Source of the DNA: Sphingobacteriales bacterium
Lineage (GTDB): Bacteria; Bacteroidota; Bacteroidia; Sphingobacteriales; Sphingobacteriaceae
Assembly (NCBI GenBank): GCA_015654985.1
Contig: JAATFW010000049.1
Span: forward strand, 1 to 37,062
DNA length: 37,062 bases
Direction of reading: 5' to 3'
Below, piece by piece: positions 1-37,062 of the stretch. Numbering within the stretch: the stretch's first letter is position 1; the number at the start of each line of letters is the position of its first letter. Position numbers and translations under genes: made by a program. The notes beneath the pieces are model-generated. The model did no database searches. It had not been told where the DNA came from and worked only from the letters and a program-made list of their open reading frames with translations.

Positions 1-163
1 AAGTGATTTCAGCCTCTTTTTTATTGATGTTATTTTAATTGAGGCTTCTATCGGCTATCATTCTCATAAAAAATCCAGCAGAAAACTAACAATCTTTCAT
101 CGGGTTTTCATGGAAGGCGATTTATGATACAGCCTCTTTTTCTTTATAGAAAATACATACTAT

Positions 164-2431
164 TTATGCCTGTTGTCTCATTCTGATGAGGTTCAATGCA
201 GCACCGGCTTTAAACCATTCAATCTGCTGCTCATTGTATGTATGATTTACAGGGAAAGATTCCTCACTGCCATCTTTATGATGTAATAACACAGTAAGCT
301 GCTTTCCGGGAGTAAAGGAAGTAAGGCCTAAAATATCAATAGAATCATCCTCCTGCACTTTATTATAATCGTTGGGATCAGCAAAAGTAATACCCAGCAT
401 CCCCTGTTTCTTCAGGTTGGTTTCGTGGATACGGGCAAACGACTTTACCAGGATCACTCTCACTCCTAAATGACGGGGCTCCATAGCCGCATGTTCACGG
501 GAAGAACCTTCTCCGTAATTTTCATCACCCACTACAATAGTTCCTATGCCGGCCGCTTTATATGCACGCTGAGTTGCAGGAACAGGACCGTATTCCCCTG
601 TAATCTGGTTCTTAACGAAATCGCTGGTGTCATTAAAATAGTTAATGGCGCCGATCAGCATATTATTTGAAATGTTATCCAGGTGACCGCGGAATTTAAG
701 CCATGGACCTGCCATAGAAATATGATCGGTAGTACATTTGCCTTTTGCTTTGATTAACAGGCGAAGGCCGTGAAGATCAGTCCCTTCCCATGCCGGAAAC
801 GGATCAAGAAGCTGTAAACGGCTTGACTGCTCATCTACTATTACCTGAACGCTGTCGCCATCTTCAGCAGGGGCCTGGTAACCTGCATCTTCCACCGCAT
901 ATCCCCTTGCAGGCATTTCGAATCCCGAAGGCTCGTCTAACTTTACCTGCTCTCCGCTTTCATTAAGTAAAGTATCCGTAAGCGGATTAAAGGTAAGATC
1001 TCCGGCAATAGCAAGAGCGGTAACAATTTCAGGAGATGCTACAAAAGCATGAGTATTTGGATTTCCGTCATTACGCTTTGCAAAATTACGGTTAAAGGAC
1101 GTTAAAATAGAGTTTTTACGGGTAGGATCATCTGTATGACGGGCCCACTGGCCGATACACGGGCCACAGGCATTTGCCAGTACAACACCTCCGATCTTTT
1201 CGAATATCCCCAGGTATCCATCCCTTTCAACGGTATAGCGCACCAGTTCCGATCCCGGTGTTACTGTATATTCAGATTTTGCAACCAATTGTTTGTCTAC
1301 CGCCTGTTGCGCTACAGAAGCAGCCCTTGAGATATCTTCATACGATGAATTGGTACAGGAGCCTATCAGCCCCACCTCAAGTTTAGCAGGCCAGTTATGT
1401 TCTTTTACCGCTTCGGCAAATTTAGAGATAGGCCATGCCAGATCGGGTGTAAACGGACCATTTACATGGGGCTCAAGTTCTGAAAGGTTAATCTCGATCA
1501 CCTGGTCAAAATATTGTTCAGGGTTAGCATATACTTCTTCATCACCGGTAAGATGTTCGCGAACCTGGTTAGCCAGCTCTGCGATATCCGCCCTTCCTGT
1601 TCCGCGAAGGTAAGCTTCTGCCTTATCATCGTACCCGAAAATAGAAGTAGTAGCTCCTATTTCAGCTCCCATGTTACAGATGGTCGCTTTTCCGGTTGCC
1701 GACATAGAATTAGCACCTTCTCCGAAATATTCAACGATACATCCGGTACCGCCTTTTACGGTCAGTACCCCTGCAACCTTCAGGATCACATCTTTAGGAG
1801 CAGTCCACCCTGATAGTTTACCTGTTAATTTTACGCCGATCAGTTTAGGAAATTTAAGTTCCCAGGCAAAACCAGCCATTACATCGCAGGCATCAGCACC
1901 GCCAACTCCAATAGCAATCATACCCAGCCCCCCTGCATTAGGAGTATGAGAATCGGTACCGATCATCATTCCGCCCGGAAAGGCATAATTTTCCAGAACT
2001 ACCTGATGGATAATACCGGCGCCGGGTTTCCAGAAACCAAGTCCGTATTTATTACAAACAGAGGAAAGGAAGTCGTAAACTTCTTTATTGGCAGTATTCG
2101 CTATTTCAAGATCTTCTGAAGCACCAGTTTTAGCCTGGATCAGGTGATCGCAATGTACTGTTGATGGTACGGCTACCTGGGGCCTTCCGGCCTGCATAAA
2201 TTGCAGCAGGGCCATCTGGGCGGTTGCATCCTGCATTGCCACACGATCGGGAGCAAAATCCACATACGATGTTCCGCGGGTATATGCTTCCTGCGCCGCT
2301 CCGTTCCACAGGTGCGAATACAGGATTTTCTCTGTAAGAGTTAAAGGCTTACCAACAACTTTTTTAGCAGCCTCTGCACGTGCTGCTAAATTGCTGTAAA
2401 CCTTTTGAATCATTGCTATATCAAATGCCAT
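164..2431 (-). CDS. acnA: Aconitate hydratase (mitochondrial-type aconitase A)
   Basis: Cytoplasmic [4Fe-4S] TCA-cycle enzyme that isomerises citrate to isocitrate through cis-aconitate. The 755-aa protein is full length for the mitochondrial-type family. Cluster ligands are visible as C359 in GSCTNSS and C422/C425 in ACGPCIGQW; the 63-residue and 3-residue spacings match mammalian mitochondrial aconitase. The [10 protein letters not shown] motif (about residue 156) and the GSSREHAA swivel-domain motif near the C-terminus carry substrate-binding residues. The start [12 protein letters not shown] is typical of Bacteroidota aconitases. A near-match to the -7 box (TATTTTCG, minus strand, 2492-2499) lies about 60 bp upstream. 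The gene appears monocistronic: the upstream gap is non-coding and its 3' side reaches the window edge. The family assignment is secure; the symbol acnA versus acn is only convention. Confidence 0.97.
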
Positions 2432-2829
2432 TACTTTTGATTTAAACGGGTTTACTCATTATCTAACTCTTAACAGGAGTTATAGTTCTCGCGAAAATAC
2501 AAAAAATGCTAAAAAGTGACTGTCATCACATTCTACATTTATTATTTGGAAAAATTCTAAAGAAGGAAAAAGTTAAAGAATGAGAGTTGCCGGATGAAAG
2601 AAGAGGGAACTGCAAGCTGCAGAGAAACAAATATATAGGTTATGAGTTATGGGTTTCCGCTGATTTAAAAATTGATTTAAAAATGCAACAGGTATCTTTG
2701 TTAATGGAACTGCCATAAGTGGGATATTGACAGAAGCCATACCGAAATCAGGATGCGCTCTGAAAGATCAATGGAAAAACAGGAGAAGACCTGTAGATGG
2801 CCTGTATTTGTATCTACCATGTGCCAGGG

Positions 2830-2887
2830 ATAAGCCTACCATGAGCCTACCTTTTTAGGGAAAAAGGTAGGCTCATGGTAGGCTTAT
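2830..2887. repeat. 27-bp perfect inverted repeat with 4-nt loop
   Basis: The left arm 2830-2856 and right arm 2861-2887 are exact reverse complements around the loop AGGG. Each arm contains the 8-mer AGCCTACC twice, 11 bp apart, so the hairpin is itself built from a short direct repeat. Transcribed from either strand it would form a very stable stem. It is not followed by a clear U-run and lies about 330 bp past the deacetylase stop, so a simple terminator role is doubtful. A REP- or MITE-like intergenic palindrome is an alternative. Confidence 0.85.
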
Positions 2888-2934
2888 GGTAGCTATATCC
2901 CGGATGCATGTACAGATCCTCTATTGGTTTTATC

Positions 2935-3075
2935 TTATTCATCTACTGATTCGTCAGGCACCTTTTGGAATGGGCCTTTTAACAGGCGTGCCTTCGTATG
3001 AATCTCCGGAGATTTTGCAAACAGACTATAGCCCGGAACATTATAAATAGACTCTGTTATCCATAGCTTTTTCAT
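2935..3075 (-). CDS. Possible small ORF or gene remnant, 46 aa, unknown
   Basis: ATG at 3075 opens a 46-codon frame beginning MKKLWITESIY and ending KVPDESVDE before TAA. The same frame stays open for about 20 codons upstream of the ATG, back to a TGA. The composition looks protein-like (mixed charged and hydrophobic residues, no low complexity), but I recognise no family. There is no convincing promoter or ribosome-binding site. It could be a genuine small protein, the 3' remnant of a decayed gene, or chance. Confidence 0.25.
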   Translation of the reverse strand: MKKLWITESIYNVPGYSLFAKSPEIHTKARLLKGPFQKVPDESVDE

Positions 3076-3216
3076 CCCAAAAGAGAGGTCATTAGCCGGC
3101 AGTATCGAACGCCCAGTTAAACAGGCAAATCAGACACCAACCTCTTTTCAGGGAATCAAATGCCTTATTTTTATCGGGGGACTATCAGCTCAGCTAAAGT
3201 GGTGCCAAACTGAAAC

Positions 3217-3834
3217 TTAAAGTGTGCCGAACTGAAATCCCTCGTCGCTCCAGGCCTTTAAAGCCCGGGGCAGGGTATACTCCAGCCGCTTAAAAGCCTT
3301 CAGACTATCATGAAAAACAACTATAGATCCGGGCTCAGTCTTTTCCAACACATTCTTAAGGCACCCTTCAGGATTCAGGTTTTGATCAAAGTCGCCGCTT
3401 AAAACATCCCACATAATAATTTTAAGATCCGGAATTTTTGATCTGAGCAGGGATATCTGCGAATATTTGATCCGGCCATAGGGAGGCCTGAAAAGCCCGG
3501 AGTTAACCAGTTCATGGCATTTCAGCATATTGGCGAGGTATTCCTGATCTGCTGTAGCCCAACCTTTTAAATGATTAAATGTATGGTTGCCAACTGCATG
3601 GCCGGCCTTTACAACCTGGTCAAATACCTCAGGATGTTTTCTTACATTGTCGCCAATACAAAAAAAAGTAGCTTTGGCATTGTATTCATTTAATGAATTA
3701 AGTACAAAGGGTGTAACATTAGGTATCGGACCGTCGTCAAAGGTAATATAGATAGTGTTGGTATCATTAGGATTTCTCCAGGTAAGCGAAGGATATATGC
3801 GTCTGAGCCAGAAAGGAGTTTTAATAAGATACAT
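3217..3834 (-). CDS. Polysaccharide deacetylase (NodB-homology, CE4)
   Basis: A metal-dependent deacetylase of the NodB/CE4 fold, acting on N-acetylated sugar polymers such as peptidoglycan or an exopolysaccharide. From the start at 3834 (205 aa) the conserved motifs run in order: TFDDGP (D33-D34), HAVGNHTFNH (metal ligands H84 and H88), RPPYG (about residue 116), DVLSGDFD (about 143) and FHD (H175). The start MYLIKTPFWL at 3834 is preferred over an ATG 27 bp upstream because relatives begin this way and it leaves room for promoters before the divergent tolC. There is no cleavable signal peptide, so it is cytoplasmic or loosely membrane-associated. The C-terminus ends GFQFGTL, and a near-copy of that coding stretch lies just downstream (see findings). 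Confidence 0.9.
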   Translation of the reverse strand: MYLIKTPFWLRRIYPSLTWRNPNDTNTIYITFDDGPIPNVTPFVLNSLNEYNAKATFFCIGDNVRKHPEVFDQVVKAGHAVGNHTFNHLKGWATADQEYLANMLKCHELVNSGLFRPPYGRIKYSQISLLRSKIPDLKIIMWDVLSGDFDQNLNPEGCLKNVLEKTEPGSIVVFHDSLKAFKRLEYTLPRALKAWSDEGFQFGTL

Positions 3835-3887
3835 AAAATTAGAAGTAAAAACTTCAGGCAATAGTACAAAATAATTACTTTAGGAGA

Positions 3888-5333
3888 ATGATCTTTAAAA
3901 ACATCACACAGGTACTCTTAGCTATAAAAGCAGTTTTTTCCCTGATTATGTTTACTGCATTTACAGCAGAGGCGCAGGAAAAAATTACGCTGGAACAGGC
4001 TGTGGCAATTACATTGCAAAATAATCTTCAGATAAAACAGTCGCAGTTGGGTGAAGCTTTATCGCAGGAGGATCTGAAGCAATCAAAGCTTTACTTTTAC
4101 CCTACATTAAATGCAAGCTCTAATCTCGATTTTTCTTTTGGAAGGAATCCAGACCCTCAGACGTATCAGTTTGTGAATCAAAGAATAACCACAGCCAATG
4201 GTAATGCCTCTACTTCTCTTCCCCTCTTCCAGGGGTTTCGGTTGTGGCATCAGGTTTCTCAATTTAAATATCAACTGGAGGCTGATAAAAGTGCTACAAG
4301 GAAAATCGAAAATGACCTCTCCCTGACTGTTGTTACCACTTACCTGCAGATACTCAGTAACCAGGACCTTTTAACAGCAGCCCAGCAACAGCTTGAGCTT
4401 GCCAGGCTGCAGCTTGACAGGGCGCAGAAGCAGTTCGACGTAGGAAATAACACAGTAGCTGACCTGTCACAGGCAAAAGCCCAGGTTGCTACTGCTGAAC
4501 TTAATGTTACTACAGCCCGCAACCAGGTTGACATATCCTACCTGAATCTGGCTCAATTGATGGAACGTGATCCTGCAAGCCATTTTGAAGTAGTAAAACC
4601 GGTAATAAACCAGCTGGGAGATATTAATACTACTCCTGCGGCTGAAATCTATTCGCAAGCCGCAGATAATTATCCCGACATTACCCTGGCACATTACCGC
4701 ACACTTACGAGTTTAAAAGCGGTCGATGTTGCCAAAGCAGGATTATTTCCGCGTCTTACTTTCCAGGCCAACCTGGGCTCGGGATATTCCAGCAGTGTAT
4801 ACCATTCAACAGGCAGTACCGCCACAGGCGAAATGATTCAAATAGGCCACGTTCGCGGTACAGGAGAGATTGTAGAAACACCTGAGTACCTTACTTTCAG
4901 TGAAAGAACCCGTTTTGGCGATCAGCTAAGCGATAACTTCAGTCAATCGTTAGGATTTACTTTAAGCATTCCCATTTTCAATAATTACTCTTCAAGGATC
5001 AATGTCAGGAAAGCTAAGATAACCTATCAGAACGCCCAGGTCTCAGAACAGCTCGCAAGAAACAACTTTAATAAGATCATTTATCAGGCTGTAACTGATC
5101 TTCGGGCAGCAGAAAGCAGCTATAAATCTGCTAGCAGCGCGTTTGAGTCGTCAAAGGACGCCTTTAATGCTATTCAGCAACGTTATAATGTAGGTCTGGT
5201 AAACTCTTTGGACTTCAATCAGGCCCAGACAGATCTGAACCAGAAGGAGTTCGATCTTATCCAGAACCGCTATAATCTTATCTTCAGAAATAAGATCATT
5301 GATTTTTATCTCGGCAAACCCTTAACTTTTTAA
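3888..5333 (+). CDS. TolC-family outer membrane efflux channel
   Basis: Outer-membrane channel component of a tripartite exporter. The 481-aa protein starts with a hydrophobic signal peptide ending near AFTAEAQ and shows the two-repeat TolC layout. Each repeat has long helices rich in Q, A and N (for example LELARLQLDRAQKQFDVGN at about 166-184), and the family feature LEQAVAITLQNN follows the signal. The length fits the family. It is followed 19 bp downstream by an HlyD-type adaptor in the same direction, so the two are co-transcribed. No inner-membrane pump (ABC or RND) lies next to them, so the substrate cannot be inferred. Confidence 0.93.
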   Translation: MIFKNITQVLLAIKAVFSLIMFTAFTAEAQEKITLEQAVAITLQNNLQIKQSQLGEALSQEDLKQSKLYFYPTLNASSNLDFSFGRNPDPQTYQFVNQRITTANGNASTSLPLFQGFRLWHQVSQFKYQLEADKSATRKIENDLSLTVVTTYLQILSNQDLLTAAQQQLELARLQLDRAQKQFDVGNNTVADLSQAKAQVATAELNVTTARNQVDISYLNLAQLMERDPASHFEVVKPVINQLGDINTTPAAEIYSQAADNYPDITLAHYRTLTSLKAVDVAKAGLFPRLTFQANLGSGYSSSVYHSTGSTATGEMIQIGHVRGTGEIVETPEYLTFSERTRFGDQLSDNFSQSLGFTLSIPIFNNYSSRINVRKAKITYQNAQVSEQLARNNFNKIIYQAVTDLRAAESSYKSASSAFESSKDAFNAIQQRYNVGLVNSLDFNQAQTDLNQKEFDLIQNRYNLIFRNKIIDFYLGKPLTF

Positions 5334-5352
5334 AGAAAGCATACCAAATAAA

Positions 5353-6693
5353 ATGGCAAAGAAAAAGAACACATTAAAGTACCTGATCATAGGAGCAATT
5401 ATATTGGTTATAATTGCTGTTGCAGGCAACAAATTAGGCTGGTTTGGTAAAGGTGAAACAATACAGGTATCCACAGAGAAGGTACAGAAAAGATCGATCG
5501 TCGAAACGGTGTCTGCGAGCGGAAAGGTACAGCCTGAAGTAGAAGTAAAGCTGAGCTCGGAAGTTTCCGGGGAAGTTGTTGAACTGCTTGTAAAGGAGGG
5601 AGACGTTGTGAAAAAGGGGCAGCTATTATGCAAAATCCGCCCCGATATTCTTCAATCAGGTTATAACCGGACCGTTGCTTCCCTTAATACCCAGCGTGCA
5701 ACCCTGGCGTCGGCACAGCAGCAATTAAAGCAGGCTGAAGCTACTTTTAAGAATACAGAGGCAAGCTATAAAAGAAGCGAAGAGCTTTTTCATAAAAAGG
5801 TTTTATCTGCATCTGAATATGATGCAGCGCAGGCTGAGTACCTGGGGGCAAAGGCCAATCTCGAAGCTTTACGGCAAAATATTATTGGCTCAAAATATGG
5901 TGTAGAACAGTCACAGGCTGTAGTGAAAGAAGCTGCAGATAACCTTGCCCGTACTACTATCTATTCTCCGGTAGACGGAGTTGTTTCAAAGCTTTCGATA
6001 GAACTTGGGGAACGGGTGGTTGGAACTGCACAAATGGCTGGGACGGAAATTATGCGGATCTCTAACCTTAATACCATGGAAGTTAACGTTGATGTAAATG
6101 AGAACGACATTAACAGGGTAGCTTTAGGAGACGAGGCTGAAATAGAAGTGGACGCTTTTCAGGGAAAGAAATTTAAAGGGACTGTTACCGAAATTGGCAG
6201 TTCTGCCAATGTTGAAGGCACAAGTGCTGATCAGGTTACCAATTTTACGGTAAAGGTGAGGATCCTGCCCGAGTCGTATGCTGCTCTTCTGATACAAAAT
6301 GCCAAAAACAACTCGCCTTTCCGGCCCGGTTTATCTGCTACTGTAGATATACAAACTGAAAAAGCTACAGGATTAACTGTTCCGATCCAGTCGGTTACCA
6401 CACGTGATGAAGTGAAGGAGACAACAGTGGCCGGAAAACCTGCAACGGAGAAAAAAGCAGCCGTAAAACCTGTTGTAAAAGAATGCGTGTTTATCAATAA
6501 AGATGGCATTGCAAAACAGGTTTTCGTAACCACCGGGATACAGAATGACACCTATATTATAGTACTTTCGGGACTGAAAGGTAACGAAGAGGTGATATCC
6601 GGGCCTTTCACAGCCATTTCAAAAACACTTAAGGATGGCTCTAAATTAGAAAAAGTAAGCAAAGACAAACTTTTCGAAGGAGAGAAGAAGTAG
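5353..6693 (+). CDS. Efflux periplasmic adaptor (HlyD/MacA-type membrane fusion protein)
   Basis: Periplasmic adaptor linking an inner-membrane pump to the TolC-like channel encoded just upstream. The 446-aa protein has one N-terminal membrane anchor (about residues 9-26), a biotinyl-lipoyl-like half-domain with VVKKGQLLCKI (about 86-96), and a coiled-coil hairpin with heptad-like A/Q/L content (about 105-185). The second lipoyl half follows (IYSPVDGVVSKL), then a beta-barrel domain and a membrane-proximal domain. A K/A/T-rich insertion (about 360-375) sits in the last domain. The layout is closest to MacA, which works with a MacB ABC permease, but no macB is present here. The operon ends at the intrinsic terminator at 6746-6775. 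Confidence 0.92.
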   Translation: MAKKKNTLKYLIIGAIILVIIAVAGNKLGWFGKGETIQVSTEKVQKRSIVETVSASGKVQPEVEVKLSSEVSGEVVELLVKEGDVVKKGQLLCKIRPDILQSGYNRTVASLNTQRATLASAQQQLKQAEATFKNTEASYKRSEELFHKKVLSASEYDAAQAEYLGAKANLEALRQNIIGSKYGVEQSQAVVKEAADNLARTTIYSPVDGVVSKLSIELGERVVGTAQMAGTEIMRISNLNTMEVNVDVNENDINRVALGDEAEIEVDAFQGKKFKGTVTEIGSSANVEGTSADQVTNFTVKVRILPESYAALLIQNAKNNSPFRPGLSATVDIQTEKATGLTVPIQSVTTRDEVKETTVAGKPATEKKAAVKPVVKECVFINKDGIAKQVFVTTGIQNDTYIIVLSGLKGNEEVISGPFTAISKTLKDGSKLEKVSKDKLFEGEKK

Positions 6694-6745
6694 GCCCTGA
6701 ACGCATACTTCCTGCATCCTACAATCAATTTTATTTAGTAAACTT

Positions 6746-6775
6746 GTCCCGGTAAATAACCGGGACTTTTTATTT
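6746..6775 (+). terminator. Intrinsic terminator abutting gpsA
   Basis: An 8-bp perfect stem (6746-6753 with 6759-6766, GTCCCGGT/ACCGGGAC) and 5-nt loop are followed by TTTTTATTT, which ends directly against the gpsA ATG at 6776. This is a canonical terminator for tolC-hlyD. A one-mismatch -7 box (TAAACTTG, 6739-6746) overlaps the left arm, so gpsA transcripts could start inside the stem and escape the hairpin. Confidence 0.85.
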
Positions 6776-7780
6776 ATGAGCCAAACAGCGAAAATTGCAG
6801 TCATAGGAGGAGGAAGCTGGGCAACGGCAAACATTAAAATGCTGTCTGACAACAGGACTCCAAAGGAGATCTTCTGGTGGATGCGAAGCACAGAATCTAT
6901 TGAACATCTTAAGCGCTTTAAACATAACCCAAATTACCTGAGCTCTGTTGAAATTAAGGTTCCGGCCCGCCATATCAGTAATGATCTCGAATTCATATTG
7001 TCGCAGGCCGACATGGTACTGCTTAATGTTCCTGCAGCATTTCTGAAAGAAGTACTGGCTGGAATTCAGCCAGGCAGCGTTAAAGGTAAAAAGATCATTT
7101 CTGCCATAAAAGGGTTTGTTCCTGACGATAATATGATCATCGGGGAATTTATGCATAAAAAGTACGGCGTCCCACTTGAGAATATTGTGGTACTGAGCGG
7201 TCCCTGTCATGCAGAAGAGGTTGCCCTCGAAAAATTATCTTATCTAACCATTGCTTCGGCGGATACCGGGCTTGCCTCAGCTTTTGCTGACATGATAAGT
7301 ACCCGCTACATTAAAACGAATGTTTCTGATGATATTTATGGCACTGAATATGCCGCAGTACTTAAAAATGTCTATGCAGTGGCAAGCGGCATCTGTAATG
7401 GATTGGGTTATGGGGATAATTTTCAATCTGTACTGATCTCTAACGCTATCCGCGAAATAATGCGCTTTGTTGATGCCGTACACCCGATAGACCGTGACAT
7501 TAAAGAGTCGGCTTACCTGGGCGACCTCCTGGTTACTGCATATTCACAATTCAGCCGGAACCGCATGTTTGGTAATATGATAGGGAAAGGGTATACTGTA
7601 AAATCGGCACAGCTTGAAATGAAAATGATTGCCGAGGGATATTATGCATCAAACTCACTGCACCAGATCAATAAATTACATAAAGTTAATATGCCTATAT
7701 GCCGGGCTGTATATGCCATTCTTTATGAGCAGCACTCCCCTCTTATCGAAATGAAGTTACTGGCTGATCAGCTTTCATAA
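6776..7780 (+). CDS. gpsA: Glycerol-3-phosphate dehydrogenase [NAD(P)+]
   Basis: Cytoplasmic enzyme that reduces dihydroxyacetone phosphate to sn-glycerol 3-phosphate, the backbone for phospholipids. The 334-aa protein has the N-terminal Rossmann motif AVIGGGSWATA (residues 8-18), the LSGPCHAEEVA motif (140-150, the Bacteroidota form of LSGPSFAKEV), and the catalytic lysine K197 in AAVLKNVYAVASG. GYGDN follows at 211-215. The ATG at 6776 is required because the nucleotide-binding strand begins at residue 7. The start codon sits immediately after the U-tract of the preceding terminator, so there is no separate Shine-Dalgarno. Confidence 0.96.
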   Translation: MSQTAKIAVIGGGSWATANIKMLSDNRTPKEIFWWMRSTESIEHLKRFKHNPNYLSSVEIKVPARHISNDLEFILSQADMVLLNVPAAFLKEVLAGIQPGSVKGKKIISAIKGFVPDDNMIIGEFMHKKYGVPLENIVVLSGPCHAEEVALEKLSYLTIASADTGLASAFADMISTRYIKTNVSDDIYGTEYAAVLKNVYAVASGICNGLGYGDNFQSVLISNAIREIMRFVDAVHPIDRDIKESAYLGDLLVTAYSQFSRNRMFGNMIGKGYTVKSAQLEMKMIAEGYYASNSLHQINKLHKVNMPICRAVYAILYEQHSPLIEMKLLADQLS

Positions 7781-7818
7781 CCTGCAAACATCCTCAGCTT
7801 TGTATTGTTAACTAAGAA

Positions 7819-7846
7819 GTTGAAGGTTGCGGGTTGAAAGTTGCAG
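7819..7846. repeat. Heptamer tandem array (GTTGAAG type)
   Basis: Four exact 7-bp units lie end to end: GTTGAAG, GTTGCGG, GTTGAAA, GTTGCAG. The array is 38 bp past the gpsA stop. It is one of at least six 7-bp arrays in this window. Confidence 0.85.
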
Positions 7847-8034
7847 GCCTACAGCGATCTCAAAAAATCAGCTTAAACATAGAAAACATCTTGTAGCTGG
7901 CATTGAGTTCATTTTACAACTTGTAAATTATACGTATAAATTATCTTAATTCGTTGGCTGTAAAAGTTATAAAGTGCATTTTTTCACATAATGCTACTAT
8001 CATTTTTATTATAAATTAACATAACACTACTACT

Positions 8035-8313
8035 ATGAAGAATATGATTTTCTGGGGCGTTACTGCCGGCGCTGCTACTGCAGCAATTGTTGCTCTCATG
8101 TATCAGAGAAAAGATGGATCAAGACTGGCTGACGGCCTGTTGGATTCGGCCAGAGGCGTGGGAAACCGTTTAATGGAATACGGGAACCAGATAAAAGACC
8201 GTCTTTTAAATAACGTTAAAGGTCCGAACGGCGAACCTGTTTTCCTTGATATGTACGACAGGCAGTTCTATGAAGACAATCTGGGAAAAAGAGTATATGT
8301 TGAAAATGACTAG
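8035..8313 (+). CDS. Small YtxH-like membrane protein
   Basis: A 92-aa protein of unknown function. An N-terminal transmembrane or signal-anchor segment rich in A and G (about residues 4-22, IFWGVTAGAATAAIVALMY) is followed by a charged amphipathic helix (SARGVGNRLMEYGNQIKDRL, about 38-57) and a soluble tail. This resembles the loosely defined YtxH/gas-vesicle-protein-like stress families, which have one membrane helix and one amphipathic helix. The likely topology is inner-membrane anchored with the tail in the cytoplasm. The gene is monocistronic, with a bidirectional terminator just downstream. Family assignment is tentative; that it is a gene is fairly secure from composition and placement. 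Confidence 0.75.
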   Translation: MKNMIFWGVTAGAATAAIVALMYQRKDGSRLADGLLDSARGVGNRLMEYGNQIKDRLLNNVKGPNGEPVFLDMYDRQFYEDNLGKRVYVEND

Positions 8314-8320
8314 CATCAAA

Positions 8321-8355
8321 GTTATAAGTCGTAAGTTATAAGTTATAAGTATAAA
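8321..8355. repeat. Heptamer tandem array (GTTATAA type)
   Basis: Five 7-bp units: GTTATAA, GTCGTAA, GTTATAA, GTTATAA, GTATAAA. The array begins 7 bp after the YtxH-like stop codon and ends just before the bidirectional terminator. Confidence 0.85.
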
Positions 8356-8365
8356 TCGCCTTAAT

Positions 8366-8400
8366 AAAAAACGGGCTTTCCTTTTGGGATGCCCGTTTTT
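8366..8400. terminator. Bidirectional intrinsic terminator
   Basis: Perfect arms AAAAACGGGC (8367-8376) and GCCCGTTTTT (8391-8400) surround a 14-nt loop, with A-run and T-run outer ends. It lies between the convergent YtxH-like gene (+) and the RNA helicase (-), and can serve both. Confidence 0.9.
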
Positions 8401-8453
8401 ATTATTTATAGAAAAGCAATTTTGCTTATTGCTCCCATACTAAAAGCTAAGAT

Positions 8454-10268
8454 CTAATACCGTTTACGACGCTCGCGATCACCGCCGGTTCTTCCGGCTC
8501 CGCTGCGATCGCCACGGCTTTCGTCCCTGCGTTTTCCTGAAAAGTCGCGATAACCTCCGCTGCTGCGTTCGCGGCTTCCGCCTTCGCGTCTGAAACCACC
8601 GCTTCTTTCGCGGGAACCTCCGCCATCACGTTCTCCCGCCAGCTCAATTCTCACTGTCCGTCCATTAAAATCAACGGATTTAAAGTTTTGCTGAACGGCC
8701 TCGGCAACATCATTCTCTACTTCAAAGAAAGTATAAACGCCTTTAAGATCAATTTTACCTACCGATTTCCCACTGATTTTGGCATTATTACAAATGAAGC
8801 CAAGCATATCACCCCTGGTAAAGTCGTCAACAGATCCCAGGTTGATGAACAGGCGGGTGTAATCGCCTCTGGAAGAAGAACCACGGCTAAAGCGTTCGGT
8901 ACGTTCTCCGCGCTCTCCACGGTCTCCGCGGTCATCACCAACCGGTGCATTCAGATCGGGAGCATTTTTATAATAATCGAGGAAACGGTTGAATTCCAAA
9001 GAGGCAAAGCGTTTGATAATTTCTTCCTTATCCATCTCTGCAAATTCGTCCATAATCCGCTGGATATACGATTCCATCTGGGCTTCGTTCACTTCCACCT
9101 GGTGAACACGGTGAACCATGGCAAACAACTGCTTTTCGCAAACATCAAATCCATTAGGAACGTCTACTTTAGTAAATTTCTTACCAATGGTGCGTTCTAT
9201 CTGTCTGATCTTTCCGAGCTCTTTGCTGTTAATGATAGAAATGGAAACGCCGGATTTACCTGCACGTGCGGTACGGCCGCTCCTGTGTGTATAATTTTCA
9301 AGCTCATCTGGGAGCGAGTAGTTAATAACATGGGTAACGTCGTTCACATCGATCCCGCGGGCAGCTACATCCGTTGCAATCAGCAATTGAAGATTTCTGT
9401 CGCGGTAACGCTTCATTACCTTATCACGCTGTTGCTGAGAGAGATCTCCATGTAATGAATCAGCATTATATCCATCTTTAATGAGGGCCTCAGCAATTTC
9501 CTGTGTTTCTATTTTAGTACGGCAAAAAACAATACCAAATATTTCGGGATTGAAATCTACAATGCGTTTAAAGGCTGCATATTTATCGCGGGCACGGATT
9601 ACATAATATTCATGGTCTATATTAACATTCCCTGTATTTTGTTTACCCATGGTAAGCTCTACAGGATCAGTCATGTAATTTTTTGCTATGCGGCGCACTT
9701 CAGCCGGCATGGTAGCCGAAAACAACCAGGTCTTTTTATCATCCGGAGTGGTAGAGAGGATATGATCGATGTCTTCCTGAAAGCCCATATTGAGCATTTC
9801 ATCAGCTTCATCAAGCACAACATAACGCACTTCAGAGAAATTAATAGCCTTACGGTTAATAATATCAAGCATTCTGCCTGGTGTGGCTACAACAATCTGC
9901 ACACCACGTTTAATCTGCCTCAACTGATCAGAAATGCTGGCGCCACCATAGACGGCAACAACATGAACATCATTGAGGTTCTTGGCATAATTGTTCAGAT
10001 CACTGGTGATCTGTAAACATAATTCACGGGTTGGGCACAAAATGAGTGCCTGAGGATAATTTTTTGTAAAATCGATTAATTCTAACAAAGGAAGGCCAAA
10101 AGCGGCGGTCTTCCCTGTGCCGGTTTGGGCTAATCCGACAAAATCGTTGCTGCCTGAAAGTAAAACCGGGATTGATTGTTCCTGGATTGGCGTGGGAGTT
10201 TCAAATCCCAGATCAGTTATGGCATTAACAATATCATGACGGATACCCAGTGTACTAAATGGGTTCAT
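8454..10268 (-). CDS. deaD: DEAD-box RNA helicase with DbpA domain and RG-rich tail
   Basis: ATP-dependent RNA helicase that remodels structured RNA in ribosome assembly and cold adaptation (DeaD/CsdA type). The 604-aa protein has all the motifs: the Q motif with PTPIQ, AQTGTGKT (I), PTREL (Ia), TPGR, DEAD in VLDEADEM (II), SAT (III), IVFCRTK (IV), ATDVAARGIDV (V) and HRSGRTARAG (VI). After the helicase core a DbpA-type RNA-binding domain begins near YTRLFINLG (about residue 466). The last ~60 residues are an R/G/S/E-rich disordered tail ending RRKRY, an RNA-binding feature. A TATCTTTG promoter box and a 5'-end hairpin lie just upstream. It is divergent from nothing close and probably monocistronic. 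Confidence 0.96.
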   Translation of the reverse strand: MNPFSTLGIRHDIVNAITDLGFETPTPIQEQSIPVLLSGSNDFVGLAQTGTGKTAAFGLPLLELIDFTKNYPQALILCPTRELCLQITSDLNNYAKNLNDVHVVAVYGGASISDQLRQIKRGVQIVVATPGRMLDIINRKAINFSEVRYVVLDEADEMLNMGFQEDIDHILSTTPDDKKTWLFSATMPAEVRRIAKNYMTDPVELTMGKQNTGNVNIDHEYYVIRARDKYAAFKRIVDFNPEIFGIVFCRTKIETQEIAEALIKDGYNADSLHGDLSQQQRDKVMKRYRDRNLQLLIATDVAARGIDVNDVTHVINYSLPDELENYTHRSGRTARAGKSGVSISIINSKELGKIRQIERTIGKKFTKVDVPNGFDVCEKQLFAMVHRVHQVEVNEAQMESYIQRIMDEFAEMDKEEIIKRFASLEFNRFLDYYKNAPDLNAPVGDDRGDRGERGERTERFSRGSSSRGDYTRLFINLGSVDDFTRGDMLGFICNNAKISGKSVGKIDLKGVYTFFEVENDVAEAVQQNFKSVDFNGRTVRIELAGERDGGGSRERSGGFRREGGSRERSSGGYRDFSGKRRDESRGDRSGAGRTGGDRERRKRY

Positions 10269-10282
10269 GATAACAATAAAAA

Positions 10283-10300
10283 ACCGACTTTATTGCCGGT
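10283..10300 (-). promoter_or_regulatory. Hairpin plus U-tract in deaD 5' leader
   Basis: On the transcribed strand ACCGGC-AAUAAA-GUCGGU forms a 6-bp stem (one G-U pair) followed by six U residues and then the helicase AUG at 10268. The predicted start of transcription (about 7 nt after the box at 10307-10314) falls near 10300, so the mRNA would begin with this hairpin. It may stabilise the 5' end or act as an RNA-structure sensor for the helicase. Confidence 0.55.
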
Positions 10301-10306
10301 ATGCTG

Positions 10307-10314
10307 CAAAGATA
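10307..10314 (-). promoter_or_regulatory. Bacteroidota -7 promoter box for deaD
   Basis: TATCTTTG, an exact match to TAnnTTTG, 38 bp upstream of the helicase ATG. No clear -33 TTG was seen at the usual spacing. Confidence 0.6.
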
Positions 10315-10432
10315 CAAAAACTTATTGAAAATTAGTAGTTGCAACACCGAAAACCTGATATAGATTATCAGCTTACGATGCATTAACAGATCCGGACAGC
10401 CCGGCGTGGGGATCAGACAGCCTTCGTGGTTC

Positions 10433-10900
10433 TCACCTAAGCCTGTCGGCCGACCTGACCAGCTTTTCATCATTTCTGATCCCTCTCAGGGCCAGAATAA
10501 CGAACAACACAGCAAAACAGGGCAGAATCACTCCAATTCCGTAATTTTCAAACTGAAGCTGCATGTCGCCGATTATACTTTTAGCCGATTGTGCAAGCCA
10601 GAAGCTAAAGCCCAGGATAAGTACAATAGTAAGGTAACACAACTTAATCTGCTTCTTCCTGTCTGTATAGAAAAAGATCACGATGAAAGGTAAAATACCC
10701 AATATAACAGTACCAATGGTTAAAGCAGTAAAACCGCTTGTCTGAACAATTTGTCCCCCGATATTCTCATATACCCCCGTAACTTTTATCGCCCTGGCAG
10801 TGCCATTTGCGTTCAATATCTGTAAATATGGGAACAGGAAGAGGGCAAAAATTACTGTTGTGGATAAAAACAGCCAGAGTGTTTGAATTCTTTGTAACAT
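10433..10900 (-). CDS. DUF4293 four-helix membrane protein
   Basis: A 155-aa integral membrane protein of unknown function found across Bacteroidota. It starts MLQRIQTLWLFL, characteristic of the DUF4293 family, and shows four hydrophobic segments (about residues 8-28, 56-77, 86-105 and 119-138), with an extracytoplasmic loop (about 30-52) and a basic C-terminal tail (RSADRLR). Promoter box TACATTTG (10919-10926) is contributed by the 103-bp repeat copy immediately upstream. It is followed by the helicase gene in the same direction, but a separate promoter there suggests independent transcription. Confidence 0.85.
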   Translation of the reverse strand: MLQRIQTLWLFLSTTVIFALFLFPYLQILNANGTARAIKVTGVYENIGGQIVQTSGFTALTIGTVILGILPFIVIFFYTDRKKQIKLCYLTIVLILGFSFWLAQSAKSIIGDMQLQFENYGIGVILPCFAVLFVILALRGIRNDEKLVRSADRLR

Positions 10901-10917
10901 AATAATTTTTAAACACT

Positions 10918-11020
10918 ACAAATGTACATGAAGTTTTTTAAGCTGCACACAGACGGATAAAAATAGTACCCGGGTTGACGTTGCTTTATGTAGCCTGAAT
11001 TATTTATAGGAGAAACTTAT
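10918..11020 (-). repeat. Dispersed 103-bp repeat, copy 1
   Basis: Gap-free match to 15787-15889 with 7 differences in 103 bp (about 93% identity). On the minus strand it ends in CATGTACATTTGT, which holds an exact TAnnTTTG box, 18 bp before the DUF4293 start. No terminal inverted repeat or flanking target duplication was evident. Confidence 0.9.
10919..10926 (-). promoter_or_regulatory. -7 box inside repeat copy 1
   Basis: TACATTTG on the minus strand, an exact TAnnTTTG match. It would give DUF4293 a leader of about 12 nt. Confidence 0.5.
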
Positions 11021-11203
11021 ACAAATTATTGTTTTTATACATGGCAGAGTTGCAGGCATTTTAGTTTTGATGAAAAGCTTCCAAAAGGGATTTGGGCTCA
11101 GATGATACGTAACAGGCTTTAGGTTCAAGGGCGACCCGGCTAAAATAAACATGAACTATTATGAGATCCGGATGTAAACCGGCTTATTCAACCTTTAAAT
11201 TAT

Positions 11204-11211
11204 TACTTTTG
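11204..11211 (+). promoter_or_regulatory. -7 box at the truA start
   Basis: TACTTTTG, an exact match ending 4 nt before the GTG at 11216. Transcription would start at or next to the start codon, which predicts a leaderless or nearly leaderless mRNA. Confidence 0.5.
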
Positions 11212-11215
11212 AAAC

Positions 11216-11971
11216 GTGAGCCAGAAAACAAGATACTTTGCAGAACTGTCATATAATGGGACTCATTTCCATGGCTGGCAAATTCAGCCTAATGCTATTA
11301 CGGTTCAGGAACTTCTGGACAAGGCACTCTCTACCTTATTAAGACAGAAGGTTGAAACGGTTGGATGCGGACGGACCGATGCCGGTGTGCACGCCCGCCA
11401 GTTTTATGTCCACTTTGATGTTCTGTCAACACAGCTTCTGTCTTCAGACCTGATAAGCCTAAACTCCCTTCTTCCGTACGATATTGCAGTAAAGCGGATA
11501 CAGGAAGTTGCCCCGGAGGCGCATGCGCGTTTTGATGCCACGCTGCGGTCATATGAATACCACATCCATTTCCATAAAGATCCCTTTAAGCATACCTTTT
11601 CATGGTTGCTAAGAGACGTGCCCGATATTGCCTCTATGAATACAGCGGCTGGATTCTTAATGCAGTATACCGATTTCAGTTGCTTCAGCAAATCCAACAC
11701 CCAGGTGTTTACTAATAACTGTAAAATATCACGCGCTGAATGGGTGGAAACGGAACAGGGCATGGTTTTCCATATTTCGGCGGACCGCTTTTTAAGAAAT
11801 ATGGTACGGGCAATTGTAGGAACATTACTGATGGTTGGTAAAGGGACCCTGCCTCCGGAAGCCCTGCACGATATTATAATAAGCAAAAACCGCTCTAATG
11901 CAGGAGCCTCTGTTCCGGCCTGCGGCCTGTATCTGACAGAAGTAACGTATCCCTATATTTCCTCTATATAA
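11216..11971 (+). CDS. truA: tRNA pseudouridine(38-40) synthase
   Basis: Cytoplasmic enzyme that isomerises uridines 38-40 in the tRNA anticodon arm. The 251-aa length is normal. The catalytic aspartate is D55 in GCGRTDAGVHA. Other family blocks are YNGTHFHGWQ (13-22), the RSYEYHI block (about 117), DFSCFSKSN (about 153) and FLRNMVRAIVGTL (about 187-199). The start codon is GTG at 11216; it is chosen because the first beta-strand (TRYFAELSYNG) begins at residue 5 and no ATG lies upstream in frame with a promoter. The -7 box ends only 4 nt upstream. A hairpin lies about 75 bp beyond the stop. Confidence 0.95.
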   Translation: MSQKTRYFAELSYNGTHFHGWQIQPNAITVQELLDKALSTLLRQKVETVGCGRTDAGVHARQFYVHFDVLSTQLLSSDLISLNSLLPYDIAVKRIQEVAPEAHARFDATLRSYEYHIHFHKDPFKHTFSWLLRDVPDIASMNTAAGFLMQYTDFSCFSKSNTQVFTNNCKISRAEWVETEQGMVFHISADRFLRNMVRAIVGTLLMVGKGTLPPEALHDIIISKNRSNAGASVPACGLYLTEVTYPYISSI

Positions 11972-12045
11972 GTCTATATGAGGTTTCAACGGCAGAGAAG
12001 AGGCCGATATCATGAACACCTTAAAATCAAATAATACGGTGAATA

Positions 12046-12088
12046 AATTTACTTTTATATGTAAACCGAATATATATAAAAGTAAATT
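12046..12088. terminator. AT-rich inverted repeat after truA
   Basis: Perfect 15-bp arms (12046-12060 and 12074-12088) extend inward by further pairs to about 18 bp with a 7-nt loop. The sequence is almost all A/T. It may terminate truA transcription or be an operator upstream of the M42 peptidase gene, whose promoter box begins 91 bp downstream. Confidence 0.55.
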
Positions 12089-12178
12089 ACCTTAAGTTCA
12101 ATGCCGGCAACCGGGACATGAGAGTTGAAAGAGGTTTTTATATGCCGCCAGGGTAAAATGCTTATAAAACAATTTTTA

Positions 12179-12186
12179 TAAGTTTG
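12179..12186 (+). promoter_or_regulatory. -7 box for M42 peptidase gene
   Basis: TAAGTTTG, an exact TAnnTTTG match, 20 bp before the ATG at 12207. Confidence 0.6.
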
Positions 12187-12206
12187 CATCTATATAATAA
12201 AACACC

Positions 12207-13319
12207 ATGAGTACAAACAAAGAGGAAAATGAAAAACATATTTCTGTTATAACAGATCAATCGCTTCAGTTTTTAGAAAGTTATATCAACAATCCTTCTC
12301 CCACCGGCTTCGAATGGGAGGGTCAGCGTCTCTGGCTTGATTATATTAAGCCCTATATCGACGATTACTACACCGATAACTATGGCACTGCCGTGGGAAT
12401 AATAAATCCGGAGGCAGACTATAAAGTAGTAATCGAAGCGCATTCAGATGAGATCTCCTGGTTTGTTAACTACATCAGTAAGGAAGGCCTGATCTACGTG
12501 ATCCGAAACGGAGGATCAGACCATCAGATAGCCCCTTCCAAAAGGGTAAATATCCATACAGACAAGGGTATCGTAAAAGCGGTGTTTGGCTGGCCTGCTA
12601 TCCATACCCGTAACGGCGAAAAGGAGGAAGCTCCTACTCTGAAGAATATATTTCTCGATTGCGGCTGTACCTCCCAGGAAGAAGTTGAGGCACTGGGAAT
12701 CCATGTTGGTTGTGTAATAACCTACGAGGATCAGTTCATGATACTTAATGATCGCTATTATGTAGGGCGCGCACTGGATAACAGGGTTGGAGGGTTTATG
12801 ATTGCCGAAGTAGCACGCCTGCTTAAGGAGAACAAAAAGGACCTTCCTTTTGGTTTATATATCGTTAATGCAGTACAGGAAGAAGTTGGATTGAGGGGGG
12901 CGGAAATGATTGCCAACAGGATAAAACCTGACCTTGCCATCGTTACCGATGTTACCCACGACACCCAGACCCCAATGATCAATAAAGTAACCCAGGGCGA
13001 CCTTGCCTGCGGAAAAGGGCCGGTACTTTCGTATGCACCTTCTGTCCATACAAACTTTAACCGATTACTTATTGCAGCAGCAACAGACAACAATATTCCA
13101 TTCCAGCGACAGGCTTCTTCGCGGTGGACGGGAACCGATACTGATGCTTTTGCTTACTCGAATAATGGAGTAGTATCTGCGTTAATATCACTTCCGCTGC
13201 GTTATATGCACACTACCGTAGAAATGGTTCATAAAGAGGATGTTGATAATGTTATCCGGCTTATTTATGAATCTCTTCTGAAGATTGAGGCAAGGCAGGA
13301 TTTCAGAACTGTCAGGTAA
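12207..13319 (+). CDS. M42-family metallo-aminopeptidase
   Basis: A co-catalytic di-metal aminopeptidase of family M42 (PepA/FrvX/TET type), which trims peptides in the cytoplasm and usually assembles into a dodecamer. The protein is 370 aa with no signal peptide. The expected metal and catalytic residues are visible: H79 in EAHSDE, D191 in RALDNR, the E225/E226 pair in QEEVG, D248 in VTDVTH and H335 in RYMHTTVE. Between H79 and D191 lies the PDZ-like dimerisation domain. Some relatives are annotated as endoglucanases, an old misassignment. A -7 box lies 20 bp upstream, and the gene ends in a bidirectional terminator shared with the convergent FKBP gene. Confidence 0.92.
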   Translation: MSTNKEENEKHISVITDQSLQFLESYINNPSPTGFEWEGQRLWLDYIKPYIDDYYTDNYGTAVGIINPEADYKVVIEAHSDEISWFVNYISKEGLIYVIRNGGSDHQIAPSKRVNIHTDKGIVKAVFGWPAIHTRNGEKEEAPTLKNIFLDCGCTSQEEVEALGIHVGCVITYEDQFMILNDRYYVGRALDNRVGGFMIAEVARLLKENKKDLPFGLYIVNAVQEEVGLRGAEMIANRIKPDLAIVTDVTHDTQTPMINKVTQGDLACGKGPVLSYAPSVHTNFNRLLIAAATDNNIPFQRQASSRWTGTDTDAFAYSNNGVVSALISLPLRYMHTTVEMVHKEDVDNVIRLIYESLLKIEARQDFRTVR

Positions 13320-13370
13320 GAGCAAAATAAACAGGCGGAAATACCGTTATATTAGCTCATAGGACAAATA

Positions 13371-13406
13371 AAAGGGGCAGTGGAAATTCCCTTCCGCTAC
13401 CCCTTT
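13371..13406. terminator. Bidirectional terminator between M42 and FKBP genes
   Basis: The arms AAAGGGGCAGTGGAA (13371-13385) and TTCCGCTACCCCTTT (13392-13406) pair except at two G-U-type positions, with a 6-nt loop and T-rich flanks on both sides. It sits between convergent genes. Confidence 0.8.
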
Positions 13407-13426
13407 ACTTTTCATAACGTCTTTAT

Positions 13427-14347
13427 TTATAAGGCAACATCTGTTACCTTAACCTCAAAATCAAGCGGTGAAAAACCAGGAATAGTTTTCCCTGTAGTTG
13501 GATCCGAAGAACCCACTATACCGTATGCAAGATTAGAAGGAAGTATAAACCTGATCGTACCACCCTCTTTAATTAAAGGAACCATCTTCTGCCATGCCGG
13601 GATAAAACTTTTTAATATTACCGTTGCCCCTTCCGCTGTTTCAAAGGCAGTACCATTTAAAAACTTCCCGGTATAATTCAGAGTCAGGGTTGAATCAAGA
13701 TTAATAGGACTTCCTGTTTCTCCTGCTTCAATTATTTTATAATAGATACTATCCTGCGATTGTATATAGCCTGTAAGATTATTACGTAACATATAATTCC
13801 TGATCATCTGGCCTTCATATGCAAGAAGGTTCTTTTTCTCAACAACGCTGATCGTGAAATCCAGAGAAGCGTTACCCGGAATTCCCAGGGTACTGTTTCC
13901 GTTTCTTCCATACGCCTTTCTGGAAGGAAGGATAACGCGGATACTTCCGCCCTGCTTCAGTTGAATATTCTTCATAATATTTCTTAAATCCGCCGGAGAG
14001 TAATAGCCAAAATAATTACCATAATGATTCATTATAGTATCCTGCGAAGAATAAGATCCGTCAAGCGTTTTAACTGTATATACGATAGGCAATTGCAAGG
14101 TATAATCCAGGGAATCTCCGGCACCCGGTTTTATTATCTGATAATAAATCCCCGTGGTATCATACTGCTGCATATTAAGTCCGTTCTTTTGTATATATTC
14201 CTGGATATTCCGTTCGTCGAGGGTCTCTATTCCTTCATACTCCTTCTTACAGCCTGCGGCAATTATCAGTAAAAAGAACAGCGTTACCTGAATGCCGGAA
14301 CCTGCCGCTCTTATTCGTCTTATATAAGTTTTTATCATAAATTTCAC
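13427..14347 (-). CDS. Lipoprotein with two FKBP-type peptidyl-prolyl isomerase domains
   Basis: A 306-aa envelope lipoprotein. The N-terminus has a basic stretch, a hydrophobic segment and the lipobox AAGC (lipidated C33) followed by KKEYEG. Two FKBP-like domains follow: the first about 65-173, with GGSIRVILPSRKAYG; the second about 185-305, with GGTIRFILPSNLAYG and a C-terminal LDFEVKVTDV strand. Paired FKBP lipoproteins are common in Bacteroidota (GldI-like) and assist folding of exported proteins. Both domains keep the aromatic/glycine core but are divergent, so catalysis in each is not certain. A TAAATTTG box is just upstream. Confidence 0.88.
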   Translation of the reverse strand: MKFMIKTYIRRIRAAGSGIQVTLFFLLIIAAGCKKEYEGIETLDERNIQEYIQKNGLNMQQYDTTGIYYQIIKPGAGDSLDYTLQLPIVYTVKTLDGSYSSQDTIMNHYGNYFGYYSPADLRNIMKNIQLKQGGSIRVILPSRKAYGRNGNSTLGIPGNASLDFTISVVEKKNLLAYEGQMIRNYMLRNNLTGYIQSQDSIYYKIIEAGETGSPINLDSTLTLNYTGKFLNGTAFETAEGATVILKSFIPAWQKMVPLIKEGGTIRFILPSNLAYGIVGSSDPTTGKTIPGFSPLDFEVKVTDVAL

Positions 14348-14372
14348 GTCAAATCAAAACTGCTTCAAGCTG

Positions 14373-14380
14373 CAAATTTA
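14373..14380 (-). promoter_or_regulatory. -7 box for FKBP lipoprotein gene
   Basis: TAAATTTG on the minus strand, exact TAnnTTTG, 25 bp before the start codon. Confidence 0.55.
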
Positions 14381-14567
14381 TCTTTTTTATCGGCAAAACT
14401 AACTATTTCGTCTGCAATTACTGAGTCTTAATGTTTTTTTACATTCCCGGGCCGGTAAAGGCACGGGGAAGGACTGAACTGAAAGGTCCCTTTTCTAATA
14501 TTATCATACTGTAACTTTTGCCGGTAATTCATCGTCTCATAAATTAAAGCGGATCGGAAATATCTGC

Positions 14568-14575
14568 TACTTTTG
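14568..14575 (+). promoter_or_regulatory. -7 box for outer-membrane protein gene
   Basis: TACTTTTG, exact TAnnTTTG, 74 bp before the ATG at 14650, implying a leader of roughly 65 nt. Confidence 0.55.
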
Positions 14576-14649
14576 CGAAGCTTTATTTATATGAGCAGCA
14601 AACTTTACGGACATAATATTGTATATGTTATCAATTATTTAATGAGTTT

Positions 14650-15126
14650 ATGAAAAAGTTTTTTTTATCATTATTACTGGGGGGAGCATTGATTATTGCA
14701 TCATCTTCCGTTAAAGCACAGTATAAAAATGCACTTGGCGTAAGAGTTGGGGATTACACCGGTGTTACTTTTAAAACATTTATACAGGATCAGAAGGCAT
14801 TAGATCTTATTCTGAGCTTTAAGAGTAATAGTGCTTATTCTTCGGTACGGTTTACAGGACTGTATGAGGTGCATAACCCAATTGATTTTGAATATGGCTC
14901 TTTAAGGTGGTATTACGGAGGTGGTGCGTCTATTGGGAGCAAAGATTATAAATACACCGATAATAATGATTTTATTCTGAGCGCAGATGGGGTATTAGGC
15001 CTTGATTATCATTTTTCCGACGCGCCTATTAATCTTTCACTCGACTGGAAGCCAGCCCTGCAGTTTGCACCTGATGCCGATTTTAAGGCCGGACAGTTCG
15101 GATTGTCTGTAAGAGTAACGTTTTAA
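14650..15126 (+). CDS. Small outer-membrane beta-barrel protein, unknown function
   Basis: A 158-aa secreted protein. A signal peptide (MKKFFLSLLLGGALIIASSS) ends at VKAQ, with probable cleavage before Q24. The mature part alternates polar and hydrophobic residues, with many Y, G and S residues (YGSLRWYYGGGASIGS at about 82-97), and ends in phenylalanine (VRVTF), the usual C-terminal mark of an outer-membrane barrel. It is about the size of an 8-strand barrel such as OmpX/OmpW. No further function can be inferred. It has its own promoter and ends at an inverted heptamer structure shared with convergent rpiB. Confidence 0.82.
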   Translation: MKKFFLSLLLGGALIIASSSVKAQYKNALGVRVGDYTGVTFKTFIQDQKALDLILSFKSNSAYSSVRFTGLYEVHNPIDFEYGSLRWYYGGGASIGSKDYKYTDNNDFILSADGVLGLDYHFSDAPINLSLDWKPALQFAPDADFKAGQFGLSVRVTF

Positions 15127-15131
15127 TTAAT

Positions 15132-15233
15132 TTATGAGTTATGAATTATGAATTATGAGTTATGAGTTATGAATTTAGCATGATGCAGTTCACTCATAAC
15201 TCATAAATTATAAATTATAACTCATAACTTAAC
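15132..15233. repeat. Inverted pair of heptamer arrays
   Basis: The left array (15136-15177) is six 7-bp units of GAGTTAT/GAATTAT type. The right array (15195-15229) is five units of CATAACT/TATAAAT type, largely the reverse complement. Together they form a long imperfect hairpin between two converging genes, where it could act as a terminator. Confidence 0.85.
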
Positions 15234-15242
15234 ATTCACCGC

Positions 15243-15677
15243 TTAGCAGGCTATTTTCCCAACCCTTGTGGCATGCCGACCTCCTTCGAAGGCCGTGGAC
15301 AGAAACTTTGTTGTAATGGCTTTAGCCAGATCTTCGCTGATAAATCGTGCCGGTATGCATAATATATTTGCGTTATTATGTTTTCTGGCAAGTTCAGCCA
15401 GTTCCTCTGTCCAGCAGATAGCCGCCCGTATTCCCTGATGCTTGTTAGCTGTAATAGCGACACCATTTGCGCTGCCGCATACGAGTACGCCAAATGAAAA
15501 CTCACCTTTTTCAATTGCCAGCGCAACAGGATGTGCAAAATCAGGATAATCGGCAGAACCGGTGCTGTATGTTCCGAAGTCTTTCACTCCGTACTCATTT
15601 AAAAAACCTTTAAGCATCTCTTTGTATTCAAACCCTGCGTGATCTGAACCTATGGCAATTGATATTTTATCTTCCAT
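15243..15677 (-). CDS. rpiB: Ribose-5-phosphate isomerase B
   Basis: Cytoplasmic pentose-phosphate enzyme that interconverts ribulose 5-phosphate and ribose 5-phosphate. The 144-aa length is typical. Visible features: SDHAGFEYKE at 11-20 (phosphate and ring-opening residues), the catalytic cysteine C67 in VCGSANG, the histidine H100 in RKHNNANI, and R137-type basic residues in HATRVGKI near the end. The CGSANG form replaces the E. coli CGTGIG loop; this is usual in Bacteroidota. The 250-bp gap before it holds repeat copy 2 with a promoter box, giving a predicted leader of about 100 nt. Confidence 0.94.
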   Translation of the reverse strand: MEDKISIAIGSDHAGFEYKEMLKGFLNEYGVKDFGTYSTGSADYPDFAHPVALAIEKGEFSFGVLVCGSANGVAITANKHQGIRAAICWTEELAELARKHNNANILCIPARFISEDLAKAITTKFLSTAFEGGRHATRVGKIAC

Positions 15678-15786
15678 TCTTATAATGCAACCGGCTGATC
15701 GCTTTAATTATCAGCTCTTATTAACTTGTGACTTTTTAGATACAGATAATGCAGGGAAATAGTTCCCGCTACCTCTTGTCTTTGAA

Positions 15787-15889
15787 ACAAATGTACATGA
15801 AGTTTTTTAAGCTTCACACAGACGGATAAAAATAGTGCCGGGGTTGACCTTGCTTTATGTACCCCGAATTATTTATAGGAAAAACTTAT
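15787..15889 (-). repeat. Dispersed 103-bp repeat, copy 2
   Basis: About 93% identical to 10918-11020 with no gaps. It lies between the tatC stop and rpiB, in the same orientation relative to the downstream minus-strand gene as copy 1. Its distance to the rpiB start is 110 bp. Confidence 0.9.
15788..15795 (-). promoter_or_regulatory. -7 box inside repeat copy 2
   Basis: TACATTTG on the minus strand, exact TAnnTTTG, conserved between both repeat copies. A candidate promoter for rpiB. Confidence 0.45.
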
Positions 15890-15927
15890 AAAATTAGCAG
15901 GAGAAATGAAAAGATATCAGTTACCGG

Positions 15928-16800
15928 TCAATCCTTGCTCAGCAACTGATTATTTCTCTTTTTCTCCACCCTCGCAGAAATTACAATACTTATTTCATAA
16001 AGGATGAATAACGGAAAACTCACGATAAGCATGGTTAACATATCAGGAGTAGGAGTAATAACGGCAGCAATAATTAAAATGATAACCGTAGAATACCGGC
16101 GCGATGACCGCATAAAAGCAGGGGTCATAATGCCGATTTTCGACAATATGAAGATCAGTATCGGCAATTCAAATACAATACCAGAGCCAAGGGTTAGAGT
16201 AGCTACAGACGAAAGATAAGAATCTATTGTGATCTGGTTCTGGATCACATCACTTACTGTAAAATTTGCCAGGAAAGCGATCGACCAGGGGGTTATAATG
16301 AAATACCCAAACATCACTCCGAGAATAAAGAGCAGTGTGGCATAAAAGACAAAACCACTTGCAGAGGATCTTTCCTTATCTGTAAGCCCCGGCTTTACAA
16401 AACGCCAGATCTCATACAGGAGATAAGGAAAACCAAGCACCAGCCCCATCAATAAAGAAGAATTTATCTGCAGGGTAAACTGCCCGGCCATTTCCGTATT
16501 AATAATATTAAAATGAATGGTTTTAATACAATAACCGGGGCCGAGATTAAAGCGGTCGGCGAGATGGCACATCATGCGATACGTCCAGAAGCTGGTACTT
16601 TTCGGACCAAGTATGATCTTATCAAAGATAAAATCGTAATACCATAAAGCAACGCTGGTAAATACTACAATAGCGATACAGGAACGGATAAGATGCCAGC
16701 GAAGTACCTCCAGATGATCGAAAAACGACATTTCAGCCTCCATCGATTTCCCCTTTTTCTTTATGGAATCTATAAGTTTTTTCCCTTTATTATCACTCAT
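15928..16800 (-). CDS. tatC: Sec-independent protein translocase TatC
   Basis: Core inner-membrane subunit of the twin-arginine translocon; it binds the RR signal peptide of folded proteins. The 290-aa protein has the N-terminal MSFFDHLEVLRWHL motif (about residues 24-37, the family signature for signal-peptide binding) and six hydrophobic segments. The length exceeds E. coli TatC by about 30 residues because of a longer lysine-rich N-terminus and an enlarged first periplasmic loop, both common in Bacteroidota. It starts 67 bp after accC and is probably transcribed with it. No tatA lies nearby. Confidence 0.94.
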   Translation of the reverse strand: MSDNKGKKLIDSIKKKGKSMEAEMSFFDHLEVLRWHLIRSCIAIVVFTSVALWYYDFIFDKIILGPKSTSFWTYRMMCHLADRFNLGPGYCIKTIHFNIINTEMAGQFTLQINSSLLMGLVLGFPYLLYEIWRFVKPGLTDKERSSASGFVFYATLLFILGVMFGYFIITPWSIAFLANFTVSDVIQNQITIDSYLSSVATLTLGSGIVFELPILIFILSKIGIMTPAFMRSSRRYSTVIILIIAAVITPTPDMLTMLIVSFPLFILYEISIVISARVEKKRNNQLLSKD

Positions 16801-16867
16801 TATCTTAAAACAGGAATATTAACACTCCCGGCTGATCTCACTGTAAATATAGTTTATCTTATTAAGT

Positions 16868-18217
16868 TTAAGTATTTTCTTCAATGTATTCAAAGCTTTC
16901 CATAAACTTAGTCGTAAAATTCCCGGCCCTGAAATTCGGATCTTTCATCAACTGACAGTGAAACGGTATGGTCGTTTTGACGCCCTCAATAATAAATTCA
17001 CTTAACGCCCTTTCCATGGTACAGAGTGCTTCTTCACGGGTTTGCCCTGTACAGATCAGTTTGGCAATCATCGAATCGTAGTTGGGAGGGATCTGATATC
17101 CCGCGTAAACATGCGTATCTACCCTCACTCCATGCCCGCCGGGCGAATGGAATATAGTAATCCTTCCGGGAGATGGCCTGAAACCGTTAGCCGGATCCTC
17201 AGCATTAATCCGGCATTCTATGGCATGCTTATCAGGCATGTAATTTTTTCCCGAAATAGGGACTCCCGCGGCAACCCGGATCTGTTCTTTAATCAGATCA
17301 TAATTAATCACTTCTTCTGTCACCGGATGCTCTACCTGGATCCGCGTATTCATTTCCATAAAGTAAAAGTTCCGGTGCTTATCAACGAGGAATTCTATGG
17401 TGCCGGCACCTTCGTAATTTACTGCTTTCGCACCTTTAACAGCCGCTTCGCCCATTTTTTCACGTAAGGCGTCTGTCATAAAAGGAGAAGGAGATTCTTC
17501 CACCAGTTTCTGATGACGGCGCTGAATTGAACAGTCTCTCTCTGAAAGATGGCATACTTTACCGTACTGATCGCCTACAATCTGTATTTCTATATGACGC
17601 GGGTCTTCCACATATTTTTCAAGGTAAAGGCCGTCATTTCCAAAGGCAGCACCAGCCTCCATTCTTGCAGAATCCCAGGCCGCTTCGAACTCTTCAGGCT
17701 TCCATACAACACGCATTCCCTTACCGCCGCCGCCGGCTGTAGCTTTCAATATAACCGGATAACCTATTTCATCTGCAATTTCAAGACCGTCCTTAATATC
17801 CGTAAGCAGACCTTCTGATCCGGGAATTGTTGGAACTCCTGCATTCTTCATTGTTTCTTTGGCAGAAGCTTTATCTCCCATAGAATTAATCTGCTCAGGA
17901 GTAGCGCCTATAAATTTTATATGATAATCCCTGCAAATGGCAGAAAACCTTGCGTTCTCAGAAAGGAACCCGTAACCGGGATGAATCGCATCAGCATTAG
18001 TTAGCTCTGCAGCCGAAATAATATTTGGTATATTCAGATAAGAATCCCTGCTTGCCGGGGGGCCAATACATACAGCCTCATCGGCAAACCTTACATGCAA
18101 ACTTTCGCGGTCGGCTGTTGAATAAACAGCCACTGTCTGGATCCCCATTTCTTTGCAGGTACGGATAATACGCAGGGCAATCTCACCACGGTTCGCAATT
18201 AATATCTTTTTAAACAT
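16868..18217 (-). CDS. accC: Biotin carboxylase subunit of acetyl-CoA carboxylase
   Basis: Cytoplasmic ATP-grasp enzyme that carboxylates the biotin carried by AccB, the first half of malonyl-CoA synthesis. From ATG 18217 the protein is 449 aa, the standard length. Visible features: [16 protein letters not shown] (N-terminal), the ATP-binding glycine loop [20 protein letters not shown], and [13 protein letters not shown] with the catalytic arginine/glutamate set. The start at 18217 is chosen over an upstream in-frame codon (18286) because it matches the universal family N-terminus and is preceded by AAGGAGATT, an unusually good Shine-Dalgarno for this phylum. It is 83 bp downstream of accB, with attenuator-like structure in between. 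Confidence 0.97.
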
Positions 18218-18236
18218 AATCTCCTTAAATGTTGCA

Positions 18237-18295
18237 AATAAAAAATGTGCAAATGCACAGATGCTTTCACCTCTGTACCCTTGCACATCATCTGT
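18237..18295 (-). promoter_or_regulatory. Attenuator-like structure between accB and accC
   Basis: On the transcript, TGTGC-ATTT-GCACA (18246-18259) is followed by TTTTTTATTT and looks like a small intrinsic terminator. Upstream segments compete with it: ATGTGCAA (18281-18288) is complementary to TTGCACAT (18245-18252), and ACAGATG (18289-18295) to CATCTGT (18257-18263). These alternative or pseudoknotted pairings could govern read-through into accC. Confidence 0.45.
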
Positions 18296-18300
18296 TATAA

Positions 18301-18762
18301 TCAGGCAGGTTCAACCAGGAATAAGGGCTGATCGTATTCAACAGGAGTTGAATTCTCAACAAGCACTTTCACAATACGGCCGGAAACTTCCGATTCAATT
18401 TCATTAAATAATTTCATTGCTTCTATGATACACACTACCTGTCCGGCCTTCACCTCATCACCTATATTTACAAAGTATGATTTATCGGGACCAGCAGAGC
18501 GGTAAAATGTACCGATCATAGGCGACTTAATGGTAACATATTTAGAGGTATCATCTTCTGCCGGAACAGGAGGCTTAACTTCTGCTACAGGTGCAGGCGC
18601 AACAGCAACCGGTGCTGCAGGTGCAGGAATAGCAGCGTTAATATATGTTGGCGCCTGATTAGTTTTTATAGTGATTTTAAAATCTTTTTCTTCGATTGAA
18701 ACTTCATTAACACCTGATTTGGAAACAAATCTGATAAGTTCCTGAACTTGTTTAATATCCAT
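18301..18762 (-). CDS. accB: Biotin carboxyl carrier protein of acetyl-CoA carboxylase
   Basis: Carrier subunit that shuttles CO2 on biotin between AccC and the carboxyltransferase. The 153-aa protein has an N-terminal helical region (1-35), a Pro/Ala/Val-rich flexible linker (about 37-66) and the C-terminal biotinyl domain. The biotinylated lysine is K117 in [10 protein letters not shown], and the loop [13 protein letters not shown] (81-93) is the thumb typical of AccB. It is followed by accC in the same direction. A one-mismatch -7 box (GAACTTTG, minus strand 18796-18803) lies about 35 bp upstream, consistent with accBC having its own promoter. Confidence 0.96.
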
Positions 18763-18882
18763 GTTTGTTTTGAAGGTTAATTTATTTATAATTCAAAGTT
18801 CATAAATAAAAATTAAAAACCAGAGAGAGAAGTTTTTAGCTGCCAGTCCTGAGCATTTGCTGCCCGCCCCGGCACCCTCACG

Positions 18883-18910
18883 GGAAATCGGAAACCGGAA
18901 ATCAGAAATC
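18883..18910. repeat. Heptamer tandem array (GGAAATC type)
   Basis: Four 7-bp units: GGAAATC, GGAAACC, GGAAATC, AGAAATC. They differ in sequence from the GTTATAA arrays but have the same period. Confidence 0.85.
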
Positions 18911-19104
18911 GGTTTTTCCACCTCTTTCAGCCCGCTGATTTTCCTCTCCAGCCCTCTATCTACTATTATCTTTAAAGCCCGGCTCTCCAGCCAAACTGTT
19001 TATATCTCATTTTAAAAATCCCATCTCCGGCCCATTTCATCTTATCTTTTTCTCCCGCATCTCTCACCTTTTCAACTTCCTCGCTTCTCCATTCCCACGC
19101 CTTT

Positions 19105-19130
19105 CAACTTATAACTTATAACTTATAACT
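19105..19130. repeat. Heptamer tandem array at the fabH stop
   Basis: CAACTTA, TAACTTA, TAACTTA and most of a fourth unit (TAACTCT). On the minus strand this reads as GTTATAA-type units beginning immediately after the fabH stop codon (19131-19133). Confidence 0.85.
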
Positions 19131-20120
19131 CTAATACGCCCACTTCAAATATACCGATCCCCAGGTAAAGCCGCCGCCAAAAGCAGCCAGAATAATATTA
19201 TCGCCTTTTTTAAGTTTCTTCTCCCATTCCCATAAACACAAGGGAATAGTGCCGTTGGTAGTATTGCCATAGCGGTCTATATTAGACATCACCTTTTCAG
19301 AAGGTAAGCCGGCGCGGCTGGCCGTAGCATCAATAATCCGCTTGTTAGCCTGATGCGGAACAAGCCAGGCAATATCCTCCGCTTTAAGATTATTACGTTC
19401 TATCACTTCAGCAGCAACATCAGCCATATTTGTTACAGCCGATTTAAATACTGTTTGTCCTTCCTGGTAAGCATAATGCTCTTTGGCATCCACAGTTTCA
19501 TGCGAAGCAGGCTTTAAAGAGCCTCCCGCTTTCATATAAAGGAACTGACTCCCCGCACCGTCACTTTTTAATATAGAATCTATCACACCAAAACCTTCGG
19601 TATTGGGTTCAAGCAACACGGCACCGCAACCGTCGCCAAAAAGGATACAGGTAGCCCTGTCCTCGTAATTGACGATGGCCGACATTCTATCGCCTCCAAC
19701 AACCAATACCTTCTGGTGCTTACCAGATTCTATAAACTGCGCACCGGTGGTTAATCCATAAACAAATCCGGAACAGGCAGCCTGAAGATCATATCCCCAT
19801 GCGTTCCTTGCGCCAATTTTATGAGCGAGAATATTTGCAGTTGCCGGAATCGGCATATCAGGAGTAGAAGTACAAAAAATAATCAGATCAATTTCGTCAG
19901 CAGAAATGCCGCGTTTTTCAAGCAATCCCTTTACTGCGGGAACAGCAAGGTCGGAAGTAGCAAGGCCCTCTCCTTTCAGGATTCTCCTTTCTCTGATACC
20001 GGTACGACTGGTAATCCACTCGTCGTTGGTATCTACCATCGTTTCCAATTCATGATTGGTCAGCACATAATCCGGTACGTAGCCATGAACCGCCGTTATC
20101 GCGGCGTAAATTTTTTGCAT
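19131..20120 (-). CDS. fabH: 3-oxoacyl-ACP synthase III (FabH)
   Basis: Condenses an acyl-CoA primer with malonyl-ACP to start type II fatty acid synthesis. From ATG 20120 the protein is 329 aa, standard length. The catalytic triad is C116 in [11 protein letters not shown]256 in VPHQAN and N286 in [10 protein letters not shown]. The [15 protein letters not shown] block (32-46) is the family signature. The start at 20120 is preferred to an in-frame codon 42 bp upstream that would overlap plsX; it leaves a 13-bp gap and gives the usual [11 protein letters not shown] start. GNTTNGTIP in place of GNTSAASIP is usual in Bacteroidota. It is the last gene of the yceD-rpmF-plsX-fabH unit. Confidence 0.96.
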
Positions 20121-20133
20121 AGTCCTGTCTGTA

Positions 20134-21072
20134 TTATTTAAATGCAGCGGTGATCTTATCAATTAATTTCGTAGTGATCATACTTCTCGACAGAAGGATC
20201 ATATTTTTTATTGCTTCAGGACTGGATATCCCATGCCCAATAATTACAGGCGCGTTGACACCCAGAATAGGACTGCCTCCATACTGTTCGTAATTAAAGC
20301 GTGCGAAAAATTCATCCTCAAAACCTTTTTTCTTGGTAAGAACATAAAAAGTTTCAGCAAGCTTCAGCAGTACATTTCCTGTAAACCCGTCACATACAAT
20401 AACATCAGCCTTTTCATTGAACAAATCACGGCCTTCAATGTTCCCGATGAAATTAAACATATTGCTGTCTTTCATCATTGGATGGGTAGCCTGCATCAGC
20501 AGATTACCTTTTTCCTCTTCCTCACCGATATTCATCAGGCCTACTTTTGGTTTAGCAATACCCAGAATATTTTCAGCAAACAGGCTTCCTAAAATTCCAA
20601 ACTGAAAAAGAGTATCCGGTTTGCAATCGGCATTCGCACCCACGTCCAGCATAATCCCATATCCCTTTTTAAGCTTGGGCACTACTGTAGAAATAGCAGG
20701 CCGTATCACTCCGGGAATAGTTTTGATACTAAACATAGCGCCTACCAGCATCGCTCCGGTATTGCCCGCGGAAGAAAAAGAATCGATCTTTCCTTCCTTC
20801 AGCAGCTTAAAGCCAAGACTGATACTCGAATCAGGTTTTTGGGTAATTGCTTTAGTTGGGTGTTCCCCCATCCCAACGGTCTGGGTAGTATGAACAAACT
20901 CAAAATGGTCAGGACTGAAATTTTGTTCTTCCAGTAATGGAAGAGCCAGATCTTTGTTGCCAATAAGCACCAGTTTCTGATGCGGATCCAAGGCTTTAAA
21001 GGCTGCAATTGCTCCCAAAACTGTTGCTTCAGGAGCAAAATCTCCGCCCATTATATCTAAGCCAATTTTCAT
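20134..21072 (-). CDS. plsX: Phosphate acyltransferase PlsX
   Basis: Converts acyl-ACP to acyl-phosphate, which PlsY uses to acylate glycerol 3-phosphate; it is peripheral at the membrane. The 312-aa protein begins [16 protein letters not shown], the PlsX signature, and continues with SAGNTGAML (about 101-109), [10 protein letters not shown] (about 144) and [12 protein letters not shown] (about 225). It links fatty acid synthesis (fabH, accBC here) to phospholipid synthesis, with gpsA elsewhere in the window supplying the acceptor. It starts 14 bp after rpmF and runs into fabH after 13 bp. Confidence 0.97.
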
Positions 21073-21086
21073 TTCAGAAAATTACC

Positions 21087-21278
21087 TTAACCGATAGAGG
21101 TATTCTCGATAACTAATTTACCATTGTAATACAGGTTACCATCAACATTGTATGCATGATGGGGCGTGTGAACTGCGCCTGTAGTTTTGCAGGTAAACAA
21201 GGTTGGCGCTTCAGCTTTATAATGAGTCCTTCTTTTATCTCTTCTCGACTTTGAAATTTTCCTTTTGGGATGTGCCAT
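21087..21278 (-). CDS. rpmF: 50S ribosomal protein L32
   Basis: A 63-aa large-subunit ribosomal protein, the normal size. It begins [17 protein letters not shown], basic and typical of L32. The region with [15 protein letters not shown] has a single cysteine rather than the CxxC pair of zinc-binding forms, so this is a Zn-independent variant. It lies between yceD and plsX, the conserved yceD-rpmF-plsX-fabH arrangement of many bacteria, which couples ribosome and lipid synthesis. Confidence 0.97.
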
Positions 21279-21297
21279 TTTCCTGTTATTTTAATTT

Positions 21298-21834
21298 TTA
21301 TTTTTTTATTAGTTTTAATGCTTCCCAGCGTGGGTCTGCATCAGTTTGTTCATTTTCCGTTTCTTTACCCGAAAGCTTTTCAAGCTGATCGAGCATTTCT
21401 TCATCGCACCACTTTGTTTCGCCCGGATCTTCACACCTGTGAAAATATGGTACTGCCAAATTAATATATTCGTATATCAGCGGCGAAACATCTACCTCGT
21501 GCTCGTTTTTGCTAAGCACCATGATCTCCTCTGTATTGTCTTCAAGGTTCGCATCGTCGCTAAACTTAACGATCTGCCGCTCCTTAATGTCAACCACAAT
21601 TGGAAAATCAGAAAGACAAACATCACAATTCAGGAAAATACTTCCTTTTATTGTAAACATAAGCAGGATCATCGTTTCCTGTTTATCCAGTTCCAGTTCA
21701 ACTTTCAGTTCACCTGTCTTTACCAATGAATATTCAAACTCATTGAAAAAACGCTCGTCGATATCAAAACCGAACTGATGCTTCCCCGTCTTTAGCCCTT
21801 TAAAGGGTATCCGATATTCCTGTAACAATTTCAA
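21298..21834 (-). CDS. YceD/DUF177-family protein
   Basis: A 178-aa cytoplasmic protein of the DUF177 (YceD) family, which in other bacteria and plastids is needed for 23S rRNA accumulation. The N-terminus IPFKGLKTGKHQFGFDID and the C-terminal acidic segment with DPRWEALKLIKK match the family. Two cysteine pairs (NCDVC at about 94-98; RCEDPG...WCDEE at about 135-146) could bind a metal. The start is TTG at 21834, accepted because relatives begin within a few residues of it and no ATG is in position. A TATTTTTG promoter box lies about 20 bp upstream. Confidence 0.9.
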   Translation of the reverse strand: MKLLQEYRIPFKGLKTGKHQFGFDIDERFFNEFEYSLVKTGELKVELELDKQETMILLMFTIKGSIFLNCDVCLSDFPIVVDIKERQIVKFSDDANLEDNTEEIMVLSKNEHEVDVSPLIYEYINLAVPYFHRCEDPGETKWCDEEMLDQLEKLSGKETENEQTDADPRWEALKLIKK

Positions 21835-21853
21835 AGCACGGCAATTGAGCCTG

Positions 21854-21861
21854 CAAAAATA
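21854..21861 (-). promoter_or_regulatory. -7 box for yceD-rpmF-plsX-fabH
   Basis: TATTTTTG on the minus strand, exact TAnnTTTG, 19 bp before the TTG start of yceD. It is the only good candidate promoter for the four-gene unit. Confidence 0.6.
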
Positions 21862-22020
21862 GACAAAATTAATGATACGGTAAAAGTTTTTTTAAATATG
21901 AAAATAAGAAGGGAACTCTCTACTTTTCAATAAAATAATACCGGATACCTGTTCTTTACAGAACTGATATCCGGTACTATGTTTCAGGATTTCATTTACT
22001 TCACCTGTTCATCAAAAAAC

Positions 22021-23154
22021 TCACTCGATTCTCTGCCATTGATAATCACCCAATAGCCTTGCTGAATGTTTACCGGTAAGGTCTTTGATATTATTATTGT
22101 CTTTTGGTATAATATGAAAATCCCAGCCGCAAACAAGATCGGCTTCTGTACCCGAAACAGTTGTTTCCTTGTTCATCAGCTTATTCACTTCGGTCATGGA
22201 TTTTGCCGTTTTCCAGATGTGGAAGTCTTTTATAAAACCAGAGATCTTACGGGTGGTTGACCCGTCTGATTTGAGCTCAAGAAAGGCGGTCATCGGCATC
22301 GCCACATCATTAGCTACATATTTATCGCTTTCATTTCTTCTGGTGGATGTAGTTTTCAGATCGCCGTTCCTGTAGATTTTTGAAACGATCAGTTTCCCGC
22401 TGGCATCCTTTTCTCCATCAAAACCGATATCACTGTAAACTGCTGCAAAATGGACCCATTGATTGCCATAATCTACCATCGGAACGTTCGTCTCAGGCTC
22501 TATCATGTTATCATAAGTGCTCATCGCATATGACATTCTCAGTTTCTGGTTGTTAAAATGATTCACCATCCATCCTTTTCTAACCCTGCTGGTTCCATTT
22601 TCGTAAAAGGTTGTAACAACCGCTCCAAAGCCATTTATGTTCGTAAACTTCACCCAAAGCTCCACGGTAAATTGCTGACTTCCTGAATTTCCAAAGGTGG
22701 CATAATCCTGACTGCTTCCAAAGTCGATATATCCCCCGTTCATGCCGTTTACATATAAAGCCGCCGGGATCTCCACATCTTTAATGCGTACAGAAGCCTT
22801 AAAATCTGCGACAGCTTTTTCGATATCAGCATAACATTTCGTAAGATCGGTATCTCCGGGTTTTGTTTCTCCATATTTAAGAAGCAAAATATACTTATTT
22901 GCTTCGCTGATAGCGGGAGTAAGGATCTCTTTACTTTCTACGGGATACTGACCGGTAAGGGGGCCAAAGGAAGAGCTATCACGCAAAGCCGTCAGACTTT
23001 TAACATAAGTATCCAGTTTTTCAACATTAGGATCGGCCTGTATTTTTATTTCGTCTTTGTCGCGTGAACAGGATATAAAGCTCAGCAGGAAGGTCAGCAA
23101 TAACGTATATGAGAACGTTAATACAACCGGTGACTTTATTAATTTATTATTCAT
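22021..23154 (-). CDS. LamG-domain surface lipoprotein of PUL 1
   Basis: A 377-aa lipoprotein, last gene of the GH76 PUL. The lipobox is SFISC (C29). Residues about 35-130 form a helical region that resembles the DUF4972-type domain of Bacteroides PUL proteins. Residues about 135-370 form a concanavalin/LamG-like beta-sandwich: the strand pattern YIDFGSSQDYATF...FTVELWVKF is the usual LamG opening, and WVHFAAVYSD and FIKDFHIWKTAKS follow. It most likely binds glycan at the cell surface; catalytic activity cannot be excluded. It starts 28 bp after GH76, so co-transcribed. The DUF4972 assignment is from memory of the family and is tentative; the LamG fold is fairly safe. Confidence 0.8.
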   Translation of the reverse strand: MNNKLIKSPVVLTFSYTLLLTFLLSFISCSRDKDEIKIQADPNVEKLDTYVKSLTALRDSSSFGPLTGQYPVESKEILTPAISEANKYILLLKYGETKPGDTDLTKCYADIEKAVADFKASVRIKDVEIPAALYVNGMNGGYIDFGSSQDYATFGNSGSQQFTVELWVKFTNINGFGAVVTTFYENGTSRVRKGWMVNHFNNQKLRMSYAMSTYDNMIEPETNVPMVDYGNQWVHFAAVYSDIGFDGEKDASGKLIVSKIYRNGDLKTTSTRRNESDKYVANDVAMPMTAFLELKSDGSTTRKISGFIKDFHIWKTAKSMTEVNKLMNKETTVSGTEADLVCGWDFHIIPKDNNNIKDLTGKHSARLLGDYQWQRIE

Positions 23155-23182
23155 AAAATACGTTTTAATTTTTTTGTACTAT

Positions 23183-24358
23183 CTATTTTGACTCCGGAGG
23201 GCATACCTGCATTAAAGCGACAATGCTGCATGCGTCATAGCAGGAAATAACCTCATTAGCGGGGCACGGAATGATATAGTTCTTGGTTGTCAGGTTACGC
23301 ACAACATCCCTGTTTTTCCATCCGTAATTGATGCTTCTGCGAAGCCATGGCAGGTATTCGGGTTTATTACAATCTTCTATCAGCCGGATCATGTACTGGG
23401 CCAGGATGGCATTATACACGCCCTGTTCCTCTCCTGTTTTGTATGGGAGTATCATCAGCGGGGCCGACATGGTATTTTTTGTATAGTCGGCCGTCAAAAC
23501 AGCATCGTCAAGGAAGTGCTGTTCTCCCGTGGTTTTATATAACATAACCGCCGCGCCAATGCAGGTTGCCTGGTTATAGACCTGAAGGGTCCAGTCGGGA
23601 GCGCCGTTTCCATGTTTAGAATCGGCTACCCGGCCAGCGCGGGCGTCAAACAGGTTATCATGCGACCACAGATAGATTTCTTTGGCTTTATTGAGATAAT
23701 CGGTATCTTTAGTGATGTTATATAAGGTCATGGCGGCAATCACGGTAGGATAATTAATGCAGGCCATTTTACCCTTGGCGGCATCATGCCAGTCCCATAA
23801 CATCCCGCCGTTCACTGCGTCATACGAACCATTGTCTATTCCCGGCGCACCATACCAAACCCGGTGAAATCCTGACATTGAGAGGTCAAGGTATTTCTGC
23901 TCTCCGGTTATTTCGTAGGCTCTTGCCATAGAAATAACCCACCACATGATATCATCGTAGATAAACCATACCTGGGGTTTGGTATTCCAGTCGTAGTTAG
24001 CATAATAATTACCGCACCCTACGTAGATATCCTCAATAAGCTGCTTATACTGAGGATTTTTTGTCCTCTTGTAAGCATTCATTGCCATATCCCAGTATAT
24101 CGCCTGGGTCCAGATGGCTCCAACGGCCGTTGGTTTTCCTGAATCCCTGTAATAAAGCTTCCTGTTCGGATCAAACAGATACCTGTTAAACGCGTTGAAC
24201 GCTGTATCTGCATCAGCAGAAGTAAAAGAAGGGACAACGTCGTAGTTGGGTATATACGGTTTTTCATCGTCAGCCTCATTACATCCTGTAAAGAATGAGA
24301 GGAGAACGATTGACAGACAATAAAAAAAACTTGTCATCGGGATTTTATATTTGTTCAT
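23183..24358 (-). CDS. GH76 family glycoside hydrolase (alpha-1,6-mannanase-like) lipoprotein
   Basis: A 391-aa lipoprotein (lipobox FFTGC, C26), probably at the cell surface or in the periplasm. It has the (alpha/alpha)6 repeats of family GH76 and the adjacent catalytic aspartates D135-D136 in FIYDDIMWW. Characterised GH76 enzymes are endo-alpha-1,6-mannanases that cut the yeast mannan backbone, or transglycosidases of fungal walls. The conserved KMACINYP and GGMLWDW segments fit the family. Downstream of SusD and upstream of the LamG protein, it would generate mannan fragments for import. Whether the substrate is yeast mannan, a bacterial mannan or another alpha-linked polymer cannot be read from sequence. 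Confidence 0.88.
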   Translation of the reverse strand: MNKYKIPMTSFFYCLSIVLLSFFTGCNEADDEKPYIPNYDVVPSFTSADADTAFNAFNRYLFDPNRKLYYRDSGKPTAVGAIWTQAIYWDMAMNAYKRTKNPQYKQLIEDIYVGCGNYYANYDWNTKPQVWFIYDDIMWWVISMARAYEITGEQKYLDLSMSGFHRVWYGAPGIDNGSYDAVNGGMLWDWHDAAKGKMACINYPTVIAAMTLYNITKDTDYLNKAKEIYLWSHDNLFDARAGRVADSKHGNGAPDWTLQVYNQATCIGAAVMLYKTTGEQHFLDDAVLTADYTKNTMSAPLMILPYKTGEEQGVYNAILAQYMIRLIEDCNKPEYLPWLRRSINYGWKNRDVVRNLTTKNYIIPCPANEVISCYDACSIVALMQVCPPESK

Positions 24359-24438
24359 AATTGATTCTTTAAGATGTTATTGTAAGGTTAAGCATATAAA
24401 AAGCTTAATGATTCTTAAATCCGGATTAAGCATTTTAT

Positions 24439-24459
24439 ACTTATAACTTACAACTTATT
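24439..24459. repeat. Heptamer tandem array between susD and GH76
   Basis: Three 7-bp units ACTTATA, ACTTACA, ACTTATT, close to the GTTATAA family read on the other strand. It begins about 9 bp after the SusD stop, inside the PUL transcription unit. Confidence 0.75.
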
Positions 24460-24468
24460 ACTGATCTC

Positions 24469-26388
24469 TTAATATCCTGGGTTTTGCACCAGCGCTTTGT
24501 CAATATCTATTTCGCTTTGTGGTATGGGGAAGAAATACTGTCTTTTATCAAAAACACGATCTTCTACCTTTGTCCTCTTATAGAAATTGTCTCCATCGGC
24601 TTCAACGTTCATACCATAAATAGCCTTATTCTGGTTCTGTTCTGCAGTGCCCCAGCGTCTTACATCGAAAAAGCGGGAATTTTCAAAAGCTAATTCCACT
24701 CTTCTTTCGGCCATGATTGCTTTTGCCATCTCCTGTGAGTTTGCCGGTACCGGCAATGCGTTTGTCCCTGTTCCATACTTTGGTATACCAGCCCTTTCCC
24801 TTATAAGATTGACGTATTTCAGGATATCAGGATTAGATGGATCAGATTCGTTCAATGCCTCTGCATAATTCAGATAAACCTGCGCCAAACGTAACAGGAT
24901 ACAAACGCGGTCTTCAGTTCCTCTCGGTCCTTCAGGAGCACATTTTCTCACAACATATCCTGTTTTAGAAAAGTCATTGACACCCTGCAGTTTTCCGGCA
25001 TTTCCAGAATAGGTAAGGTCTGTGTATATAGCTCCGTCCTTATCATATAACCATTTCTGACCACAGAATGTAATATCAGCATAAAAGCGGGGCTCTCTGT
25101 TATAATACATTCTGCTTGTGTTTGCAGGAGCAAGCACACGGGTTGAAACTACCGGATCTTTATAATCACTGGTTATTTTTCCGGTCTCTGAATAGCCCGA
25201 AGCGGTATTTATAACAGGAGTTTTACCGTCAGTTTCATATCCTGAAACAGCAAGCTGGCCATTTGACATAAAATAAGCATCCACCATTTCCTGCGTAGCC
25301 CCTAAGGCGCCTCCGCCTTTATAGTCAGAGTTAACTCCTTTATGGTTAGGCGTTCTGTCGTACTGCATCGTCCCGGAGGAAGTTCCTATCCTGTAGAAAA
25401 TCAATTCGGTATAGCCCGACAGTTTAGTATAAGCGCCGCGGTTGGCGGCACGGCATGATAAATATGGATCCAGTACCCCATTGGTATATTCACGCTGCAG
25501 ATCGTAGAAACGGGGAACGTAATCGGCTATAAAGCTGGCTGCTTCGTCGGCTGCAGCTTTCCATCTGGTTTTCTTATCTGCATCCGACAGTTGGGGAAAT
25601 AGTTTTTTTCCATCCTGATTGGTAAGGCCTGCAAAATATTGATTGCTGCCGTTGAACAAAGGACTTGCGCGGAACATAAGCGCCTCGATGATGAAGGCAC
25701 GTGCTACCGTTTTATCGATTCTGCCATATCCCTCGCTGCTTGGGCTGCCTTCCAGGGAGACTTGCTCTATCAGACCTCCATTTATTGCACTTCTAAGTTC
25801 TGAAACAATGTAGTCGAAGCATTCGTCGGCGCTGTTTCTTGGCACCTGAAGTTCATCGAGGGGGGTGTCCTGAGAAATAATATCCCCGATAACCGGAACC
25901 GGCCCATAGGCCCTTACCAGGTAGAAATAGTAAATAGCCCGCAGGGCCCTGGCTTCAGCTACCCATTGATTTTTTGTTGTTTCTGACAACTCAGGACATG
26001 TAGGGGCATATTTTATAAAATCCGTTGCGGTATGAATACCGGTATACCAGCTTTTCCATCGTCTGCCTATAAGACCATCGGTGGCTGTAACTGTATTATT
26101 ATTCCATAAATGGCTGAGAACAGATGTCCAGGTATATTCAGCTTCATCACTGGCAGCAGTCCACGGTCCATAGGTTTTATAGAGTTCAGTTTCCTGCAAC
26201 TGCCTCTGGTTATATTCGTCGGGAATATAGGTGTAAACACTGGCAAGATATTGCTTTGTAGCATCTCTTGTTTCAAAGATTTTTTCCATCGACAGCCTGT
26301 CTGTAGGCACCTGGTCGAGATATTTTTTACAGGAGGTGCTCAGAAATAAAGCAAGCATTCCTATTGCGATATATAATTTTTTCATCAT
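24469..26388 (-). CDS. susD: SusD/RagB-family nutrient-binding lipoprotein (PUL 1)
   Basis: A 639-aa outer-membrane lipoprotein that binds glycan and caps the SusC transporter. The lipobox LSTSC places the lipid on C20, followed by KKYLDQVPTDRLS, the canonical SusD N-terminus. The family C-terminal block is present (RRVELAFENSRFFDVRRWG, then the final PIPQSEIDIDKALVQNPGY). It is somewhat longer than the ~550 aa of classic SusD, as in many environmental Bacteroidota. It starts 6 bp after SusC, so they are translationally linked. Confidence 0.95.
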   Translation of the reverse strand: MMKKLYIAIGMLALFLSTSCKKYLDQVPTDRLSMEKIFETRDATKQYLASVYTYIPDEYNQRQLQETELYKTYGPWTAASDEAEYTWTSVLSHLWNNNTVTATDGLIGRRWKSWYTGIHTATDFIKYAPTCPELSETTKNQWVAEARALRAIYYFYLVRAYGPVPVIGDIISQDTPLDELQVPRNSADECFDYIVSELRSAINGGLIEQVSLEGSPSSEGYGRIDKTVARAFIIEALMFRASPLFNGSNQYFAGLTNQDGKKLFPQLSDADKKTRWKAAADEAASFIADYVPRFYDLQREYTNGVLDPYLSCRAANRGAYTKLSGYTELIFYRIGTSSGTMQYDRTPNHKGVNSDYKGGGALGATQEMVDAYFMSNGQLAVSGYETDGKTPVINTASGYSETGKITSDYKDPVVSTRVLAPANTSRMYYNREPRFYADITFCGQKWLYDKDGAIYTDLTYSGNAGKLQGVNDFSKTGYVVRKCAPEGPRGTEDRVCILLRLAQVYLNYAEALNESDPSNPDILKYVNLIRERAGIPKYGTGTNALPVPANSQEMAKAIMAERRVELAFENSRFFDVRRWGTAEQNQNKAIYGMNVEADGDNFYKRTKVEDRVFDKRQYFFPIPQSEIDIDKALVQNPGY

Positions 26389-26394
26389 GATCTA

Positions 26395-29300
26395 TTAAAA
26401 AGAGAAATTAACACCCATTGAATAGCTTGAAATATTTGGGTATTTCGTTCCATTGTTTGTATTTAACTCAGGGTCCCACAGCTTAAATTTACTCAGAGTG
26501 AAAAGGTTGGTACCCATCATATAAACAGAAGCATTTTTCAGATTAGCCCTTTTTATCCAGCTTTTCGGAAGGTTACAGGAGATCTGCATCGTCTTTAATC
26601 TTAAAAAGCTTACATCTTTCTGCCACCAGGTACTGGTCTGGAAGTTATTGATATTACTGGTTTGATCAGAGCCATAGGCTAAACGGGGATAAAACACATC
26701 CTGATCTGGATTTTCGGCGGTCCAGCGGTCGTCAATATTTGAGAAGAGGTTACCGCCTCCACCGTCGCCTCTGAACGGATTAGCACTGTTACCGCTCAGC
26801 ATCCTGTCGGCGTCATGCACTCCCTGAAATAAAAGGCCCAGTGAGAATTGTTTATAAGTAGCGTTAAAACCAAATCCGTAGATAATTTTAGGCACATCAC
26901 CCCTGCCAATATACGACTGATCGTAAGCATCTATCTTCCCATCGCTATTCAAATCCCTGTACCTGATGTCTCCGGGCTTTACTTCGCTGAACTGAACAGG
27001 GAATGGCCTGAGAACGGCTGCTTTATCTGCAGCAGCTAAAGACTCCCACCTTCTGATATCGTCGATCTGCTCCTGTGTATAAAGGCCATCGGCAATATAT
27101 CCTTTGCGGGCATTTACGTTACTGCCCCCTTTATTCATCCACGGATAACGCTGGGTCGGTTGATCGCTGTCTATCCATTTGTCTTTATTATAGGTAAAAT
27201 TTCCTCTTAAAGAGATCAGCCAGTCGGTACCGAACCGTTTGTTATACTCAAGTGACGAGTCAAAGCCTTTATTATCTACCACTCCCACATTCCCGTACGG
27301 ATCAGACATGTACCCCAGGAATGAAGGGATAGACTCATTTCTTTTCAGTAAAATATCTGTACGATGCTCCTTAAACAGATCGAAAATAATCGACAGATCG
27401 TCTCTCATTAATTTCAGATCTATTCCCAGATCCTGTTTACGGGATTCTTCCCAGCCTATATTTACCGCATTATTGTTTACTTTAACCCCACTGGTTTTAC
27501 CGTTGTTGCTTCCCCAGTTATATCCAAATCCACTGTCGTACGCCATCTGCTCAAGGAACATAAACCGCCTGTCTGAAACATTACTGTTCCCTATTTTACC
27601 ATCGGTATACCGGACTTTCAAAAATGACACGACATCTTTCAAAGGTTCCCAGAATTTTTCATTGGATGGTACCCATCCCACTCCAAAAGCAGGAAACGTT
27701 CCGAATCGTTTGCTGGGGGCAAAGTTTTCAGAACCGTTATATCCGATATTAAACTCGGCAAAATAACGGTCGTCCCATGAATAAGTAGCACGTCCGGCAA
27801 GCCCCATCATTCTGTAAGGGATAGACGATTCAAGCGAACTTACAGGGTACAGGAGTTTATTCTGCTCATTGAACAGCACCAACCCTCCTATACGGTGTTT
27901 ACCGAAAGTCCTGTCGTAGGTAAGAGATGCTTCGAGGTAGGTCTTTTTATTATTGTCACTGGATGTTTGACTGAAGCCCAGCACGTTAGAACCTGCATAA
28001 GTCTGCACCAATATAGGTTGATTGTTAAGATCGTACGGAACATCGCGGTTAGTAAAATAGAATGTAGACTCCCGTTTGCCCTGATTAATGTTTACATTAT
28101 TATATACGTCGTAGGCAAACATCCCGGAGAGTTTTAACCCTGAGGTGAGCATTCCCAGGTCCTGCGTTACCCGCAGGTTTGAATAAATCTGATTTCTGGT
28201 TTGATTACTGAATCCCCTTCGCGTGGCATCTGCATACGGATTGCGGTACCCTCCATTCGGATTAAGTCCCGGCACATATGCCTTCCCGTTCACATAAAAC
28301 ATTTTCGGATAATCTACCGGCGTAATCTCCATAGCTGCCGAATAGATATCGCCTGAAGAGATTGCAGGATAATTGCCTTCTCCAAGATACCCCTGGGCTC
28401 CGATATCAACAGAAGTCGACTCGGTAACTTTTAAGTTGAGATTAGTAGTAAAATTATACCGGTTAAAACTCATCTTAGAGTTATAATTTTCGATGTTGTC
28501 GGTTTTCATTAACCCCGTTTCATTATAATAGCTCACAGATGCGTAGTAATTTGCACTGGCGCTGCCCCCTCTTACATTTACATTTGCACGCCGGTTATGC
28601 CCCCAGTCGTTAAATATTTCATCAAGCCAGCTTACGTTAGGGTATAAATACGGGTCAACGTTATTGCGGGTGTTATTGATAACAGACTGTGAATATTTAG
28701 GTTGCTGACCGCTGTTCGCCAGAGCTTCATTTACCACGTTCATATAAGTTATGCCATCAGAAAGGTCAACTCTTTTGGTAAAACGTGTAATTGATTCATA
28801 ATAGTCGGTACTTACAACCGGCTTCCCGATTTTTCCCGGCTTCGTTTTTATCAGGATAACCCCGTTAGCGCCCCGTACACCATACACTGCCGTTGCAGAT
28901 GCGTCTTTAAGGATTGTTAATGATTCAATATCTTCGGGGTCAATGTCGTTAAAGCCGCGTTCCACTCCATCCACCAGGATGAGCGGGCTTGACGAATTTG
29001 GAGTAGAGATCCCGCGGATCCAGATATCAGCACCGTCTTTGCCCGGTTCTCCGGTACGCTGAACTGCAACTACCCCTGAAAGGCGCCCGGCTAAAACACT
29101 GGATAAACTGGCCGAAGGCGTTTTTATATCTTTCATTTTCAGACTTGCCTGAGATCCGATATTGCTTATTTTACGCTGTTCTCCGAATCCGACAACCACC
29201 AGTTCATTTAGTGTGTTAACCATTTCTTCAAGAACTACATCGTAGATATTTTTACCACCCGCTTTCACTTCTATCTCTGTGGCATTAAACCCGACGAACG

Positions 29301-29847
29301 TAAATCTCAGTACAACATCCTTATTTCCGACACGAATTTCGTAGCGGCCATCCGCATCTGAAGTGGTACCGACGCCGGTACCTTTTATTGCAACACTCGC
29401 ACCTGGTAAAGAGACACCTTTTGAATCAGTAATCCGACCGGTTATTTTTCTGTCGTCCTGCTTATTAGAATCAAATACAGGGGGTTTACCGGTTATAAGT
29501 ACCGTTTTACGGTTAATAATATATTTAAGAGGCTGTCCGGCAAAACACTGTTCCAGAACATCTGTAAGCTCTTCATTTACAACATTTACTGTAATAGGCT
29601 TTAAGTCCTTAACAGAAACATTATTATAAAGAAAATCAAAATCAGTTTGTGTTCTTAGTTTCGCCACTACTTCCTTTAGGGAAGCGTTTTCAACCTTTAA
29701 GCTTATTTTTTGAGCATTCGTTGTTGAGGCCCTGAGCTGCAACAACACTGCTGTTATTAAAATAAAGGTTAATTTCATTTTTAAGAGTACATTGGATATT
29801 ATGCAAGCCCTATTCCTGAACACCAGTCCAGTAAATTTTTTATACAT
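26395..29847 (-). CDS. susC: SusC/RagA TonB-dependent transporter with STN signalling domain (PUL 1)
   Basis: A 1150-aa outer-membrane transporter importing oligosaccharides with energy from TonB. The order is an extended signal region ending near TTNAQ, an STN domain (about 47-117), a carboxypeptidase-D-like regulatory domain (about 134-213), a TonB-box-like ELVVVGFGE (about 214-222), a plug with LILVDGVERGFNDIDPEDIE and SATAVYGVRGANGVI (about 290-335), and a 22-strand barrel ending SMGVNFSF. The STN domain is the part that contacts an FecR-type anti-sigma factor in the periplasm, matching the FecR and ECF genes upstream. The long N-terminal leader starting MYKKFTGLVFRNRA is typical of Sphingobacteriales and is kept. 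Confidence 0.97.
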   Translation of the reverse strand: MYKKFTGLVFRNRACIISNVLLKMKLTFILITAVLLQLRASTTNAQKISLKVENASLKEVVAKLRTQTDFDFLYNNVSVKDLKPITVNVVNEELTDVLEQCFAGQPLKYIINRKTVLITGKPPVFDSNKQDDRKITGRITDSKGVSLPGASVAIKGTGVGTTSDADGRYEIRVGNKDVVLRFTFVGFNATEIEVKAGGKNIYDVVLEEMVNTLNELVVVGFGEQRKISNIGSQASLKMKDIKTPSASLSSVLAGRLSGVVAVQRTGEPGKDGADIWIRGISTPNSSSPLILVDGVERGFNDIDPEDIESLTILKDASATAVYGVRGANGVILIKTKPGKIGKPVVSTDYYESITRFTKRVDLSDGITYMNVVNEALANSGQQPKYSQSVINNTRNNVDPYLYPNVSWLDEIFNDWGHNRRANVNVRGGSASANYYASVSYYNETGLMKTDNIENYNSKMSFNRYNFTTNLNLKVTESTSVDIGAQGYLGEGNYPAISSGDIYSAAMEITPVDYPKMFYVNGKAYVPGLNPNGGYRNPYADATRRGFSNQTRNQIYSNLRVTQDLGMLTSGLKLSGMFAYDVYNNVNINQGKRESTFYFTNRDVPYDLNNQPILVQTYAGSNVLGFSQTSSDNNKKTYLEASLTYDRTFGKHRIGGLVLFNEQNKLLYPVSSLESSIPYRMMGLAGRATYSWDDRYFAEFNIGYNGSENFAPSKRFGTFPAFGVGWVPSNEKFWEPLKDVVSFLKVRYTDGKIGNSNVSDRRFMFLEQMAYDSGFGYNWGSNNGKTSGVKVNNNAVNIGWEESRKQDLGIDLKLMRDDLSIIFDLFKEHRTDILLKRNESIPSFLGYMSDPYGNVGVVDNKGFDSSLEYNKRFGTDWLISLRGNFTYNKDKWIDSDQPTQRYPWMNKGGSNVNARKGYIADGLYTQEQIDDIRRWESLAAADKAAVLRPFPVQFSEVKPGDIRYRDLNSDGKIDAYDQSYIGRGDVPKIIYGFGFNATYKQFSLGLLFQGVHDADRMLSGNSANPFRGDGGGGNLFSNIDDRWTAENPDQDVFYPRLAYGSDQTSNINNFQTSTWWQKDVSFLRLKTMQISCNLPKSWIKRANLKNASVYMMGTNLFTLSKFKLWDPELNTNNGTKYPNISSYSMGVNFSF

Positions 29848-29924
29848 TTGAATGTTAGATTTAATTAAAAATGATTGTTAGTTGCAATTAATTAATTATC
29901 CTAATCCAGCTTATTAGCTGCGCT

Positions 29925-29952
29925 GCCGGGAGCGGGACCAAACGCTCCCGGC
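29925..29952. promoter_or_regulatory. GC-rich hairpin between fecR and susC
   Basis: Perfect 10-bp arms GCCGGGAGCG (29925-29934) and CGCTCCCGGC (29943-29952) with an 8-nt loop. It lies in the 248-bp gap between the regulators and the transporter. No strong U-run follows on the minus strand, so it may slow or shield rather than terminate transcription. Confidence 0.6.
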
Positions 29953-30095
29953 TTTCAGGATAATTTATACCTAAAGCCCGCAGGCATTTTAGCCTATGTT
30001 ATTTCTTTCATCAGATTTTATAATTAATGCTTATTTTGGTTATTTGCAGGTTAGCTTAAAAGCGAATCAGTGTTGATCCACTTTCGGTAGTATGA

Positions 30096-31310
30096 TTAGT
30101 ATATATTCGAAATAATTACCCTCCTTCCTTCGATTTTAAAATGTATTTTCCCCAATAATTCCAGGTTATGCAAAATCTCAGATAAATTTGCCGAACGGGA
30201 GAAAGTTCCTCCAAACCGTTCATCTTTATTAAAACTATTATATTCTACATCCACATTATACCAACGGCTTATCACTTTCATTATACTGATTATGTCCTGG
30301 TTATCAAATATAAAATAGCCGCTCTTCCACGCAAGCACTTCAGATGGATTAACATTAGAAACATCGATCGGGGTGCTGTTCACAAAAACGTTGGATTGCT
30401 GTCCCGGCCTTAATAATTCTTGCTGCCCCAAAGAGAGATCGTTCACCAGCACGCTTCCTTCCAATAAAGTAGTGCTGATATTTGGTTCGTCATTATATGC
30501 CTTCACATTAAAGTTCGTGCCTAATACTTTCACTTCCTGCTGAGCTGCTTTTACGATAAATGGATGGGCCTTATCTTTTGCCACTTCGAAATAACCCTCT
30601 CCGTCCAGTTCAACCCGGCGCTCATTTTTAGTAACGAAGTTTACAGGATATTTCAGAGAGGAGGCAGCATTGAGCCATACGTTTGTACCGTCGGGCAGGC
30701 GTACCTGGTATTGCCCGCCTCTTGGAGTCTCTATGGTGTTGTATTCTGAAGCTGAAGTATTATTGCTCAGATCAGAAACAGTATAGATCAGTTTCCCGTC
30801 ACTTGTTTTGGTGATTACAATGCCCGACTGTTTAGCGATCGCTCCGTTTGCAGCATTGGTCAACGATATTTTTTTTCCGTTTGATAAAGTAAGATAAGCT
30901 TTATACCCTCCGGGCTTAATATCATTTTTAATCAGACGACCGGCTTTTATCAACGCGGCATTTCGCTGGCCCTGATAAATCAGTACACCAAATGTACCTA
31001 TGATAAATAATGAAGCAGCAAAAGCCAGCTTCATATATAACGGGTACCCGTGAGATTCTGGCTTTACCTGAAAGGTGGCTGAGGAAGAGATCCTTTGTTT
31101 CAATAAGGCAAATTGTTCTTCTGATTCTTTCAGCTTTACTTCATGGGCCAATGCTATAATTAAGCTTTTCAATTCTTCTACCCTGGCGCGGTACTCAGGG
31201 TTTTCCGAAAGCCATTTCTCCCATTGACGACTGTCATTTTCGTTGCGCGAGAAGCAATAGTTCAGAAAACTCTCGTCATTAACCAGGTGTGAAATGTCTT
31301 TGTCGGGCAT
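30096..31310 (-). CDS. FecR-family anti-sigma factor
   Basis: A 404-aa inner-membrane regulator. A cytoplasmic N-terminal region of about 90 residues (sigma-binding; it contains WEKWLSENPEYRARVEE) is followed by one transmembrane helix (about 93-112) and a periplasmic FecR domain. That domain has NTIETPRGGQYQVRLPDGT, LNAASSLKYP and GEGYFEVAKD, the core motif, then the C-terminal STN-like region with ISRWYNVDVEY. It would receive the signal from the SusC STN domain and release or activate the ECF sigma factor. It lies 49 bp after the sigma gene in one transcript. Confidence 0.95.
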   Translation of the reverse strand: MPDKDISHLVNDESFLNYCFSRNENDSRQWEKWLSENPEYRARVEELKSLIIALAHEVKLKESEEQFALLKQRISSSATFQVKPESHGYPLYMKLAFAASLFIIGTFGVLIYQGQRNAALIKAGRLIKNDIKPGGYKAYLTLSNGKKISLTNAANGAIAKQSGIVITKTSDGKLIYTVSDLSNNTSASEYNTIETPRGGQYQVRLPDGTNVWLNAASSLKYPVNFVTKNERRVELDGEGYFEVAKDKAHPFIVKAAQQEVKVLGTNFNVKAYNDEPNISTTLLEGSVLVNDLSLGQQELLRPGQQSNVFVNSTPIDVSNVNPSEVLAWKSGYFIFDNQDIISIMKVISRWYNVDVEYNSFNKDERFGGTFSRSANLSEILHNLELLGKIHFKIEGRRVIISNIY

Positions 31311-31359
31311 ATACTATTGTAGCTAATCAGACAATAGAGCAATATGCTTTATCTTTTCA

Positions 31360-31983
31360 CTACTGGTTATGAAAAAATAATATAAAAAATAATGAAATTG
31401 TGATAATGGCAAGGGAGAGCATACTTAAATGCTCTTTTGAAATAAGTAATTTCAGTTTATCAACTGCCTTATAAACAGTATTATAAACCGTATTTACCGA
31501 AACGTTATTGATGCCTGATATCTCTTTGTAAGACAATCCCAGGTAAAATTTCTGATAGACCATTTTTCGCTGCTTTTCGGGCAGCTGGCTTACATACGTC
31601 TTTAATATTTTACTTACGTCGTCCTGAATATTCTGCCTGATGTATAAAGACTCTACTGAGGGAGTTGCAGTATAACCGGGCAACTCATACACCTCAAGAC
31701 TATATGCTTCGCTGAAGTTCTCTTTACGGAATAGCTTCCGGAGAAAGGCTGTGATGATGTAACTATGATGATCTTTAATATTGGTTAACTTTTTACGGTT
31801 TTCCCATAAATAAAGAAAAAGGTCGTTAATGCAATCTTTAACCTTACCCGCATTAGCCCCCTTTTTAAAACCTATGAAAGAAAGATAATGGTAATAATGA
31901 GTGTACAGGTCATAATAAGCCCTCTCATTGTCCTCAAGGATGAAAATAGCCCATTCCTGTTTTAAACCTGCCCCTTGTTTCAC
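31360..31983 (-). CDS. ECF sigma factor with C-terminal hydrophobic segment
   Basis: A 207-aa RNA polymerase sigma-70 factor of the ECF type found with FecR in PULs. The sigma-2 region contains DCINDLFLYLWENRKKL (about 50-66), and the sigma-4 helix-turn-helix contains LGLSYKEISGINNVSVNTVYN (about 148-168). The start is GTG at 31983: the frame has stop codons just upstream and no nearby ATG. Unusually, the protein ends with a hydrophobic run (about 186-204, HLSMLSLAIITISLFFILFF) followed by HNQ, which could be a membrane segment or an amphipathic tail. It has its own TACCTTTG promoter box about 60 bp upstream. Confidence 0.93.
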   Translation of the reverse strand: MKQGAGLKQEWAIFILEDNERAYYDLYTHYYHYLSFIGFKKGANAGKVKDCINDLFLYLWENRKKLTNIKDHHSYIITAFLRKLFRKENFSEAYSLEVYELPGYTATPSVESLYIRQNIQDDVSKILKTYVSQLPEKQRKMVYQKFYLGLSYKEISGINNVSVNTVYNTVYKAVDKLKLLISKEHLSMLSLAIITISLFFILFFHNQ

Positions 31984-32043
31984 ACTCTTTTAATTTTACA
32001 CTTATCCGCAGAATTACTTTTCAAAGCAAATTAAACGATTTAG

Positions 32044-32051
32044 CAAAGGTA
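32044..32051 (-). promoter_or_regulatory. -7 box for ECF sigma-fecR
   Basis: TACCTTTG on the minus strand, exact TAnnTTTG, about 60 bp before the GTG start of the sigma factor gene. Confidence 0.6.
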
Positions 32052-32227
32052 TTGATTTTTAAATAAAAGTCAGGGTCTGATAATTTTCTTAACAGGCGGC
32101 TTCTGCTTATATCTCTTGCCGGCTTTTTTGAAAAGGTCAGAGAAGGTCCGGGGGGCGATACATACAGGGGATATTATGCATTGATACAGAAAGGGATAGC
32201 GATACCGGGGTTGAATGTTAGTTATTC

Positions 32228-32253
32228 GTGACCGGTTATTAGTTACCGGTCAC
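32228..32253. terminator. Possible terminator hairpin after PUL 2
   Basis: Nine-base perfect arms (GTGACCGGT, ACCGGTCAC) with an 8-nt loop. It separates PUL 2 from the regulators of PUL 1. The absence of a following T-run keeps confidence modest. Confidence 0.45.
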
Positions 32254-32382
32254 AAACAACGGGTTATAAGCCTGGAGTAATTTGTTTCATATGCCTTGAG
32301 CGGAAGAGCATCTGGTTTTCATCTTCGACATAGCCGCACCAACTCCTGTTCCTAAAATTTGCCCCACCATAATACGGCTTGT

Positions 32383-33705
32383 TTATTTTACTAATACTGG
32401 CCTGATTGGTTCGCCGCTGATGTTTATTACGCCATCTTCTGAAATATTAAAATCATTGATATAAGACGTCCGCGGCCCTACACTGTTAACGCTTGCATGA
32501 GCATGATAAATATACTTATAGCTTCCACCCGCACTAACGAATGGTGCTCCATGTCCAGTACCCACCAATCCGGCAGCAGCAGGCTTATCTCTGCGCAGGA
32601 TTGGATTTCCGCTATATTTCTTCCAGGGCCCCTTCGGTGAACCCGCCGTGGCATATCCTACAGCATAATCCTGGCTTTCATAGTGGTTGGCAGAATAAAT
32701 TAAATAATAAGTACCGCCTCTCTTCAGCACAGAGGGACCTTCTGCAATGGTGCCCTGTTTTCTTTCCCACGGGTCTTCAGCACTGATACATTTTGTCAGC
32801 GTCCCGGTCTTTATGCTATTCAGGTCGTCATTCATTTCTGCTACCCAAATAACATTACCGTCCGTAAAACGTACATAGTATAGATAAGGAGTCCCGTCAT
32901 CATCGATAAAAAAAGAGGTATCGATCCCTTTTTCGTTAGCCACAATAGGCTTTTTCTCATACTGTACAAAAGGCCCTTCGGGTCTGTTAGCCGAAGCCAC
33001 ACAAATATGCTCATCGACGGAATAGAACATATAAAACCGGTTTTTTGACGCCACATAATATACTTCAGGAGCCCAAAACCACCTGTCTCCCCATGAATTT
33101 TCTGGCGACAAAGCAAGATTTGCACTTCGTTTCCAATGCTTAAGGTCTTCTGAGATGTACACTTCAAAGCCGTTAATCCGCGTACCGTAAGCATAATATT
33201 TGCCGTCGTAATACAACACAAATGGGTCTGCAACAGGCAATTTGTTATCGATGATCTCATAGGACACTGGAGCATCCTCTTTAGCAGGGGTGGCAGTGAT
33301 CATCGTTTTTTCTGACCGTTTTCCGTAGTTATCAATGGCCACAGCAGTAATCTGATAGGTTGCATATACAGGCAGTTTAAGCAGATAAGAACCTGTTTTC
33401 TCACCCAATACATTTACATTGACGTTGACCGTTATAGTATTTTTCTCATCAACATCTCCCGCCCGTATATAAGAGATCGCAACAGAAACTATATTCGATG
33501 TATTACTCCAGGCAATTTTCAGCTCGTTCGCACGATCCGTCTCTTCTGCAATAAAGTTGGTAACCTGATCCACTTTTTCATTTTCCTGATTCCCCGCCTG
33601 TTCTTCATCAGGAACTGCAGGATCGTTATGCCCACAGGATGAGGTCAATGTAAGAGATAGTATCAGGCATGTGATCAAAAATAAACAATATTGAATACTT
33701 CGCAT
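32383..33705 (-). CDS. GH43-family glycoside hydrolase lipoprotein (PUL 2, distal)
   Basis: A 440-aa lipoprotein (signal MRSIQYCLFLI..., cysteine C24 in LTSSC). Residues about 45-140 are an FN3-like domain, and about 155-440 a five-bladed beta-propeller of GH43. The expected catalytic set is visible: D160 (base, in VADPFV), D262 (in IDTSFF, pKa modulator) and E322 (acid, in IAEGPSV). The GTGHGAPF segment closes the propeller. GH43 enzymes typically release arabinofuranose or xylose; the subfamily is not determined here. The N-terminal ~140 residues and about 30 bp upstream are near-identical to the next gene, but the catalytic parts differ. It is 41 bp after the other GH43 gene. Confidence 0.9.
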   Translation of the reverse strand: MRSIQYCLFLITCLILSLTLTSSCGHNDPAVPDEEQAGNQENEKVDQVTNFIAEETDRANELKIAWSNTSNIVSVAISYIRAGDVDEKNTITVNVNVNVLGEKTGSYLLKLPVYATYQITAVAIDNYGKRSEKTMITATPAKEDAPVSYEIIDNKLPVADPFVLYYDGKYYAYGTRINGFEVYISEDLKHWKRSANLALSPENSWGDRWFWAPEVYYVASKNRFYMFYSVDEHICVASANRPEGPFVQYEKKPIVANEKGIDTSFFIDDDGTPYLYYVRFTDGNVIWVAEMNDDLNSIKTGTLTKCISAEDPWERKQGTIAEGPSVLKRGGTYYLIYSANHYESQDYAVGYATAGSPKGPWKKYSGNPILRRDKPAAAGLVGTGHGAPFVSAGGSYKYIYHAHASVNSVGPRTSYINDFNISEDGVINISGEPIRPVLVK

Positions 33706-33735
33706 AATTGTACATTTTTAAAATGTTGAAAGGAT
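33287..33735 (-). repeat. Duplicated N-terminal module, copy A
   Basis: About 450 bp covering the 5' end of the distal GH43 gene plus about 30 bp of upstream DNA is highly similar to 34702-35140. Similarity stops abruptly at the FN3-GH43 junction (GGGGTGGCAGTGATCATCG on the plus strand). Confidence 0.85.
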
Positions 33736-33746
33736 TAATTATTCCG

Positions 33747-35111
33747 CTATTCTCCCGAAGGTGCTTCTATATTTTGTCCGATCTTCGCCGGCACCCCGAA
33801 ATTCGGTGTGCCATCAGTATTCCAGATAAACTTCTGGATCCTTACATTGCGACCGTTATTATCTCCCGCGTTCGGAAGCGAACGGGCGTGATAAATAATC
33901 CAATCCTCTTTACCGTCGGGAGATTTAAAAAAGCCGTTGTGCCCCGTACCATAGGCACCTCCTGCAGGATTTTGAGAGAAAACCGGTGAACTTGCTTTAA
34001 CCCAATCTGAACGGACCATAGGATCGCCACCTGTTTTTAACCTTAACAATCCAAGGCTATAGTTATCTACCCAATAACCACTTCCGGAATAGATCAAAAA
34101 CACATCGCCTTCCGGGTTCTTTAATATTTCAGGGCCTTCGTTAATGGCTGCACCATATTTCTCCCACGCATATTCGGGGGCTGAGATCAGTACCCGTTCG
34201 CCATCTATTGTCCACGGGTTGCTCATTTTGGCGATATAAAGATTCTGAGGAGCGGCTCCCGCTATCCCTCCCGACCATATCATATACAATTGATTGTTGT
34301 GCTCCAGGATTGTTCCGTCGATTGCCCATTGATCGGTCGGGTCTGCTATTTTCCCTTTGAACAACCAGCTTCCCTGAAGCGGGTTGCCCGAAGCATTTTC
34401 AATCACATACATGCGGTGATTGGCATTGCTGCCATCATCTGCGGCAAAATATGCATACCATTTGCCGCTGATCCTATGCAACTCAGGCGCCCATAAGTTC
34501 TTTGAATAACCCGTACCCGAAGCCGGTCTCCATAAGGTTACCGGAGTGGCTTTACCCAGCTCAGAAACTTTCTTTGTAGGGTACACCACAATGCTTCCTC
34601 CCTGGGTATAGGTATAATAATAAGTTCCTTCACTTTCTATGATCCAGGGGTCGGCACCACTCAATAATGGATTTGTGAAGGTAGCAATTTCTATCGAACC
34701 CGGGGTGGCAGTGATCATCGTCTTTTCTGACCGTTTTCCGTAATTATCGATGGACACAGCAGTGATCTGATAGGTTGCATATACAGGCACCTGAAGCAAA
34801 TAAGTACTTTCTTTCTGGCCGTATACATTTACATTGACAGTTACTGCATTTTTCTCATCATCTCCCTCCCGAATATAAGAGATCACAACAGAAACTATAT
34901 TGGATGGATTAGTCCAGGCAATTCTCAGCTCATTCGCATGATAAGTCTTTTCCGCGATAAAGTTGGTAACCTGATCCACTTTTTCATTTTCCTGATTCCC
35001 CACCTGTTCTTCATCAGGAACTGCAGGATCATTACGCCCACAGGATGAAGTCAGTGTAAGAGATAGTATCAGGCAATTGATCAAAAACAAATGATATTGA
35101 ATACTTCGCAT
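33747..35111 (-). CDS. GH43-family glycoside hydrolase lipoprotein (PUL 2, proximal)
   Basis: From ATG 35111 a 454-aa lipoprotein, chosen because it matches the signal peptide MRSIQYHLFLI of the sister gene; an upstream in-frame codon would add 28 non-signal residues. An FN3-like domain (about 45-137) precedes a GH43 propeller. Catalytic candidates: D154 in GADPWI, D265 in AIDGTIL and E325 in INEGPEI, with NLWAPELH and GTGHNGFF as further family marks. The acidic set and APEL motif are typical of GH43 enzymes acting on arabinose-containing substrates. Its catalytic domain is clearly different from the neighbour's, so the two probably cut different linkages of one glycan. Confidence 0.9.
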   Translation of the reverse strand: MRSIQYHLFLINCLILSLTLTSSCGRNDPAVPDEEQVGNQENEKVDQVTNFIAEKTYHANELRIAWTNPSNIVSVVISYIREGDDEKNAVTVNVNVYGQKESTYLLQVPVYATYQITAVSIDNYGKRSEKTMITATPGSIEIATFTNPLLSGADPWIIESEGTYYYTYTQGGSIVVYPTKKVSELGKATPVTLWRPASGTGYSKNLWAPELHRISGKWYAYFAADDGSNANHRMYVIENASGNPLQGSWLFKGKIADPTDQWAIDGTILEHNNQLYMIWSGGIAGAAPQNLYIAKMSNPWTIDGERVLISAPEYAWEKYGAAINEGPEILKNPEGDVFLIYSGSGYWVDNYSLGLLRLKTGGDPMVRSDWVKASSPVFSQNPAGGAYGTGHNGFFKSPDGKEDWIIYHARSLPNAGDNNGRNVRIQKFIWNTDGTPNFGVPAKIGQNIEAPSGE

Positions 35112-35140
35112 AACATACATTTTTAAAATTTTGAAAGGAT
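34702..35140 (-). repeat. Duplicated N-terminal module, copy B
   Basis: Counterpart of 33287-33735. It includes the upstream TTTTTAAAA-rich stretch, the signal peptide and the FN3-like domain. Small in-frame length differences lie inside the FN3 loop (the VDEK and VNVNV region). Confidence 0.85.
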
Positions 35141-35311
35141 ACATAAAAGAGATTGAGATTACCATTTCATGACCTGTTCGAAATTCGGCATTCAAATAGT
35201 GGAATTGACATGTGCCGAAGGCGCCGGTTGATCAGCAATTATATGAATCAAGCTGTTTTTTCCAGTGTATGATGGCGATTTGATCCCACCCATAGAAATT
35301 GTATAGCTGAA

Positions 35312-35366
35312 GTTAATAATATTATGGGGTTGCCCGAAAATACTGACAACCCCACATATTATTAAC
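35312..35366. terminator. Long hairpin between DUF1735-type gene and GH43 pair
   Basis: Left arm 35312-35332 (GTTAATAATATTATGGGGTTG) and right arm 35347-35366 (CAACCCCACATATTATTAAC) pair along about 18 positions with one small internal loop; the apical loop is 14 nt. It starts 13 bp after the upstream gene's stop on the transcribed strand. It probably reduces read-through into the GH43 genes or protects the mRNA 3' end. Confidence 0.7.
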
Positions 35367-35378
35367 AGATCTTTCCTT

Positions 35379-36380
35379 CTACCATTGAATTTGCTGATCC
35401 TCATCAGGTATCAATGTATTCAGGTCGCGTTGCATGGACAATGTACCATCTACCCTATATTTAAGGCGTTGTCCGGGGACCGTAGTATAATCCTCAAACT
35501 CGTATGACAAATAAAGTGTAATATAGATATGTTTCATATATGGAAGTTGTGGGTCCCATTCCTCATTCTTTGTATAATAAGATTGCGCTGCCCCCAGCTT
35601 AAATTTGTTATTTCCCGCATTATCACTCCAGATTTCCAGTTTCCGTTTTTGAATATCTATGATCTCATCCGTAAACCGGATAAATACTTTATAATTTTTG
35701 CGGTCCAGATAATCTATATCCCTGGTTCCGGCATAGAGAAAAATGGTTTTATTATCCGCCACAAAAGTCCGGTAGGTATTCAACGTCAGAGGGTCGGTAT
35801 TCCCTTCAAGGAATATATAATACAACGTGCCGCCGTATTCGCCAGAGTAATCATTAAATGGACTAATACGTAACATAGCTCTCCGGTATTGTTTGTTTGG
35901 ATTAGCTTTATAATCGTACGAAGGATCATCCAGGATCTGCAAGGGTAATACCCATTTATCAGATTGATCCAGATCTCCCAACGTAAACTCGATCGGTACT
36001 GTAACCGTGCTTACACCCGCCGGCACCTCTATTGTTTCGGGCATGCTATAATATTTGCTATCCAATTGCCTGAAATATAGCTCCTGGCGCTCGCCATATT
36101 GCTCCTGATTTAATCTTGCCAGCGTATCAGCATCCAAGCCGATATGTATGATACGACTTTTAGTATTTGGGGTTGAACCACTGATAACAATCGGAAGGTT
36201 GAATCGTACTTTTCCTTCAGGATTATACCGTAAGTTACACGATGTTACTCCCTGAGCATTGGGTTCTGCTTTAAATGATGCCATTTGGATGAATTGTTCA
36301 TCTTTCCATTCATCATTACATGAAACAAAGCATATCGCTGTTGTTATCACTAAATATAGAATATATATATTCTTCTTCAT
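35379..36380 (-). CDS. PUL accessory lipoprotein (DUF1735/DUF4973-like)
   Basis: A 333-aa lipoprotein (lipobox FVSC, C21, followed by NDEW). An N-terminal beta-sandwich (about 35-165, with FNLPIVISGS and TVPIEFTLGDLD) and a C-terminal beta-rich domain (about 175-333, with FNDYSGEYGGTLYY and the DGTLSMQRDL ending) match the DUF1735 (BT_3987-like N-terminal) plus DUF4973 arrangement. Such proteins lie next to SusD in many Bacteroidota PULs and are thought to be surface glycan-binding proteins. It starts 24 bp after the partial SusD gene, so the same transcript is likely. Confidence 0.82.
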   Translation of the reverse strand: MKKNIYILYLVITTAICFVSCNDEWKDEQFIQMASFKAEPNAQGVTSCNLRYNPEGKVRFNLPIVISGSTPNTKSRIIHIGLDADTLARLNQEQYGERQELYFRQLDSKYYSMPETIEVPAGVSTVTVPIEFTLGDLDQSDKWVLPLQILDDPSYDYKANPNKQYRRAMLRISPFNDYSGEYGGTLYYIFLEGNTDPLTLNTYRTFVADNKTIFLYAGTRDIDYLDRKNYKVFIRFTDEIIDIQKRKLEIWSDNAGNNKFKLGAAQSYYTKNEEWDPQLPYMKHIYITLYLSYEFEDYTTVPGQRLKYRVDGTLSMQRDLNTLIPDEDQQIQW

Positions 36381-36404
36381 TGTTGCAAATTATTATATAA
36401 TAAC

Positions 36405-37062
36405 TTATTCAGGATTTGTCCAGCCAGGATTTTGGGTCAGCTCTTTGTTGCGTTTAAGTTCATCAAAATGGATAGGCCAAAACCACATCTTAAGCGTAAA
36501 TATAGAAGGTAACGACGGGATCGCGACGGGTGTATGGAAAAGCACTGACTGCTCTCTGGTAGAATAGGCATTACAGCCATAAATCGGAGCTGACTCCTCT
36601 GCCGCAGCATCCGTCCAGCGGCGTAAATCGAAATAACGTTGTCCTTCGGCAAATAACTCGATCTGCCGCTCCCGTTTCAATTTTATACGGAATTTAGCCG
36701 GATCTGCATATACATCACTTGTATAATCAGGCACTCCGCCGCGGATCCGAACAGGCTGGATCCCTTTTTTCATTTCCACAATATCCCGCGATATAGAATG
36801 AGTTTTGCTGCCATCCCATGAAGGAATACTATAGGATCCATTCAATTCATTCAATGCTTCCGCATAGATCAGCAGCACTTCCGCATAGCGGATGGCAGGA
36901 TCAACTTTTTGCTTCATGCGGGACTGATCGTATGCAGTAACAGCCACATTACTGATATCATCCGGGTGTATATACTTCTTTACGCCAACCCCTGAACGTG
37001 GCCAGTAAGTTGTATTCTTATACCCGTTAGGGTCTCCCCGATAGTAAAATATCTGCACATTG
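36405..37062 (-). CDS. susD: SusD/RagB-family protein, C-terminal part (PUL 2, runs off window)
   Basis: The last ~218 residues of a SusD-like glycan-binding lipoprotein; the frame stays open to the right edge, so the start lies outside. The family C-terminal block is clear: RYAEVLLIYAEALNEL, then RERQIELFAEGQRYFDLRRW, and the final PIHFDELKRNKELTQNPGW. A SusC partner is expected just beyond the window. The GTG at 37056-37058 is internal and not the true start. Confidence 0.93.
   Translation of the reverse strand, partial: NVQIFYYRGDPNGYKNTTYWPRSGVGVKKYIHPDDISNVAVTAYDQSRMKQKVDPAIRYAEVLLIYAEALNELNGSYSIPSWDGSKTHSISRDIVEMKKGIQPVRIRGGVPDYTSDVYADPAKFRIKLKRERQIELFAEGQRYFDLRRWTDAAAEESAPIYGCNAYSTREQSVLFHTPVAIPSLPSIFTLKMWFWPIHFDELKRNKELTQNPGWTNPE

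Follow-up and report, generated by a model that had tools for sequence, protein, structure and literature searches.

How did two adjacent genes, both encoding GH43 glycoside hydrolases, come to carry nearly the same front end joined to different catalytic domains? The pair lies in a stretch of DNA of 37,062 nt (the window) from a Sphingobacteriales bacterium (assembly GCA_015654985.1, contig JAATFW010000049.1). Genes A and B stand in tandem on the minus strand, separated by 41 bp, downstream of a gene for a DUF4973/BT_3044-like lipoprotein and of a partial SusD gene. The features used below are as follows.

32383 to 33705, minus strand: gene A (440 aa), predicted lipoprotein leader, linker, FN3 domain and GH43 catalytic domain A
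33747 to 35111, minus strand: gene B, the same leader, linker and FN3 module, then GH43 catalytic domain B
33287 to 33735, minus strand: copy A of the shared tract, in which 30 bp of upstream DNA precede leader, linker and FN3, by nucleotide alignment
34702 to 35140, minus strand: copy B of the shared tract, in which 29 bp of upstream DNA precede leader, linker and FN3, by nucleotide alignment
33706 to 33735, minus strand: AT-rich upstream stretch of A, common to both copies, within the gap between A and B
35112 to 35140, minus strand: AT-rich upstream stretch of B, common to both copies
33286 to 33573, minus strand: FN3 domain of A, predicted to have seven strands, by predicted structure and structure matches
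34701 to 34979, minus strand: FN3 domain of B, by profile search and alignment
32386 to 33285, minus strand: catalytic domain A, GH43; nearest solved structure, 3kst_A
33750 to 34700, minus strand: catalytic domain B, GH43; nearest solved structures, 9nxj/9nxg, 3akf and 3k1u
35379 to 36380, minus strand: PUL lipoprotein upstream of A and B, DUF4973/BT_3044-like C domain
36405 to 37061, minus strand: C-terminal portion of SusD, truncated where the contig ends

Gene B comes to 454 aa when counted from the ATG at which homology starts; the listed open reading frame begins at an upstream TTG, at 35195. As signs of a probable PUL, the window has the SusD part and the upstream DUF4973 gene, the contig ending inside SusD. 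At the corresponding locus of a congener genome (G005), SusC adjoins SusD. In the 267 bp upstream of B (35112 to 35378), a search for a gene remnant returned no match of note among the fetched loci apart from the sequence itself and a 25-bp repeat, and one 53-residue frame from there had no Pfam match. Directly beyond gene A, at 24469 to 31983, lies a second SusD/TonB receptor set, accompanied by genes of the FecR and sigma factor kinds.

Local nucleotide alignment of A (33735 to 33287) with B (35140 to 34702) gave 392 identical positions in 439 ungapped columns (449 with gaps), about 89% identity, running from about 30 bp upstream of the ATG through the leader, linker and FN3 domain (BLASTN E = 4e-150). 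Over the 138 codons of the module, the two genes were 88.6% identical in nucleotides and 83% in amino acids, with dN 0.088 and dS about 0.25. In both genes, the match ended at the codons for ...TATP. The last 20-codon bin of the module was 92% identical in nucleotides, the next 45%. Past TATP, the best local score between A and B was 26, against a mean of 21.8 and a maximum of 29 for shuffled sequences, so no nucleotide similarity is left there. The catalytic domains themselves were 29% identical in amino acids, with saturated dS. As a control, 125 pairs of neighboring ORFs on the same strand were compared across 19 loci, the window included, and there was no second pair with such a 5′ module match.

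These results bear out the preliminary description of the pair as near-identical leader and FN3 modules, matching from about 30 bp of upstream DNA onward, mounted on different catalytic domains. The interval that it gave, 33287 to 35140, is the exact outer edge of both tracts, and the abrupt stop that it reported at the catalytic boundary was recovered at nucleotide level. A gradual decay across the catalytic domain, which it had named as the mark of a simple old duplication, was not seen; the drop is a step. The synonymous comparison of module with catalytic part that it proposed gives the same picture.

The FN3 domain was predicted as a seven-strand sandwich with pLDDT 90 (AlphaFold2, 15 relatives). 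Its best structural match was the N-terminal FN3 of a Bacteroides GH76, 6u4z (residues 50 to 146; Foldseek E 1.1e-05; VIA-align Z 14.5, rmsd 1.8 Å over 94 residues, 22 to 23% identity). Eukaryotic FN3 domains ranked next in Foldseek and VIA-align, the nearest within 1 Z unit. By this model, the spacer domain folds as FN3. At E values up to 10, Pfam returned nothing of FN3 type for either module of the window, and one relative (L054) matched Pfam fn3 at E 0.0045, below the cut-off. The Pfam fn3 entry is a sequence profile rather than the defining feature of the fold, and it misses many FN3 folds.

The leader is a hydrophobic helix followed by Ser-Cys, which is invariant in 11 aligned rows although the leaders differ. 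A and B are therefore likely lipoproteins, with predicted lipidation. The surface export signal described for lipoproteins in the accessible text of PMC5080379 is K-(D/E)2 or an SDDDD-like stretch directly after the Cys; here, the sequence is C-G-[HR]-N-D-P-A, with a single acid at +5 and further acids later, which departs from that consensus. The linker of both proteins is acidic. The leader would anchor the protein in the outer membrane, with the FN3 domain holding the catalytic domain away from it. A and B may be exposed at the surface, and the module may serve secretion and display. Because the module would be an anchor and spacer, its match between A and B does not imply a common substrate.

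Both catalytic domains matched Pfam GH43 (PF04616) far above the cut-off of 32.2 bits (A, 176.8; B, 187.6). The GH43 acids act as base (Asp), modulator (Asp) and acid (Glu). The ADP, ID and EGP columns were invariant across 11 rows, A and B included, and we take their three acids to be this catalytic set. NCBIfam supplied no enzyme name for either gene, giving only matches far below its cut-offs.

In gene conversion, or concerted evolution, paralogous stretches come to be closer to each other than to their orthologues. The congener carries gene B with its module, and we compared all three module copies. Module dS (NG86) was 0.26 between A and B (95% range, 0.14 to 0.40), 0.62 between B and the congener's B (0.48 to 0.93) and 0.62 (three-way alignment) to 0.69 (pairwise) between A and the congener's B; across 500 paired codon bootstraps, the first of these was the lowest 499 times. 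Third positions united A with B at 34 sites, B with the congener's B at 10 and A with the congener's B at 8. Three sequences alone cannot separate a common branch from a fast outgroup, and catalytic domain B was therefore used as a yardstick: 47 of its changes fell to the congener and 32 to the window, with 12 unclear sites set aside. The module skew of 34:8 exceeds this 47:32 (one-sided Fisher test, p = 0.013), and a faster congener lineage therefore does not explain the likeness of A and B. The longest run of identity between A and B at variable sites covered 14 sites at linker residues 38 to 52 (permutation p = 0.0066), and across the leader and linker (residues 1 to 53), rooted derived states numbered five for A with B and one for B with its orthologue. 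Since A and B differ less at silent sites than B and its orthologue do, the leader and linker appear to have been homogenized recently, most simply by gene conversion or replacement of a 5′ end. The preliminary description had offered gene conversion or tandem duplication with replacement of a catalytic domain; the dS values of 0.26 and 0.62 favor the former.

Gene B as a whole differed from its orthologue by a dS of 0.62 in the module and in the catalytic part, compared with 1.34 for SusD, 1.39 for DUF4973, 0.97 for a DEAD helicase and 2.17 or saturation for three further core genes. Because its dS lies below those of SusD and DUF4973, gene B has probably been transferred horizontally, moving between lineages into the same locus, and all dating here is relative.

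The fusion of FN3 to catalytic domain A is, by its distribution, old and earlier than the match between A and B. It recurs with the same junction, TATP|A(K/E)(E/N)DAP, in Sphingobacterium, Petrimonas and Proteiniphilum, and with TATP|AEKDA in Bacteroides. The linker past TATP is alike as well (window A, TATP-AKEDAPVSYEII; S. alkalisoli, TATP-AKEDAPLSYEII; Petrimonas, TATP-AEEDAPPVVEVI). Gene A is thus not a catalytic domain freshly mounted on the module of B. In a tree of 21 catalytic A domains (L024 to L030, unread by the sequence pattern, and the truncated L023 omitted), FN3 was present in 10 and absent from 11; the best tree needed six changes, and well-supported branches force three or more. 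By this count, FN3 has been repeatedly gained or lost among the relatives. Between two of these relatives (G210 and G216), homology resumes exactly at a TATP|AKEDAP junction, the same boundary as in the window. At another locus (L088, 9629 to 10618), a catalytic A gene directly after DUF4973 has a leader resembling the window's (MKHIPYRLLSITCLLLML) without FN3, so leader and FN3 may travel separately.

For catalytic domain B, 17 of the 30 loci returned were examined and 15 were readable (L070 and L071 were not). The FN3 of this module was joined to it in two of the 15, the window and the congener; the other 13 had leader and linker without FN3. As this fusion is found in the window and one congener only, B is the probable borrower, anciently, and probably acquired the module before it parted from the congener's copy.

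The history that we favor combines these points, and we give it a probability of about 0.68, jointly with the reading of A and B as two GH43 enzymes of one SusC/SusD locus, presumably exposed at the surface. FN3 joined to catalytic domain A would be the old arrangement of this type of locus. In an ancestor of the window and the congener, catalytic domain B would have gained the leader, linker and FN3, probably from an A-type neighbor. After the two B genes had parted, the 5′ end of one window copy would have overwritten that of the other, through gene conversion or some comparable local recombination, in a tract that stopped at TATP, where homology ended. Leader and linker would show the overwrite most clearly, the FN3 core having been taken only in patches or earlier. 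The direction B to A seems the likelier because module and catalytic dS between B and its orthologue are equal (0.62 and 0.62), which is what an orthologue left undisturbed should show; the reverse, A to B soon after an old graft, is less likely. An identical trace is left by gene conversion and by one local crossover in which the old 5′ end is lost. General concerted evolution differs in that here the likeness is confined to the 5′ module, because the remaining sequence would not be homologous enough.

A catalytic A gene arriving by horizontal transfer might instead have been joined in one event, beside B, to a duplicated B front end, which we consider unlikely. It would fit the finding that close relatives of catalytic domain A (71 to 84% identity) occur in 16 other genomes, all of genus g17, the best in the window's own genus reaching only 54 to 55%; the congener, too, has B but no close catalytic A at its locus. 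Against it, catalytic domain A retains the post-TATP linker of the FN3-bearing A genes found elsewhere, so an incoming A gene would already have had an FN3 domain, and the window's A is A-type at residues 57 to 58 and 63, where the two B genes agree on other residues. This account partly overlaps the favored one, as a 5′-end replacement on arrival.

The FN3 core sends a conflicting signal. In the FN3 protein tree (in which the FN3 of one sequence, Saren_A, was trimmed seven residues too early), the two B modules grouped together with support 97/90 and the window's A fell outside, although a clade of A and B was not rejected (p-AU 0.131). Rooted FN3 residues (54 to 140) gave one derived state for A with B and four for B with its orthologue, and these two also share two indels; with a single congener carrying the module, all rooting here rests on one outgroup sequence and distant ones. 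At the silent sites of the FN3 alone, support for A with B was weaker, the two being closest in 370 of 400 bootstraps. Neither the contrast between leader and FN3 (Fisher p = 0.08) nor the clustering of contrary sites (p = 0.085) reached significance. The tree, the four residues against one and the indels are what would be expected if the module had been duplicated long ago and had diverged slowly without conversion, the congener's B having evolved fast. We hold this to be decidedly unlikely, since the dS bootstraps, the third-position skew relative to catalytic B and the five leader and linker residues against one all speak for a later event. We read the module instead as a mosaic, with leader and linker homogenized and the FN3 core only in part.

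A recent duplication of a whole gene in this lineage, followed by replacement of one catalytic domain, would account for the upstream stretch, leader and FN3 common to the tandem genes but is very improbable, because FN3-bearing catalytic A in other genera and FN3-bearing catalytic B in the congener make both fusions older than the match. This part of the preliminary description is thus unlikely for A, and a similar event is still needed for the older fusion of FN3 to B.

N-terminal FN3 domains on PUL enzymes and gene conversion among surface genes of Bacteroidota are already known kinds of observation, as far as the accessible text of the sources goes. The Bacteroides GH76 6u4z likewise places an N-terminal FN3 before a glycoside hydrolase, differing in its catalytic domain and in the low identity given above. 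The SusE-like enzymes BT2857 and BT3158 have an N-terminal FN3-like domain, predicted to lie near the membrane, and differ from A and B in their other middle and C-terminal, CBM32-like domains (accessible text of PMC8211771). In Porphyromonas gingivalis, surface proteins undergo domain rearrangement and gene conversion, so that there, as would be the case here, recombination reshuffles the domains of Bacteroidota surface proteins; those changes are between strains and affect antigens and RagAB, whereas the present pair consists of enzymes from a single locus (accessible text of PMC5266723). In the open-access literature, we found no report of gene conversion of PUL enzyme modules or of this combination. 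The A/B pair then looks like ordinary module reuse, one front end having most likely been copied over the other. It offers a relatively dated natural case of Bacteroidota fitting different glycan enzymes with one anchor-and-spacer unit, and cautions that N-terminal likeness of neighboring PUL enzymes is uninformative on substrate. Because FN3 has come and gone repeatedly on catalytic domains that are nearly alike (present in 10, absent from 11), natural pairs exist for probing the role of the spacer.

Finally, we looked for the module elsewhere. The window's genome holds it only twice at better than E = 0.1. Two of six genomes of the genus have it, the window's included, the second being the congener with gene B only. 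In the genus to which the close relatives of catalytic domain A belong, 8 of 93 genomes have it. A broad FN3 profile run on 395 genomes of the class (E <= 1e-7, no more than 13 candidates scored per genome) matched only the window's genome; the Sphingobacterium, Petrimonas and Bacteroides copies come from other searches. A scan of genome contigs yielded 12 named loci with the module: eight with catalytic A (Sphingobacterium, Petrimonas, Proteiniphilum), two with GH76 (Bacteroides) and two with GH88/105 (Parapedobacter, S. corticibacterium). In the loci scanned with Pfam, the partner enzymes were confirmed; L056 was assigned by likeness to L055. The proposed search of relatives for the same module on other glycoside hydrolases thus turned up GH76 and GH88/105. 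In Petrimonas (L045) and Proteiniphilum (L047), three close genes bear it (GH43, GH76 and GH88/105), and in Bacteroides faecis two neighboring genes do (GH43 A and GH76). With several neighboring enzymes bearing it, the module belongs to this type of locus and is found on several enzyme families.

The FN3 sequences group mostly by partner enzyme in the protein tree, which argues that exchange is rare, and as the Petrimonas and Proteiniphilum copies group by enzyme rather than by genome, there is no homogenization there. The earlier suggestion that one PUL reuses the module to mount new enzymes thus fits the three neighboring genes in two relatives and is tempered by the rarity of exchange. More speculatively, and with considerable doubt on our part, the leader, linker and FN3 might form a standard adaptor of this type of PUL, exchangeable among neighboring GH43, GH76 and GH88/105 genes at a recurrent breakpoint between TATP and the catalytic domain and occasionally rehomogenized, that would give the enzymes of one locus the same face toward SusCD or toward each other. 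In Parapedobacter sp. SGR-10 (L055), a GH88/105 gene with the module and a catalytic A gene without it share a locus (4845 to 6335 and 8813 to 9811). In the Proteiniphilum MAG (L047, 2485 to 4049), the FN3-GH76 gene is split over two frames, by a break or a sequencing error.
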